DNA of 64,000 bases. Origin: an uncultured Lachnospiraceae bacterium (GTDB taxonomy: Bacteria > Bacillota > Clostridia > Lachnospirales > Lachnospiraceae). Made by a program: the position numbers and the translations under genes. The stretch lies in NCBI GenBank assembly GCA_947631955.1, contig CANRNJ010000017.1, positions 1-64,000 of the forward strand, written 5' to 3'. This document shows positions 1 through 64,000 of the stretch, one piece after another. How positions within the stretch are numbered: position 1 is the first letter of the stretch; the number at the start of each line of letters is the position of its first letter. Under the pieces are notes generated by a model, which was not told the DNA's origin, made no database searches, and was given only the letters and a program-made list of their open reading frames with translations.

Positions 1-3000
1 ATTTTCTGCTTAGAAAAATCGTCCATATAAACACAATTTCTGAGGTTATATGGGGTATCACCTTTATCTGCCCGCTGAACTAATTTTTCATAGTATTGAT
101 CTAAATGCTGTTTAATTGCAGGGTAATCCTCGATATTTATAGGCGGAACATTTTGAGATTTGATACCATTATGTGCAGCAATTACCCACAAATCTGCGAA
201 TGTATATTCGTACCGTTTGATGTCTCTGCCCCGTAAAATCGGTCGAATAATCTCAGCAGATTTTGGATCCGCAGCAATTAATTCATCTTTTTTTGCACCA
301 GATATAATGAAAGCGTCGTTTAACCCTGTTTTAATGCCATAATTTATTTGTATATCCCACTCACTTAATGGGGTTCCATATGTATTTATTTTTTCCTTTA
401 TTGATCTCTCAAGTGGCGAAAGAATAACCCAGCTTTCGTTATTTTGAAACGAGATATAATTACTTGCCTGCTGAACAAAAACGCTCAAATTATTTTTACA
501 ATCTCTATCAATAATACACGATTTGGTTGCACCTTTATTCTCTGACTTTTCAAAAATTAAAATATTTACATCCACTGTTGCGGTTTCGAAAATTTTTTGT
601 CCGGCAAAATCAATCAGCACAGTCGGATTGGTATGTGTGGCAAAATAATTGCGCAAGTTCCTTCCGTATCCAGCGCGCATCCATTTATTACTTGTAATAA
701 ATGCAAGATATCCGCCCGTCTTTAATAAATTGTTACCCTTTTCATAGAATAAACAGTATATGTCGCCTGTCTTAACAAAGGTTTCGTATCCCATTTTTTG
801 ATACTGATCTCCAAGTTTTTCATCACCCTGTTCCGAAATTGATTTCTGCAACTGAATATATGGCGGATTCCCAATCACTATATCAAACCCACCATTTTCC
901 CTAAATACTTTTGGAAAATACAACTGCCATAAAACAAATGGTTTAGAAGCTTCAGCTAGTGTTTCAAAATATGCCTCTCTTAATTCATAATCTCCACCTA
1001 TTTGTTCTAAAACAATATCATCATAAATCTTCTGAATCTCTTCCTTAATTTCTTCCTTATCATTATGCTCTTTTGTAAAAAACAGTTTATCCTGCAACTC
1101 AATTAGTTTCGAAATCATGCCATCCACGCCTTGCTGAAACACTGACTGCTGGCTATTTTCAGAAACATTATTTAACAAAACGCTTTCCGTTATCAGCTTG
1201 TTTCCCTTGAACTCATCGATTAAACTATTTCCGCAAATAATATTGCAGTCCAAATTCGGCAGCTGTCTCGGTTTTGAATGTGCATCAAAATCACCGTTCC
1301 CTGCATCTTCTGTAATCTCATCATCAATAACAATAGACAGCCACAACCTCAGTTTTGCAATATCCACAGCACTTGGCTCTATATCACAAGCGAAAATACA
1401 ATTTTTAATAGTATTAACCTTCAGATCATATGGTTTCCTTTCATAGGCATAAAATGACTTTTTTTGGAATCCATTCATTTCAATAGCAAGATATTCCGTC
1501 AGTACCTGTCTTGCCTTTACTATCTCATTTAGCATTCCCAGAGGAAATGCACCAGATCCTACTGCCAAATCTGCCACCTTCACATTTGCCAGCAAATTAT
1601 CTAGTTCCTTTAATCTGTTGACACCACTCTTAAAACTAAGAATTTCTTCTGAAATCAATAGTTCCTTATTTTTATCAAACTCATAATGAAATTTTCCATT
1701 CGCATCATCTACTTTTAAGGTCTTCGCCGTATCTTCATCTCTCAGGTATTCACCATATAGGATAAAATCTCGTATAGCTGCCTCAGAAATACTTGTCTTG
1801 CTTGTCAAATAGTTTATGAGCGTTTCCTGACACATATAATGCACAATTTCACGTGGGGTATAAAAAGCCCCTTTCGATTTTCTGTCTTTCACATCCAATA
1901 AATTTTCAAACACTTTACCCAACATTTCCGGATCAATTGCTACTTCACGCTCCATCGGCTCATCTTCATTCATGGTAAAGTTATATCTGTCAAAAATATC
2001 CAAAATGCCATCTGCATCTCTGCCCTTTTCATCAACATTTGAGAAGATACTGTTTGGAATATTAAAATTGTTATTTTCCCACTCATAATTATCTAACTGC
2101 TCAAACAGGCCGCCATTCAAAAACGGGATCCGACGATGTAATGCCGGATAAAATCCATTTTCTCCACGATTTCTATTTAATCCAGTATAAAATAGCGGCT
2201 CTAAGTAATCATCAAAATAATTCTTCCCCGCAGATACACACCCCTCAAAAATTTTACGCATAAAATCTTTCGGACCGGTACCCCAAGGTTTGCCTTTCAC
2301 AATTCCGGCAAGGAATTCTTCATCTTCGTCCGATAAATTTTTTAGCTTTTCAAATACAATTTTATATGTACCGTTTGGCTGCTGTTCATATACAGTGCCT
2401 ATAATATCTTTGGATTTCTGTCCTCTTGCAAAAAAAGCATTCTTATACTCTTTCTCTGTCATAGAAACAGGAATTGCATCTACTCCAAGCCAACCCTTCT
2501 TTTGAATGAAATATAAAAACACAATTTGCCCCAGTAGTTTTTTTGCAAACTGCTCACTTGTAAAGTTCCTGATCTGCGCCTCCTGCATAAAATCTTCATT
2601 AGATTCAAGAAATTCTCTTAACTGATGATACTTTTCGCAATACTGCTGAAAAAATTCATTTGTGACTTTCTCAACACTAAATGCTTCTTCCAGTTCATCA
2701 ATATTCGGATTATTATCATCATCATTAAAGATTGGGAACAACCTTTGCTTTGCTGTATTGCATGGTTCCCCTTTTCCTACCAGATAAGAGTATCTTCTGG
2801 CAGGCGTCAATTTCTCCGTAACTTTACCTTTAGAGAATTCATAATCCAATCTAACAAATGATAACCTCCACTTTTCAGGTTCTTCTAAAGTATAAAATGC
2901 CACCAGTGCTCCAGCGCACATACTATTTTGCAATAATGGCTTAATAAAATTTCTTTGCATCGTTCTGGCTCTTTCAACACTATCACCTTTTCTTAACGCA

Positions 3001-3218
3001 ACAGAAAATATGGCAATTTTATTCCCATCACTACCTGTATAATTACCAATATGGCAGTATCCGTCCACATAATAGGAAAAATTATTATATACCTTTGTAT
3101 ACACCGTAGGCGCCACCAAATCTACATGATTCAAAAATTCCTGTACAAAATTAGTGAACACACCGTTATCATAGGCTTGTGTCAACACATTTTCAAATAT
3201 TTCAGATTTTCTACTCAC
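1..3218 (-). CDS. Eco57I-type class I SAM-dependent N6-adenine DNA methyltransferase (partial; C-terminus beyond left edge)
   Basis: Open minus frame from a GTG start at 3218 (VSRKSEIFENVLTQAYDNGVF...) overlapping the helicase stop; motif I-like DLAVGSGAFPLGMLNEIVKAR (~1530-1590), LPNLDCNIICGNSLIDEFKG, and DIVIGNPPYIQLQ (NPPY codons at 858-869). Not in the supplied ORF track because it leaves the window. Confidence 0.9.
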   Translation of the reverse strand, partial: MSRKSEIFENVLTQAYDNGVFTNFVQEFLNHVDLVAPTVYTKVYNNFSYYVDGYCHIGNYTGSDGNKIAIFSVALRKGDSVERARTMQRNFIKPLLQNSMCAGALVAFYTLEEPEKWRLSFVRLDYEFSKGKVTEKLTPARRYSYLVGKGEPCNTAKQRLFPIFNDDDNNPNIDELEEAFSVEKVTNEFFQQYCEKYHQLREFLESNEDFMQEAQIRNFTSEQFAKKLLGQIVFLYFIQKKGWLGVDAIPVSMTEKEYKNAFFARGQKSKDIIGTVYEQQPNGTYKIVFEKLKNLSDEDEEFLAGIVKGKPWGTGPKDFMRKIFEGCVSAGKNYFDDYLEPLFYTGLNRNRGENGFYPALHRRIPFLNGGLFEQLDNYEWENNNFNIPNSIFSNVDEKGRDADGILDIFDRYNFTMNEDEPMEREVAIDPEMLGKVFENLLDVKDRKSKGAFYTPREIVHYMCQETLINYLTSKTSISEAAIRDFILYGEYLRDEDTAKTLKVDDANGKFHYEFDKNKELLISEEILSFKSGVNRLKELDNLLANVKVADLAVGSGAFPLGMLNEIVKARQVLTEYLAIEMNGFQKKSFYAYERKPYDLKVNTIKNCIFACDIEPSAVDIAKLRLWLSIVIDDEITEDAGNGDFDAHSKPRQLPNLDCNIICGNSLIDEFKGNKLITESVLLNNVSENSQQSVFQQGVDGMISKLIELQDKLFFTKEHNDKEEIKEEIQKIYDDIVLEQIGGDYELREAYFETLAEASKPFVLWQLYFPKVFRENGGFDIVIGNPPYIQLQKSISEQGDEKLGDQYQKMGYETFVKTGDIYCLFYEKGNNLLKTGGYLAFITSNKWMRAGYGRNLRNYFATHTNPTVLIDFAGQKIFETATVDVNILIFEKSENKGATKSCIIDRDCKNNLSVFVQQASNYISFQNNESWVILSPLERSIKEKINTYGTPLSEWDIQINYGIKTGLNDAFIISGAKKDELIAADPKSAEIIRPILRGRDIKRYEYTFADLWVIAAHNGIKSQNVPPINIEDYPAIKQHLDQYYEKLVQRADKGDTPYNLRNCVYMDDFSKQK

Positions 3219-6200
3219 CAGATTTTTCTCCCTTCATGTAACACGACAAAATCACTTGCTTCTCAATGTCTTGTTTCGTCGCAACCTGCTTGCGTCCTTC
3301 AAAATATTTTTCATCTACTTGTTCCGCAATCTTATAATATGCTTCTACACCGTCTTCTACATTTTTAATACTTTTAAGAATATTCTTTGTATCAGCAGCC
3401 GGTATATCACCATTCTCCCATGCTTCAATCATTTTTTTGATTTTTTCTTCCTGCTCATCCGTAAAAGTCTTTATGGTTGTCAACAATGCCCTCAAATAGC
3501 GGATTATTTTTTGATCATTTGCCCCGACTGCTGTACGCCCCGTAGTAATTGCATCTTCTTCAATCAATGATATATCAAAAGCCTCATTATTTGCATCATA
3601 GTGATCAAAATAATTTTTGCCGACACTGATGCGTTCCTCGTCAGCCTCACATTTAAAATATCCAATAGCATCCATGAACGAAATCTGTCTGCTACCGCCC
3701 TGATCCGCCATAAAGAAAGTTTTTAAATAACCCTTGCGAATAAATGAAATGGTAGCATCATCTTGTACTCTATCAGAATATCTTCCAGTCTTTGCTTTTT
3801 TCGGCAATTTTTTGATTTTCTCAAAAAGCGCTGCATCGTTATCCCGAATCTGTCTGATAACTGTAAGATATGCCAATTCCGGATTAGCGCCTTCTTCATC
3901 CTTTTCCAAATCTTTATTCAAATCTTGGAATAGTTTCTGTGAACTGACCTCTTCTTCATCGGACAAATACTTAAAATCCTCTCCTAATGTATCATGGAAT
4001 GCCTGCAGTTTCTCAATAATCCTATCCTTTAAAGGCAAATGTTTACTGGTTGCCGATGTTGGAAAGAAGTTAAATACATATATCTCTTCGTATGCTGAAC
4101 CCACGCGATTGATACGACCGACACGTTGCATAATTTTAGTAGGATTCCAAGGAAGGTCATAGTTAATCAACGCATTGGCTCTGTGAAGGTTGATTCCTTC
4201 TGCAAGTACATCCGTTGTAACCAATACATCAAACTGATCGTTTTTCTTTTCAGTGAACTTCGGATTAAAGCTGTCTTCAATAACACTTTTTAATATCATA
4301 CTGCTGGAACCCGTATACGCAATCACTCGTTCGCCATATATATCACTAAGTTCCTTTGCCAAATATTCTGCTGTTTCTTTGGATTCTGTAAAAATAATCT
4401 TCTTGTTACCGCATAACTTCTCATTTGATTGCAATTCTTCTTTAAATTGTGTCAACTTAGGATCATCGCTGATGTTCTGCCACATATTACTGAGATATTG
4501 AAGCTTGGCCAAATCCCATCTTAGATCTTTAATAAATTTCCCATCAAATTCATCCGCGCTGAAATGCATAACAGTCTCGGCTTCTACCAATTCCATCAGC
4601 TTATCATCATCACCACTATCCAATAGATCATATACATCCACCTTTTTACTGATATACACTTCTCCCCGCTCATACATCTCAATAAATTTCTCATAAGATG
4701 CCAAAAACCTTCCAAGTGTATTCTTAAATGCGAAGAAACTGCTTTCAAGCCGTTTTACCAATATGGATTTCATGAATCCACCCATATTGTGTTGAGATGT
4801 CAACAATGTGGCATACTTTTTGGAATCCTTCAAATACACTAACGGCTTATATCTGGAATACTTAAAATTCTTTATCGCGTCTACCGTTTCATTAAATACA
4901 GTATTTGTATCCTCATCAAAAATGTAAACAATGGGGTCCGGTGTCCCAAGTTTCGGAAACTTTAAGCCTTGCTTTTCAAGATCCGAGGCATAGTATTCCA
5001 TAATCTCGTTTCTGGTTCTGCGAATCATAATATGCCGCAAAATTCTATCCCTGATTTCCTCAGAATTCGCCCGCACTTGATCAAGATACATTTGTGTACC
5101 TTTTGTGTACTTTTTTTCCTTTGAACGCAATTCTCTAAAGAACGCCTCCAGATCTTTTAAGCCAATAATCGTACTATTGTGTTTGGGCTGAAATAAATAT
5201 ATTTGGTTTTCTATATCGCTTGAATAGTTATTAATCGGTGTCGCTGATATCAATACTATCTTTTTCCCATAGCAGATTTTATGCAGGGCGCTAAAGCTCT
5301 CTGTCCCCTGATTGCGGAAACGGTGAGCCTCATCAATAAATACATAAGTGAACTTATCCACACCTTTTTCGAGGATCGCATCCAATTTACCTAAAGATTC
5401 TACCTCCGCCGCCACATCAAATTCCAATAATACCTCTTTCCAGTAATCCACCAATACCGGCGGACATATAACCAGCTTTTTACCTTTTTTTAGACTTTTG
5501 GCTAACATTGCGCATATGTACGTTTTACCAAGACCTACTACATCAGATATAAACACGCCATTATAGGTTTCTAATATTTTTTTTGCTTGTACCACCGCAT
5601 CTAACTGATACTGTAATCTCATATATCCGTCGGGGAATAAGTTTTCTGCAAGCAAATCTTTATCAGAGTTAATCTCTTCTTTAAAGAACTCATATAAAGT
5701 CTTTAAATAAATCTCATATGGAGTTATGTCATTGCGCAGCCATGTCTTATGTTCAACTGCTGCCACATAATCTTCTGTAATAGGAACACTTTTATTCCAC
5801 AGCTCTTCAAATTTCTCCAATGCGAATTGCACATCACGACTGTCCTTCAGCTCAACATTAAATTCAAGGTTGTTTTGCAGACCTGCCTCTGAAAAGTTAC
5901 TGGATCCTGTTATTACACTTCCAAAAGTATCCGGTGTCTTCTGCATATCTTTACGCATGATATATACTTTTGCATGAATAGGGGCTTCCACATACATACG
6001 AAGCTCAAGTTTACCTATCTTTAGCCATTCTATAAAAGTTCTTACTCCCTGTTCAATCTCTGACGTTGGTTCAGTTTCCTCAAATTCCTTTTCGATAGAA
6101 TCAGCAAATGATTCCTTTGCCTGTTTTTCAGTAGGTGCTCCGTATGTCAATTCCATATTAGCTTTATCAATAATTTTAACGGTGTATTTATCAACATTTA

Positions 6201-6384
6201 AGCCGACTAATATGCGAATTTTCTCAACGTCCTTCATGGCATCTTTCATTTTAAAGAAGCCACTTGTCCTAAAATATCCCACAAGGATATCAAAAAACTG
6301 CGTATTACTTCTTAAAATGGTACTAAATCTGCTATATAAATCTCGTTCGGGTTCATTAGTGAAAAAGGTTAAATCGTTATGCAC
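3211..6384 (-). CDS. PLD-nuclease-like N-terminal domain fused to SNF2/DEAD-like helicase
   Basis: HAKVYI...GSSNFSEAGL (PLD/HKD-like), DVVGLGKTY Walker A, VFIDEAH, LISATPINN, and helicase C motif TTDVLAEGINLHRANALINYDLPWNPTKIMQRVGRINRVGS. Confidence 0.92.
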   Translation of the reverse strand: MHNDLTFFTNEPERDLYSRFSTILRSNTQFFDILVGYFRTSGFFKMKDAMKDVEKIRILVGLNVDKYTVKIIDKANMELTYGAPTEKQAKESFADSIEKEFEETEPTSEIEQGVRTFIEWLKIGKLELRMYVEAPIHAKVYIMRKDMQKTPDTFGSVITGSSNFSEAGLQNNLEFNVELKDSRDVQFALEKFEELWNKSVPITEDYVAAVEHKTWLRNDITPYEIYLKTLYEFFKEEINSDKDLLAENLFPDGYMRLQYQLDAVVQAKKILETYNGVFISDVVGLGKTYICAMLAKSLKKGKKLVICPPVLVDYWKEVLLEFDVAAEVESLGKLDAILEKGVDKFTYVFIDEAHRFRNQGTESFSALHKICYGKKIVLISATPINNYSSDIENQIYLFQPKHNSTIIGLKDLEAFFRELRSKEKKYTKGTQMYLDQVRANSEEIRDRILRHIMIRRTRNEIMEYYASDLEKQGLKFPKLGTPDPIVYIFDEDTNTVFNETVDAIKNFKYSRYKPLVYLKDSKKYATLLTSQHNMGGFMKSILVKRLESSFFAFKNTLGRFLASYEKFIEMYERGEVYISKKVDVYDLLDSGDDDKLMELVEAETVMHFSADEFDGKFIKDLRWDLAKLQYLSNMWQNISDDPKLTQFKEELQSNEKLCGNKKIIFTESKETAEYLAKELSDIYGERVIAYTGSSSMILKSVIEDSFNPKFTEKKNDQFDVLVTTDVLAEGINLHRANALINYDLPWNPTKIMQRVGRINRVGSAYEEIYVFNFFPTSATSKHLPLKDRIIEKLQAFHDTLGEDFKYLSDEEEVSSQKLFQDLNKDLEKDEEGANPELAYLTVIRQIRDNDAALFEKIKKLPKKAKTGRYSDRVQDDATISFIRKGYLKTFFMADQGGSRQISFMDAIGYFKCEADEERISVGKNYFDHYDANNEAFDISLIEEDAITTGRTAVGANDQKIIRYLRALLTTIKTFTDEQEEKIKKMIEAWENGDIPAADTKNILKSIKNVEDGVEAYYKIAEQVDEKYFEGRKQVATKQDIEKQVILSCYMKGEKSGE

Positions 6385-6396
6385 TGTTAATTTTCC

Positions 6397-6600
6397 TCAA
6401 TTCTTTGTAAATTCCAAAATGTCATCAACACCACATTCAAGTACATCACATATTTTTGCTATGGTTTCCATCGAAACAAATTCATCTTTATTAAGCCGAG
6501 TAATGATATTCCCACTTATTTGTGACTTCTTTTGAAGCTCCGATTTTTTCATCTTTTTATCAATCATCAATTTCCATAAACGGGTATAACTTACTTTCAT
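6397..6600 (-). CDS. XRE-family HTH regulator (67 aa)
   Basis: MKVSYTRLWKLMIDKKMKKSELQKKSQISGNIITRLNKDEFVSMETIAKICDVLECGVDDILEF: classical Cro/CI HTH; 12 bp upstream of the helicase. Confidence 0.9.
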   Translation of the reverse strand: MKVSYTRLWKLMIDKKMKKSELQKKSQISGNIITRLNKDEFVSMETIAKICDVLECGVDDILEFTKN

Positions 6601-6748
6601 TCGACATTACCTCCAAATATGTTTTATTATATCACTAAATCGTTGAACTTTCCACCGTTTTTGTGTTTTGTTTTACGACATCCGAAAATGTATTATATTT
6701 ATAAAAGAGAAGTGGCTATCAGTGCACTGTGCTGATAGCCACTCATCA

Positions 6749-7081
6749 TTACGAATATACAATTTCCTCCCTCACAACCTCCCCCACCCATATCCCATTC
6801 AACTTCCTCACCCAGAGCATCTGATCCGCCGCTTTTAACTGTTCCATCACACCTTCTGACGCCGCCATCTGCTCCATCAGCACATCAAACCGCTCCACCT
6901 GCTCCTGCACCGCCAAAAGATGCTCTTTCAGCTTTCCTGTCAGAACCAGTCCCGAATAGATCCCGGAGCGGTGCTCCTTCAGGTACTGCCGCCTCATCCG
7001 TCCGAACTTCCGCAGCTCTCTCCTGTATATATCGGAAGCATGGTCAAACAGTGCTATCATCTGATTTTGCAGTACACGCAT
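6749..7081 (-). mobile_element. tnpV: TnpV-like transposon protein, N-terminally truncated or variant remnant
   Basis: RQYLKEHRSGIYSGLVLTGKLKEHL...EQMAASEGVMEQLKAADQMLWVRKLNGI resembles TnpV proteins of clostridial Tn elements; shorter N-terminus than typical. Confidence 0.7.
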
Positions 7082-7236
7082 ATATATCGTGATACCTCTG
7101 CCACCCGCAATGAATATGCCATCCGAAAATCTTATAAGGAAAAGCTATTCAGCCACCCGATCCCTACGGAATTTACAAAAGCGCACAACAGGTCGTACGC
7201 CCGCATCCATGCCTTTAACCGGCTCATTGCCCGCGT

Positions 7237-7335
7237 AACGAGATGAAACGCTCTCCACGGGTTTCACTCGTTATCGCGACATTCGCCAAATTGACAGGCA
7301 CGCTTGTCAGCTTGGCTCATTGTCCGCATAAAAAA
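7237..7335. repeat. Dispersed structured repeat, copy A
   Basis: AACGAGATGAAAC...GTTTCACTCGTTATCGCGACATTCGCCAAATTGACAGGCACGCTTGTCAGCTTGGCTCATTGTCCGCATAAAAAA; related copies at 32491 and 37119. Confidence 0.9.
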
Positions 7336-7360
7336 GAGCCGCGGCATCCTGCCGCAGCCC
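7330..7360 (-). terminator. Rho-independent terminator downstream of CotF-like genes
   Basis: Minus strand GCTGCGGCA-GGA-TGCCGCGGC followed by TCTTTTTT. Confidence 0.8.
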
Positions 7361-7411
7361 TTTCTGTCCCGCCTAGCCGTAACGAAAACCGTTACGCCGC
7401 GCTTTCACGTT

Positions 7412-7672
7412 TTACAGCGTGCTCGATGAAAACAGAGATTTCACATGATCGATCTCGGCCTGCGTCGCCTTGGCGGCGGGCACATAGTATGACTTCTCAC
7501 GCGCGATCTGGTACAGTTCCTCCTGAGATTGCTCGCAGGCGTTGCGGAACTGTTTTAAAGTCTGCTTCAACTCTTTGTTTTCCGTTTGTGCGATCATTTC
7601 TCCAAAGCGCACCAATTCACCGTTGATACCGGTAAGCGTATCCGCTACCATTGTTTTTTCTTCCATCTGCAT
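7412..7672 (-). CDS. Spore coat protein, CotF-like
   Basis: MQMEEKTMVADTLTGINGELVRFGEMIAQTENKELKQTLKQFRNACEQSQEELYQIAREKSYYVPAAKA; RBS GGAAGGAG before this internal ATG favours it over the 7747 start. Confidence 0.7.
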   Translation of the reverse strand: MQMEEKTMVADTLTGINGELVRFGEMIAQTENKELKQTLKQFRNACEQSQEELYQIAREKSYYVPAAKATQAEIDHVKSLFSSSTL

Positions 7673-7750
7673 AATATGAACTCCTTCCACTTGAATGTCT
7701 GTTGCCTGATCCTTGTTTCCCGTTACATAGAAAATGACGCGCAGCATACT

Positions 7751-7936
7751 CTACTGTAAATACTCCATCAGCTGCTGCTTGTTCTGCATGGCTGACTGCG
7801 CGCCTTTTTCAAAAAACTGCTTTATCTTCTCATCGGTCGCGCACTCCGCGTACTCTTTGAGTTTACAGTGTGTCACATCGTAGCCGCCCATGAGGTGACG
7901 AAGATTCTGAAGATCCAATTCTGATAAATTTGCCAT
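7751..7936 (-). CDS. Small CotF-associated/spore coat-like protein (61 aa)
   Basis: MANLSELDLQNLRHLMGGYDVTHCKLKEYAECATDEKIKQFFEKGAQSAMQNKQQLMEYLQ; AGGAGG RBS; paired with the CotF-like gene. Confidence 0.65.
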   Translation of the reverse strand: MANLSELDLQNLRHLMGGYDVTHCKLKEYAECATDEKIKQFFEKGAQSAMQNKQQLMEYLQ

Positions 7937-7954
7937 TTGAACTACCTCCTAATA

Positions 7955-8000
7955 TAAAAAATGATTGTCCTAAACAGTATTTGTTTTTAGACAATCATTT
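7955..8000 (-). terminator. AT-rich hairpin terminator after flippase gene
   Basis: AAATGATTGTC ... GACAATCATTT (11 bp perfect arms) followed by a T-run on the minus strand. Confidence 0.65.
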
Positions 8001-8051
8001 ATTCTTGCTCTATGCAAATTAAAGAAATATCCGCCGCCACGGTTTATTCGG

Positions 8052-9791
8052 TCAACTCTTTTTTCTCCCTGCCGGTTTCTTTTTGGCGCTTTTTTTGTCC
8101 GCGCGCCGCTCTTTCCGCCCTATGTGTATATGAGGTTCATGCAGCAGATGCATTTTTTTTGCGATCCGCACCAGAAGCGCGCCTTTCGGAAATGCCAGAA
8201 GTTCCTGTTCGTCCACCCCGCCGATCGCCAGGATGAATACGAAATAAACGGCCGCCCCGATACCGATCGAGATCAGCAGTACGACCCTGCTGACAGGCAT
8301 AAACGTATACAAGCCGTGATAGACACCGTACGCGATGCCGCCCATGACTAGCGAAGCAATCAGCGGCTTGATGAAGGTCTTGACCACTTCCTGCTTATAT
8401 CCCAGATGTTTTCTGACCGAAAGCTGATTCAGCACGCACATCACCAGCGAATAGATGATATTGGCGCACGCAAGGGCATACAGATTGAGATCCGTGTACA
8501 TCAAAAGCGCGCCCAGACCCGCCATCTGAATGGCAAGCGCCGCCGCCGAGTGGATCACCGGCGTATTGACCCGCCCGATCCCTTGAAGGACCGCATTGGT
8601 CAATGTAGACAGGCCATACAGGACCACCGTGACCGAAAGGACCGCCAGAAGTCCCGACGCCTGATCCAACGAATCCTTCTGCGGGAAAATAAAGTGCATG
8701 ATCGGCCTTGCCAGAAGCGCCATTCCTACCGCTGCCGGTATGGAAACAAGCATCGCCATGCGGATCGTTTTGGACACTTGGCTGCGGGCCGCCTCATACT
8801 CCTTACGGACATAATAGGCCGATATACCCGGAATCGTGGCGGAAGAGATCGCCGTGGCGATCGCGATCGGTATATTGACGACAGACACCGCCTGAGTCGA
8901 AAAAATACCGTAATCAATATGGGTCGTTATGGAATTTACGTCTTTATAATTCTCCATAACGGTATAGTAGATCCGCATATTCACTACGGTAGAACAGTTA
9001 TAGATAAAAGTGCTGAGGATAAACGGCGTAACGATCGTAAGGATGATCTTAAAGATCTCGCCGTAACTGTCCAGTTTGCCCGTCCGGTCATGCTCCGCAC
9101 GTCTGTCGATCATCTTACGGTTGAGCATGTACATCCCGAACATGAAAAGAAGCGCCGTCACGACACCGGCGCCCGTACCGACCGCGCTTCCCGCCGAACC
9201 GTAGATCGCCTGTGTCGTTTCGCTGCTGCCGGACACCATATCGATCAGCAGATATGCGGCCAGAATACTCACGGCGGCATTGAAGATCTGCTCCAGTATC
9301 TGCGACAGAGATGTGTGCAGCATGGAACCGTGCGCCTGAAAATATCCCCTGAACACCCCCAGCAGCCCTGAAAAGAAGATCGTCGGCGCAAGAACCCGCA
9401 GCGCCGCCACAGACTCGGCCGCCACAAACACGGGTGCGGCAGCGAACGTGACCAGAGATGCGATACCGCCCACGGCCACTACATAAATCAGTGCGCACCG
9501 GAAGACCCGCTGCGCATTTCGATATTCTTTGAAAGCCAATTTCTGGGCGATCACTTTGGAGATCGCCGACGGGATACTGTATGAGGAAATCAGCAGAATG
9601 ATCGTATAGATATTGATCGCCTCGCTGTAATACCCGTTCCCCTCAAGCCCTATGATGCTTAGGAGAGGGCTGCGGTATATGAGGCTGATAACCTTTACGA
9701 TCATTCCCGCTGCTGCCAGTATTCCTGCCTGAAACACAAAACTGTTATTTTTCTTTTGTTGATTTGTATTTTTTGTACTCGTTTCCGTCAT
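8052..9791 (-). CDS. Polysaccharide biosynthesis / SpoVB-MurJ-like flippase
   Basis: 579 aa multi-TM MOP-family protein (FVFQAGILAAAGMIVKVISLIYRSPLLSIIGLEGNGYYSEAINIYTIILLISSYSIPSAISKVIAQKLA). Confidence 0.88.
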   Translation of the reverse strand: MTETSTKNTNQQKKNNSFVFQAGILAAAGMIVKVISLIYRSPLLSIIGLEGNGYYSEAINIYTIILLISSYSIPSAISKVIAQKLAFKEYRNAQRVFRCALIYVVAVGGIASLVTFAAAPVFVAAESVAALRVLAPTIFFSGLLGVFRGYFQAHGSMLHTSLSQILEQIFNAAVSILAAYLLIDMVSGSSETTQAIYGSAGSAVGTGAGVVTALLFMFGMYMLNRKMIDRRAEHDRTGKLDSYGEIFKIILTIVTPFILSTFIYNCSTVVNMRIYYTVMENYKDVNSITTHIDYGIFSTQAVSVVNIPIAIATAISSATIPGISAYYVRKEYEAARSQVSKTIRMAMLVSIPAAVGMALLARPIMHFIFPQKDSLDQASGLLAVLSVTVVLYGLSTLTNAVLQGIGRVNTPVIHSAAALAIQMAGLGALLMYTDLNLYALACANIIYSLVMCVLNQLSVRKHLGYKQEVVKTFIKPLIASLVMGGIAYGVYHGLYTFMPVSRVVLLISIGIGAAVYFVFILAIGGVDEQELLAFPKGALLVRIAKKMHLLHEPHIHIGRKERRADKKSAKKKPAGRKKS

Positions 9792-9797
9792 TCCGGT

Positions 9798-11243
9798 CTA
9801 ACCAATCAGCCAGTCATACATCTCCTGATATTTTTTTGCGGATACATGCCACGAGAAATCGACCGCCATAGCCCTATCAACGATCTTGTTCCACTCGCGT
9901 TTCTTGTCGTAATAGATGTGCTCCGCATAACGGATCGTGCCAAGCATCTCATGGGCGTTATAATTCGTGAAGCTGAATCCCGTACCGGTTCCTTCATACT
10001 CGTTATACGGCTGGACGGTATCCTTCAATCCTCCGGTTTCACGAACGATCGGGACCGTACCGTACCGCAGGGACATCAGCTGGCTTAAACCGCAGGGCTC
10101 GAACAAAGACGGCATCAAAAATGCGTCGCTGGCCCCGTATATCTTGTGTGACAGAGCGTCGGAATAATAGATATTCGCCGAAACCTTGCCATGATATTTC
10201 CAGTCAAAATGGCGGAACATGTTCTCATACTGCTCTTCGCCCGTACCCAGCGCGACGATCTGGACGTTGTCCTGACACAGTTCATCCATGATGTAAGCGA
10301 TCAGGTCGAAGCCCTTCTGTCCCGTCAGGCGGGAAACAATGCCGATCATCATGGCCTTATCATCCTGATTCAGCCCAAGTTCCGCCTGCAGGGCCCTTTT
10401 ATTCTTGACCTTCTCCTTGCGGAAGTTCACCGCATTGTAACGGCTCTCCAGATAATTGTCCGTTTCCGGATCAAACTCTTCATAGTCGATGCCGTTGACG
10501 ATGCCCCGCAGATCTCTGGTCCTTGCGCGGAGCAGGCCGTCCAGTCCCTCGCCGTAAAACGGCGTCTTGATCTCCTCGGCATAGGTGTCGCTGACGGTGG
10601 TGATGGCGTCCGCATATACCAGTCCGCCTTTCAGCAGGTTGGCATCCTTGTACGCCTCCAGTTTGTCGGATGTAAAGAAGTAATCCGGCAGCCCCGTGAT
10701 GTCTTTCACTTCCTTGACGCTCCACTTTCCTTGGAACTTCAGGTTATGTATCGTCATGACGGTCTTGATCCCTCTGTAGAAATCCCCGCCCTGAAATCTC
10801 TCTTTCAGGTACACCGGAATCAGGCCGGTCTGCCAGTCATGACAGTGGATCAGATCCGGTCTGAAATCGATCACCGGCAGAATGGACAGTGCGGCTTTAC
10901 AGAAGAAAGCGTACTTCTCGATCTCAAACAAGGCATTGTCGCCGTAGGGTTTGAAACCGCCGAAATAAGATTCGTTATCGATAAAATAGTATTTTATCCC
11001 GTCTACCTCGGACTCCAGTATCCCTACATATTTCTCTTTCCAGTGGAATTCCATATAAAAATGGCTTCTGTATGTAAGTCTGTCTTTCAATTCCTGCTTC
11101 ATGCAGGTGTATTTTGGAAGAATCACCCTGATATCAAAGTATTCCTTGTCGATGCACTTGGGCAGAGAACCTACAACGTCCGCCAGACCCCCGGTCTTAA
11201 TAAAAGGAACACCCTCCGATGCAACAAACAAAATTTTTTTCAT
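9798..11243 (-). CDS. glgA: Glycogen synthase
   Basis: MKKILFVASEGVPFIKTGGLADVVGSLPK N-terminus and PSLFEPCGLSQLMSLRYGTVPIVRETGGLKDTV; internal start chosen. Confidence 0.96.
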   Translation of the reverse strand: MKKILFVASEGVPFIKTGGLADVVGSLPKCIDKEYFDIRVILPKYTCMKQELKDRLTYRSHFYMEFHWKEKYVGILESEVDGIKYYFIDNESYFGGFKPYGDNALFEIEKYAFFCKAALSILPVIDFRPDLIHCHDWQTGLIPVYLKERFQGGDFYRGIKTVMTIHNLKFQGKWSVKEVKDITGLPDYFFTSDKLEAYKDANLLKGGLVYADAITTVSDTYAEEIKTPFYGEGLDGLLRARTRDLRGIVNGIDYEEFDPETDNYLESRYNAVNFRKEKVKNKRALQAELGLNQDDKAMMIGIVSRLTGQKGFDLIAYIMDELCQDNVQIVALGTGEEQYENMFRHFDWKYHGKVSANIYYSDALSHKIYGASDAFLMPSLFEPCGLSQLMSLRYGTVPIVRETGGLKDTVQPYNEYEGTGTGFSFTNYNAHEMLGTIRYAEHIYYDKKREWNKIVDRAMAVDFSWHVSAKKYQEMYDWLIG

Positions 11244-11348
11244 CCTAACCCTCCGATACTGACTATCCAGTCTTATCAAATGTATAATATACATTATACA
11301 GCATTTTGACCGGCAATAAAAGGATTATTTTGAAAAATGGGCAAGATC

Positions 11349-11864
11349 CTAGCTGCGGTACTGAAGCCTGATCTTATCGGCGATCAAAGCGATAAATTCC
11401 GAGTTCGTAGGCTTCCCTTTTCCGGTATTGATCGTATACCCGAACAGGGCGTCCAGCGTTTCCATCCTTCCCCTCGACCACGCCACTTCGATCGCGTGCC
11501 TTATGGCGCGCTCCACACGGCTTGGCGTCGTCTGGTACTTCTTGGCGATGGAAGGATACAGCACTTTGGTGATGGACCCAAGCATTTCCACATCCTGTAC
11601 CGACATCATGATCGCCTCGCGAAGGTACTGGTATCCTTTGATATGCGCCGGTACTCCGATCTCATGGATCATATCCGTAACGTCTTTTTCCAAATCTCTT
11701 GTCACTGTGCCCTGCATGACTGTTTCTGTCATTTCGATCTCCTCTCTGCTCCCCGAAGGAACGGTAATCATGATCTGAAATTCCTTATTTGTGCTGATCA
11801 GGTTATTCAGGATCCGATAAAACTGTTCCTGATCTCTTGCCGCCGTAACATTCAATGTTTCCAT
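11349..11864 (-). CDS. spo0A: Spo0A-like transcription factor lacking most of the receiver domain
   Basis: C-terminal DNA-binding domain near canonical ([21 protein letters not shown]-like ... [24 protein letters not shown] ... [23 protein letters not shown]); only ~55 residues precede it; GGAGG RBS before METLNV. Confidence 0.9.
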
Positions 11865-11983
11865 TCTGCTGCCTCCATCCAAATATATGATCTTCGTATT
11901 TCCTGCCTGCCGTCCGACTGACGACTTCCGACATAAACTATTATAAACAATGAAAGTACGCTATGGAACCGTAAGGCATCGCA

Positions 11984-13441
11984 CTAATGGCCGAGCATCT
12001 CCTCAATAAAGATCCCGTATCCTCTGGTGGAATCCTGCACCAGCACATGGGTGACCGCTCCCGCAAGCTTTCCGTTCTGGATGATCGGGCTTCCGCTCAT
12101 GCCCTGAATGATGCCTCCCGTCAGGGTAAGGAGTTTCTCGTCCACGACTTTTATGACGATCCCCCGGTTGATACTGTCCTGCTCCAGATCGATCTCCACG
12201 ATCTCCACATCATAGAAATCCGGCTCCCCGGTAACGGAACAGATGATCTGCGCCGGTCCAAGTTCCAGTTCCTGTTTAAGGGCAATCGGGACCGGCTCGG
12301 TGCACGCGGCCCCGTCGATCTGCCCGCCGCATATGCCGAAGATCCCCTCCGCCGTGTTGGCCGTGATCTGGCCGATCACGTTATCGCTATCGTACTCGAT
12401 ATAGCCGGTCAGTTCCCCCGGCGAACCGTTACTGCCCCGCGTGATCCCCACGATCTCCGTTTTATACAGGGTTCCCTCTTCCAGATCCATCAGCGTGGAG
12501 GTGTCCACATCATTGATCCCATGGCCCAGAGCCCCGAACGTGTGGTCCGTGTCCTCATAAGTCATCGTACCGATCCCCTGCGCATTGTCACGTATCCAGA
12601 TGCCCAGTTTCCAGTCCTGATTTTGATTCTGCACCGGCGTTACCATAACGCTTGTTATTTCTTCGTTCCGCTTGATGGTCAGCACCATATCCGCGCCTTC
12701 GGATTCCTCGATCATGCGGATAAACTGTTTCTTATTCTCGATTTTCTCCCCTCCGGCCTCCAGAATATAATCGCCCTTCTGAAGAGCATATTTCGACGGT
12801 GAAACCTCGTTGCCTGCGCTGTCCTCAAATTCTCCGATGCCTACCACCAGCACCCCGTCCGTCTTTACATAGATGCCGATCGGGATCCCCGACGGGATCA
12901 GCATCCTGTCCGGAATGACTTCGACGTCCACATTCTTGTACGGGATCACGCCGAACAGCTTAAGGTTCATCTGATAAGTATTCATTTCATTGGCTTTCAC
13001 CCTTACCGTATGTGTAAAATCGATATGGATGCTCTGCGCGCCGCCGGACACGCTCTGCACCGCCCCGCCGCCGTAAACACGCGGGACAGTCCTGCCGCCG
13101 CTTCCTGCGTCAACTGCTGCCGAAGACGCCTGCGCCACGCCTTCATCGATCCGGTAGACTTCCCCGGATACCGGAACTTTGAAATTCAGTTCCTGTTCTA
13201 CACCGGCCCGGATCCTGATCGTGGAAGGGATCTTGTCCCAATAGGAAAAGTAGACCAACGCCGCAAGCGCCACAACAGCGGACACCAACAGTATATACAA
13301 AAATCTCCGGTATGCTTTTTTCTGTTGTCTGGTCATGTAGATTACTCTGTCCAATTTATCATATTCTCCTCCTTCAGATTTTGACGACACGGCCCTGCCG
13401 ATCCCATATGGCATTACATTACAGCCAATCTCGTTTGACAT
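11984..13441 (-). CDS. spoIVB: SpoIVB peptidase (S55); true start probably ~13336-13350
   Basis: MTRQQKKAYRRFLYILLVSAVVALAALVYF TM segment, PDZ-like region, GIIQGMSGSPIIQNGKLAGAVTHVLVQDSTRGYGIFIEEML catalytic motif. Confidence 0.93.
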   Translation of the reverse strand: MSNEIGCNVMPYGIGRAVSSKSEGGEYDKLDRVIYMTRQQKKAYRRFLYILLVSAVVALAALVYFSYWDKIPSTIRIRAGVEQELNFKVPVSGEVYRIDEGVAQASSAAVDAGSGGRTVPRVYGGGAVQSVSGGAQSIHIDFTHTVRVKANEMNTYQMNLKLFGVIPYKNVDVEVIPDRMLIPSGIPIGIYVKTDGVLVVGIGEFEDSAGNEVSPSKYALQKGDYILEAGGEKIENKKQFIRMIEESEGADMVLTIKRNEEITSVMVTPVQNQNQDWKLGIWIRDNAQGIGTMTYEDTDHTFGALGHGINDVDTSTLMDLEEGTLYKTEIVGITRGSNGSPGELTGYIEYDSDNVIGQITANTAEGIFGICGGQIDGAACTEPVPIALKQELELGPAQIICSVTGEPDFYDVEIVEIDLEQDSINRGIVIKVVDEKLLTLTGGIIQGMSGSPIIQNGKLAGAVTHVLVQDSTRGYGIFIEEMLGH

Positions 13442-13504
13442 TACGGTCCTGCTGATCTCCGTTCGATGCCATGTTCCTGCCGATCCCGTTCGATATCACG
13501 GCAT
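13395..13504. repeat. Degenerate 27-28 bp tandem repeat, 4 units
   Basis: Unit starts at 13395, 13422, 13449, 13477: CTGCCGATCCCATATGGCATTACATTA / CAGCCAATCTCGTTTGACATTACGGTC / CTGCTGATCTCCGTTCGATGCCATGTTC / CTGCCGATCCCGTTCGATATCACGGCAT. Confidence 0.75.
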
Positions 13505-13505
13505 A

Positions 13506-13534
13506 GAAAAAAGGACACACAAAGCGTGTCCTTT
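13506..13534 (-). terminator. recN rho-independent terminator
   Basis: Minus AAAGGACACGC-TTT-GTGTGTCCTTTTTT. Confidence 0.85.
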
Positions 13535-13563
13535 CTAGTATGTGATAAATGTTCGGATTTCAT

Positions 13564-15246
13564 TTAGTATTGTTTTGTATTTCTTGCCAAATCTTTCATT
13601 TCTTTTGCATTGTTTCTCACATTTTCCGTGACGGTTTCGCCTCCGAGCAGCCTCGCCACTTCCTCCGTGCTCTCTTCCTCATTCAGGACCCTGATGTTTG
13701 TGACGGCCCGTCCGTTCTCCACGCTTTTTTCAATACAAAAATGCGTATCCGCCATAGAAGCGATCTGCGGTAGATGCGTGATGCAGATCACCTGATGCGC
13801 CCTGCCAAGGATCCCCATTTTTTCCGATACTTTCCATGCCGTTCTGCCGCTTATGCCCGTGTCGATCTCGTCAAAGATAAGCGTTTCGATCTCGTCTTTA
13901 TCCGCCAGCACCGTCTTAAGCGCCAGCATGATGCGCGACAGTTCGCCGCCGCTCGCCACCTGTGAAAGCTCCTTTGGCTGCTCGCCCGTGTTGGTGGAGA
14001 TCAGAATGGTTATCCGGTCATATCCGTCAGCGCTCATGTTTTCCTCGCCGGACGCTGTCTGTATCTCAAACTGGACATTTTCAAAATTGAGATCTTCCAG
14101 CGCTTTCCGCATCTCCTGCGCCAGTGTCCGGGCGCTCTGCCTGCGGATATCGGACAGTACGGCGCACAGCGCAAGCGCCTTTTTCTTTAAAGTATCCGCG
14201 CGTTTGGCCAATTCCATACGATAAGCGTCATAATTCCGGTACTTTTCCAGAGTCTTCTCCGCTTGGCTGCGGTACGCGAGGATCCCGCTTATCGTGCCGC
14301 CGTATTTGGATTTTAAATGGTTGAGCAGATTGAGTCTTTGCTCTGTGCGGTCCAAGAGTTCTGCGTCAAACTCCAGTCCCGACAGATAATCCGCCATTTC
14401 CCGGTTATAATCGTTCAGCAGATCGTCGATCTCTTCCAACTGCTTTGCCAATCCGGCAAGCGTTTCGTCGTAGGCGGCCGCTGCCCGGATCTCCCGCAGC
14501 GCCCGTCCGATACCGCTTCCGGCGCCGTCCCCTTCGTAACCGCACAGCGCGTGGGCGGCCAGAGCCGCCTCCCTGATCTTCTGCGCATTGGTCAGCTTCC
14601 GGTAGATCCGTTCCGCTTCTTCGTCTTCTCCTTCCGTCAGCCCGGCTTCCTCGATCTCCCTGACCTCAAATTCCAACAGGGAAATCTCCCTTTTCCGGGT
14701 CTCCTCGTCCGCTCCGCTGTCGGACAGTTCCGCAGCCGCATCTTTGTACTGCCGGTATACGTCCCGAAGCTCTTCTTTGCGGGCAGCCAGTTCCGGCCCT
14801 GCGTATGCGTCCACGATCTCCAGTTGTTTCGCAGCCTGCAGCAAAGACTGGTGCTCATGCTGTCCGTGTATGTCGATCAGGATCCCGGCCAGCTGTTTCA
14901 ACTGCTTTGCCGTTACCGTTTCCCCGCACACCCTGCAGACGTTCCGCCCCGGCATAATGCGCCGCTGCAGAATGACCTGCCCGTCCTCCACCGGAAGATC
15001 CAACGCCCGTATCGCTTCCGCCTGATCCGGTCTGTCTACGGTAAAAACCAGTTCCACCAGTGCGTACTCCGCTCCCGTACGGATCATTTCCTTATCCGCT
15101 TTGGCGCCCAGCGCCAGATTGATGGATCCGATAATAATAGACTTTCCGGCGCCGGTTTCTCCGGTAAGGATATTGAGTCCTTCCTGAAAAACGACTTCCG
15201 TCTCATCGATCAACGCCAGATTTTTAACATGTAAACTGTGTAACAT
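13564..15246 (-). CDS. recN: DNA repair protein RecN
   Basis: MLHSLHVKNLALIDETEVVFQEGLNILTGETGAGKSIIIGSINLALG; LIFDEIDTGISGRTAWKVSEKM. Confidence 0.96.
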   Translation of the reverse strand: MLHSLHVKNLALIDETEVVFQEGLNILTGETGAGKSIIIGSINLALGAKADKEMIRTGAEYALVELVFTVDRPDQAEAIRALDLPVEDGQVILQRRIMPGRNVCRVCGETVTAKQLKQLAGILIDIHGQHEHQSLLQAAKQLEIVDAYAGPELAARKEELRDVYRQYKDAAAELSDSGADEETRKREISLLEFEVREIEEAGLTEGEDEEAERIYRKLTNAQKIREAALAAHALCGYEGDGAGSGIGRALREIRAAAAYDETLAGLAKQLEEIDDLLNDYNREMADYLSGLEFDAELLDRTEQRLNLLNHLKSKYGGTISGILAYRSQAEKTLEKYRNYDAYRMELAKRADTLKKKALALCAVLSDIRRQSARTLAQEMRKALEDLNFENVQFEIQTASGEENMSADGYDRITILISTNTGEQPKELSQVASGGELSRIMLALKTVLADKDEIETLIFDEIDTGISGRTAWKVSEKMGILGRAHQVICITHLPQIASMADTHFCIEKSVENGRAVTNIRVLNEEESTEEVARLLGGETVTENVRNNAKEMKDLARNTKQY

Positions 15247-15318
15247 CTCTCACCTCTTATGTATTCTCCCCGGACACCGCGCTCCCGTTCACGGGCGGCG
15301 CATACCGATACATAATGC

Positions 15319-15807
15319 TCAGTGTTCTATCATCCTGCTGATCTTATCCATAACGGCCGCAGCCGCCTCTTCGCTCTGCATCGCCATCATGATCGTATTG
15401 TCACCTGCGATACAGCCCACGATCTCCTCCATCTTCAGGGCGTCTACCGCAGCCGCGACGGCCATCGCCATACCGGACACCGTCTTCATGACAAGCAGAT
15501 TCTGCGCCGGAGCCATCGATACATAGCCTTCCTTTAGGACTCTGATGTATTTGTCGCCCAGATGCGTATCGTCCTGCGCAAAAGCCGCATATTTCTGTCG
15601 TCCCTTTCCGATCGATATCTTGGAAAGTTTTAATTCCCTGATATCTCTGGACACCGTCGCCTGCGTGATCCGGAAGCCTTCCCGGCACAGCCGGTCGGCC
15701 AGTTCTTCCTGTGTTTCCACCTCATACAGACTGATCAGTTCAAGGATCTTGTCCTGTCTTCTTTTTTTGATGCTTTGATTCGTTCTGTTCATGCCGCTAT
15801 AGATCAC
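15319..15807 (-). CDS. argR: Arginine repressor
   Basis: RRQDKILELISLYEVETQEELADRLCREGFRITQATVSRDIRELKLSKI. Confidence 0.93.
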   Translation of the reverse strand: MIYSGMNRTNQSIKKRRQDKILELISLYEVETQEELADRLCREGFRITQATVSRDIRELKLSKISIGKGRQKYAAFAQDDTHLGDKYIRVLKEGYVSMAPAQNLLVMKTVSGMAMAVAAAVDALKMEEIVGCIAGDNTIMMAMQSEEAAAAVMDKISRMIEH

Positions 15808-16640
15808 TCACTCATTTTTTTATGCAGTACCGAAAGGAAACTCTCCGTATTCAGTTTGAGGATCCCTGTCGTCCTGTCCGCCCTGCGGATCACGATGTTG
15901 TCGCCGGTCCTGAGGCTCAGCTTATGGCTGCCGTCGTAATTGGCCTCGACAGACTGCTGCCTTCCGTCTTTTCCCTGCGGGATCTCTATCCGGATCTCAT
16001 CCTCCGGCGCTAGCACGATGCTTCTCGTATTCAGTGTGTGCGGACAGATCGGCGTCAGCAGAAGAAGACTGGCCGCAGGCTCCACCACGGGGCCTCCCGC
16101 CGACATATTGTAACCGGTCGATCCCGTCGGGGTCGCAACGATCATGCCGTCCGCGCTGAAACGGTTTAAAAACTGTCCGTTCACATAGATGAGAAACGTC
16201 AGTATCTGCAGCGAACCGCATCTTGTTATCACGATGTCGTTCAGCGCATAATGTTCCTGCGATCCTTCCGCGCTGTTCACCGTTCCCGCCAGCATCATCC
16301 GTTCTTCCCGCGTATAATCGTCCGCCAGAAGCTGATCCAGAGCCGGTTCGATGGCGCCTATCTCCACCTCCGCCAGATACCCCAGTGTTCCGAGGTTGAT
16401 CCCCAGAAGCGGGATGTCCCTGTCCATCATATTGCGCGCCGCCCGAAGCAGCGTTCCGTCGCCTCCGAGCACGAGAACGCACTCCTTTACGCCGTCGTGC
16501 TTCTCCTTTGGCAGCGCAGCCTCGATATTGTCCACGCAGATGACTTCTCCGCCACGTTTTTCCAGATATTCCGTTATTCTGCCGGTGTAAGATCCGTCGG
16601 GATCCTTCACCTCATTTGTGATCAGATAAAAGCGATTCAT
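15804..16640 (-). CDS. nadK: NAD kinase
   Basis: LVLGGDGTLLRAARNM; LGYLAEVE; FSADGMIVATPTGSTGYNMSAGGPVV; start at MNRFYLI, overlapping the tlyA stop. Confidence 0.94.
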   Translation of the reverse strand: MNRFYLITNEVKDPDGSYTGRITEYLEKRGGEVICVDNIEAALPKEKHDGVKECVLVLGGDGTLLRAARNMMDRDIPLLGINLGTLGYLAEVEIGAIEPALDQLLADDYTREERMMLAGTVNSAEGSQEHYALNDIVITRCGSLQILTFLIYVNGQFLNRFSADGMIVATPTGSTGYNMSAGGPVVEPAASLLLLTPICPHTLNTRSIVLAPEDEIRIEIPQGKDGRQQSVEANYDGSHKLSLRTGDNIVIRRADRTTGILKLNTESFLSVLHKKMSE

Positions 16641-17551
16641 TTCCTTTCTCCGGCTCTGTCCAAATTTCCGTGCGCTTCGGCCACAACGCGCCCGATCAGC
16701 GTATCCATATCCTGACGGCAGGACCGTCCCGTCCGCCCGCTCACCAGTGTATGCAGGACTTCCTCTGCCGCTGTTTCCGTCATATCCGTTATATCTTCGC
16801 AAAGATCCGCTCTTTTCTCTATATAGAGCAGATACTCGATATTGCCTTCCGGCCCCTTGATCGGAGAATAGGTGAGTCCAAGCGCTTCAAAACCGATCAG
16901 GTCCGCATAGTCGATGATCTTATGCGCCACTTCTTCATGGACTTTTGGGTCTTTGACCACGCCTTTCTTTCCGACTTTGTCCCGTCCGGCTTCAAACTGC
17001 GGTTTGATCAGGCAGACCATCTGTCCGCCGCTGCGCAGCAGATTTCTCGCCGGTATCAGTATTTTGGTCAGGGAGATAAAAGAAACGTCCACAGAAGCGA
17101 AATCGATCGGTTCGCCGATGTCTTCCGGCGCCACATACCGGAAATTTGTCTTTTCCATGCATATCACCCGCTCGTCGTTCCTGAGTTTCCACGCCAACTG
17201 CCCGAAACCGACATCGACAGCGTACACTTTCCGCGAGCCGTTTTGAAGCATACAGTCCGTGAATCCGCCTGTGGAAGCGCCGATATCCATACAGACCGCG
17301 CCGTCGAGCAGAATCGGGAACTCGTTCATGGCTTTTTCCAATTTCAGGCCGCCCCTGCTCACATATCTTTGATCGTTTCCCTTTACCTCTATCCGGATCC
17401 TGCTCTCGTCAAAAACGGCTCCCGCCTTGTCCTCCCGCTGGCCGTCCACAAAAACGTTTCCCGCCATAAGGATCGCTTTGGCTTTCTCCCGTGACGGAGC
17501 AAGACCCTGTTTTACCAGAATCACATCCAGTCTTTCTTTCACCCAAATCAT
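16637..17551 (-). CDS. tlyA: TlyA-family rRNA methyltransferase (S4 + FtsJ-like)
   Basis: ERLDVILVKQGLAPSREKAKAILMAGNVFVDG; VCMDIGASTGGFTDCMLQNGSRKVYAVDVGFGQL. Confidence 0.93.
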   Translation of the reverse strand: MIWVKERLDVILVKQGLAPSREKAKAILMAGNVFVDGQREDKAGAVFDESRIRIEVKGNDQRYVSRGGLKLEKAMNEFPILLDGAVCMDIGASTGGFTDCMLQNGSRKVYAVDVGFGQLAWKLRNDERVICMEKTNFRYVAPEDIGEPIDFASVDVSFISLTKILIPARNLLRSGGQMVCLIKPQFEAGRDKVGKKGVVKDPKVHEEVAHKIIDYADLIGFEALGLTYSPIKGPEGNIEYLLYIEKRADLCEDITDMTETAAEEVLHTLVSGRTGRSCRQDMDTLIGRVVAEAHGNLDRAGERK

Positions 17552-17630
17552 ACCCCGTATCTGTCAGCCGCCATCGGCAGCCGATTTTAATAACGCATGT
17601 TATATATCTGTGCGCGCCGCCGTGCAGGTC

Positions 17631-19514
17631 TTACTGTCCCTCATGCGCGGCAAACTGTTGGTAGCACGCCGTGATCTTTTCCACAATGGAATCCGCGTCG
17701 ATGCCGATCTCCCGTTTCAGCACTTCCACATTGCCGTGCTCCACATATTCGTCCGGGATCGCGATATTTAACACCGGGACCGGCGCTCCGATACTGTCCA
17801 CATACGTCCTCACCTTTTCCCCGTAGCCCCCGCTCAACACATTTTCTTCCATGGTCACGATCAGCTTATGGGTCCGCGACGCTTCCAGCACAGCCTGTTC
17901 ATCGATCGGCTTTATGAATCTTCCATTCGTCAAAGAACAGGAATGGCCTGCCCGCTTAAGTTTTTCGCGCACCTCCAGCCCCACTTTGACCATGCTGCCG
18001 ACTGCGAACAGAATGATATCTTCCTCTTCATAGATTGGTTCGCTCTTGCCGTACACGATCGGCGCACGGTATTCTTTCAGGCCGTCAAACGCCTCTCCCC
18101 TCGGATACCGGAGCGCCATCGGCATCTCGGATGCCACGGCAAACTTCATCATATCGGAAAGCTCCCATTTGTTCTTGGGCGCCATAATGTGCATGTTCGG
18201 TATGGAAGACAGATATGACAGGTCAAAAATGCCCTGATGGGTTTCGCCGTCGCTTCCCACCAGACCCGCCCGGTCTATCGCAAAGACCACCGGAAGGTCC
18301 TGAAGACATACGTCGTGCAGGATCTGATCGTAGGCCCTCTGTAAAAAAGACGAGTAGATCGCCACGATCGGTTTAAGGCCTCCCGCAGCCAGTCCGGCTG
18401 CAAAAGTCACCGCGTGCTCCTCGGCGATCCCAACGTCAAAGAACCGGTCGGGATACATATTGCGGAACCGTTTCAGTCCCGTGCCGTCCGGCATGGCCGC
18501 CGTGATGGCCACGACCTTTTCCTCGCGCTGCCCCAATTTGCACATGACCGTCGAAAAGATATCCGTATAATTCGCCTTGTTGTGCGGTTTGCTTGGTATG
18601 CCGGTTTCAATATCAAACGGCTCGGCGCCGTGGAACCTCGCGGGGTGTCTTTCCGCCGGGGCATACCCTTTCCCCTTCTGCGTGATGACGTGCACCAACA
18701 CCGCCCCTTTGATCTTGCGCGCTTCGCCGAACATATGCACCATGGCGGAAATATTATGTCCGTCTACCGGGCCAAGATAAGTGATGCCCATATCTTCAAA
18801 AAACATCCCCGGAACCACAAGATGCTTGAAACTGCTCTTGGCGCGCCTGATCTGCGATACCACCTTATCCCCGTATTTGGACTTGCCGTGCAGGGATCTG
18901 TACACCCCTTCTTTCAGATCCAGATACATGTCGGCCGTCCGGATACTGTTCAGATACTTTGATACGCCGCCAACATTTTCGGAGATCGACATATTGTTGT
19001 CATTGAGGACGATAATAAAGTTCGTTTCCAGCCGGGAGGCATTGTTGAGCGCTTCATAAGCCATGCCGCCGGTCAGGGAACCGTCGCCGATCACGGAAAC
19101 GATCGTATTCTTTCCGCCCTGAAGATCTCTGGCTTTCACCATACCTAAGCCTGCGGAAATCGATGTGGAACTGTGTCCCGTATCAAAACAGTCGCAGTCG
19201 CTCTCCTTGCGTTTCGGAAAGCCGCTCATACCGCCGAACTTGCGCAGATTGGCAAAGCCGTCCCTTCTTCCCGTCAGGATCTTATGCGTGTAAGACTGAT
19301 GCCCTACGTCCCAGATCAGTTTGTCTTCCGGAAGATCGAGAAACAAATGCAGCGCCATCGTCAGTTCCACGGCTCCCAGATTGGAGCCCAGATGTCCGCC
19401 CGTTTCACTGATCGTATGGATCAGGAACGCCCTGATCTCCTCCGCCAGAACGCCGTAATCAGACTCTGTAAGCTGCTTAATATCATTGGTCTTCTCTATC
19501 TTCTCTAAAAACAT
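17631..19514 (-). CDS. dxs: 1-deoxy-D-xylulose-5-phosphate synthase
   Basis: GHQSYTHKILTGRRD, VIGDGSLTGGMAYEALNNA, GPVDGHNI, FDVGIAEEHAVTFAAGLA. Confidence 0.97.
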   Translation of the reverse strand: MFLEKIEKTNDIKQLTESDYGVLAEEIRAFLIHTISETGGHLGSNLGAVELTMALHLFLDLPEDKLIWDVGHQSYTHKILTGRRDGFANLRKFGGMSGFPKRKESDCDCFDTGHSSTSISAGLGMVKARDLQGGKNTIVSVIGDGSLTGGMAYEALNNASRLETNFIIVLNDNNMSISENVGGVSKYLNSIRTADMYLDLKEGVYRSLHGKSKYGDKVVSQIRRAKSSFKHLVVPGMFFEDMGITYLGPVDGHNISAMVHMFGEARKIKGAVLVHVITQKGKGYAPAERHPARFHGAEPFDIETGIPSKPHNKANYTDIFSTVMCKLGQREEKVVAITAAMPDGTGLKRFRNMYPDRFFDVGIAEEHAVTFAAGLAAGGLKPIVAIYSSFLQRAYDQILHDVCLQDLPVVFAIDRAGLVGSDGETHQGIFDLSYLSSIPNMHIMAPKNKWELSDMMKFAVASEMPMALRYPRGEAFDGLKEYRAPIVYGKSEPIYEEEDIILFAVGSMVKVGLEVREKLKRAGHSCSLTNGRFIKPIDEQAVLEASRTHKLIVTMEENVLSGGYGEKVRTYVDSIGAPVPVLNIAIPDEYVEHGNVEVLKREIGIDADSIVEKITACYQQFAAHEGQ

Positions 19515-19547
19515 CGCGATCCTCCAAGCCCGTACCTTTATAAACGC

Positions 19548-20456
19548 CTATTTCTCTCTGTAAATCAACTGTCTGACCAACTCTTCCAAAAACAGGTTCC
19601 GCCGGGGAAAAGACTCCAATATACCGGCCGCTTCATCGGATATCCGCGCCGTATCCTTCTTGGCCTGCTCCAATCCGTGCATGGCAACATAAGTCAGTTT
19701 ATGGTTCTTTTCATCGCTCCCGATGGGTTTGCCCAATACCTCCTGACTGCCCGTCACATCCAGAATATCGTCTTGGATCTGAAAGGCTATGCCGATGTCA
19801 TAAGCGCATTTTTCCAGCTTGTCCACGTCTGCCTGTCCGGCGCCTGCTAAAACCGCGCCGATCATCATGGCCGCTTGGATCAGCGCCGCCGTTTTGTGCT
19901 CATGGATAAAAAGGAGCGCTTCTTCCGTGATAAGCCCGCTGTCGGTTTCGGCTTTCAGATCCGCGCACTGTCCGCCGATCATCCCGTAAATACCGGCTTT
20001 ACGCCCAAGGATCCGGAGCGCTGATGCCGTCCGCCGGTAATCCTCCACCGACGCCGCTTCTGCAAAAGCCGCTGACGCCGTTTCAAAGGCATAATTGAGC
20101 AGTCCGTCGCCCGCAAGGACCGCCATGCCCTCGCCGTATACTACATGCGTCGTCTTACGGCCCCTGCGGTATTCGTCGTTATCCATTGACGGCAGATCGT
20201 CGTGTACGAGCGAATAAGTGTGTATCATCTCCAGCGCCGCCATAAAAAAAGGAAGCGCCTTCACCTCTTTTTCATCGCAGAACAGGGACGCGCTCTCCTC
20301 CATCAGCATAGGACGAAGTCTTTTGCCGCCTGCCGTAACCGAATAGTTCATCGCCTGCACTACCGTCTTCTGATATCCCTCTTCAGGCGGAAGAAACCTT
20401 GCAAGGGACGCTTCGATCCGTTCGGTCTTATAACTTAATTCCTCTTTAAAATTCAT
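19548..20456 (-). CDS. ispA: Polyprenyl (farnesyl) diphosphate synthase
   Basis: GGKRLRPML, YSLVHDDLPSMDNDEYRRGRKTTH, FQIQDDILDVTG. Confidence 0.95.
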   Translation of the reverse strand: MNFKEELSYKTERIEASLARFLPPEEGYQKTVVQAMNYSVTAGGKRLRPMLMEESASLFCDEKEVKALPFFMAALEMIHTYSLVHDDLPSMDNDEYRRGRKTTHVVYGEGMAVLAGDGLLNYAFETASAAFAEAASVEDYRRTASALRILGRKAGIYGMIGGQCADLKAETDSGLITEEALLFIHEHKTAALIQAAMMIGAVLAGAGQADVDKLEKCAYDIGIAFQIQDDILDVTGSQEVLGKPIGSDEKNHKLTYVAMHGLEQAKKDTARISDEAAGILESFPRRNLFLEELVRQLIYREK

Positions 20457-20706
20457 CTAAACCACCGTCTTCGTTTATTTTCAGTACCTTTTTCTCCACC
20501 TTATCGATGGTTTCATTGCACTTCTGCAGCAGCTTCATCCCCCTGTTATACTGTTGAAAAGACTGCTCCAGCGTGATATCCTCCGCCTCAAGACAGGCAA
20601 TCACTTCCTCTACCTGCGCAAAAGCCTCTTCTATGGAGAATTCCTCGGCGGATTCCTCCTCCGGTAAGCCGGACGGCTCCGGATTCTCTTTCCGATCCGT
20701 GTTCAT
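20446..20706 (-). CDS. xseB: Exodeoxyribonuclease VII small subunit
   Basis: FSIEEAFAQVEEVIACLEAEDITLEQSFQQYNRGMKLLQKCNETIDKVEKKV; start at MNTDRKE overlapping xseA stop. Confidence 0.93.
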   Translation of the reverse strand: MNTDRKENPEPSGLPEEESAEEFSIEEAFAQVEEVIACLEAEDITLEQSFQQYNRGMKLLQKCNETIDKVEKKVLKINEDGGLDEF

Positions 20707-21974
20707 ATCGTATGCTGCTCCTTCCTGTCTTCGGCTGCGGGCTGCTCCCGTCTGCCCTCGTTTACGATCATATCCGGCACCGGCAGTTTTTCCGTGATCT
20801 GCGCGTTCAGCCTGCCGTCTTTTACATAGATCACCACATGGTCCCCCACCGCCGCCTGTGCGGCGCAAGTAAGCGTCTTTCCGTGGCTGTCGGCCACATA
20901 GGCATATCCTTGGTTCAACTTGTCAAGCGGCGACAATCCCTTCATCTGCTCCGCATAAAGCGCCAGTTTATGCCGATAGCCGCGCAGACATCTGTCCATC
21001 GTATTCTGCAGATGTTCCTCTAAAGATAACGACTGTGTTCTTTTAGTCCGGATCATGTTGACCGGGCTCAGATACTTCATTCTCATACGGTACTGTTCGG
21101 CTCTCTGCCGGTATCCGTCCACCGCTCTGCGGCACAGGTGCTGTAAAGTATATGAATATTCAGCGAGTTTATCCTGAAAGCTTTCAAAATCATAAACCGC
21201 AAGTTCCGCCGCCGCGGACGGCGTCGGCGCACGCAGATCCGCCACGAAATCGGCGATCGTGGTATCCGTTTCATGACCCACCGCTGAAATGATCGGGATC
21301 GGGCAGTCAAAGATCGCCTGTGCGACCGCCTCGTCGTTAAATGCCCAGAGATCCTCAATGGAACCGCCGCCCCGGCCGACAATGATCGTATCCACTCCCG
21401 CATGTTCCATGGCGTGGATCCCGTTGATAATACTGGGGACTGCGGCCTCTCCCTGAACGATGGCCGGATACAGGATGATCTGAACGTAAGGATTCCTCCG
21501 TCCGGTAATGTTGATGATATCCCGGACTGCCGCTCCCGTCGCGGCAGTCACCACTCCCAAAGTCCGGATATATCTGGGGATCGGCTGCTTATACTCCGGG
21601 GCAAACATCCCCCGCTCTTCCAGTTCCCGTTTCAGCTTTTCAAACTTCTCGTAAAGCGCGCCCGCTCCGTCCAGTTCGATCTCTTTGGCATACAGTTGAT
21701 ATCTTCCGTCCCGCTCGTAGACGTCCACTCTGCCGCTCACAACGACCTGCTGGCCTTCCTCCATTTGAAAACGCAGTCCGCCGCGGTCTGCCGCAAACAT
21801 AACGCATGATATTGTTGCTTTTGCGTCCTTTAATGTAAAATAAATATGTCCAGAGGAATGATATTTGCAGTTGCTGACCTCGCCTTTGACCATGATCGAC
21901 TGCAACATATAGTCCTGCGTGAACATATTTTTGATATAAGAATTAACCTGTGCAACTGTATACACGCTCTGCAT
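20703..21974 (-). CDS. xseA: Exodeoxyribonuclease VII large subunit
   Basis: TVAQVNSYIKNMF, GEVSNCKYHSSGHIYFTLKD, IIVGRGGGSIEDLWAFNDE, SAVGHETDTTIADFVADLRAPTPSAAAEL. Confidence 0.97.
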   Translation of the reverse strand: MQSVYTVAQVNSYIKNMFTQDYMLQSIMVKGEVSNCKYHSSGHIYFTLKDAKATISCVMFAADRGGLRFQMEEGQQVVVSGRVDVYERDGRYQLYAKEIELDGAGALYEKFEKLKRELEERGMFAPEYKQPIPRYIRTLGVVTAATGAAVRDIINITGRRNPYVQIILYPAIVQGEAAVPSIINGIHAMEHAGVDTIIVGRGGGSIEDLWAFNDEAVAQAIFDCPIPIISAVGHETDTTIADFVADLRAPTPSAAAELAVYDFESFQDKLAEYSYTLQHLCRRAVDGYRQRAEQYRMRMKYLSPVNMIRTKRTQSLSLEEHLQNTMDRCLRGYRHKLALYAEQMKGLSPLDKLNQGYAYVADSHGKTLTCAAQAAVGDHVVIYVKDGRLNAQITEKLPVPDMIVNEGRREQPAAEDRKEQHTI

Positions 21975-21989
21975 AATGACACCGTCTGC

Positions 21990-22385
21990 CTACGCGAATT
22001 TTGCCAATATACCGTTGACGAAACCCGATGAAGCGTCCTGTCCGAATTTCTTGGCCAGTTCCACCGCCTCGTTGATCGCCACGCCTGTAGGAACGGTTTC
22101 GTCGCAATTGATCTCATAGACCGCCAGCCTTAAGATCGTCAGATCGACTTTTCCCATCCTCTCGGTATTCCATCCCTCGGTCTTCTCGTTCAGCTGTCTG
22201 TCGATCTCCGGCAGCATCTGCTGTATCTTATGGAATTTGTCTGCAATATACGCCGCATCCTGATCTTGGGCCGCATCCTCGTCCTCAAAAAAAAGTTTTT
22301 CCTGCTCCGGCATATCTTCCAAACTGTTAAATTCTACCCGAAACAACAGCTTAAATATCTGTTCCCGCAACTCTCTTCTACTCAT
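21990..22385 (-). CDS. nusB: Transcription antitermination factor NusB
   Basis: MSRRELREQIFKLLFRVEF; LTILRLAVYEI...VPTGVAINEAVELAKKFGQDASSGFVNGILAKF. Confidence 0.94.
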   Translation of the reverse strand: MSRRELREQIFKLLFRVEFNSLEDMPEQEKLFFEDEDAAQDQDAAYIADKFHKIQQMLPEIDRQLNEKTEGWNTERMGKVDLTILRLAVYEINCDETVPTGVAINEAVELAKKFGQDASSGFVNGILAKFA

Positions 22386-22422
22386 AGTGATTCCTGCCGT
22401 ATCATACTAGTCTTCTATCACA

Positions 22423-22815
22423 TCAGTGCGCAACGTTGATCCCGGAGATCCGTATATTGACATCCGTCACTTCCAGTCCCGTCATGTTCTCGATGGCGCT
22501 CTTCACTTTGTTCTGAACGCGCTGACAGGTCGCCGGGATATTGAATCCGTATTCCATGGTGATGGCCAGTTCGACCTTGACCTTCTTGTTCAAGATATCC
22601 ACCTTGACGCCTTTTGCGAGTCCTTTCACGCCGACCCTGCTCAAAAGTTCCTTTGCTGCATTGCCGTTCATGGCAGCGACGCCGTCTACTTCCGTCGCCG
22701 CAAGCGCCGCGATCATCGCCACTACATCGTCCGCGATCTTTACCGTGCCGATCGCCTCTTCTTCCTGCGATAAATAGGTTGTTTTAGCTGTTTCCTGTTC
22801 CATATCGATCTCCAT
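22423..22815 (-). CDS. Asp23/Gls24 family envelope stress protein
   Basis: GTVKIADDVVAMIAALAATEVDGVAAMNG; VNIRISGINV; canonical position after nusB. Confidence 0.92.
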   Translation of the reverse strand: MEIDMEQETAKTTYLSQEEEAIGTVKIADDVVAMIAALAATEVDGVAAMNGNAAKELLSRVGVKGLAKGVKVDILNKKVKVELAITMEYGFNIPATCQRVQNKVKSAIENMTGLEVTDVNIRISGINVAH

Positions 22816-22875
22816 GCCTTTCTGCTGTTTGGGATTAGTATATCAAAATTTCTTATTTTTGCCTAGTCCTATTCG

Positions 22876-22960
22876 GCTAAAGCCAAAAGCTCATACCATT
22901 TCTGCTGAAGCCGGAAACTCATATGGTTCCGCTAAAGCCAGAAACTCATGCTGAATTGTT
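22876..22960. repeat. 27-28 bp near-tandem trimer at the 3' end of the transglutaminase-like gene
   Basis: GCTAAAGCC.. starts at 22876, 22904, 22931; minus copies read ATGAGTTTCTGGCTTTAG / ATGAGTTTCCGGCTTCAG / ATGAGCTTTTGGCTTTAG. Confidence 0.8.
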
Positions 22961-24302
22961 TCTCGTCTTCCGCATAGGATACCAGTCCGTCCGGAGAGTC
23001 GAGATATCGGAAGATCTCCTGATCCTCGATCAGCGACTCCCACATCTGCTCATACACATCGTAACTTTCACACTTTAAAGTCACATAAGCGCTCCCCTGC
23101 TCATATGCCTTCTTAAAGATCCTCTCGATCTGTTCCCGGTTCCATTCCGTAAAATAGAGGCCTTCACGCACATAATAATTGTCGTCCATGGAATCACATT
23201 CGGGCAGCTCCACCACATTGTCCGGCGTGTGCGTAAGATTCATCTGTTCCGTCGGCACGCACAGGTAATCGTAATTGATCACCGGGATCTGCTCGTCCGG
23301 ATATCCCGCCGCGCTGCCGATCGCCTGATAAGACGCATCGCCCCATGTGGTATCCACATAATAGTAACGGCCGTCAAGTTCCACCAGATTCCATGCATGT
23401 CCTTCGCCCCCGGTCACACGTCCCAGAACAAGCGTCGAGCGGATCCCCGCCTGATCGAGCAGATACTGGGTCGCTTTCGCATATCCCTGACAGACCGACT
23501 TCCCGTCTATAAACACAGAGCAGATATTCTGGCCGTCCTTCGACGACGCATCGTACTCCGTATTGTAGATCAGATATTCATAGATATATTTGACTTTCTC
23601 ATAATCATCCGCATCCTGAGGGATCCCGGCCAGGCAACGGTTTACATAACTATCTATCCGCTGCTTTTTCTCCTCGATCTCCTCCGGGCTGAAACAATAG
23701 GTGCCCGTAAACGTGATCTTCTTTAACATGTCGCCCAGTGTATATTCCGTATAAGTATACCCGTCCACATAGAAGATCTCCGGATGATCGTTCAGCACGC
23801 ACTGAAAAGCGTGCGACACCTCTTCCTTGTCGCGGCTGGACAGTTCGACATTCTCTTCATGGTTCACGATCGCGTCCCGTATTTCCAGATAGACCTGCTT
23901 CTCTTCATCCGGCAGTTTTCCATAGACATAGCCGTCCTCCGGGGCTCTCCGGACGCTGATCTGTCCGGCCGGGTCTGCCGCTGTCTGCTCCGTTCCGGAC
24001 TGCCCTGTTCCGGCCGGGTCCTCCGAGGTCTGCTCTGCTCCGGCCGGGTCTGCCGCTGCCTGCGCTGCTCCCGCCTGTCCTGCTCCGGCCGGGTCTGCCG
24101 CTGCCTGCTCTGCTCCCGCCTGTCCTGCTCCGGCCAGATCTGCCGCTGCCTGTTCCGCTTCCGGCTGTCCTGCTCCAATCAGATCCGCCTCCAGTCCCGC
24201 TCTCTGATCTTCCTGTGCAGAGTTCCCATCCGCCTGCCGCATGGAGATCATGCACCCTGTAGCAAGCAGCATAACCGCCAATAATATACCCGCTTTTCTC
24301 AT
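22932..24302 (-). CDS. Lipoprotein with transglutaminase-like domain and repetitive linker
   Basis: Lipobox LLATGCM; Ala/Gly/Gln repeat linker; GKSVCQGYAKATQYLLDQAGI...GEGHAWNLVELDGRYYYVDTTWGD (Cys/His/Asp triad context). Confidence 0.85.
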   Translation of the reverse strand: MRKAGILLAVMLLATGCMISMRQADGNSAQEDQRAGLEADLIGAGQPEAEQAAADLAGAGQAGAEQAAADPAGAGQAGAAQAAADPAGAEQTSEDPAGTGQSGTEQTAADPAGQISVRRAPEDGYVYGKLPDEEKQVYLEIRDAIVNHEENVELSSRDKEEVSHAFQCVLNDHPEIFYVDGYTYTEYTLGDMLKKITFTGTYCFSPEEIEEKKQRIDSYVNRCLAGIPQDADDYEKVKYIYEYLIYNTEYDASSKDGQNICSVFIDGKSVCQGYAKATQYLLDQAGIRSTLVLGRVTGGEGHAWNLVELDGRYYYVDTTWGDASYQAIGSAAGYPDEQIPVINYDYLCVPTEQMNLTHTPDNVVELPECDSMDDNYYVREGLYFTEWNREQIERIFKKAYEQGSAYVTLKCESYDVYEQMWESLIEDQEIFRYLDSPDGLVSYAEDEKQFSMSFWL

Positions 24303-24372
24303 ACGCGTTTACCCTTATCCACACAGATACGCAGCAGCTTGTCCGCTGAAAGTGAGAGCCGCCTCCCGGCCG

Positions 24373-25980
24373 TCAGTTCCTGCCGAACTCGGACAGGATC
24401 AATCCCTCATTCCTCTCGACTGTCATGCCGATGCTCCATTGATTGACAAACAACAGCAGCGGATTACCTTTCAGATCCCGGATCTTCTTCATATCCGAAG
24501 TCCCGGTCAGCCTGTCGAGATCGATCTGATCGTTTTCGATCCACCGGATATGCTCGTACGGCAGATTTTCCAGCTTGATCTCCACGTTATATTCATTCTC
24601 CAGACGATATTTCAATACATCGAACTGCAGTACGCCTACCACACCCACGATGATCTCTTCCATACCTGTATTGAATTCCTGAAAGATCTGAATGGCGCCT
24701 TCCTGCGCGATCTGTGTGATTCCTTTCACAAACTGTTTTCTTTTCATGGTATCGACCTGCTTCACCCGCGCGAAATGCTCAGGCGCAAAAGTAGGGATAC
24801 CCTCATATTCAAACTGTTCCTTGGGCGTACAGATCGTGTCGCCGATCGAAAAGATCCCCGGATCGAACACCCCTATGATGTCGCCCGCATACGCTTCGTT
24901 CAGGATCCTGCGCTCATCCGCCATGATCTGCTGCGGCTGCGAAAGACGCAGTATCTTACCGCCCTGAACATGCTTCACCTCGGCGTTTGCGTCAAAGCGT
25001 CCGGAACAGATACGCATGAACGCGACTCTGTCGCGGTGGGCCTTGTTCATGTTGGCCTGTATCTTAAAGACAAATGCCGAAAAATCATGTCCTACAGGAT
25101 CGATCAGCCCGATGTCCGCCTTGCGCGGAAGCGGCGGCGTCGTCATTTGAAGGAAATGTTTCAGGAAGATCTCCACGCCAAAATTTGTCAATGCCGATCC
25201 GAAAAATACCGGCGTCAGATCGCCTGCCTGTATCCGTTCCAGATCATATTCTGCGCTCGCCCCGTCCAACAGTTCTATCTCGTCCAGAAGCTGCGCTTTA
25301 AAATCTTCCCCGATCTGTTCCGCCAAGACCTGCTCGTCCGATACCGGGATCCGGGTGGCATGTCCCTCTTTCGTTCCCTTCTCCGTATCGGAATAGGTGA
25401 TCACGCATCTGCTCTCGCGCTCGTAGACGCCTTTGAAACTCTTGCCGGATCCTATCGGCCAGTTGATGGGGCATGTGGCGATCCCCAATTCCTTCTCGAT
25501 CTCGTCGAGCAGACTGAACGTATCGTTGGCGTCCCTGTCCATCTTATTGATAAAGGTAAATATCGGGATATGACGCATGACGCACACTTTAAACAGCTTG
25601 CGCGTCTGAGCCTCCACGCCCTTGGAAGCGTCGATCACCATAACGGCCGAATCCGCCGCCATCAAAGTTCTGTAAGTATCTTCAGAGAAATCCTGATGCC
25701 CCGGCGTATCCAGTATATTGATGCAGTACCCGCCATACTCAAACTGCAGCACGGAAGAAGTGACTGAGATACCTCTTTCCTTCTCGATCTCCATCCAGTC
25801 GGATACGGCGTGTCTGGCGGTCGCCTTTCCTTTCACGCTTCCCGCTAGATTGATCGCGCCGCCATACAGCAGGAATTTTTCAGTCAGCGTCGTCTTTCCG
25901 GCATCCGGGTGCGATATGATCGCAAACGTTCTTCTTTTGTTTATCTCATCTGCATAATTGCCCAAAAATTTATCCTCCAA
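24373..25980 (-). CDS. prfC: Peptide chain release factor 3
   Basis: RRTFAIISHPDAGKTTLTEKFLLYGGAINLAGSVKGK...ILDTPGHQDFSEDTYRTL. Confidence 0.96.
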   Translation of the reverse strand: MEDKFLGNYADEINKRRTFAIISHPDAGKTTLTEKFLLYGGAINLAGSVKGKATARHAVSDWMEIEKERGISVTSSVLQFEYGGYCINILDTPGHQDFSEDTYRTLMAADSAVMVIDASKGVEAQTRKLFKVCVMRHIPIFTFINKMDRDANDTFSLLDEIEKELGIATCPINWPIGSGKSFKGVYERESRCVITYSDTEKGTKEGHATRIPVSDEQVLAEQIGEDFKAQLLDEIELLDGASAEYDLERIQAGDLTPVFFGSALTNFGVEIFLKHFLQMTTPPLPRKADIGLIDPVGHDFSAFVFKIQANMNKAHRDRVAFMRICSGRFDANAEVKHVQGGKILRLSQPQQIMADERRILNEAYAGDIIGVFDPGIFSIGDTICTPKEQFEYEGIPTFAPEHFARVKQVDTMKRKQFVKGITQIAQEGAIQIFQEFNTGMEEIIVGVVGVLQFDVLKYRLENEYNVEIKLENLPYEHIRWIENDQIDLDRLTGTSDMKKIRDLKGNPLLLFVNQWSIGMTVERNEGLILSEFGRN

Positions 25981-25983
25981 GTT

Positions 25984-27138
25984 CTACAGCATCGATGTCC
26001 CGGCAAATTCCGGCTTGATCCCGAAATAGTCGAGCACTGTCGCACCGATATCCGCGAAAGTATCCCGCGTGCCCAGATTGGCCGGAGCGACCGGCCTGCC
26101 GTACATGAGAAACGGCGTATGCTCTCTGGAATGGTCCGTAGACACCGTATATCCCGGATCGCATCCGTGATCCGCCGTTATCATCAGGATATCCTCGTTC
26201 TTCAGTCCTTTGAGCAGATCGGGAAGTTTCTCGTCAAAATATGTGAGCGCCGCGGCATACCCATCAATATCGTTGCGATGCCCGTACAGCATATCATAAT
26301 CCACAAGATTAATAAAGCACAGGCCCTCAAAATCTTTGTTCATATATTCCAGCGTTCTCTCGATCCCCTCGGCGTTTCCTTTGGTATATACATGTTCTGT
26401 TATCCCTCTGCCCGCAAAGATATCATAGATCTTGCCGACGGCCGCCACATCTTTACCGGCTGCCTGAAGCTGGTCAAGCATCGTCGTATGAGGCGGCAGC
26501 AAAGAGAAATCATGGCGGTTGGGCGTTCTCGTAAACTGCCCTCTGCAGGTCCCCGTGAAAGGCCGCGCGATCACTCTTCCCACGCCATGCTCTCCCTGTA
26601 ATATCTCCCTTGCGGTACGGCAGTATTCATAGAGCTGCTCAAGCGGTACCACGTCTTCGTGCGCGGCGATCTGGAATACGCTGTCTGCGGACGTGTACAC
26701 GATCAGATCTCCCGTGCGCATATGCTCTTCCCCGTACTCCTGAATGACCTGCGTTCCCGAATAGGGCAGATTGCACAGGACTCCTCTGCCTGTTTTCTCC
26801 CGGAAAGGCCGGAGCACTTCTTCCGGGAATCCGTCCGGATAGGTCGGCAGCGGCCGCTCGGATAATATGCCCGCGATCTCCCAATGGCCTATCGTCGTAT
26901 CTTTTCCTTTTGAAGCCTCTCTCATACGCGCGATACGCGCCTGCGGCGAATCCGTTTTCTCGGCGCAGTCCACTCCGTCTATATTAAAAAGTCCGAGCTT
27001 TCTCATATTCGGCATATGAAACTTAGGACTGGCCGCGACGGACCGCAGCGTATTGGTCCCCGCATCCCCGTACAGGGCGGCGTCTTCCATTTCCCCTATT
27101 CCAAAACTGTCTAATACGATCAGAAAAATCCTTTTCAT
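25984..27138 (-). CDS. deoB: Phosphopentomutase
   Basis: MKRIFLIVLDSFGIGEMEDAALYGDAGTNTL; TADHGCDPGYTVSTDHSREHTPFLMYG. Confidence 0.96.
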   Translation of the reverse strand: MKRIFLIVLDSFGIGEMEDAALYGDAGTNTLRSVAASPKFHMPNMRKLGLFNIDGVDCAEKTDSPQARIARMREASKGKDTTIGHWEIAGILSERPLPTYPDGFPEEVLRPFREKTGRGVLCNLPYSGTQVIQEYGEEHMRTGDLIVYTSADSVFQIAAHEDVVPLEQLYEYCRTAREILQGEHGVGRVIARPFTGTCRGQFTRTPNRHDFSLLPPHTTMLDQLQAAGKDVAAVGKIYDIFAGRGITEHVYTKGNAEGIERTLEYMNKDFEGLCFINLVDYDMLYGHRNDIDGYAAALTYFDEKLPDLLKGLKNEDILMITADHGCDPGYTVSTDHSREHTPFLMYGRPVAPANLGTRDTFADIGATVLDYFGIKPEFAGTSML

Positions 27139-27266
27139 TTCAGCCTCCGTATCTTCGTATCCTGCTTATCCGTCCACAGGCCGGGTCCTTAATACCGACA
27201 CGGTTCCCTGTGCGTCCACATCACATGCGCTCATTATAGCACACATTCTTCAAGTATGCACTGTGT

Positions 27267-27983
27267 TTAATTTGAATCGACCGTACTGATGATAACGGAT
27301 TCCGCGCTGACACCGGTCTTGCGTATAACGATATCCTCGATCTGGGCGCGCTGCGCCTCCGTAAGCTCCGTTGTATTCACCACCACGTCCACGCTGTCCC
27401 CGTCGATGCTCACGATGGCGTCGTCAAAGCCTTTGGCTTCCAGAAGGATCTCCGCGGCAGTTTCCTTCTCGGCGATATCCGTCATGGAGATCATGCTGTT
27501 GACCGCTTCCTGTTTCTGCGTGTCGCTGATGTTGGCGTTATTGATGATCTCTAGCAGGGTGGCCTTGTTCTGCGCTCTGGTCTGCTCCTTCTGCAATTTG
27601 GCGCCCGACAGCTCCGAAACCGTTCCCGCCGATGTAAACACGGCTTCTCCCGGCACTTCTTCCAACTGCTCCTCCGCAAGCGCTTCCTCCAGTTCCTGAT
27701 CCGCGCCGCTGTCCTCAGACAACGTCACGTCCATGTCAAGGCTCTCGATGTCACCGGCCGCCTGCTCAAGATCCTCGTCCGACAGATCCGCGTAGGACGT
27801 GTAGTCCGCATCGTCGCTTTCAAGAGTCAGGCTGCCCATATCGTCCGTGGTGATGCCGCCGTTGACCGTCATAACGTCCTCGTCCGTAACTTTGGTGCCT
27901 GCAAAATTCAGATAGCCCGCTACCGCGATCATAATCGCAAGCGCCGTGATCATCATTTGGTTCTTTTTGATCATATTTTTCAA
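27267..27983 (-). CDS. spoIIIAH: SpoIIIAH-like stage III sporulation protein
   Basis: Single N-terminal TM then QNKATLLEIINNANISDTQKQEAVNSMISMTDIAEKETAAEILLEAKGFDDAIVSI; operon position. Confidence 0.92.
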   Translation of the reverse strand: MKNMIKKNQMMITALAIMIAVAGYLNFAGTKVTDEDVMTVNGGITTDDMGSLTLESDDADYTSYADLSDEDLEQAAGDIESLDMDVTLSEDSGADQELEEALAEEQLEEVPGEAVFTSAGTVSELSGAKLQKEQTRAQNKATLLEIINNANISDTQKQEAVNSMISMTDIAEKETAAEILLEAKGFDDAIVSIDGDSVDVVVNTTELTEAQRAQIEDIVIRKTGVSAESVIISTVDSN

Positions 27984-27996
27984 TTCTTTCTCCCCT

Positions 27997-28629
27997 TCAC
28001 TTATTATTTTTCATCTTTACTATTTTTATATTATTCGCATCGATATCAAATAATACCTGAATCGCGTCGATTATATCTTCCCGTACGCTCTGGTCCTGAG
28101 CGCCCTGCGCGACCACCACCACGCCCTCCACGACAGGCGGCAGCGTCTTGACCACATACGGGACGCTCTGTCCCCGCTCGTCTGTGGTATAGATCGTACT
28201 CTTCTCCATGCGGCTCTCCCCGATCGTGCGGCTGCCCCCGGAAGCGTCCGTTTCCTGCGTATCGGAAAAATCCTCCGGTCCGTCCTTCTCGACGATCTTC
28301 TGTTCGGATTCCCGCAGCGTGATCAGGACCCTGATCTGCCCCACCCCGTCCGCATACCGCAGAACGTCCTCCAGTCTTTTCTCCCAGTATTCTTCGTATC
28401 CGGCATCCGTAAAGGCGTCCGCCGCCGTGTCCGAAACGCCTTCCTCCGTGCTATGATCATCTATTTTACCGCTTGTAATGTTCGATATATTGGACTTTGA
28501 ATCATCCTGCCGGGACGGAAAGGCGGCAAGGCATAACAGGACGCCTGCCAATACAACGATCAGGCATTGACTCTTATCAAGTTTTTTCCCGTCTGCCAGC
28601 TTGTGCAGAAGTTTCTTAGTTTCCTCCAC
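27997..28629 (-). CDS. spoIIIAG: SpoIIIAG
   Basis: YWEKRLEDVLRYADGVGQIRVLITLRESEQKIVEKD; operon position. Confidence 0.9.
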   Translation of the reverse strand: MEETKKLLHKLADGKKLDKSQCLIVVLAGVLLCLAAFPSRQDDSKSNISNITSGKIDDHSTEEGVSDTAADAFTDAGYEEYWEKRLEDVLRYADGVGQIRVLITLRESEQKIVEKDGPEDFSDTQETDASGGSRTIGESRMEKSTIYTTDERGQSVPYVVKTLPPVVEGVVVVAQGAQDQSVREDIIDAIQVLFDIDANNIKIVKMKNNK

Positions 28630-29272
28630 GATATGTCACCTCCACCTTATCCTGCGCCACCCCCAGCATCTGCGCAAAGAGAGTCTGGTACTTTGCCGCA
28701 TCCGCCTCATGTTCCTGTGCGCGGTCCGCGGTCCGGCTGTCCGTCCCGCCGCCGACCGTAATCTTATCTATTTTAATATCATCCGTTATTTTATCTTCCG
28801 TCTTTTCGTCGTCCGGTTTTTCCTGAACCGTGACCCTGACGCGGCAAAAGACCCATTCGGCATCTTCTCCGGAATGGTCCCCCTCCCGGCCCGCGGTCCG
28901 TTTCTCCAATTCAATGTCCACGTCCGCCACCTCGCCGCCGTACTCTGCGGCCACCTCGGAGAACCTCGCCCGGACCTCCTCCTCGATCCGCCCGATCACC
29001 GCCTCCTGCGTCTGTTCCTCCGTGTCCAGAACATCCTGCTGTATGCTGTCGTAACTATCCAGACGGTCCTCTATGCGCTCCATTTCCTCCTGCCATCCGC
29101 CGAGGACGTCGTCCGGCGTCTTTGTAAACGGCCTGACAAACAGGATCAGGACGATCACGCCTGCTATGACTTTTATGTACTTTTCGTACTGCTTCCCTGC
29201 CGCCAGATGCACCAGCATCTGCGCGGCGATGATAAAAATGCCGATCTGCCGTATGTTTTCCGCCGCATCCAT
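28616..29272 (-). CDS. spoIIIAF: SpoIIIAF
   Basis: MDAAENIRQIGIFIIAAQMLVHLAAGKQYEKYIKVIAGVIVLILFVRPF; start set to follow spoIIIAE. Confidence 0.88.
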   Translation of the reverse strand: MDAAENIRQIGIFIIAAQMLVHLAAGKQYEKYIKVIAGVIVLILFVRPFTKTPDDVLGGWQEEMERIEDRLDSYDSIQQDVLDTEEQTQEAVIGRIEEEVRARFSEVAAEYGGEVADVDIELEKRTAGREGDHSGEDAEWVFCRVRVTVQEKPDDEKTEDKITDDIKIDKITVGGGTDSRTADRAQEHEADAAKYQTLFAQMLGVAQDKVEVTYRGGN

Positions 29273-29274
29273 GA

Positions 29275-30342
29275 TCAGAGCCCTCCGCCCGCAGTATAGG
29301 TGATGATCGCGATCTGGATCACAAACATGCCGATGGAAGACAGCGCGATCTTCAGCAGCATAAGATTTCCGTCGCCGACCCGGTTGGTGCAGTTGGATAT
29401 CCTCTTGTCGCTGACGATCCCGGCAAGCGCCGCTCCGAGTTTGATCACGCCCGTGTACAGGACCAGTTTGAAGACCGGTATGCTGCACAGGAGGAGCAGG
29501 ACCAGCGTAATGTACAGGCCGATGCTGTTCCTTATCAGCACAGCCGAGCCTGCCACCATCTCAAACATACCTTCCGTCAGACCGCCTATTCCGGGTATGG
29601 CGGACACCGCCTTTTTCAGCGCCGATGTCTGAAGGGAATCAATAACAGGTGATATCATTGCTTGGAGAAGACTGAATCCGGTTATGATTCCCAATGTAAG
29701 CTTAATGCAGAATCCAATGGCTTTATTCAGCAGCTCCAGAAGCAGCGTCAGCTTCTCTTCCATCCATATGCCGTTTATGACCGTCAGCATCACATAGACA
29801 TACACCATCGGCATAAGGATCGTCAGATACCCCCACTCAATGAGATAAATGATAAAGAGAAGGATATGGTAATAGGCGGCGGCCGAAGCGATCCCGGAGG
29901 CGCTTCCCACGGCGACGATATAGGTCGGGATATACAGTTTCATAAAAACGGTAACTGAATCCAGTATCTCCCTCACGACTGAGGAAGTGCCGGCATAGAC
30001 GTTCAAAAGCACACCAGTCAAAAGCATATAGACACAGTAAAAAGCGATATCGGATACCTGATGATCCTGAAAAAGATCCGCAAAATTCACAAAGACCGCA
30101 GCCGCGATCCCCAGAATGAGGATCGTTACAAAGAGCGTCCGCAGCTCGCCGGTCTGCGAAGAAAAAGCGCCCGACAGGCCGCCGCACAGTTCCTTCAGCG
30201 CCGCCCATATCCTCCCCTGAAGAATAAGTTCCATGACCGCCTTCCCGTCAAAAGTATATTCCGGAAAAAGCTGTCTGAAGTCCACCGCCGCGCTGTCCAT
30301 CCCCATTTCTTCCCAAAACAGGCCGTTCACATCGACTTCCAC
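29275..30342 (-). CDS. spoIIIAE: SpoIIIAE
   Basis: Multi-TM protein; operon order and SpoIIIAE-like sequence (GTSSVVREILDSVTVFMKLYIPTYIVAVGSASG). Confidence 0.93.
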   Translation of the reverse strand: MEVDVNGLFWEEMGMDSAAVDFRQLFPEYTFDGKAVMELILQGRIWAALKELCGGLSGAFSSQTGELRTLFVTILILGIAAAVFVNFADLFQDHQVSDIAFYCVYMLLTGVLLNVYAGTSSVVREILDSVTVFMKLYIPTYIVAVGSASGIASAAAYYHILLFIIYLIEWGYLTILMPMVYVYVMLTVINGIWMEEKLTLLLELLNKAIGFCIKLTLGIITGFSLLQAMISPVIDSLQTSALKKAVSAIPGIGGLTEGMFEMVAGSAVLIRNSIGLYITLVLLLLCSIPVFKLVLYTGVIKLGAALAGIVSDKRISNCTNRVGDGNLMLLKIALSSIGMFVIQIAIITYTAGGGL

Positions 30343-30354
30343 GCAACATCCCTC

Positions 30355-30741
30355 CTACCCGGCGATCGTCTGTATGCTTTCGATAAGCGCGGTCAGTATC
30401 GGCATACCGATCAGCAGGATATAGAGTTTGCCGATCATCTCAACTTGTCCGGCTATACCGCTGTAACCGGAATCTTTACATATCCCGGCGCAGAACTCAC
30501 AGGCGTAGGTCGCGCCCGCCGCCTTGAGCAGAACAGTTAAATAACTATAGTTATCTTTTAAATATGTGCGGAGCCGGTCTATCTCGGACAAAATCCCCGC
30601 GAAGTACCGCACGCCGTATCCTAAAAGGATCGTGCACACGGCGATCCCGATATAGACGCCGTACTCCGCCTTATGATCTTTCAGGGGAACGGCGAGCAAA
30701 ATGCCCACGACCCCGATCAGACTGACCTTTATTATCTCCAT
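30355..30741 (-). CDS. spoIIIAD: SpoIIIAD
   Basis: MEIIKVSLIGVVGILLAVPLKDHKAEYGVYIGIAVCTILL; operon position. Confidence 0.92.
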   Translation of the reverse strand: MEIIKVSLIGVVGILLAVPLKDHKAEYGVYIGIAVCTILLGYGVRYFAGILSEIDRLRTYLKDNYSYLTVLLKAAGATYACEFCAGICKDSGYSGIAGQVEMIGKLYILLIGMPILTALIESIQTIAG

Positions 30742-30767
30742 GCTATCCTCTCCCGCCGTCCGGCACA

Positions 30768-30962
30768 CTACAAAGCAAACAGATCTTGGATCATGACGAA
30801 CAGATCATATATATAAGGTATGATCCACGTCAAAACAAGGATCAGCCCCGCCAGACTGATCAGAAACGCATGATCGTCCCTGCCGCTGTGTTTCAATATT
30901 TGATTCAGTATCGTGATCAGGATACCAACCGCTGCTATCCTGAATATCAGACTTACGTCCAT
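30768..30962 (-). CDS. spoIIIAC: SpoIIIAC
   Basis: MDVSLIFRIAAVGILITILNQILKHSGRDDHAFLISLAGLILVLTWIIPYI. Confidence 0.94.
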   Translation of the reverse strand: MDVSLIFRIAAVGILITILNQILKHSGRDDHAFLISLAGLILVLTWIIPYIYDLFVMIQDLFAL

Positions 30963-30983
30963 GTGTCCTCCTCTTTGCCTCTC

Positions 30984-31502
30984 CTAGATCAGCATGATCA
31001 CTATAAACACGCCGGCCAGAAGACTGACGCTCAATATCACTTTCGATTTATCCTCACAGGCCTCCTCCGCCCTGCGGCAGTTTCTGACAAGCAGTTCCAC
31101 GGACCTGCCGATGCTCTCCGCCTGAAGTTTTTCTTCTTGGGCAGCCATATTCTGCGGCATATTTCTAAGGATATCTTTCTCTTCTTCAAAAAGGGGCGCC
31201 CCGCGCAGGCAGATGTCCGTCTGTCGTTTCCACACGCGGTCAAAGGGAAGCGCCTCCGGCCCGCTCACCTTTTCATAGATCTGCTGGAAACATATCCGGT
31301 ATGCCGGACTGCAGTTCTCCTTTAAGATCAGACAGATCTCCGGCATGGTATGCTTGCCGTAGACGATCTCGTCCCGGATCCTCTGAATGATCCCGATCAA
31401 TTCTTTCAGGTGCCGTACCCTGCTGCGCTCCTCGCCGACCCTGCTGACGCCCCATCCCGCGCACCCTGCCAGAATACAGGCTATTCCCGCCATCTTAAAC
31501 AT
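30984..31502 (-). CDS. spoIIIAB: SpoIIIAB
   Basis: KELIGIIQRIRDEIVYGKHTMPEICLILKE; operon position. Confidence 0.92.
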   Translation of the reverse strand: MFKMAGIACILAGCAGWGVSRVGEERSRVRHLKELIGIIQRIRDEIVYGKHTMPEICLILKENCSPAYRICFQQIYEKVSGPEALPFDRVWKRQTDICLRGAPLFEEEKDILRNMPQNMAAQEEKLQAESIGRSVELLVRNCRRAEEACEDKSKVILSVSLLAGVFIVIMLI

Positions 31503-32440
31503 CGGTTTCCTCTCCCGTCACAGACCTTCTCCACATGGCACTCCCCGCCCCGTCTGGTAAGCACCACATAACGTTCAAACAGACCCTCTTCAATAACATC
31601 ACGCATGTAATTTTTATTTTTGATCTCCTCTACGGAACTGCCGTGGATGGTCGCGATCAGCCTGCACCCGCACCCGCTCGCCATGCGGAGCGCCTGTATA
31701 TCGCTCTCGCCGCCCAATTCGTCCACGGCAAGCACCTGAGGCGCCATCGCCCGGATCAACATCATCATGCCCTCCCGTTTCGGGCATCCGTCCAGCACGT
31801 CCGTGCGGATCCCCACATCGTTCTGAGCCACTCCCAGATAGCTGCCCGCGATCTCCGAGCGCTCATCCACCACGCTTACATTGACCCCTCTGCCATAGGC
31901 ATTGCCGTTCGATGCATTTCTGACCAGATCCCGCAGCAGGGTCGTCTTGCCGCATCCCGGCGGCGAGATCAGCAGCGTGCTGTAAAGCCGTCCCTCCCCG
32001 TCATAAAGGCAGGGAAGCAGCGCGTCGGACGCCCCGATGATCTGATGCGCGATGCGGATATTTAAATAACGTATGTATTTTATATTGCGTATCCGCTCAG
32101 CGTCCTCCATCACGACCTGTCCGGACAAACCTACGCGGTGCCCGCCCTGTATGGTCAAAAAGCCCTGCCGGATCTCATCGGCAAACGCATAGACGGAATA
32201 CTGGCACAGATGTTTCAGTATCTCCTCCAGTTCCTCCGGTGTGGCCTGCCCGCTTTCCGGCGGCCTGTCCACCAATGCGCCCTTTTCGTCCACAAATTTT
32301 TCCCCGTCGGTAAACAGCGCACAAGCCGGACATTCTGCGCGCAGCCGGATCTCCTGAAGCTGATCGGCCCGTTTGGCGGCTTCCTTCCAACGGCCGCGCA
32401 TGTGTTCCGGAAACATATGTAAAATCGCTTCGCTCTTCAT
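31481..32440 (-). CDS. spoIIIAA: SpoIIIAA ATPase
   Basis: LLISPPGCGKTTLLRDLVRNAS; VVDERSEIAGSYLGVAQNDVGIRTDVLDGCPKREGMMMLIRAMAPQVLAVDELGG. Confidence 0.95.
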   Translation of the reverse strand: MKSEAILHMFPEHMRGRWKEAAKRADQLQEIRLRAECPACALFTDGEKFVDEKGALVDRPPESGQATPEELEEILKHLCQYSVYAFADEIRQGFLTIQGGHRVGLSGQVVMEDAERIRNIKYIRYLNIRIAHQIIGASDALLPCLYDGEGRLYSTLLISPPGCGKTTLLRDLVRNASNGNAYGRGVNVSVVDERSEIAGSYLGVAQNDVGIRTDVLDGCPKREGMMMLIRAMAPQVLAVDELGGESDIQALRMASGCGCRLIATIHGSSVEEIKNKNYMRDVIEEGLFERYVVLTRRGGECHVEKVCDGRGNRCLRWRE

Positions 32441-32458
32441 TACGCCTCCCCCTATCTC

Positions 32459-32487
32459 AATATATGAAATGTTGTCCAAGTTATGAC
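32459..32487 (-). promoter_or_regulatory. Candidate sigma-E-type promoter for spoIIIA operon
   Basis: Minus strand GTCATAA-N14-CATATATT ending ~19 bp before the spoIIIAA ATG (with GGGGGAGG RBS); resembles sigma-E consensus. Confidence 0.5.
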
Positions 32488-32490
32488 AGC

Positions 32491-32591
32491 AACGAGAGGA
32501 AACAAGCTTTTGCCGGTTTTACTCGTCATCGCGACATTCGCCAAATTGACAGGCAGGCTTGCCAGCTTGGCGCATTGCGCGCGCAAAAAAA
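32491..32591. repeat. Dispersed structured repeat, copy B
   Basis: AACGAGAGGAAAC...GTTTTACTCGTCATCGCGACATTCGCCAAATTGACAGGCAGGCTTGCCAGCTTGGCGCATTGCGCGCGCAAAAAAA. Confidence 0.9.
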
Positions 32592-32613
32592 GAAGCCGCC
32601 ATACCGGCAGCTC
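32585..32613 (-). terminator. rarA terminator
   Basis: Minus GAGCTGCC-GGTAT-GGCGGCTTCTTTTTTT. Confidence 0.75.
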
Positions 32614-32682
32614 CCGATCTTTCTTTTTTCGGATCCGTATATCCCGATCCTTATCCACTGATTTCTGCTTTCCCTGCGCGCC

Positions 32683-34008
32683 TTAATCCCTGTGCGCACG
32701 CTTCCACTCCATTATCGCATCCAGACGCTTTTTCACCTCGGCCTCCCCGCCCTGTGAGGTCGGGTAATAATACCGGCATCCCCGTTTCGATTCCGGCATA
32801 CATTCCATGTTGGTCAGCTTGTCTTCCGTATCATGGGCGTACTGATATCCGGCGCCGTAGGCAAGATCCTTCATCAGCCCGGTCGGCGCATTGCGAAGCT
32901 GCAGAGGGACCGGCTCGTTATTCTCCGTCCGGATATCCCTTTTACAGTTCTCGCACGCCGTATACAACGCGTTTGACTTGGGCGCCATCGCAAGGTAGAC
33001 GGCCGCGTGGGTCAGATGGACGTCGCACTCCGGCATCCCCAGAAAGTGACAGGCCTGATAGGCCGCCACCGCCAGCGGGAGCGCGTGGCTGTCCGCCATC
33101 CCTATATCCTCGCTTGCAAAACGTATCAGCCGTCTGGCTATATAGAGCGGATCCTCTCCGCCCTCCAGCATCCGGAGCATCCAATAGACGGCCGCGTCCG
33201 GGTCGCTGTTGCGCATGGATTTATGCAGAGCGGAGATCAGATTGTAGTGTTCCTCGCCCGTTTTATCATACAAGAGCGACTTGCGGCTTATGCACTGGGA
33301 CAGCCCTTGATCCGTCACCACGATGCTTCCCTCGGATGTGATCTCCCCGTTTAACACCGCCATTTCCAGAGTGTTCAGAGCCGTTCTGGCGTCCCCGTCA
33401 GCGAAGGCGGCGACGGCTTTCAACTGCTCGTCGCTCATCACGACCTTCTGCGCGCCGAACCCTTTTGGACTGGTCAAGGCGTTCTGCAGAAGGCGCACCA
33501 GATCTTTTTCTTCCAGCGCTTTCAGCACAAACACCCGGCAGCGTGACAGAAGCGCGGCGTTTACCTCAAAAGAAGGATTCTCGGTGGTCGCGCCGATGAG
33601 TACGATGCTGCCCTTTTCCACAAACGGAAGAAAGGCGTCCTGCTGCGCTTTGTTGAAACGATGGATCTCGTCCACGAACAAAACGGTGCGCACGCCCATC
33701 CTGCGTCCGGCTTCCGCCTGATTCATAACTTCTTTGATCTCCTTGATCCCGCTCGTCACCGCGCTGAAATTGATAAATTCCGCCTTCGTCCGGCTCGCGA
33801 TGATACTGGCAAGCGTTGTCTTGCCGACTCCCGGAGGCCCCCAGAAGATCATGGAGGAGATCTGGTCCTTCTCTATGATCTGCCGAAGCATCCTGCCCGG
33901 TCCAAGCAGATGTTCCTGCCCGACGAAATCTTCCAGTTTCTGCGGCCGCAGCCGGCTGGCGAGCGGGACCGTTTCTTCCCTGTTGTCAAAAAAAGTAAGC
34001 TGTTCCAT
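32683..34008 (-). CDS. rarA: Replication-associated recombination protein A
   Basis: [68 protein letters not shown]. Confidence 0.95.
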
Positions 34009-34013
34009 CGATG

Positions 34014-34135
34014 ACCCCTTTTAACCTGAAAGCGCCTTCCCAGAAAAAACACCCTTCCTCTGAAAAACGCTCTTTCTCTGAAAAACACTCTTCCTCTGAA
34101 AACGCTCTTTCCCCGGAAAACGCTCCTTATCTGGA
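34014..34135. repeat. Degenerate ~18 bp tandem array (about 6 units) starting at the stop of the ABC ATPase gene
   Basis: Minus: GCTTTCCAGATAAGGAGCG|TTTTCCGGGGAAAGAGCG|TTTTCAGAGGAAGAGTG|TTTTTCAGAGAAAGAGCG|TTTTTCAGAGGAAGGGTG|TTTTTTCTGGGAAGGCGC. Confidence 0.85.
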
Positions 34136-34930
34136 AAGCAGGATCCGGTCGTTGTCCAGCTGCTTTCCGGCGTTGTCCTGAAACTGTTTCAGCAGGTCGT
34201 CGATCGTGAGCCTGCTCCTTTCTTCCCCCTGAACGTCGAACACGATCGACCCTCCGTCCATCATGAGCGTCCGGTTTCCCAGTTCAAGCGCCTGATGCAT
34301 GTTGTGCGTGACCATAAGGCAGGTGATCCTGCGCTCCGCAACGATCCTGCGCGTCAGTTCCAGCACTTTTTCCGCCGTCGAGGGATCGAGCGCCGCCGTG
34401 TGCTCATCCAGAAGCAGTATCCTAGGCGTCACCATAGTCGCCATGAGCAGCGTGAGCGCCTGCCTCTGGCCGCCGGACAGAAGACCTACCGGCTGTTTCA
34501 TGCGATCCTCCAATCCCATGTTCAATAGTGACAGCTGTTCCCGGAACATCTGCTTCTCCTTGCCGCTTATCCGGCTGAAATACGCATGGGACGCCGTGGA
34601 AGCCCGCAGATACGCAAGCGCCATATTTTCCTCTATGGTCATATGCGGCGCCGTTCCCTTCAGCGGATCTTGGAACAGATGTCCGATCACCTTGCTGCGG
34701 ACATGTTCTTTCCGGTATGTGATATCCTCTCCGGCCAGAAAGATCTGTCCTTCATCCACATAGAAAAGGCCGGTTATGGCATTGAACAGCGTGGATTTGC
34801 CCGCTCCGTTGCTCCCCACGATGGTCGCGAAATCTCCGTCCGCCAGTTCCAGACTTACTTTATTTAACGCTTTCTTCTCATTGACGGTCCCCGCGTTGAA
34901 GGTCTTGGATATCTTCTTAAGCGTCAGCAT
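34127..34930 (-). CDS. ABC transporter ATP-binding protein (TrpZ-like)
   Basis: IVGSNGAGKSTLFNAITG; LLSGGQRQALTLLMATMVTPRILLLDEHTAALD. Confidence 0.9.
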   Translation of the reverse strand: MLTLKKISKTFNAGTVNEKKALNKVSLELADGDFATIVGSNGAGKSTLFNAITGLFYVDEGQIFLAGEDITYRKEHVRSKVIGHLFQDPLKGTAPHMTIEENMALAYLRASTASHAYFSRISGKEKQMFREQLSLLNMGLEDRMKQPVGLLSGGQRQALTLLMATMVTPRILLLDEHTAALDPSTAEKVLELTRRIVAERRITCLMVTHNMHQALELGNRTLMMDGGSIVFDVQGEERSRLTIDDLLKQFQDNAGKQLDNDRILLSR

Positions 34931-35871
34931 CTATCTTCACCTTCCTCTCCGTCGTCCACAACCGCCATCCGCCGCGACCGATAGAAAGAAGCCTTGCCCT
35001 TCAAATAAGGGAAGGCGATCGCAAACGCCACGATCAGCGCGGATACCAGTTTCAGGCACTCTGCGGGCACGCTCATCCGCAGCGCGACCGCCACGATGAA
35101 ACGATACAGACAGCTTCCGAGAATAACACCTGTTACTCTTTTGAACATCCCGCCTTTGCCAATCAGCGTTTCCCCGATGATCAGACTGGCCAGCGCTATC
35201 GTTACCATGCCGGTGCCGAGATTGATATCGCAGGATTTCTGATACTGAGCGAGGATCGCTCCGGAAAGGGCCGTCAGCGAATTGGCCACACACAGCCCGA
35301 CCGTAATCGTAAACACGGGATTGATACTGGAGGCTTTCACCATATATTCGTTATCTCCCGTGGCACGGATCGACAATCCCAGCCGCGTGTTGAGAAACCA
35401 CGCTAAAATAACACCTATTATTAATACAATGGCCGCCACAATGGCGATCTTATACCAGTCCCCGTACCACGAAGCATCGGACACTTCCTTTGCCATGCCG
35501 AAGATCGTATCGCAGCCGAACAGATTGACATTGGACGAAAAATCCATGACCGCAATGTTGACCGTGTACAGGCCCGTATTGACGATGATCCCCGCCAGAA
35601 TGGACGGGACACCCATTTTTGTCTGTAAAAACGCGGTCACATAACCGGAGCAGACCCCGGCGGCCATCGCCGCCGGAAACGCCAGAAACGGATGCCCCGA
35701 TATCGTCACGACCGCGCCCACGGAACAGCCGAGCGTAAAACAGCCGTCCGTGGACAGATCCGCAATGTTTAAAATACTGAATGATATGAACAGAGCAAGC
35801 GCCACAAGGGAATAGATACATCCCAGTTCCAACGCGCTCTGTACGATCGATAATGTGAAAATAGATCCCAT
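34924..35871 (-). CDS. ABC transporter permease (TrpY-like)
   Basis: LGCIYSLVALALFISFSILNIADLSTDGCFTLGCSVGAVVTISG; operon with the ATPase and substrate-binding protein. Confidence 0.88.
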   Translation of the reverse strand: MGSIFTLSIVQSALELGCIYSLVALALFISFSILNIADLSTDGCFTLGCSVGAVVTISGHPFLAFPAAMAAGVCSGYVTAFLQTKMGVPSILAGIIVNTGLYTVNIAVMDFSSNVNLFGCDTIFGMAKEVSDASWYGDWYKIAIVAAIVLIIGVILAWFLNTRLGLSIRATGDNEYMVKASSINPVFTITVGLCVANSLTALSGAILAQYQKSCDINLGTGMVTIALASLIIGETLIGKGGMFKRVTGVILGSCLYRFIVAVALRMSVPAECLKLVSALIVAFAIAFPYLKGKASFYRSRRMAVVDDGEEGEDRC

Positions 35872-35920
35872 GAAAACCTCTTTTCGTTCTCTTTACCGTC
35901 AGCTGTGCCGCTGCCCGTTT

Positions 35921-37075
35921 TTACTCAAACTCTTCCGCCGTGGTGATCTCCCGCAGTTCTTCACACATATCCGTGAACGCGCTGTAATCCAGACCGATCG
36001 CCGACGCCGTTTCGGTATTGACCGTTGCGATGCCGTTGTCCAATGTCACTACCGGTGTGGAAGCCGGGTCGGCGCCGTTTACCAGAATATCCACCACCAG
36101 ATCGGCCGTAGCCGTTCCGAGTTCTTCATAATTTACGCCGTAACCTAAGAACGCGCCGTTCAAAGCAAAGGAATCGGCTCCGCAGTAATGCGGGATCCCC
36201 GCATCGATGAATTTCTCATAGATCGCCAGTTCCGCCGTCATAACCGTGTTGTCGGTAGGCGTAAAGACCGCGTCGCAGCCGTCGGCGATCAGCGCATCCG
36301 CCGCCAGAGAAACCTCGTCGTTGGTGGTGCCGGTCTTCTCCTCGACCGCCACGCCTTTCTCCATGCAGTATGCCGTCGCATCCATTACCGGCTGTGTGGA
36401 AGAATCTTCACTCTTGCTGTAGAGAAGGCCGACTTTCTGGATGTCCGGATCCGCCGCAAACATCAGGTCCATGATCGCTTCGGTGTCCAGTGCATCGGAA
36501 GTACCTGTTATATTGGAACCCGGCGCCTCCATGCTGGCCACAAGCCCTGCGCCCACGGGATCGGATACTGCGGAGAATACGACCGGGATCTGATTCTCTT
36601 CCGTAGCGTTCTGCATGATCATCGCTACCGGCGTCGCGATCGGCACGATCACATCCACTTCCGAAGCGACAAGTTCGGAAGCGATCTGGTTCAGCGTCGT
36701 CGCATCCGCCTGACCGTTATAAACGTAATCGCTGTAGTCAAAAGTAACGCCCAGCTCCGCCGCCTTGGCATCCAGTTCCGCCTCGATCGCCGACTCGATC
36801 TGATTCAGTGAAGCGTCGTCCACATACTGTACGATACCGACCTTATATACCGCGCCTGCCGCATCGGCCGTATCCGCCGCATCTGCCGCATCGGCTGTGT
36901 CTGCTGCATCCGCGTCCGCGCTGCTCTCCGCCGTATCGCTCTCCCCGGCTTCCACGCCTGCATCCGTGCCGCTCTGGCCGGAATCGGTACTGCCGGAATC
37001 TGCGCCGCCGCACCCTGTAAGCGCAGCCGATAACATAACGGCCGCAATTAATAATCCTGCTGCTTTCTTTTTCAT
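35921..37075 (-). CDS. ABC transporter substrate-binding lipoprotein (TrpX-like)
   Basis: MKKKAAGLLIAAVMLSAALTGCGG lipobox; KVGIVQYVDDASLNQIESAIEAEL...; VPIATPVAMIMQNATEENQIPVVFSAVSDPVGAGLV. Confidence 0.88.
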   Translation of the reverse strand: MKKKAAGLLIAAVMLSAALTGCGGADSGSTDSGQSGTDAGVEAGESDTAESSADADAADTADAADAADTADAAGAVYKVGIVQYVDDASLNQIESAIEAELDAKAAELGVTFDYSDYVYNGQADATTLNQIASELVASEVDVIVPIATPVAMIMQNATEENQIPVVFSAVSDPVGAGLVASMEAPGSNITGTSDALDTEAIMDLMFAADPDIQKVGLLYSKSEDSSTQPVMDATAYCMEKGVAVEEKTGTTNDEVSLAADALIADGCDAVFTPTDNTVMTAELAIYEKFIDAGIPHYCGADSFALNGAFLGYGVNYEELGTATADLVVDILVNGADPASTPVVTLDNGIATVNTETASAIGLDYSAFTDMCEELREITTAEEFE

Positions 37076-37118
37076 AATTTCCTCCATTCCGAAGCCTGCG
37101 CTTCTGTCTTTTTTGTGC

Positions 37119-37219
37119 AACGAAATGAAACTCGCTCCGCAGTTTCATTCGTTATCGCGACATTCGCCAAATTGACAAGCAAGCTTGTCAGCTTGGCTCA
37201 TTGTCCGCGTAAAAAAAAA
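37119..37219. repeat. Dispersed structured repeat, copy C
   Basis: AACGAAATGAAACTCGCTCCGCAGTTTCATTCGTTATCGCGACATTCGCCAAATTGACAAGCAAGCTTGTCAGCTTGGCTCATTGTCCGCGTAAAAAAAAA; core differs from copy A at 3 of 66 positions. Confidence 0.9.
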
Positions 37220-37555
37220 CCGTCCCAGACAAATATCTGAGACGGTAATAAACCTTATTATCGCGGTGCCACTCAACTTGACGCGTTTTACAGCGCGCCC
37301 ACCTCCGTTCACATACACCCTGATGCTCCGTGCCGCGGCCGCTTCTTAACGATGCCTCTTTTTAAGGCCGCGTCCCGCTTCTGCATCACGCTATACATGC
37401 CGCATGGATAACGGGTGCGGTTCCCGCCGGCTCCTACTGTTATTTCAGGCCGGCCTCAAAAGTCCATTCAAAACATTCCCCGTGCCGCTTTTCCACCAAC
37501 CGCGGCTCTCTGCGCCGGTTCCCTGTTCCTACTACTCTTTCTCGCAGGTTTCAAC
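37211..37555 (-). promoter_or_regulatory. T-box leader (probable tRNA-Trp specificity) upstream of the trpX-like gene
   Basis: Minus GAGTGGCACCGCGATAA T-box motif, AGAGAGCC...GGTTGGTGGAAA stem I features, terminator CCGTCTCAGATATTTGTCTGGGACGGTTTTTTTTT; candidate specifier TGG in GAATGGACTTTTGAGG (~37464-37466). Confidence 0.92.
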
Positions 37556-37804
37556 AAACTATTCTTGATAAAATCAAAAAATTATATTTTTTATACCATA
37601 GTATATCTTTACCAAATTGTCAATATAAATTTTATGCAAAATTTTTCCAAAGTTTCCAGAAACCGACCGGCTTTCCATAAGAACACTTTTCTTTTTTTTG
37701 AAAAAACCGTGTAAATGTATAGCAATTTTGGCGCAAAAAGGTTAGAATACATCTTATGGCAGGTCTGTCGGACTCAGAAGGCCAACTATAAGGGGATAGA
37801 TCAT

Positions 37805-38680
37805 ATGAAACTGGATATGCATTGTCATACAAAAGAAGGCTCGCCCGACGGCAAAGTAGGGCTGACGGAAAACATAGAGATCCTGAAACAGAAGGGTTAT
37901 CAGGGTATGCTGATCACGGACCACGACTCCTATAAAGCATACCGCTTCTATCAGAAGCTGTCCCCCAAACCCGAAGATTTTCTTGTCTTAAAAGGGATCG
38001 AATACGATACCATCGACGCGGGGCACATGCTGATCGTCATGCCCACGGATGTCAAACTGCCGATTTTGGAGCTGCGCGGACTGCCGATCGTACTGCTGAT
38101 CGAAATCGTCCATCATTACGGCGGCATCATCGGGCCCGCCCATCCCTGCGGCGAGAAGTTTCTAAGCATCTTCAACACGCTGCGCGGCAGACTGGCCGAC
38201 ATCATTTACCGGAAATTTGACTTTATCGAAGGGTACAACGCCTGTGAGGACGCGGATTCCAACCTGCGGGCCATGAGGCTTGCAAAGGAGCACGATCTGC
38301 CCTGCTTCGGCGGAAGCGACTCGCACAAACCGGACAGCGTAGGCCTCGGTTACACGATCCTTCAGGAAAACATTGCGAGCGAAACGGATCTGATCGATTA
38401 CATCCGTTCGGGCAAACCCACCCTTGCCGGTGGGACCCATTACGAACATACGACCAGAGCCAAACTCGGCAGAGTCAACAAGGTGCTGGTATACTCATTC
38501 TGGTTCTACAACAGGGCGCTGGCCCTCTTAAGCCGCAAAGCGAGGAATCTGGAGCTTATGGAAAGCCAGATCATCGAATCCATCCGCACCGGACAGTGCC
38601 GCAGACGCAGATATGTGGTCCTCAGCCCCGACACAGACCGATCCGCCCATAACGATCTTCCTGATCGGATCCGTCAATGA
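37805..38680 (+). CDS. PHP-domain metal-dependent phosphoesterase
   Basis: MKLDMHCHTKEGSPDGKVGL; GMLITDHDSYKAYRFY; GGIIGPAHPCGEK; CFGGSDSHKPDSVG. Confidence 0.9.
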   Translation: MKLDMHCHTKEGSPDGKVGLTENIEILKQKGYQGMLITDHDSYKAYRFYQKLSPKPEDFLVLKGIEYDTIDAGHMLIVMPTDVKLPILELRGLPIVLLIEIVHHYGGIIGPAHPCGEKFLSIFNTLRGRLADIIYRKFDFIEGYNACEDADSNLRAMRLAKEHDLPCFGGSDSHKPDSVGLGYTILQENIASETDLIDYIRSGKPTLAGGTHYEHTTRAKLGRVNKVLVYSFWFYNRALALLSRKARNLELMESQIIESIRTGQCRRRRYVVLSPDTDRSAHNDLPDRIRQ

Positions 38681-39588
38681 CCTTTTTTTCTGTCCGCCAT
38701 ATGTTTCAGCTCATCCAAAGACTCTTTGAATCTGCCGGAAGCCATGGTCGGATTGTTGCGGATCATATCGCGTTTAAAGAAATCGAGCGCATTGTCGAAA
38801 TTGTTCTGGGGATCCGGATAGCCGCTGAATTTACCGCGCAGTTCCGCGATCTCTTCTCGGATGGAAGCGCCGTACGCCGAAGGCTTTGACTGGATAGATT
38901 CCTTCAATTCGGCGAAACGCTGCTTGATGCCCGCGCTGAGTTCTGCCATGCTGAGTTCTCTCTCCTGTTTCTTCTGTTCCTTCTCCTCATTGTTGAAAGC
39001 GACGATCACATCCAGACGGCGCTGCATACGCGTCAGTTCCTCCTTAACACCCTGCATCTTGACAAGGATATCCCGGATGTCCAGAGCCGCTTTAAAGGAC
39101 AGGGTAAAATCGATCACGATATAGACGGTAAGGACCGCGGTCGCATAGTACAGGACACGGTCCGGAACGCTCAGCACGAACCGGTCGATGGGCCGGTGCA
39201 GTACCCTTGTCATGAGCACTGTAAAAAATCCCCACGCAAGCGTGGAAGACAGGCAGATCTGCCCCTGAAAATTAAACCGCTTGTTTGAATAATCCCAATA
39301 GCGGACCTTAAACAGGGCTTCCATAGTAACACCTGTTATATATTCCAGAGCCGTCGCTCCGACGCACCCGGCTATATAAGTCAATACGATATGGTCCGCA
39401 AAAGGCATGGAAACCACAAGCATCATGACCGCTCCGCTTCCGTACAGCGGGAGAAAAGGCCCCCGCATGAAGCCTCTGTTGATCAATTTATTTGATTTCA
39501 GGGATACATAGGCGGACTCAAAACACCATCCCAGAAAACAGTATGTGTAAAATACAAACAACCATTGATATGACGTATAGTGAAACAT
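38674..39588 (-). CDS. Putative ABC-transporter permease-like membrane protein (DUF1113-type)
   Basis: FYTYCFLGWCFESAYVSLKSNKLINRGFMRGPFLPLYGSGAVMML...ATALEYITGVTMEALFKVRYWDYSNKRFNFQGQICLSSTLAWG. Confidence 0.82.
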   Translation of the reverse strand: MFHYTSYQWLFVFYTYCFLGWCFESAYVSLKSNKLINRGFMRGPFLPLYGSGAVMMLVVSMPFADHIVLTYIAGCVGATALEYITGVTMEALFKVRYWDYSNKRFNFQGQICLSSTLAWGFFTVLMTRVLHRPIDRFVLSVPDRVLYYATAVLTVYIVIDFTLSFKAALDIRDILVKMQGVKEELTRMQRRLDVIVAFNNEEKEQKKQERELSMAELSAGIKQRFAELKESIQSKPSAYGASIREEIAELRGKFSGYPDPQNNFDNALDFFKRDMIRNNPTMASGRFKESLDELKHMADRKKGH

Positions 39589-39644
39589 TTCTTCTCTCCG
39601 TATTTCTTATTTTTTTCGGCCTGCTTATCCGGTCGTCTTTTTCC

Positions 39645-40418
39645 TTACCGGTACACCTCGATCACGGCGCGTTCTCTGCCCTTGCGCGTTTCGCCCCGGA
39701 GCCCTTTGTAAGTGAACCGGCCAAATCCTCTTACCGTCACCGCATCCTGCTCTTTGAGAAAATAACTGTTGTTCTCCATCAGCCTTCCGTTGACGAAGAC
39801 CCTCCCCGCCTTAAACAGTTCAAGGCTGTGGCTCCGGGCCATATTGTATACTTTTGATACGATCCCGTCGATCCGGGCCGACGATACCGAGAGCAGCACT
39901 TCCTCGACATCCGGCGCTTTGAGAGAATCTGCCGCGTCCGTTTCGGAACATTTCACGCGCGTGTGCCTGACCTGAGTGAGGTTGTCGGTCAGAAACGGCA
40001 CGATGCTCTTCTGGCAGAAAAGGATACAGCCGCCCTGCTCCGGGAACAGATCTCCGAGCAGCCCTCTCGCAATTCCGAGATTCATGAGCGCTCCCAGATA
40101 GTCCCTGTGGGTCAGCTTCTCCGCGAAATCTGCCCGGACCGGCGTAACAAAAAGAGCCGCGATCGGGTAATCTTCCTCATAGCCGAGCAGTTCCCTGTTT
40201 CCGAACCGTATCATCTTCCGCTCACATTCCGGCGTACCGCCCTCCATGGCACAGCCTGCATAGGCCACTTCTTTTTCCGTTTCATAGAAGACCTGCTGCT
40301 CCGCCAGACTTAAAAAAGGGGTATATGTGTAAATACCCCTGTCGTAAGATTTTCGTGCCAGTTCGATCAATCGGTTCCTCAGCTGCTGCTGTTCTCTGTC
40401 TGCCATGCTGCCATCCAT
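39645..40418 (-). CDS. YlmH-like S4-domain RNA-binding protein
   Basis: RSHSLELFKAGRVFVNGRLMENNSYFLKEQDAVTVRGFGRFTYKG; N-terminal YlmH-like fold. Confidence 0.85.
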   Translation of the reverse strand: MDGSMADREQQQLRNRLIELARKSYDRGIYTYTPFLSLAEQQVFYETEKEVAYAGCAMEGGTPECERKMIRFGNRELLGYEEDYPIAALFVTPVRADFAEKLTHRDYLGALMNLGIARGLLGDLFPEQGGCILFCQKSIVPFLTDNLTQVRHTRVKCSETDAADSLKAPDVEEVLLSVSSARIDGIVSKVYNMARSHSLELFKAGRVFVNGRLMENNSYFLKEQDAVTVRGFGRFTYKGLRGETRKGRERAVIEVYR

Positions 40419-40421
40419 ACC

Positions 40422-41351
40422 TTATGTGAAACTGATAACGGTTTCCTTCGGCTGTCTGGTCTGCTCTACGCCGACGGCATGCAGGACCGGGCCTTCGCCC
40501 TGATAATCCGCAAAGTATTCCTTTGCGACCTTCGCCGTCACTTTGACCCATTGTTTTTCTTTCAACGCGTCCGCCTTGTCGTACTCGCACGCGAACCCCA
40601 GAAAAGCCATATCTTCCGCACAGCATGTCATCGCCATCCGTCCGGGCACGAAATATCCCTTCGGAAAATCCTTCGGCTTCACCACCATAGCGGTAAAACG
40701 GACCGTCTTGTCCTCATAACGCTCCAAGTGATCCAGCGAATCCAGATACCAGATGCCGTACCCTTCATCGTCCAATTCAATAACAGGCGCTTTTAAATCG
40801 TAGGGCAGATCGTCCTCCATAATGGAACTGACCTCGCCGTTGGAATCTTCAAAAATGATCTCCGCCTTCTGATTGATGGCTTTCACGTTGCGCTTGTACC
40901 CGCTCAGATCCTTCACGTCGTCGCAGCGGTTGAAGATGATCATCTCCGAAGCGCGTATCTGCTCTGCCAGAAGCGATTTCATGTTGGTAAAATACATCGG
41001 AAACGTGGAGGCGTCAATGGTCGTGATCTGCTGCTCGATGCGCCAGTGCCACGGGAGTTTCATCTCCTTATAATTCCACATACCGTTGTATTCGATGATT
41101 ATGCGCTCCGGCTTGTATTTTTTCTCCAGTTCGATCAAATGCGCCGGCTGGAACTGTTCCTGTTCGTCGATCAGCACCATATCCGTACGGCTGAGCTTCA
41201 ACAGTTCCTCGTCATATTCGTTGATGCCCTCCTCGCAGACGAGCAGCAGGGTCCTGCCCCTCACCTGAAAATAAGGCTGTGCGAGCGTATAAGTGATAAA
41301 CTCGGTTTTCCCGCTCTCTAAGAATCCGTTGATCACATAGACCGGTTTCAC
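40422..41351 (-). CDS. CobW-like GTPase with C-terminal YcgQ/TIGR03943-like region
   Basis: MKPVYVINGFLESGKTEFITYTLAQPYF; C-terminal GYFVPGRMAMTCCAEDMAFLGFACEYDKAD...WVKVTAKV. Confidence 0.75.
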   Translation of the reverse strand: MKPVYVINGFLESGKTEFITYTLAQPYFQVRGRTLLLVCEEGINEYDEELLKLSRTDMVLIDEQEQFQPAHLIELEKKYKPERIIIEYNGMWNYKEMKLPWHWRIEQQITTIDASTFPMYFTNMKSLLAEQIRASEMIIFNRCDDVKDLSGYKRNVKAINQKAEIIFEDSNGEVSSIMEDDLPYDLKAPVIELDDEGYGIWYLDSLDHLERYEDKTVRFTAMVVKPKDFPKGYFVPGRMAMTCCAEDMAFLGFACEYDKADALKEKQWVKVTAKVAKEYFADYQGEGPVLHAVGVEQTRQPKETVISFT

Positions 41352-41400
41352 GAAACATCACACCTTTCCAAATCATCCTTGCTTCTTTTCCGTCTATCTG

Positions 41401-42582
41401 CTATTTGCGGAACAGTTCCGCCAGATTGTCTTCTTTTAACTCGGACCCGATCACGCAGAACTTGCCCGTCACGTCCGGTCTGCCGTCCCTGATGCTGCTC
41501 TCTTCCGGCACATAATCGAAATAGATCCAGCCGCCGTCCGTTCCTGCCACCATGCCTTTCGCTCTCAGGACAAGACCGTACGCATCCGCTTTTTCAAGCT
41601 GCTCAAGGATATGGGCGATCTCCTCCTTGGAATAAACGGCCGGAGTTTCCATTCCCCAGCTCGTAAAGATCTCGTCGGCGTGGTGATGGCCGTGATGGTC
41701 GTGCTCATGGTCGTGGTCGTGATGATGCTCGTGCTCATGTTCGTGATCGTGGTCATGATGCTCGTGCTCATGTTCATGGTCGTGGTCATGATGCTCGTGC
41801 TCATGCTCGTGGTCGTGGTCATGATGCTCATGGTCATGTTCGTGGTCGTGGTCATGATGCTCATGGTCATGTTCGTGGTCGTGGTCATGATGCTCATGCT
41901 CGTGATCGTGGTCGTGGCAGCAGCAGTCATGATCATGCTCCTCATGATGCTCCATCACCTCTCGCATCAGTTCAGCCTCCAGATCTTTGGCGCCCTCGAT
42001 CGTTTCCAGAATATCTTTTCCGTCCAAAGCGTCCCAAGGCGTCGTAATAATAGTGGCTTTCCCGTTGTGTTCCCGTATCATCTCCACGCAGGCCGCCAGC
42101 TTCTCCTCATTCAGTTTGTCCGTACGGCTCAGAACGATGGTCCCGGCATGTTCGATCTGATTGATAAAAAACTCCCCGAAATTCTTGATATACATCCTGC
42201 ACTTGCAGGCGTCTACCACCGCGACCGCGCTGTTCAGTTCAACGTCCCGGTCCGCCATGGCGTCCTGAACGGCCTTCATAACATCCGACAGCTTGCCCAC
42301 TCCCGAAGGCTCGATCAAGATACGCTCCGGCGCATAAGTGTCAAGCACTTCTTTGAGCGAAGTGCCGAAATCTCCCACCAAGGAACAGCAGATACAGCCG
42401 GAATTCATCTCTTTGATCTGAATTCCCGCCTCTTTCAAAAATCCGCCGTCAATGCCGATCTCGCCGAACTCATTTTCGATCAGTACCACCTTGGTGTCCC
42501 CCAAGGCCTCTTTTAACAGCTTCTTGATAAGCGTCGTTTTACCTGCTCCGAGAAATCCGGAAACAATATCGATCTTAGTCAT
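41401..42582 (-). CDS. CobW/COG0523 GTPase with His-rich metal-binding insert
   Basis: MTKIDIVSGFLGAGKTTLIKKLL; CxCC motif GCICCSLVGDFG; (HDHDHEHDHEH)n insert. Confidence 0.92.
   Translation of the reverse strand: MTKIDIVSGFLGAGKTTLIKKLLKEALGDTKVVLIENEFGEIGIDGGFLKEAGIQIKEMNSGCICCSLVGDFGTSLKEVLDTYAPERILIEPSGVGKLSDVMKAVQDAMADRDVELNSAVAVVDACKCRMYIKNFGEFFINQIEHAGTIVLSRTDKLNEEKLAACVEMIREHNGKATIITTPWDALDGKDILETIEGAKDLEAELMREVMEHHEEHDHDCCCHDHDHEHEHHDHDHEHDHEHHDHDHEHDHEHHDHDHEHEHEHHDHDHEHEHEHHDHDHEHEHEHHHDHDHEHDHHGHHHADEIFTSWGMETPAVYSKEEIAHILEQLEKADAYGLVLRAKGMVAGTDGGWIYFDYVPEESSIRDGRPDVTGKFCVIGSELKEDNLAELFRK
41675..41955. repeat. Coding 33-bp (11-aa) tandem repeat, HDHDHE(H/D)xEH
   Basis: About 6-7 consecutive His/Asp/Glu units in the COG0523 GTPase. 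Confidence 0.9.
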
Positions 42583-42684
42583 TGCATTAACACCAGCCTT
42601 TCCTGTAAACGCGGTACGACAGTCTGCACCGCACAACTTATTATTCTCTTCCTTTTATTCCAATATGTCAAGATATCCATCCAA

Positions 42685-42750
42685 ATGAAACTCTGCACCC
42701 GCCGGATGAAACTCCTGCATCACCCGGATGAACCCGTCCGTATCAGTCCA
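42685..42750. repeat. 21-22 bp near-tandem trimer just after the ABC-2 permease stop
   Basis: ATGAA(A)C.. starts at 42685, 42706, 42728: ATGAAACTCTGCACCCGCCGG / ATGAAACTCCTGCATCACCCGG / ATGAACCCGTCCGTATCAGTCC. Confidence 0.6.
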
Positions 42751-43522
42751 GATTGAGTTTTTTCTCCATCATATACCATGTGATCAGATAGAAGACGACC
42801 ACATAGATCAGGCCCGTGATCAGGCTGTACTCCCACATGGTATCATAGGTGAACTCCCCGGTCCTGTTGATGATGCTCAAAATGGCCACCTGATAGATCG
42901 TATTCAGGATCTGCTGTATGATCTGGACCGCAAAAAAGAATCCAAACGACGTCAGCAGTTTATGGTCGGCGGAAAGCTGCCCTAAGGAAATGCAGGCCGT
43001 CACCTTCAGGACGCGTGCAAACATGCCCACGATCAGCGCGATGATCCCCATAGCCGCCGTGAACATAGACCCCACATCGCTGTATGCCTCCGTCGCAATG
43101 GAGCGGAGCACTTCAAAGACCCAGAACCCCCAATCTTTGAAATCCGAGTCAAAGACGAGAAACAGCGACACATATATCAGAAACATGCTGATTATGATCC
43201 ATATCGTGGAAACGAGCACTTTGGCGATGATGATATGATGTTTATCCACCGGAAGGGTATGAAGCAGATATCCCTGATCCAAATAGGTCGAGGTATAGAA
43301 ATGCCAGACCAGATACACCGCCGATCCGATGAGCACCATAAAAAGGCTCAGAACATAGGTCAGCAGGATCATGACGGCCGCCATATCCATCGCAAGACTG
43401 CCCTTCACATCCAGCCTCCATGTGATCCATGTAAAGAAAGAGGTGACAAGGGTCAGCAGATTGACCGGAACAAGAAGCTTCCACGTTGCCTGCCATTCAT
43501 ATTTTATCAACTTTCCTAACAC
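42743..43522 (-). CDS. ABC-2 type transporter permease
   Basis: Multi-TM 259 aa protein (MLGKLIKYEWQATWKLLVPVNLLTLV) overlapping the ATPase gene. Confidence 0.82.
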   Translation of the reverse strand: MLGKLIKYEWQATWKLLVPVNLLTLVTSFFTWITWRLDVKGSLAMDMAAVMILLTYVLSLFMVLIGSAVYLVWHFYTSTYLDQGYLLHTLPVDKHHIIIAKVLVSTIWIIISMFLIYVSLFLVFDSDFKDWGFWVFEVLRSIATEAYSDVGSMFTAAMGIIALIVGMFARVLKVTACISLGQLSADHKLLTSFGFFFAVQIIQQILNTIYQVAILSIINRTGEFTYDTMWEYSLITGLIYVVVFYLITWYMMEKKLNLD

Positions 43523-44214
43523 GCGAACACCTCCCTGAAAAAACGGTCCACGGACTTGCCTTCATTGCGCCGGATCTGCTCCGTGCCCGCCTGCAGCACG
43601 ATATTTCCCTGTCTTATGAACACCACTTCATCCAATATATTCTCCACGTCCGCGATCAGATGGGTAGACAAAAGGACAGACGCATTTCTGTTATAATTGG
43701 CCACGATGGTGTGCAGTATATAATCCCTCGCCGCCGGATCCACGCCCGCGATCGGTTCATCCAGGACATAAAGGTCCGCGTTCCGGCTCATAACAAGGAT
43801 CAGCTGCACTTTTTCCTTCGTACCTTTAGAAAGATTCTTAAGCCTTTCATAAGGCTGTATCTGAAGCCGCGCCAGCATATCATACGCTCTTTCAACCTGA
43901 AAATCGGGGTAAAAATCCCGAAAATAATTGACGATCTCCATGACCTTCATCCCCGGCTGGAGATAAGTCCGCTCCGGCAGATAGGCGATTCTCCGCTTCG
44001 TTTCTATCCCCGGCTCCAGTCCGTTTATCAGGATCTCGCCGGACGTGGGCCGCAGCAGGCCGTTCATCAGCTTTATCAACGTAGTCTTGCCGCTCCCGTT
44101 AGGTCCCAGCAGACCGATGATCCTGCCTCTTTCCAGATTCAGATAAATCTGATTAAGCGCCAACTTGCCGCCGTATGTCTTCGTCAATCCTCTGCATTGC
44201 ACAATCGGTATCAT
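43516..44214 (-). CDS. ABC transporter ATP-binding protein
   Basis: LLGPNGSGKTTLIKLMNGLLRPTSGEI; LSKGTKEKVQLILVMSRNADLYVLDEPIAGVD. Confidence 0.93.
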   Translation of the reverse strand: MIPIVQCRGLTKTYGGKLALNQIYLNLERGRIIGLLGPNGSGKTTLIKLMNGLLRPTSGEILINGLEPGIETKRRIAYLPERTYLQPGMKVMEIVNYFRDFYPDFQVERAYDMLARLQIQPYERLKNLSKGTKEKVQLILVMSRNADLYVLDEPIAGVDPAARDYILHTIVANYNRNASVLLSTHLIADVENILDEVVFIRQGNIVLQAGTEQIRRNEGKSVDRFFREVFAC

Positions 44215-44255
44215 AATGTTTTCCCTCTTTCACGCGCCCTGCCTGCGCTCCGTTC

Positions 44256-45128
44256 TTACACACTGATCTTATACCGCGCTTCAAACGTTCTGCCCGCCTC
44301 CAAAGACTGCATCCACTCGCGCTCTTTCCAATCTCCGTCGTAGCCCGCCCTGTCGCATCTGCCGTACCACGGTTCGATGCAGATGAACGGGGCATTTTTC
44401 TTCGGCGGCGACCATATGCCGAACAAAGGCGCGTCAAACTCTACCGTCAGATAATCTCTCCCGTCCGGCGCCGTCAGCGCCGCTTTATGCGCCTGATCGT
44501 GTTCTATGACAAGCGCGTCATTATCAAACAGATGCTCTGTCACCGGCAGCAAGCCGTCCTGAAGATCGTAGACGACCTGTTTCCCGCTTATCAGGCCGTT
44601 TTCCAGACAGGAAGAAACGATCCTGTCCCTGACGTCGAACCGTATCTTGTAATCGGTCTGTTTCGTGCCCTCGTCAATGGGACAGAGGAACGCCGGATGC
44701 CCTCCGATGGAAAAAAAGATCGTATCTCTGCCGGGATTGTGGACCCGCCACTTCACGATCACCGACCGATCCGCCAGTTCATAGCCCAGTTCCAGAACGA
44801 AAGGATAAGGATACACGGCTGACGTTTCCGCCGTCGATTCCAACAGAAACCATATCTCATGCGCCACTTGGCTTTTTAACCGAAATTCCATATCTCTGGC
44901 AAATCCGTGTTGGCCCATCGGATAATCCTGTCCGTTGAGATGATAAACGCCGCCGTTGACTCCTCCGACTAGAGGAAAAAGCACCGGCGATGTGCGTTTC
45001 CAATACTTTGCATCGGCGCACCACATATATTCTCTTCCCGACGCGACCTCCTTGAGCGACTTAAGTTCTGCGCCCATACTGTCCACCTGTATCGTGATCT
45101 TATCGCTGCTGATCTGAAATAACGCCAT
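44256..45128 (-). CDS. Aldose 1-epimerase family protein
   Basis: SMGAELKSLKEVASGREYMWCADAKYWKRTSPVLFPLVG; SIGGHPAFLCP; FICIEPWYGRCD. Confidence 0.9.
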   Translation of the reverse strand: MALFQISSDKITIQVDSMGAELKSLKEVASGREYMWCADAKYWKRTSPVLFPLVGGVNGGVYHLNGQDYPMGQHGFARDMEFRLKSQVAHEIWFLLESTAETSAVYPYPFVLELGYELADRSVIVKWRVHNPGRDTIFFSIGGHPAFLCPIDEGTKQTDYKIRFDVRDRIVSSCLENGLISGKQVVYDLQDGLLPVTEHLFDNDALVIEHDQAHKAALTAPDGRDYLTVEFDAPLFGIWSPPKKNAPFICIEPWYGRCDRAGYDGDWKEREWMQSLEAGRTFEARYKISV

Positions 45129-45317
45129 ATCGACCTCCGCTGTATTCCTGTCCGCCCTTCCGGGACTGCCGCCATATATAGATTATTTTAACACATCTGT
45201 CATTCATATCCAAGTCCCGGTTAAAGAACACTCCCCCTGCGTTTAAAAGCAAAGGCCCGCGCGCAGGCCAAAGGCTGTGCTTTCCGGTCAAAGGCCCGCA
45301 TGCACTCCGTATCCCGC

Positions 45318-46340
45318 CTAAGCGTCTGTCCGCTCACCCGTCTGCACGCCCGCCGTCTTAGTCAGCGGATGCCGGAGCACCAGACTCTCCGTGTGATATC
45401 TGTGCCGGGGAAGATCCTTCGTGAGCGCGCGCAGCTGCATCGTCAGCCACTCTTTCAGCACCTCCGTGTCAGTCTGCCGGATACGGGTCTTTTCACCTAT
45501 CCGGTAGGATCTGGTCTTGGAAAAACAGGGGAGCATGACGGCGACTTCCCGGCCGCGGTCCGACACCACATACTCCCCGCCGCGTTTCAGGTATGCCTCC
45601 AGAATACATTCGTAGGACTGCGGCAGAGTGTCTGCCGGACGCTCTATCGAACTGGTGTACTCCCACAAGCGCTTCCTGCCAGTTAAGTCCTGCGCCGTAT
45701 ATTCCGCGAACCCGGCCTCCCACTCAGCCTCAAACTGCCGGTTGCGGTTCTCCCACTCCAAGAGGATCTGCACGGCTTCGCTGTAGATCTGTTCCGAGCG
45801 TCTGCCGATCTCTTCCTCACAGACGCTTACTTCTTTTCCCACCGCGTCCAGCACCGCCGCAAAAGAGGACTCGCCGCGCGTACGCCTGCTGCCCCGCTCG
45901 ATCCTGACGGAATTATCCACCAGATACTGATAAAATTCGGCCATATCGCAGGTTTCAAAATCAAGTTTACATAATACTTTCCCTGTAAGATCGTACACAA
46001 CCAGATGATGCGCACTGTACTGTGTCCCCATCTGACAATAGCCGATCTCATCCAATGTGAACTGCTTCTTTTTCCGGAACATGTTTACATAACATATATT
46101 CATCTCATCGACACAGATCCGTCTGTTAAAATACAGCAGGAAAAAAGCCGCGCCGCCCAGTATTATACCGGCCAGAGGGATATACAGAAGCGCGCCGCCG
46201 CCCCGTGCGGCCGGATGCATCATGCGCATGACCGATATGAAGACCGCAAGCGCCACGGCCAATATCCCGCACAGGAGAGCCGATTTGTTCTCCCTTGCCT
46301 GAAACCTGATCCCCTCTTCTTGATCCGAATATTTATCCAT
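45318..46340 (-). CDS. Hypothetical protein with two predicted N-terminal TM helices
   Basis: MDKYSDQEEGIRFQARENKSALLCGILAVALAVFISVMRM...GALLYIPLAGIILGGAAFFLLYFNRR; start overlaps the upstream protease stop. Confidence 0.7.
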   Translation of the reverse strand: MDKYSDQEEGIRFQARENKSALLCGILAVALAVFISVMRMMHPAARGGGALLYIPLAGIILGGAAFFLLYFNRRICVDEMNICYVNMFRKKKQFTLDEIGYCQMGTQYSAHHLVVYDLTGKVLCKLDFETCDMAEFYQYLVDNSVRIERGSRRTRGESSFAAVLDAVGKEVSVCEEEIGRRSEQIYSEAVQILLEWENRNRQFEAEWEAGFAEYTAQDLTGRKRLWEYTSSIERPADTLPQSYECILEAYLKRGGEYVVSDRGREVAVMLPCFSKTRSYRIGEKTRIRQTDTEVLKEWLTMQLRALTKDLPRHRYHTESLVLRHPLTKTAGVQTGERTDA

Positions 46341-47148
46341 TCTCGTCCGTGATCTCCTCATATGCCGCCATAATATGCCGCACCGGCACACTGGCAAACT
46401 CGTCCTCTATCGTTCCCGCCGTAGTCATGCCGATCAGGCGGCCCTCTGCGTCAAAAGTCCCGCCGCCGGACATGCCCGCCTTGGCATAACAGCGGCCGTA
46501 TACCATATAGGCGTCCAGATCTTCAATATACCGGTACGCGTCTTCGATCGTCCCCTCGTAATACTGTTCCTCGGCATCCATGGCCCCCGCATCCACGAGA
46601 AACAGGGCATCTCCCGGATCCATCTCCTGTGCCGCCTCCGCATCGGATCTGGCGCAGCGCATCGTCTGGAGTTCTTCGTAGGTAAAAAGACCGCAGTCCA
46701 CAGCCAGAAATCCTACGTCAAACTGCTCCGATACGCCTAAGATACCGGCGTCCGCATCGTACCCCTGCGGAAAATGCACATAGCCATCCTCTGCTTTCCA
46801 ATAATCCAACACATGCCTGTTGGTGGCGATCACGATCCGTTCGTCCGACAGTTCCCAGACGATCCCGCTGCCGTGGGCTCTCCCCATCTGGATGCGCACA
46901 ATACAATTTTTGACATTTTCGTAAGCCCTGCCGCAGTCCGCCCCGTCCAGCACGGGCGTTTCCAGATATCCCAGAGCCCGCATACCTTCATAGATATCCT
47001 GCTCCGTCACGGTCTGTACCAGATGCGGCGGCATATTTTCGGCATGGGCCGGAATTGCGGGCGCGCATACGGCCGCAGACAGAAGCATTATACGGCAGAC
47101 GATTCCGAGAAATGATCCTCGTTTCACAAAAGCAGTACGTCCTTTCAT
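46333..47148 (-). CDS. Secreted trypsin-like serine protease domain protein
   Basis: Signal peptide (MLLSAAVCAPAIPAHA); GSGIVWELSDERIVIATNRHVLDYW; DVGFLAV; KAGMSGGGTFDAEGRLIGMTTAG (His/Asp/Ser context). Confidence 0.82.
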   Translation of the reverse strand: MKGRTAFVKRGSFLGIVCRIMLLSAAVCAPAIPAHAENMPPHLVQTVTEQDIYEGMRALGYLETPVLDGADCGRAYENVKNCIVRIQMGRAHGSGIVWELSDERIVIATNRHVLDYWKAEDGYVHFPQGYDADAGILGVSEQFDVGFLAVDCGLFTYEELQTMRCARSDAEAAQEMDPGDALFLVDAGAMDAEEQYYEGTIEDAYRYIEDLDAYMVYGRCYAKAGMSGGGTFDAEGRLIGMTTAGTIEDEFASVPVRHIMAAYEEITDENG

Positions 47149-47292
47149 ACGATTTTTATTAATATACCCCTTTTTGAAAGTTTTTTCAAATCTTTCCGGG
47201 GATAAAAAGGAGCTGCCGCTCCATAGACGATCCATCTATTTTGCAACAGCCCCTGAATACCATTATTTTATTGCTTTTTTCCGATAACGGGA

Positions 47293-49062
47293 TCACTCCG
47301 GAAGGGAATCGGTATCACCGAAAGTAGCTTCCCATTTCTCGGTACGCTCGTCGATGATCGCCTGACCACCGGCATTGAGATAATCCGTCATGTTCTGATC
47401 CCATACCGCGTCGAACTGATCAACGGGTGCGGATACGGACAGGTCGTAAGCCACATCTCTCTTCTCGGAGAGCGCAGGGCCCATGCCTTCTTCCGCTTCG
47501 ATCGTGCCTACGTTGACGTTCTTGCCTACACGGATATCGGTCTGTGCAACCGCATTGGCCTCCTCAACCAGCGCAGGATCGATGCTTGCATAACTATGTG
47601 CCGTAGACTTAAGCGTCTGCTCAGGATCAACCAGATTCAGACCATTACAGGTGATCGTCAGGTCGATGTTGAAACCGGAATTCTGGATCGCATCGCCTTC
47701 CGCCGCGATCACTTCAACAGCGCCGTCGTCCAATACGTTGTGCGTTACGCCCTCGTCACCGATCTGCAGATACTGGATCACTTCCGGCTCGCTGATGAAA
47801 TCAATATACATCATGGATGCCAGAGGCTCGTCGTTGGTGGACGGGAAGAAGATCTTACGGTCGATCGGGCCGGATACGAACTTCGTATGGGTTCCCTTGC
47901 TGTCCTCGAAAGGATCTACTACGATATAGGTTGCGTCGTCGCCGACGATTCTCTTCAGATTCGCCAGAATACTGTCCTCACCGTTTCTGTAAGGGTAATC
48001 CCAGTTGTGCGTGAACGCGCCTACGTAACCTGCTTTCATCATATCATCCTCTGTGGTATCACCGCTTCCGTACAGAGCGAAGTCGTCCCACATAAGGCCT
48101 TCATTGTACCACTTGTTCAGAAGTCTTACGGCTTCCTTGGTTCCGTTCTCAGTATACTTTCTGTCGTCGAAACCATTGACATAATACTCTTTGTCAGAGA
48201 TATCGGGATCGATAAAGGACTCGATCAATGTCGCTGCTCTCCAGCCCACATCATAGCTTACGGAATAAGGAACCATCTTATCCGCATCCGCGCCAAGCAG
48301 GGTATCCGCATTATCTCTGAACGCGATCAGCATGTCCTCAAACTCCTGCTTTGTGGTAGGAGCCGCCAGTCCAAGCTTATCCAGCCAGTCTTTACGAACG
48401 AATGTATTGATACGGTTCGTTGTCGCCAGTTTGGTTTCGATCGCCCACAGCTCGCCGCTTGTAGGATTCTTATCCCAGTAGATATTGGTCTCGCCGAGCC
48501 AGTTCCACATATTGGGAAGCAGGGACTTGTAATCCTCCACATAGGAAGACAGATCCAATACGCCGCCCATATTTGCATAGGTCTGGATCGTAGGATAATC
48601 ATAGGTCAGACAGATATCCGGCGCATTGCCTGCTGCCAGAAGGTTGTTGATCTGCTCAACCTCTGTCCAACGGGGAACCGCTACAAACTCAACCTCAACA
48701 TTGTGTTTCTCAAGCATCTGTTCCTGAATCCACTTTGTGTACATATTGTTGGTCGGATCGGAACCGCCGTCGTTTCCACGATCATACACCTCAACAGTGA
48801 TATGTCTTGTATCAACGAACTTGCCGTCCACTACTTCACCGTTTGTCGGATCAGCCGCTGCGTCGGCAGAAGTGTCAGCCTCTCCCGCATCGTCAGCCGC
48901 AGGCTCCGCGGCATCTGCTGTATCTGCTGTGTCAGTCGTTTCGGTGTCCTGTGCTGCGGGTGCAGAATCAGAACCGGCGCTTCCCCCACATGCTGCAAGG
49001 GACATTGTCAGACACGCTGCCAGAACAGCTGCTGCCAGTTTCTTGAACATTTTCTTTCTCAC
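47293..49062 (-). CDS. Extracellular solute-binding lipoprotein (LplA-like)
   Basis: AACLTMSLAACGGSAGS lipobox; family-1 SBP features; next to two LplB/YtcP-like permeases. Confidence 0.9.
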   Translation of the reverse strand: MRKKMFKKLAAAVLAACLTMSLAACGGSAGSDSAPAAQDTETTDTADTADAAEPAADDAGEADTSADAAADPTNGEVVDGKFVDTRHITVEVYDRGNDGGSDPTNNMYTKWIQEQMLEKHNVEVEFVAVPRWTEVEQINNLLAAGNAPDICLTYDYPTIQTYANMGGVLDLSSYVEDYKSLLPNMWNWLGETNIYWDKNPTSGELWAIETKLATTNRINTFVRKDWLDKLGLAAPTTKQEFEDMLIAFRDNADTLLGADADKMVPYSVSYDVGWRAATLIESFIDPDISDKEYYVNGFDDRKYTENGTKEAVRLLNKWYNEGLMWDDFALYGSGDTTEDDMMKAGYVGAFTHNWDYPYRNGEDSILANLKRIVGDDATYIVVDPFEDSKGTHTKFVSGPIDRKIFFPSTNDEPLASMMYIDFISEPEVIQYLQIGDEGVTHNVLDDGAVEVIAAEGDAIQNSGFNIDLTITCNGLNLVDPEQTLKSTAHSYASIDPALVEEANAVAQTDIRVGKNVNVGTIEAEEGMGPALSEKRDVAYDLSVSAPVDQFDAVWDQNMTDYLNAGGQAIIDERTEKWEATFGDTDSLPE

Positions 49063-49137
49063 TTAGCTACCTCCCTTTCGTGATAAAAAATAAGTTGCTG
49101 TATTGAATAGACGGATCATTTCATATGTATGACCCGG

Positions 49138-50007
49138 TTATTCCTTTACTGCGCCCATGGTCACGCCATGGATAAAATATTTCTGCAGCCACGGATAGAT
49201 GCACAGGATCGGCACCGTAGAAAACATAACGATGGCTGCCTTCAAAGACTCCGAGAGTCCCGGCGTAGAGAATCCCTCCTGCGTTGCGATCTCAACGCTG
49301 TTGATGGAATTTAAGATATTGTACAGGAACAGCTGCAGCGGATACAGGTTCTTGTCACTGACATACATCAGCGCGTCCGAATAACCGTTCCATCTGCCTA
49401 CCGCGTAAAACAGCGCCAACGTTGCGAACACCGGCTTGGACAGCGGCACATAGATACTGATCAGGATCTTGAAATAGCTGGCCCCGTCTATCTCCGCCGA
49501 CTCCCTCAAACTGTCGGGGATGCCGTAAAAAAAGCTCCGCATGATGATCATGTTATATACGCTCATACAGCTGGGGATGATCAGCACCCACGCCGTATTC
49601 AACATTCCCATACGGTTCATCAGCAGGTAGTTCGGTATCGTACCTGCATTAAAAAACATGGTAATGATGATAAATATATTGATGTACCGGCGCCCTTTCA
49701 GCTTTTCAAAGATAAGCGGATACGCGCACAGCATCGTCATAACGAGCGAAAGCAGCGTGCAGACGACCGTCAGGAAGGCCGTCCAGAAAAAGGCCCTTAC
49801 ATAAGTGGAATCACCCAATACCATACCGTAGGCATCGAGGTTAAATCCCTTCGGCAGAAGATACACTTCCCGTTTGATCAGCGCATCCGTCGAACTTACG
49901 GATCTTGCCAACAGGTTCAGCATCGGCACAAGGCAGATGATGCTGACGAGCACACACACTATCACAAAAATCCAGTCGCCCGCTTTGGATCTCTTAGACT
50001 TGATCAT
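49138..50007 (-). CDS. Carbohydrate ABC transporter permease (YtcP-like)
   Basis: RMGMLNTAWVLIIPSCMSVYNMIIMRSFFYGIPDSLRESAEIDGASYFKILISIYVPLSKPVFATLALFYAVGRWN. Confidence 0.93.
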   Translation of the reverse strand: MIKSKRSKAGDWIFVIVCVLVSIICLVPMLNLLARSVSSTDALIKREVYLLPKGFNLDAYGMVLGDSTYVRAFFWTAFLTVVCTLLSLVMTMLCAYPLIFEKLKGRRYINIFIIITMFFNAGTIPNYLLMNRMGMLNTAWVLIIPSCMSVYNMIIMRSFFYGIPDSLRESAEIDGASYFKILISIYVPLSKPVFATLALFYAVGRWNGYSDALMYVSDKNLYPLQLFLYNILNSINSVEIATQEGFSTPGLSESLKAAIVMFSTVPILCIYPWLQKYFIHGVTMGAVKE

Positions 50008-50025
50008 CTCATATCCTCCCTTCTC

Positions 50026-50979
50026 TTACCAGATACCGCGTTCCCCTAGTTTACGGGAAATCCAGTTGGACAGCAGCAGGAATATCAGACAGATCACGGA
50101 CTGGAAGAAACCTACCGCCGTCGTCAGCGAGAACTGAAGACCTCTGATACCGTTCTTGTATACGAAGGTTGAGATAACCTCTGCCACATTCATAACCAGA
50201 TTGTTCTGCAGGGCAAACGGTCTGTCGAATCCGCTTCCCAGAATATTACCCATATTCATGATCAGAATGACCACGATCGTAGGCCGGATGCCGGGCAGCG
50301 TGATATGCCACATCTTGCGCCACCGGCTCGCGCCGTCCACGGAAGCCGCCTCATACAGTTCCGAATTGATACCGGCTATCGCCGCCAGATAAATGATGGA
50401 GTTCCATCCGAAACTCTGCCATACGCCCAATCCGATATAAGTGCCGACCCAATGATTCGGATCGTTCAGGAAAGGGACCGTATCCAATCCGAGGTTGTTG
50501 AAGAGCATATTGAGAAGGCCGGTGGAAGGGGCAAACAGCTGTAATGCCAGTCCGTATATGATGACCCATGAAAGGAAGTGAGGCATGTAGGCGATCGTCT
50601 GTACCACTCTCTTGAATTTCTTGAACACCAGTTCATTCAGGATCAATGCAAAAATGATCGGCGCGGGGAATCCTACCACCAGATCGAGAAGATTCAGCAC
50701 CAGCGTGTTTCGCAGCGCATTGATGAAATCACGGTTTTTAAATGCCTTGATAAAATACTCAAAGCCATAGTTCTTGGCCCACGGCATCTCCCAGACGCTC
50801 TGGACAATACTGTACTTCTTGAAAGCGACCAGCATATATACCATAGGAATATACTTGAAGATCAGCAGATAAATGAGCGGCAGCGCCAACAGTGCATACA
50901 ACTGCCAGTAGCGCTTCATATAGACACGGCCGCTGACTTTCGCCTTGGGAACAACAGGTTTGCTCTTTTCAGCTTTCAT
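50026..50979 (-). CDS. Sugar ABC transporter permease (LplB-like)
   Basis: GVWQSFGWNSIIYLAAIAGINSELYEAASVDGASRWRKMWHITLPGIRPTIVVILIMNMG. Confidence 0.93.
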   Translation of the reverse strand: MKAEKSKPVVPKAKVSGRVYMKRYWQLYALLALPLIYLLIFKYIPMVYMLVAFKKYSIVQSVWEMPWAKNYGFEYFIKAFKNRDFINALRNTLVLNLLDLVVGFPAPIIFALILNELVFKKFKRVVQTIAYMPHFLSWVIIYGLALQLFAPSTGLLNMLFNNLGLDTVPFLNDPNHWVGTYIGLGVWQSFGWNSIIYLAAIAGINSELYEAASVDGASRWRKMWHITLPGIRPTIVVILIMNMGNILGSGFDRPFALQNNLVMNVAEVISTFVYKNGIRGLQFSLTTAVGFFQSVICLIFLLLSNWISRKLGERGIW

Positions 50980-51132
50980 GTTATACCTCCATACTTAATA
51001 ATCTGGTTTCTATTGTATATTTAATCCCAACCCAGTTCTTTTCAAATATTGCTTTTTGGGTCTTAATTATTGCTCACATTGTGCGGTTTGCTGCTTTTTG
51101 ACGCCCATGTCCTCTTTTTTCTCGGCAGATTG

Positions 51133-53133
51133 TCAAAAAATCTCCCGTCCTTTTTGGTCATTTATACCACTTTTGCGGTAAAAATAGGAGTTCACCTGAT
51201 CCCGCCACTCCCGTGCATTGTGCAACTGTCTTTCAAACCGTTCCCGCACCAGAGCATAGGAACCTTCCGGTATCCTGCCTTTCAGGCTCTCCCACGTCCG
51301 GATCATCTCCTCCACTTCTTCCACACCTTCAAAATGACTGTCATAGATGTGCTGGATCAATGTCTTGCCGGACTTCAGCATATATGTATAGGGCAGATGA
51401 TGGAAGAACAGCAGCAGTTCCTCCGGGCACTCCTCCACGCTGTTATAGCGGGAGGCGTTCGGTTCATGGTACTGGCGCACATATCCCGTGCCGGAATCCG
51501 TGCGGTCCACTCCCAGCCCCAGATGATCGGCGCGGTGATAGGTCCCCCATCTGGAATACTCGTATCCGTCCACGCTCGGCCCGTAGTGAGTGTTCGGCGT
51601 CACCATCCATCCGATACCGAGAGGACTGGTGTATTTCTCATAGGTTTCCCGCGACCCCATCAGAAGTCCCACAATGGCCGCCGTCAATTCCTTGTCGCAC
51701 GAATAAGTCATACCGGCCCACTCGGCGGCGATCTCCTCCGCTGAGAGCGACGTCGTAAACGCGAGCCTTCCGAAACCGTAGAAATTGGCCGCCGCCAGAT
51801 CGTTTCCCGTCCAGTTCGCATCATTGCCCGTATTGCTCACCGCCGCCATTCCGCACAGCTTATTGCCGAAAGTCCGGCCGCTGACCACATCCGCCACCGT
51901 GTCCCGGCCGGGTACGCAGTATGTCTTAAAATCCAGCACTTCTTTAAATAACGGGATCAGATAGCACAGATCGATCTGCTGTCCCGTGTACTCCTGCGCC
52001 GCCTGCACTTCCAGCATCTGATTGGTCTTCGTCATGCCTCCGAGAAGAGGGGACACCGCCTCCCGGATCTGGAAATCCATCGGCCCGTTCTTGATCTGGA
52101 GGATCACATTGTCACGGTAATCACCGTCCGTCTGAATGAAATTGTCATATCCCGCTCTCGCTCTGTCCGTTTTCCTGTCGCGCCAGTCCTGTGTGCAGTT
52201 GTACACGAAACACCGCCAGATGATGATGCCCCCGTACGGCTTGACAAGATCGGCCAGCATATTGGCTCCGTCCGCCTGCGTCCTGCCGTAGGTAAAAGGA
52301 CCCGGTCTTCCCTCGGAGTCCGCCTTTACCAGAAATCCGCCCAGATTCGGGATCCGTGCAAACACTTCCGCAAACTTTTCCTTCCACCACGCGGCCACTT
52401 CCCCGTTCAGAGGATCCGCGCTGTCAGGGCCGCCCAGTTCCATTGGCGCGGCATAATTCAGGCTTAAAAACAGGCGTATGCCGTACCCTTCAAAAATCTT
52501 GGCGATCTGAGCCGCCTTGTCAAAATAGCGGTCCGTGATAAGCCATGTGGCCTGATCTTTTACATTGACGTTGTTGAGCACCACGCCGTTGATGCCCACA
52601 CTGGCGGCCAGTCTTGCGTAATCCACCGTCCTCTCGTCCACCAGTACCTCTCCGTCCTCAAAGAAAAAAGAACGTCCGGAATAACCGCGCTCGATGCTGC
52701 CGTCCATGTTGTCCCAGTGGTTGAGCATACGCAGAGGATCGTCCGGACGGCAGACCGCCTGCGCCTGATCCAACGGCCTCTCCAGTGCGATCTGCCGCAG
52801 GATATGAAATACGCCGTACAACACGCCTTTGCCGTCTGCGGCTTCCAGTACAAGGCTTCCGTCCTTACAGGACAGCCGGAATTCCTCCGCCGCACACTCG
52901 GTCAGCCTGCGCACCGCAAACCCGGAACCGGACAGCCCGCTTTTATTCAACGACGGCTCCACGCCCAACATTCCTTTGAGCCCTCTTGACAGTTCCGCCC
53001 ACGCATTTTGGATGATCGGATCCTGCGTGTCAAACCCGTCAAAAAACACTTCACCAAAAAACCTGCCGTTTCCGGCATCCCTGCGGGTATTGTAGGAAAG
53101 CCACAGCTGTGTCCACTTCTTATCGTTTTTCAT
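51133..53133 (-). CDS. aguA: Alpha-glucuronidase (GH67)
   Basis: RMLNHWDNMDGSIERGYSGRSFFF; ARLAASVGINGVVLNNVNV; FLSLNYAAPMELGG; YLIPLFKEVLDFKTYCVPG. Confidence 0.93.
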   Translation of the reverse strand: MKNDKKWTQLWLSYNTRRDAGNGRFFGEVFFDGFDTQDPIIQNAWAELSRGLKGMLGVEPSLNKSGLSGSGFAVRRLTECAAEEFRLSCKDGSLVLEAADGKGVLYGVFHILRQIALERPLDQAQAVCRPDDPLRMLNHWDNMDGSIERGYSGRSFFFEDGEVLVDERTVDYARLAASVGINGVVLNNVNVKDQATWLITDRYFDKAAQIAKIFEGYGIRLFLSLNYAAPMELGGPDSADPLNGEVAAWWKEKFAEVFARIPNLGGFLVKADSEGRPGPFTYGRTQADGANMLADLVKPYGGIIIWRCFVYNCTQDWRDRKTDRARAGYDNFIQTDGDYRDNVILQIKNGPMDFQIREAVSPLLGGMTKTNQMLEVQAAQEYTGQQIDLCYLIPLFKEVLDFKTYCVPGRDTVADVVSGRTFGNKLCGMAAVSNTGNDANWTGNDLAAANFYGFGRLAFTTSLSAEEIAAEWAGMTYSCDKELTAAIVGLLMGSRETYEKYTSPLGIGWMVTPNTHYGPSVDGYEYSRWGTYHRADHLGLGVDRTDSGTGYVRQYHEPNASRYNSVEECPEELLLFFHHLPYTYMLKSGKTLIQHIYDSHFEGVEEVEEMIRTWESLKGRIPEGSYALVRERFERQLHNAREWRDQVNSYFYRKSGINDQKGREIF

Positions 53134-53173
53134 GATATCCTCCATTCCGGAGCGTTCTCGCGACGGACGGCGG

Positions 53174-53268
53174 CGCGAATCTCAAATTCGCGTCTGCCAT
53201 CAGGGGAATTTGTGACGCTCCGACACAAATTCCCGTTTGAAAAATAAGCTATCGAGCTTATTTTTCAA
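53174..53268. repeat. Cluster of three consecutive perfect inverted repeats upstream of aguA
   Basis: CGCGAAT..ATTCGCG (53174-53192); GGGAATTTGTG-9nt-CACAAATTCCC (53204-53234); TTGAAAAATAAGCT-ATCG-AGCTTATTTTTCAA (53237-53268). Confidence 0.9.
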
Positions 53269-53399
53269 TCTATCCCCTCCATTCTCCGGCGGTCTTTTCT
53301 CCGCCCTGTCCTCATTTGTATTCCGAAACCTTACCGCATCCGGTCTCTTTTCCTTGGTTACGGGAGCGTCCCCGCCGCGCACGCCGCCCGGAAACGCCT

Positions 53400-53443
53400 A
53401 AAAAAACGGAAAGGAGTACCTGTCTTTGGCGTGCCCCTTTCCT
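53400..53443 (-). terminator. Terminator downstream of rnpB
   Basis: Minus GGAAAGG...CCTTTCC followed by GTTTTTTT. Confidence 0.7.
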
Positions 53444-53532
53444 GTTTTTGCTCTCTGCCGCCTTCCGTGCAAGGCCGCGTGCAGATAGATATATATGCTC
53501 CTCTTTCGTTTTTATAAAAATAACAAGCAGAA

Positions 53533-53925
53533 CGGTAAGCCGGGTTATGTCGTGGACGATCATCTATCTAGGATCACCGTTGCCGGTGACCTCAAGCGAC
53601 CCACCTGAAAGCAGATCGGGCAGATCTGTCGCTTTCTTTTTGGTCTTGCTCCGGATGGGGTTTACACAGCCCTCTCCGTTACCGGAGAGGCGGTAGTCTT
53701 TTAAGCTGCCATTCCACCCTTACCATGAGTTTCGCTTTGCAAAACTCCAGAGAATCGCAGAGCGATCCTCCGCAGAGCGCTTCGCGAGATTCATGGCGGT
53801 TTCTTTTCTGTTGCACTGGCCTTGGAGTCACCTCCACCGGACGTTATCCGGCATCCTGCCCTATGGAGCCCGGACTTTCCTCACCTGCGCGCAGAGGCGC
53901 AGCCGCGATCGTCTGTTCTACTTGA
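53533..53925 (-). ncRNA. rnpB: RNase P RNA (bacterial type A)
   Basis: Minus contains GAGGAAAGTCCGGGCTCCATAGGGCAGGATGCCGGATAACGTCCGG...CCAGTGCAACAGAAAAGAAACCGCC...GGTAAGGGTGGAA...GTGTAAACCCCATCCGGAGCAAGACCAAA...ATAACCCGGCTTAC. Confidence 0.97.
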
Positions 53926-53953
53926 TGATTATTTTATAGGTACGGTCCTTTTA

Positions 53954-55609
53954 TTATACGTCGAAGCAGCTTCCGCCCACGAATTCCCTGCACAGGGAAT
54001 TGTTCGGCAGCGCCTCGCTGCTGACGCCCAGAAAATACTCCAAAAACTTTAAGAGCCTCTTGGCTTCATGATACTCCGGTTCGCCCTTTTTAATGCTGAA
54101 CAGGAGCGGCTCCGCATACTGCTTAATGACCGAAAGTTCATAGATCATAGCGGAGTTGAACATGGCGTCCGCTTCCTCCTGAAACGGGAAGATATACTTT
54201 TCTTCCCCTCTTCTGACCGACGGCCACATATCGATGGTCTTCTTTGCCGAAGTTCCGCGCGTCCTGGCATCTCTTACCATGCGGCGCAGGAGTCTTCCGT
54301 CTGTGGTCGGGATCCGGTTATGTTCGTCGATGTTCAGGCAGGTAAGGGCGCTGATGTATATCTTATACTTGCTCTCCGCAGGGAGCGAATGGGACATTTT
54401 CTCGTTGAGGCCGTGGATCCCTTCGATCACAAGGATATCCTCTTTGCCGAGTCTGGTCGTCTTACCGCTGTATTCCCGCCTGCCGGTCTTGAAATTAAAG
54501 GTCGGAAGCTGTACTTCCTTCCCTGCCAGAAGTTCGCTCATGTCCTTGTTGAACTGTTCCACATCCAGCGCTTCCAGACACTCGAAATCCGGCTTGCCGT
54601 TCTCGTCAAGCGGCGTTTCGTCGTGGTTCAGATAATAGTTATCCAACCCGATGGGATGGGGTTTGAGCCCATAGCTTGTAAGCTGTATGGCCAGTCTGTG
54701 GGAAAAAGTCGTTTTGCCGGAAGAGGAAGGGCCTGCGATCATAACGAACTTCACTCCCCCGCGCCTTGCGATATCTCTGGCGATCTCGCCTATCCTCCGC
54801 TCCTGAAGGGCCTCTTGGACCAGAATGAGGTCCGAGATATTGCCTTCGCAGATCCAGTCGTTCAGGTCGCCGACCGTATCGATCCCCAGTTCTTCACCCC
54901 ACTCGTTGGTGACCATAAGGGTCCGGAACAATTTTTCCTTCGGCACGAACTCCGGCAGCGTTTCCGGATCTTCCTTTTCCGGAAGCAGCAGGATCATCCC
55001 GTTCTCATACGGAAACAGGTCAAAACACTTGATGTATCCGGTATTCGGGAGCATATAGCCGTAATAATAATCGTAATAGTCCCCCAGACAGTACACATTG
55101 ATATTGGAACTTCTGCGGTACCTGAACAGCGACACCTTATCCTTCATGCCCAACTGTTCAAAAAGGGCTACCGCGTCGTCCGCATGGTATGCCTTCTTGG
55201 TCACAGGGATATGCTTGTCGATCAGTTCGATCATGCGCTCTTTCACTTTTTCTATCGTATCGGGCGTCAGCTTCAGACCGTTTTTGAAGCTGCAGAAATA
55301 CCCCGGTCCGATGGTAAAATCCACCTTGACATCGACCGCGGCCTCCATTCCCGCCACGTCCTTGATCGCCTTCATCATCAACATGATGGCCGAGCGCACA
55401 TAGGTCTTGTGGCCGATCACGTCCGCATATGTAATAAATTCCAATTCACAGTCTTTATTAAGGCGCTTCATAAGCTCTTGGATCTTGCCGTTGACTATGA
55501 CCAGCGCGATCTGGCTGTCATAATCTCTCTGATACTGTTCGGCTATGAGCTGATACTGTATGCCTTCCTCAAAATACTTATCCTCGCCGTTGATCTTAAC
55601 CGTAACCAT
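53954..55609 (-). CDS. Nucleoside (uridine) kinase with TGS/ThrRS-like N-terminal domain
   Basis: N-terminal TGS-like (MVTVKINGEDKYFEEGIQYQLIAEQY); KFVMIAGPSSSGKTTFSHRLAIQLTSYGLKPHPIGLDNYYLN. Confidence 0.92.
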   Translation of the reverse strand: MVTVKINGEDKYFEEGIQYQLIAEQYQRDYDSQIALVIVNGKIQELMKRLNKDCELEFITYADVIGHKTYVRSAIMLMMKAIKDVAGMEAAVDVKVDFTIGPGYFCSFKNGLKLTPDTIEKVKERMIELIDKHIPVTKKAYHADDAVALFEQLGMKDKVSLFRYRRSSNINVYCLGDYYDYYYGYMLPNTGYIKCFDLFPYENGMILLLPEKEDPETLPEFVPKEKLFRTLMVTNEWGEELGIDTVGDLNDWICEGNISDLILVQEALQERRIGEIARDIARRGGVKFVMIAGPSSSGKTTFSHRLAIQLTSYGLKPHPIGLDNYYLNHDETPLDENGKPDFECLEALDVEQFNKDMSELLAGKEVQLPTFNFKTGRREYSGKTTRLGKEDILVIEGIHGLNEKMSHSLPAESKYKIYISALTCLNIDEHNRIPTTDGRLLRRMVRDARTRGTSAKKTIDMWPSVRRGEEKYIFPFQEEADAMFNSAMIYELSVIKQYAEPLLFSIKKGEPEYHEAKRLLKFLEYFLGVSSEALPNNSLCREFVGGSCFDV

Positions 55610-55630
55610 AAGCGTTTTCTCCTTTCCCCT

Positions 55631-56368
55631 TCAAGTCTTTTCCTTTGCCGTTATCCGATCGAGCGCCAGACGGCAGTCCCGAAGCCGCATAGATATCTCC
55701 TCGTATCGGCTGCCGCGCCTTTCCTCCGACAGTCCGTGGCTGCGAAGCGTTTCCATGATCTCCCCGCAGATCTTCTCCTCGCGCTTCAGATAAGCCAGAA
55801 GCGTCTTGTCCGCGCGCTCTAACAGGATGCGTCCGAACCGGTCATAGATCCTGTCAGGCAGATCCCCCGGCATCTCCTCCCGCTTCTCGAAGACCACACG
55901 CATCATCGGGTAAAAAATGCCGTCTTCCTCTATCATATTCTCGTCGGCGATACAATATCCCTGTCCGCGTATCCATGCGCGGAAGCGCTCGACCTCCGAC
56001 TGCGGCTGCAGTATCAGTTCCCGGAAAGATTCCGTCTTCTCCCGTTCGTCAGACAGGATCCGCCGCATCAGCTTCCCGCCCATACCGGCGCAGATCAGGC
56101 TGTCCGCCTCGCCGATGTTATAGTTATGTAAACCATCCGACAGTCTTGTTTCGATGCGTCCTTCCAATCCCCGCTCGGCGATATGTCCACGCGCCGCCTG
56201 AAGGGGGCCTGTCCCGACATCCATCGCCAGCACGGCCGGGCTGATCCCCTGTTCGACCAGATAAATGGAAACGAATCCATGGTCGCATCCCACGTCACAG
56301 ACCCTGTTTCCGGCCGTCACCATGCCGGCTGCCGCCTGCAGCCTTTTTGACAGCGTCACTTTTTCCAT
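55631..56368 (-). CDS. trmK: tRNA (adenine22-N1)-methyltransferase TrmK-like
   Basis: LSKRLQAAAGMVTAGNRVCDVGCDHGFVSIYLVEQGISPAVLAMDVGTGPLQAAR; CAGMGGKLMRRIL; LQPQSEVERFRAWI. Confidence 0.93.
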   Translation of the reverse strand: MEKVTLSKRLQAAAGMVTAGNRVCDVGCDHGFVSIYLVEQGISPAVLAMDVGTGPLQAARGHIAERGLEGRIETRLSDGLHNYNIGEADSLICAGMGGKLMRRILSDEREKTESFRELILQPQSEVERFRAWIRGQGYCIADENMIEEDGIFYPMMRVVFEKREEMPGDLPDRIYDRFGRILLERADKTLLAYLKREEKICGEIMETLRSHGLSEERRGSRYEEISMRLRDCRLALDRITAKEKT

Positions 56369-57507
56369 CAGTCAAGATAATCCTTTAACTTACGGCTTCT
56401 GCTGGGGTGTCTTAACTTGCGCAGCGCTTTCGCCTCGATCTGGCGGATACGTTCACGCGTCACGTTAAATTCCTTGCCCACTTCCTCAAGCGTTCTGGCA
56501 CGTCCGTCGTCCAGTCCGAAACGCAGCCGCAGCACTTTCTGTTCTCTTTCCGTCAGCGTTCCCAAGACTTCTACCAACTGTTCTTTCAACAGCGTAAAAG
56601 CCGCCGCGTCCGCCGGGACCGGAACGTTGTCGTCCTGAATGAAATCGCCCAGATGGCTGTCTTCCTCCTCGCCGATCGGCGTTTCCAAGGACACGGGCTC
56701 CTGAGAGATCTTTAAGATCTCGCGCACACGTTCCACCGGCATATTCATCTGCTCGGCGATCTCCTCCGGGGTGGGTTCTCTCCCCAGTTCCTGAAGAAGC
56801 TGTCTGCTGATGCGGATCAGCTTGTTGATCGTTTCCACCATATGCACCGGGATCCGGATCGTCCTTGCCTGATCGGCAATGGCGCGCGTGATCGCCTGAC
56901 GGATCCACCATGTAGCGTAGGTAGAGAATTTATATCCCTTGCGGTAATCAAATTTTTCCACCGCCTTGATAAGCCCCAGATTGCCCTCCTGTATCAGGTC
57001 CAGAAAAAGCATACCGCGCCCCACATATCTCTTGGCGATGCTGACGACCAGACGGAGGTTTGCTTCCGCCAGACGTTTCTTGGCCTCCGCGTCGCCCATC
57101 TCCATCTTCTTGGCCAGTTCGATCTCCTCCTCCGCGCTCAGAAGAGGCACTTTGCCGATCTCCTTAAGGTACATCCTGACGGGATCCTCGATACTGACGC
57201 CGTCCGGAACGGACAGGTCGATGTTCTCCACATCCACTTCGTCGTCTTCGGTCAGGATGATCTCTTCGTCGTCTACCTCATCGTCCTCCGTAATACGCAG
57301 CACGTCTATATTGTTCTGCTCCAATGTTTCCAATATCCGGTCAAACTGATCTTCCTCCAGCGTAAAATCGGCGAAGAAGTCGTTGATTTCCTGATATTCC
57401 AAGACATTTCTTTTTTTCTTTGCAGCCGAAAGGAGTTCTTTCAGCCGTTCCTCAAATTTTGCCTGTACATTTTCGTCCATATATGGCCCATCCTTCCTAT
57501 GTTTCAA
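56368..57507 (-). CDS. rpoD: RNA polymerase primary sigma factor
   Basis: [68 protein letters not shown]. Confidence 0.98.
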
Positions 57508-57574
57508 GTTCTATATGCCATTCGCCGTACATAGGTCAATCTTGTGACAGACTCCTGCGAATAGCTTGCCCTTA

Positions 57575-59344
57575 TTACAGGGAAATATGCGTTTTTCTAA
57601 GTTCTTCCAACGCCTTTTTGCCGTTTATCACCTGATTCAGAGCCCCCATATCGGACCCCATCCTGCCGGAATAATAGGCGAAACTGTTCTCCTTCACGGA
57701 ACAGAGGATATCGTGGAACGCCTTTTCCCGGTCTTTCGGGCTGTCCAGCTGTTCCAGCCTGGTGTTAAAGATCTCCGCCACCGCGCGCTGCTCTTCTTCT
57801 TCCTCAAAACAGCTGATGATGGACGCCGGGTTGTAATCTCCCCGTTCCATATCCGCAAACAGCTTGTCCGCCACCTGCCTGTACAGAGGCTCCGTGAAAT
57901 CCTCCGCCGTGATGTAGGGGCTCATCTTGGGATACAGCTGCGGCTCCTCCGCTATCCATGTAAGCAGCAGCCTCTGCGACCGCTTTATGTTCTCTTCCGG
58001 GGCGGATTTTCCTGCCGCCGCCTGTTTCGGCCGCGCCACGGGCTGCACCAGTCCCGTCCGGGCCGCGTAACTGTTGACCAGTCTGCGCAGATTATCGAAT
58101 CCGATGTGGTACTTCTGCGCCACGGATTCTATGTAGTTCTCCCGCTCCACCTCTTCCTCAAAGCCGCACAGTTTCTTTGCGATCTCCCTGTGAAAAGCGG
58201 TCTTGGACTCCGGATCGTCCATATGGTAATCCCGCTCCAGAATCTTCAATTCAAAGAAGAAGCTGTTCTGCGCCTGATCGATCCTCTCCTGAAAGGCCTC
58301 TGCCCCCAGATTTTTAAGGAACTCGTCGGGATCCTTGTAAGGCTGCATGTCGATCACCCTGCCGCTCAGTCCCGCCTCCCGCAGGATGCCTATGGCCCTC
58401 AAAGCGGCGTTGACGCCGGCGCCGTCGCTGTCATAAGCCAGCAGCACTTCCTTTGCGTAGCGTTTGAGAAGACTGGCCTGCCCGGATGTAAATGCGGTGC
58501 CAAGGGACGCCACCGCCTGCGTGAACCCTGCCTGATGCATGGCGATCACATCCATGTACCCCTCGCAGAGGATGAAATTACCGCTCCGCGAAGTCCGCGC
58601 AAAATTCAGCCCGTACAGATTGCGGCTCTTATCAAAGATCAAAGTTTCCGGGGAATTGAGATATTTGGGTTTGGCATCGCCCATGACCCGTCCGCCGAAT
58701 CCGATCACCCGGTGGTTGATATCCTGAATCGGGAACATGACCCGGTTCCAAAACTTGTCATGCATCCCTCTCTTTTCGTCGAAAGCCGTCAGTCCGGACT
58801 CGTTGATCAGATCGTCCGGATAGGACTTGGACTTAAGGTACGCAGTCAGGTCGGAACCCGAACCGTCCGCATATCCCAAGCCAAACCGTTTCATCGTTTC
58901 GTCGGACAGCTGCCGCCCCGCCAGATACTGGTATCCGGTCTTCCCACGGGGGGACCGGAGCATGTAATAATAATATCTGGCTGCCTCCTTCTGTATCTCC
59001 AGAAGCTTCGCGCGTCTGTTCTCCTTCGCCCGGACTTCCTCGCTGTACTCCGCTTCCGGGAGGCTGACCCCGGCCCGGTCGGCCAGCATCTTGACCGCTT
59101 CCTGAAACGTGGCGTGTTCATATTCCATAACAAATGTTATTACATTGCCGCCCGCTCCACACCCGAAACAGTAATACATCTGTTTGGCGGGGGACACGGA
59201 GAAAGACGGGGATTTCTCACTGTGAAAAGGGCACAGCCCGAAATAGTTTCCGCCTTTCTTCTGAATACGGACGTATCCGGAAACCACGCCAACAATATCA
59301 TTTTTCATTCTGACTTCTTCGATCAGTTCATCCGGATAATACAT
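57575..59344 (-). CDS. dnaG: DNA primase
   Basis: NYFGLCPFHSEKSPSFSVSPAKQMYYCFGCGAGGNVITFVME; FILCEGYMDVIAMHQAGF; LLAYDSDGAG. Confidence 0.97.
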   Translation of the reverse strand: MYYPDELIEEVRMKNDIVGVVSGYVRIQKKGGNYFGLCPFHSEKSPSFSVSPAKQMYYCFGCGAGGNVITFVMEYEHATFQEAVKMLADRAGVSLPEAEYSEEVRAKENRRAKLLEIQKEAARYYYYMLRSPRGKTGYQYLAGRQLSDETMKRFGLGYADGSGSDLTAYLKSKSYPDDLINESGLTAFDEKRGMHDKFWNRVMFPIQDINHRVIGFGGRVMGDAKPKYLNSPETLIFDKSRNLYGLNFARTSRSGNFILCEGYMDVIAMHQAGFTQAVASLGTAFTSGQASLLKRYAKEVLLAYDSDGAGVNAALRAIGILREAGLSGRVIDMQPYKDPDEFLKNLGAEAFQERIDQAQNSFFFELKILERDYHMDDPESKTAFHREIAKKLCGFEEEVERENYIESVAQKYHIGFDNLRRLVNSYAARTGLVQPVARPKQAAAGKSAPEENIKRSQRLLLTWIAEEPQLYPKMSPYITAEDFTEPLYRQVADKLFADMERGDYNPASIISCFEEEEEQRAVAEIFNTRLEQLDSPKDREKAFHDILCSVKENSFAYYSGRMGSDMGALNQVINGKKALEELRKTHISL

Positions 59345-59357
59345 CGTACACCAACCT

Positions 59358-60362
59358 TTATCCATGCCACGTTTTGGGAATATAGATATCCTGATACTGC
59401 GCTATGGCAAACCGATCCGTCATGGATCCGATATAGTCGCACACGAGTTTTTCAAGCGGCTCTCCCGTATCCAGAAGACGATACAGAAAATCCGGCAGCT
59501 TCTCTGTGTGGTTCATGTAATACTCGTACAGGGTGACGATCAGGCTCTCCGCCTTATTCTCCTCTCCTTTGGCGACCGGGTTCTTATAGACGCTGCGGAA
59601 CATAAAGTCACGCATCTTCTGCATCCCCTCTTCCGCTTCCGGCGACATGCATACATCGTTCTTTCCTCTGCTGTTCGTCACGATATTATGTATAAAATAG
59701 TCCAGCCGCTGCCCGCAGCTGTAACCGATCACGGAGCTGATCTGTTCCGGGACATCCTCCTCTTTCAGGATGCCTCCCCGGACGGCGTCGTCCATGTCGT
59801 GGTGGATGTATGCGATCTTGTCGGCCAGTCTTACGACCTTGCCCTCCAGAGTGGCCGGACTCCCCGACGTCTGGTGGTTCAGGATCCCGTCCCGCACTTC
59901 CATCGTCAGATTGATGCCCTGTCCGTCTTTTTCCAGAAGATCGATCGTGCGGACGCTCTGCTCATTATGTTTAAATCCATAGGGGCACACCCGGTTCAAT
60001 GCCCGCTCTCCGGCATGTCCGAAGGGCGTATGTCCCAGATCGTGGCCCAGTGCAATGGCTTCCACCAGATCTTCATTCAGCTGGAGCGCCTTGGCGATCG
60101 TTCTGGCCGTCTGGCTGACTTCCAGCGTATGGGTAAGACGGGTGCGGTAATGGTCGCCCTCCGGCGTCAGGAACACCTGCGTCTTGTCTTTCAGCCGTCT
60201 GAAAGACTTGCTGTGGATGATCCGGTCCCTGTCACGTTGGAACACAGGCCGGATATCGCACTGTTCTTCCTCTCTGAGCCTTCCCTTGGAATTCATGCTG
60301 AGCATCGCGTAAGGGCTTAGGTATTCCTTTTCCCACTGTTCCAAACTTTCCCGTATATTCAT
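59358..60362 (-). CDS. dgt: dGTPase-like deoxynucleoside triphosphate triphosphohydrolase
   Basis: FRRLKDKTQVFLTPEGDHYRTRLTHTLEVSQTARTIAKAL...GHDLGHTPFGHAGERALN. Confidence 0.94.
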   Translation of the reverse strand: MNIRESLEQWEKEYLSPYAMLSMNSKGRLREEEQCDIRPVFQRDRDRIIHSKSFRRLKDKTQVFLTPEGDHYRTRLTHTLEVSQTARTIAKALQLNEDLVEAIALGHDLGHTPFGHAGERALNRVCPYGFKHNEQSVRTIDLLEKDGQGINLTMEVRDGILNHQTSGSPATLEGKVVRLADKIAYIHHDMDDAVRGGILKEEDVPEQISSVIGYSCGQRLDYFIHNIVTNSRGKNDVCMSPEAEEGMQKMRDFMFRSVYKNPVAKGEENKAESLIVTLYEYYMNHTEKLPDFLYRLLDTGEPLEKLVCDYIGSMTDRFAIAQYQDIYIPKTWHG

Positions 60363-60499
60363 GCTACTGCCTTTCTTTCATGTCTTTTCGCGACATCCGG
60401 CAAACATTCTCTCTATACTCTATTATTCTGTGCCGATCGGCCAAATCCTTTTTTTTCATCCTTTTTTCCGTACACTTTTTTACCCTGCTTTCCACCGGC

Positions 60500-61417
60500 C
60501 TATCGACAGATATCATAGATAAATTCCGCGTTCTTGTCCATCGCCTCATAGGCAGTCTTAAAGGGCGACATCTGGAAAACATGCCACATTCCCTTAAAGA
60601 TATCCAGTTTCGCGGGCACTTTGGCCTTTAGCAGCTTTTTGTACAGCATGGTCGAATCATCGAGGAGGATCTCGTTGCTGCCCACCTGTATATAAACAGG
60701 CGGAAAGCCGTCGTAGCTGCCGAACAAAGGCGATATCAGCGGGTCGGTAAGATCCTGCCCCTCGGCATAATTGCGGATCATCTCTTCCAGATAAGCGGCG
60801 TTGAGCACCGGATCGATCTGCGCCTTGGTGATATGGGAGCGCCCCGACGAAGTGAGATCGGTCCACGGCGACATCAGCACCAGACCGCGCGGCAGGAACC
60901 TTTCTTCGTTACGAAGCTCCAGCGCCAGCGACAGGGCAAGATTGCCTCCGGCGGAATCTCCCGCCAGTATGACATCCTGCGCGCCATACCCCCGCAGCAT
61001 CAGATAGTCCCATACCCGCATGGCGTCCCATGCCGCCTCCGGATACGGATGTTCCGGCGCAAGCCGGTAATCGAAGCTGAGCACATCCATGGATGTGGAC
61101 GCCGCCAGTTTTCCCGTCAGTGTCCTTGCATACAGACTGCTTCCCGTAGAATATCCTCCCCCGTGGCAGTACAGGATCACATATTTTTTCATGTGCGGTC
61201 GGTTTACATAATTCCACTCCGCATGGATCGGAAGCTCCTCCGGCGTTCCGGCCGGTATGGTAAAAGACTCCGTCACCACATCCTTGCTGCTGCCCAGCAG
61301 CGCCCCGAAATGATCCTGCGACTGCCTGTGCTTCTCGATATCCGTATTTTCCACAAAGCCATGCATCCTCTTTATCAGGTGCATCAGATTCGTATTCTTC
61401 TTATCTTCCGCCGTCAT
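60500..61417 (-). CDS. Alpha/beta hydrolase (HSL-like esterase)
   Basis: YVILYCHGGGYSTGSSL; LAGDSAGGNLALSLALEL; YAEGQDLTDPLISPLFGSYDGFPPVYIQVGSNEILLDDS. Confidence 0.92.
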   Translation of the reverse strand: MTAEDKKNTNLMHLIKRMHGFVENTDIEKHRQSQDHFGALLGSSKDVVTESFTIPAGTPEELPIHAEWNYVNRPHMKKYVILYCHGGGYSTGSSLYARTLTGKLAASTSMDVLSFDYRLAPEHPYPEAAWDAMRVWDYLMLRGYGAQDVILAGDSAGGNLALSLALELRNEERFLPRGLVLMSPWTDLTSSGRSHITKAQIDPVLNAAYLEEMIRNYAEGQDLTDPLISPLFGSYDGFPPVYIQVGSNEILLDDSTMLYKKLLKAKVPAKLDIFKGMWHVFQMSPFKTAYEAMDKNAEFIYDICR

Positions 61418-61487
61418 ATGCCCTCCGAATAAAAAATCACAATTTTTATGACCCAAACATCATATATTATGATATTATAACTGTGAT

Positions 61488-62822
61488 ATGAAAAAAACAA
61501 GGCATGATGAACCGTTCAACCAAAAAATAAATCAGACCGGCAGGATCCGGAAAGACGAGTGGTACAAACTCGATCTGTCCGCAATCGTGTATCCCACGCT
61601 GCAGCGCCGGGACTTTTCCTCGGTCTACCGCTTGTCCGCGGTCCTCACGGACGCCATCGATCCGGCCGTTCTCCAGAAGGCTCTGGACCGGACGCTTCCG
61701 CGCTTTCCCACCTATAAAACAGCGATCCGCAAGGGTCTTTTCTGGCGCTACATGGAACCCAACAACCGGCCCGGCCCTTATGTACAGGAAGATATCAAAA
61801 ATCCCTGTATGCCCATGCCTTTTAAAAGTAACAATCGTTATTTAATACGGGTGTACTACTATCGGAACCGCATTTCTCTGGAGGCGCACCACTGTCTTGG
61901 CGACGGCACCGGCGGCATGTGCCTTCTGCAGACGCTGACCGCCGTCTATCTGGAACTGCTCGGCCATCCGGTCAGGCCGGAAGGATTTGTTCTGGACGTC
62001 ACGAAAGATCCCGACCCCGAAGAACTGGAAGACGCCTATATGCGCTATGCCAACGCGCAGGTATGTCCGCCCCGTCCGGCACAGAAGACCTACCGCGTCC
62101 GCGGCACCAAGGAGCCTTTTTACACCCTGAACATCATAGACGGTGTACTCTCCGTGAAGGAAGTCATGGCAGCCGCCGGAAAATACGGCGCAACCGTCAC
62201 GGAATACCTGAACTCCGTGCTGCTCTACGCACTTTTGCAGAAACAGGCGGACGAACCGCACAGCAGACTGCGCCCCGTGCGTATCGCCATGCCCGTGAAC
62301 CTGCGCCGTTTCTTTCCTTCCAAAACGCTGCGCAACTTTATCACCATGGTATACCCTGCCATCGACCCGCGTCTGGGGGAATACACCTTTGAAGAGATCG
62401 TCCGGCAGACGCATAATTACATGCGTTATTATATAAACGAAAAGTTCCTGCGCGGCGACATCACCACCAACGCCTCCACCCAGCGCAACCCTCTGGTCCG
62501 CGTGGTTCCGCTGTTTATCAAGGATTTTGTGGTGCGCACCTTCTATATGAGGGTTCAGGACAGAAATTCGTCCGCGGGCCTTACCAATATGGGAGCCATG
62601 CATGTGCCCGAAGATATGAAACCCTATATCGAACGTTTCGATATCTACATGGGACAGCCGTTTTCCTCCCGCACCAACTGCGCCGTCATCAGCTACGGCG
62701 ACGTCCTGACGATCAACTTTGCTAGCAGCATCGTCGAAACGGACGTGGAGCGCCTCTTTTTCCGCAGACTGGTACAGGACGGCATCCACATAAAGATCGA
62801 GAGCAATCGAGATAACAAATGA
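61488..62822 (+). CDS. Condensation/alcohol acetyltransferase-like acyltransferase
   Basis: HHxxxDG-like EAHHCLGDGTGGMCLLQTL; MPVNLRRFFPSKTLRNFITMVYPAIDPRLG. Confidence 0.78.
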   Translation: MKKTRHDEPFNQKINQTGRIRKDEWYKLDLSAIVYPTLQRRDFSSVYRLSAVLTDAIDPAVLQKALDRTLPRFPTYKTAIRKGLFWRYMEPNNRPGPYVQEDIKNPCMPMPFKSNNRYLIRVYYYRNRISLEAHHCLGDGTGGMCLLQTLTAVYLELLGHPVRPEGFVLDVTKDPDPEELEDAYMRYANAQVCPPRPAQKTYRVRGTKEPFYTLNIIDGVLSVKEVMAAAGKYGATVTEYLNSVLLYALLQKQADEPHSRLRPVRIAMPVNLRRFFPSKTLRNFITMVYPAIDPRLGEYTFEEIVRQTHNYMRYYINEKFLRGDITTNASTQRNPLVRVVPLFIKDFVVRTFYMRVQDRNSSAGLTNMGAMHVPEDMKPYIERFDIYMGQPFSSRTNCAVISYGDVLTINFASSIVETDVERLFFRRLVQDGIHIKIESNRDNK

Positions 62823-62845
62823 TCGGACCAAGAAAGGAAATTATC

Positions 62846-63550
62846 ATGTCCTACTGCGTAAACTGCGGTGTGGAACTGGACCGTTCCCTGAAGGAATGTC
62901 CGCTTTGCAACACACCTGTTATGAATCCCAGAGAACTGAACATGGAGCCTGACGCCTCTCCCTACCCCGCCCGCAAAGGGCAGGTAGAAGCAGTCAAGCG
63001 GAAGGATCTCGGCATCCTGATCACCGTTGTGCTGACAGCCACGGCGGCGACCTGTCTGCTGCTGAATCTGTTGGTCTTCAACGCCTCTCTCTGGTCGCTG
63101 ATCGTTATCGGAAGCTGCCTGTGTCTGTTCGTGTTTGCTTTTCCGGCGGTCTTCTACAGCAAAATGCCCGTTTCCGCATATCTGCTGGCAGACGGCGCAT
63201 CGGTCGCCGTGTTCTTATATCTGGTCACTTTCGTGACACGGACGGACCGCTGGTTCTGGCAGATCGGGCTGCCGGTCGTGGCGATGCTTACCATTTTTGC
63301 CGAGATTTTTCCCCTTCTGGGGCGTCTGCTGCACTTTACGATCCTGTCCTGCGCCTTGGCCGTTTTCATGGAGATCCCCTTATTCTGCGTCGTGTTGGAA
63401 CTCCTTATCCGCCACATGCTGGGACAGCCCTATTTCATCACATGGTCCGCGGTGGTCCTGACCGTGTGCATCATCATCGATATCGCTCTGGTAACGATCC
63501 TCACCAAAAAACGCCTGCGCAACGAAGTGCGCAGACGTCTGCATTTCTGA
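62846..63550 (+). CDS. Zinc-ribbon multi-TM membrane protein (DUF6320-like)
   Basis: MSYCVNCGVELDRSLKECPLCNTPVMNPRE zinc ribbon followed by several TM helices; follows the acyltransferase gene. Confidence 0.75.
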   Translation: MSYCVNCGVELDRSLKECPLCNTPVMNPRELNMEPDASPYPARKGQVEAVKRKDLGILITVVLTATAATCLLLNLLVFNASLWSLIVIGSCLCLFVFAFPAVFYSKMPVSAYLLADGASVAVFLYLVTFVTRTDRWFWQIGLPVVAMLTIFAEIFPLLGRLLHFTILSCALAVFMEIPLFCVVLELLIRHMLGQPYFITWSAVVLTVCIIIDIALVTILTKKRLRNEVRRRLHF

Positions 63551-63604
63551 TCGATACCTGACGGGCGTTAAGCGTTTGAAGACGCCGTCCGGCTTTTCCC
63601 GGCT

Positions 63605-64000
63605 TTAGGAGAGTTTCGCGTGCTTTTCTTCCGCCTCTTCCAAGGAATCGTAGCCGTAGAAACGCGTTTCATTGGCAATGGTCTGTTTCAGCAGATTTTC
63701 TCCTCGTCCGTAAGCCTCCGTCGTTTCCCGGCAGATCAGCTCCAGAGTGTGCACGGAGTAAGTGAGCAGTTCGCCCCGCAGATAACTTTCCATAGAGGAA
63801 CCGGCCGCCGCGCTGTCCTGCCCGGTGGTGGACACCCTTCCCCTGCTGCGCAGATTCGGGTAATCCCGAAGCATCTCCTTATCCCATTCCAGATTGATCT
63901 TTACGATCTTCTCCACCAGTTCCGTCTTGTCCGATACGTCGGGAAGACTGTCTTTAAGCTGTTCATATTCCTCCGGATATGTGCTCTCCATCATCCGCGC
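63605..64000 (-). CDS. DUF4125-like protein (partial; N-terminus beyond right edge)
   Basis: MMESTYPEEYEQL...TYSVHTLELICRET; reading frame stays open to the window edge. Confidence 0.65.
   Translation of the reverse strand, partial: ARMMESTYPEEYEQLKDSLPDVSDKTELVEKIVKINLEWDKEMLRDYPNLRSRGRVSTTGQDSAAAGSSMESYLRGELLTYSVHTLELICRETTEAYGRGENLLKQTIANETRFYGYDSLEEAEEKHAKLS

What the first reader, a model, noticed from the sequence alone, without database searches (positions are those of the whole stretch)
7237..7335. Dispersed ~100 bp structured repeat family, copy A (three copies in the window)
Copies at 7237-7335, 32491-32591 and 37119-37219 share an invariant 24-nt block ATCGCGACATTCGCCAAATTGACA. 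Copies A and C differ at about 3 of 66 core positions. Each copy can form two hairpins: (i) AACGARATGAAAC...GTTTCAYTCGTT, with a compensatory G-C to A-T change between A and C; (ii) CCAA..TGACARGC..GCTTGTCA..TTGG. All three are in the same orientation and all start directly at the T-run of a minus-strand rho-independent terminator. That suggests a mobile or MITE/REP-like element associated with terminators, or a terminator-linked RNA element. This copy follows the CotF-gene terminator and lies between the core genome and the accessory island.
Basis: partly seen in the sequence, partly recalled or inferred. Interest (0 to 1): 0.72.

Follow-up and report, generated by a model that had tools for sequence, protein, structure and literature searches.

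The report
Terminator-hugging mobile repeat of gut Clostridia
A roughly 96-base DNA repeat that folds into two hairpins has spread through the genomes of many gut bacteria of the family Lachnospiraceae, nearly always landing, in one fixed orientation, directly behind the 'stop' signals that end transcription; it is in no RNA-family library searched and what moves it is unknown.

Summary
Three copies (7235-7332, 32489-32587, 37117-37213, all +) share a structured 94-98 bp unit whose CGCGTAAA end abuts the T-run of a minus-strand intrinsic terminator. The host genome has about 10 longer copies and several short stubs. Covariance models find it in 44/61 genomes of the genus, 99 of 298 sampled genera of the family and a few other Clostridia families, at up to 56 copies per genome. 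Both hairpins are supported by strong covariation across 120 copies. Of 134 distinct copies, 87% have a strong hairpin at the terminator side, against 19% on the far side and 24% at random positions. Orthologous terminators in related species lack it, tandem copies join precisely, and most broken copies keep the terminator-side end. I read it as a non-autonomous mobile repeat targeted to terminators, probably copied in from the T-run. It is not a canonical REP (no GTAG foot), not traceable to IS200/IS605, not a group IIC intron, and not in Rfam 15. No transposase or reverse transcriptase is consistently present or adjacent. Mismatches show no G-U bias on the + strand, arguing against a + strand RNA function. 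New variant of a known kind; mobiliser unknown.

The parts
7235..7332 (+). Copy A: hairpin 1 about 7237-7272, hairpin 2 about 7275-7328, end TAAA merging with the A-run
   Evidence: R2 match 95.3 bits; fold z -5.13
7219..7238 (+). Stub of an older copy (GGCTCATTGCCCGCGTAA) directly upstream of copy A
   Evidence: pattern match at 7223-7237; same arrangement in L100, L104, L106, L108, L115, L116
7330..7360 (-). Terminator (T-run plus GC hairpin) of the Coat_F-domain gene 7412-7747, abutting copy A
   Evidence: sequence; Pfam Coat_F E 7.9e-13
32489..32587 (+). Copy B, more degraded
   Evidence: R2 82.8 bits; lacking in six of eight relatives aligned, remnants in the others
32585..32614 (-). Terminator of the MgsA-type AAA ATPase gene 32683-34008, abutting copy B
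   Evidence: sequence; Pfam MgsA_C E 9e-66
37117..37213 (+). Copy C, best preserved: hairpin 1 about 37119-37153, hairpin 2 about 37156-37209
   Evidence: R2 105.3 bits; fold z -7.05; empty in seven relatives
37210..37245 (-). Attenuator terminator of the T-box leader (T-box 37235-37554) abutting copy C; the element lies between it and the ABC substrate-binding gene
   Evidence: Rfam T-box E 1.9e-20, 90.8 bits against gathering 93; Pfam ABC_sub_bind E 1.5e-51

Best explanation
It is a non-autonomous mobile DNA repeat of 94-98 bp made of two imperfect palindromes. It inserts in one orientation immediately 3' of the U/T-run of intrinsic terminators, so its end 5'-TTTACGCG (minus strand) continues the T-run. 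Shown by computation: dispersal, fixed orientation, terminator target, conserved pairing, absence from orthologous sites, precise tandem junctions, and mostly one-sided loss in broken copies. Inferred: the terminator hairpin and T-run, single-stranded during replication or transcription, are the landing site; the T-run pairs with the A-rich end of a donor copy, and a single-strand copying or joining reaction runs from there into the element, often stopping or skipping early, which would leave stubs and short forms that keep the terminator end. The enzyme (a Y1-type protein acting in trans, or ordinary replication by template switching) is not identified. No host function is required.
For: Own genome about 10 longer copies plus stubs. 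44/61 genus genomes, 100/299 family genomes in 99 genera, up to 56 copies, named isolates such as Mediterraneibacter faecis, Coprococcus comes, Blautia glucerasea and Oliverpabstia. Terminator-side hairpin of at most -10 kcal/mol in 87% of 134 copies against 19% far side and 24% random; with at least 5 T abutting, 62% against 1%. Stubs: 18/20 against 4/20. Covariation: 479 double-change cells against 128.5 shuffled, 92.9% paired against 24-39% when slid. Empty sites for copy C in 7 of 7 relatives aligned, for copy B in 6 of 8. Within-genome identity 0.835 against 0.735 between. Tandem triplet with 94-bp period in G118. Of 40 sampled partial copies, 34 keep the terminator-side end by inspection.
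Against: No mobilising gene found: no element within about 1.5 kb of 30 Y1 loci and no recurrent neighbour gene. Empty-site comparison is between species, in fast-changing intergenic DNA, so exact junctions and any target duplication cannot be read. In eight other genomes the one-sided loss is not clear. Some 'empty' sites carry short T-run-plus-YGYG sequences that could be fully decayed copies.
Confidence: 0.75

Rival explanations
1. A PATE- or REP-like element moved in trans by a Y1 (HUH) transposase of the IS200/IS605/RAYT superfamily: a T-rich target 5' of the element (minus strand), palindromes near both ends, no target duplication. (A sub-mechanism of the mobile reading.)
For: Two near-terminal imperfect palindromes, T-rich flank always on the same side, no visible duplication, too short to code. 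Y1 genes in 12 of 14 high-copy hosts, RAYT-sized ones in G118 and G353.
Against: G325 (single contig, 26 copies) and G226 (18 copies) have no Y1 match; no element copy near 30 Y1 loci; no GTAG foot.
Confidence: 0.3
2. RNA-templated insertion: an element transcript with an A-rich 3' end primed at the terminator T-run by a reverse transcriptase, as in LINE/SINE elements or group IIC introns acting in trans.
For: End anchored at a T-run, A-rich 3' end, truncation at the far end, and the same kind of target as group IIC introns (stem-loop plus T-rich IBS1, PMC10190682).
Against: No RVT_1 match in G005, G118 or G226, which have 26, 37 and 18 copies; RVT_1 is also present in most zero-copy genomes. 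No target duplication seen. No G-U excess on +.
Confidence: 0.12
3. Enzyme-free spread by template switching: a fork stalled at a terminator hairpin pairs its T-run end with the TAAA end of another copy, copies it and switches back.
For: Explains terminator targets, fixed orientation, T-run anchoring, variable far ends, tandem copies, absence of a consistent mobiliser, and palindrome extension such as L232.
Against: Full-length copies have a sharp far boundary at AAC, which random switching back does not predict. Spread across many genera would need repeated horizontal transfer by other means.
Confidence: 0.25
4. A structured RNA with a host function at transcript 3' ends (stability, processing or blocking of antisense transcription).
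For: Strong compensatory pairing in both hairpins; copies inside T-box leaders.
Against: Presence is not conserved at orthologous genes, gene contexts are unrelated, copy number ranges from 0 to 56 among relatives, and there is no G-U bias on +.
Confidence: 0.1

Closest known systems
REP/REPIN elements with RAYT (TnpAREP)
   Same: Short intergenic imperfect palindromes, many copies, lineage-specific sequence, non-autonomous
   Different: No GT[AG]G foot, no associated RAYT, two unlike hairpins in fixed order, fixed orientation to a terminator
PATEs (palindrome-associated transposable elements, IS200/IS605-derived)
   Same: No terminal inverted repeats, palindromes near both ends, no target duplication seen, too short to code
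   Different: Ends not found at any IS200/IS605-type transposase gene examined in the hosts; target is the terminator
Group IIC introns
   Same: Land directly behind terminator-type stem-loops at the T-rich stretch
   Different: No ribozyme domains or reverse transcriptase; about 96 bp; loss is mostly at the end away from the terminator
Pneumococcal BOX, RUP and SPRITE repeats
   Same: Small structured intergenic repeats of uncertain mobility; SPRITE resembles terminators; a BOX copy is combined with T-boxes (PMC3049150)
   Different: BOX and RUP have terminal inverted repeats and target duplications; SPRITE is itself terminator-like, whereas this element lies behind pre-existing, unrelated terminators

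Membership tests
REP/REPIN (RAYT-associated) | GT[AG]G (or CGTC) tetranucleotide at the foot of the hairpin (PMC6006769, PMC3733652) | tested here: not met
   Neither foot carries GTAG/GTGG/CGTC in the consensus of the aligned copies (A3)
REP/REPIN (RAYT-associated) | Copies flank or lie near a RAYT gene | tested here: not met
   0 matches around 30 Y1 loci, including RAYT-sized L285
PATE (IS200/IS605-derived) | No terminal inverted repeats, near-terminal palindromes, too short to code (PMC3119063) | tested here: met
   A3 and A4 alignments and structure
PATE (IS200/IS605-derived) | Ends related to those of an IS200/IS605 transposon | tested here: not met
   No R2 match near 30 Y1 loci; two high-copy hosts without Y1
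PATE (IS200/IS605-derived) | No target duplication | tested here: inconclusive
   None visible, but empty sites are between species and diverged
Group IIC intron | Insertion behind a terminator-type stem-loop and T-run | tested here: met
   87% against 19-24% in controls
Group IIC intron | Ribozyme core and maturase/reverse transcriptase | tested here: not met
   94-98 bp without coding capacity; no Rfam family match
Known Rfam RNA family | Match above gathering score | tested here: not met
   No family at the element in the window, nor at elements in six loci

The most novel reading that the evidence does not exclude
A bacterial counterpart of SINE-like spread in which no dedicated enzyme of its own is needed: the T-run of a terminator acts as primer and the A-rich end of a hairpin element as template, giving fixed orientation, terminator targeting and one-sided truncation.
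Probability: 0.2. Interest if true: 0.85.

Novelty: new variant of a known kind. Interest (0 to 1): 0.62.

Why it matters
It is a widespread repeat family in common gut bacteria that is absent from Rfam 15 and was not found in the papers searched. Its target is defined by the structure of transcription terminators rather than by one sequence, which among mobile elements I otherwise know only for group IIC introns. Insertions behind T-box attenuators place it inside regulated leaders. The apparent lack of a consistent mobiliser makes the question of how small palindromic repeats spread directly testable in isolates such as Coprococcus comes or Mediterraneibacter faecis.

Tried and rejected
Rfam at gathering and relaxed thresholds: no family for the element. 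Y1 transposase neighbourhood: none. Reverse transcriptase presence: no correlation. Recurrent neighbour proteins: the large clusters include ORFs reading through the element itself, the rest look like common superfamilies. Plasmids: no match; viral contigs: no exact core match; phage collection: 11 unannotated human faecal scaffolds with matches, origin unclear. Integron attC was considered from memory (AAC...GTT ends) and set aside because the R' box consensus as I recall it is not met. Strictly 5'-only truncation was considered and softened: 3'-truncated copies exist (L461, L465-L467), and in eight genomes partial hits are few and mixed. Literature searches found no description, but subscription papers and preprints are not held.

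Full report
Observation. The three copies are real. The 24-nt block occurs exactly three times in the window, all on +, and never in 100 shuffles. Copy C folds with z -7.05, copy A -5.13, copy B only -1.16. Each copy ends, on +, in CGCGTAAA (CGCATAAA in A, CGCGCAAA in B) running into the A-run of a minus-strand terminator: that of a Coat_F gene (A), an MgsA-type ATPase gene (B), and a T-box leader (C). In copy C the element therefore lies between the attenuator and the start of an ABC substrate-binding protein gene.

Copies in the genome and beyond. A search of the host genome (3.11 Mb, 25 contigs) gives about ten longer copies and several stubs that keep only the terminator-side 25-30 nt. A covariance model of eight copies finds the element in 44 of 61 genomes of the genus and 100 of 299 of the family, 99 of 298 genera. 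A second model from 45 copies gives 7-56 copies in 14 chosen genomes. Outside the family six genomes of four other Clostridia families match, two of them with nine or more hits. An exact-pattern scan names hosts, including isolates: Mediterraneibacter ([Ruminococcus]) faecis, Coprococcus comes, Blautia glucerasea, Oliverpabstia intestinalis, Roseburia inulinivorans, Frisingicoccus caecimuris, Anaerosporobacter faecicola. One hit in a cyanobacterium has no element around the core and looks like a chance match.

Structure. Over 120 distinct copies 92.9% of pair cells are standard pairs, 479 cells changed on both sides against 128.5 in shuffles, and slid structures fall to 25-39% (that alignment is fitted to the model, but the independent MAFFT alignment agrees). 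Hairpin 1 (AAC...GTT) shifts its bulged A between subfamilies. Hairpin 2 has a fixed base CGCGGCAKTCGCCAA / TTGGCTCRTTGCTCGCG and a freely covarying tip. Noncanonical cells are not biased to G-U on +: 57 A-C against 24 G-U in A3 without one fixed U-G pair, 121 against 120 in A4 including it. Selection for a folded + strand RNA would predict an excess of G-U. A DNA-level palindrome, minus-strand folding or palindrome correction fit better; the copies are related, so this is suggestive only.

Terminator link. In 134 distinct copies the 45 nt beyond the CGCGTAAA end fold to -10 kcal/mol or lower in 87%, against 19% on the far side and 24% at random positions; with at least five T in the abutting 8 nt the figures are 62%, 1% and 1%. 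Terminator sequences differ from copy to copy, so they are targets, not part of the repeat. Four of 134 lie behind T-box attenuators, against 0 of 2249 random positions (the positions are not matched for intergenic DNA).

Movement. Seven relatives aligned at site C keep the T-box terminator and lack the element; six of eight at site B lack it, one has a short remnant-like sequence and one has broken remnants; at site A one relative (G005) has a truncated stub. Copies within a genome are more alike than between genomes (0.835 against 0.735; G118 0.98, G325 0.94). Tandem copies join at CGCG-TA-AAC, including a triplet with a 94-bp period in G118, and a full copy often lies between the terminator and an older stub. 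Forty partial copies were read: 20 chosen as terminator-end stubs, 18 of which have the terminator hairpin; and 20 that matched only the other end, of which 14 proved on inspection to be internal deletions that still run into the terminator-side CG..AAA end, while six lack it. In eight other genomes partial hits are few and mixed, so the one-sidedness is a tendency.

What moves it. Y1 transposase genes are found in 12 of 14 high-copy hosts but not in G325 or G226, and no element lies near 30 Y1 loci. Reverse transcriptase domains are absent from G005, G118 and G226. G226 has neither. No transposase-like gene recurs beside the element. My preferred mechanism is therefore a T-run-anchored single-strand copying or joining reaction at terminators, with a Y1 protein in trans or template switching as the agent; this step is inference.

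Place among known elements. It fails the REP test (no GTAG foot, no RAYT link; PMC6006769, PMC3733652) and the PATE test (no related IS200/IS605 ends; PMC3119063), although it works like them in being a small palindromic non-autonomous repeat. It shares its target with group IIC introns (PMC10190682) but has none of their parts. Rfam 15 holds no match. Limits: the genomes are single representatives per species and many are assembled from metagenomes, so strain-level insertion could not be read; E-values of the models are rough; the literature held is open-access only.

Noticed in passing
L374, L375, L376, L382 (G085): A roughly 150-bp variant with an extra hairpin module (CTCTACACTCCGTTTCGGTCGTTGCTAAACAAGCGCCACTGGCGCTTAGCAACG) inserted in hairpin 2, in about a dozen copies.
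   Followed up: partly
L140-L142 (G010), L150, L151 (G050, G032): 74-84 nt relatives with an unrelated first hairpin and no terminator at the end; G010 has more than ten equal-scoring copies, one just upstream of what looks like a serS start.
   Followed up: partly
L410-L414 (G664): The same hairpin 2 core sits inside a longer repeat with outer inverted repeats (ACCGACCAATTGTTA / TAACAATTGTCGGT).
   Followed up: no
L232 (Clostridium sp. Marseille-P2415): Hairpin 2 tip extended by a long near-perfect palindrome of about 30 bp per arm.
   Followed up: no
window 37235-37554 (minus): T-box leader of an ABC substrate-binding protein gene scoring just below Rfam's cut-off (90.8 against 93 bits).
   Followed up: yes
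window 6749-7081 (minus): TnpV-family transposon-encoded protein next to copy A, fitting an accessory segment there.
   Followed up: no
L422, L423 (MT835472, MT836568): Element copies in unannotated human faecal 'bacteriophage' scaffolds; phage genome, prophage or bacterial contamination not resolved.
   Followed up: partly
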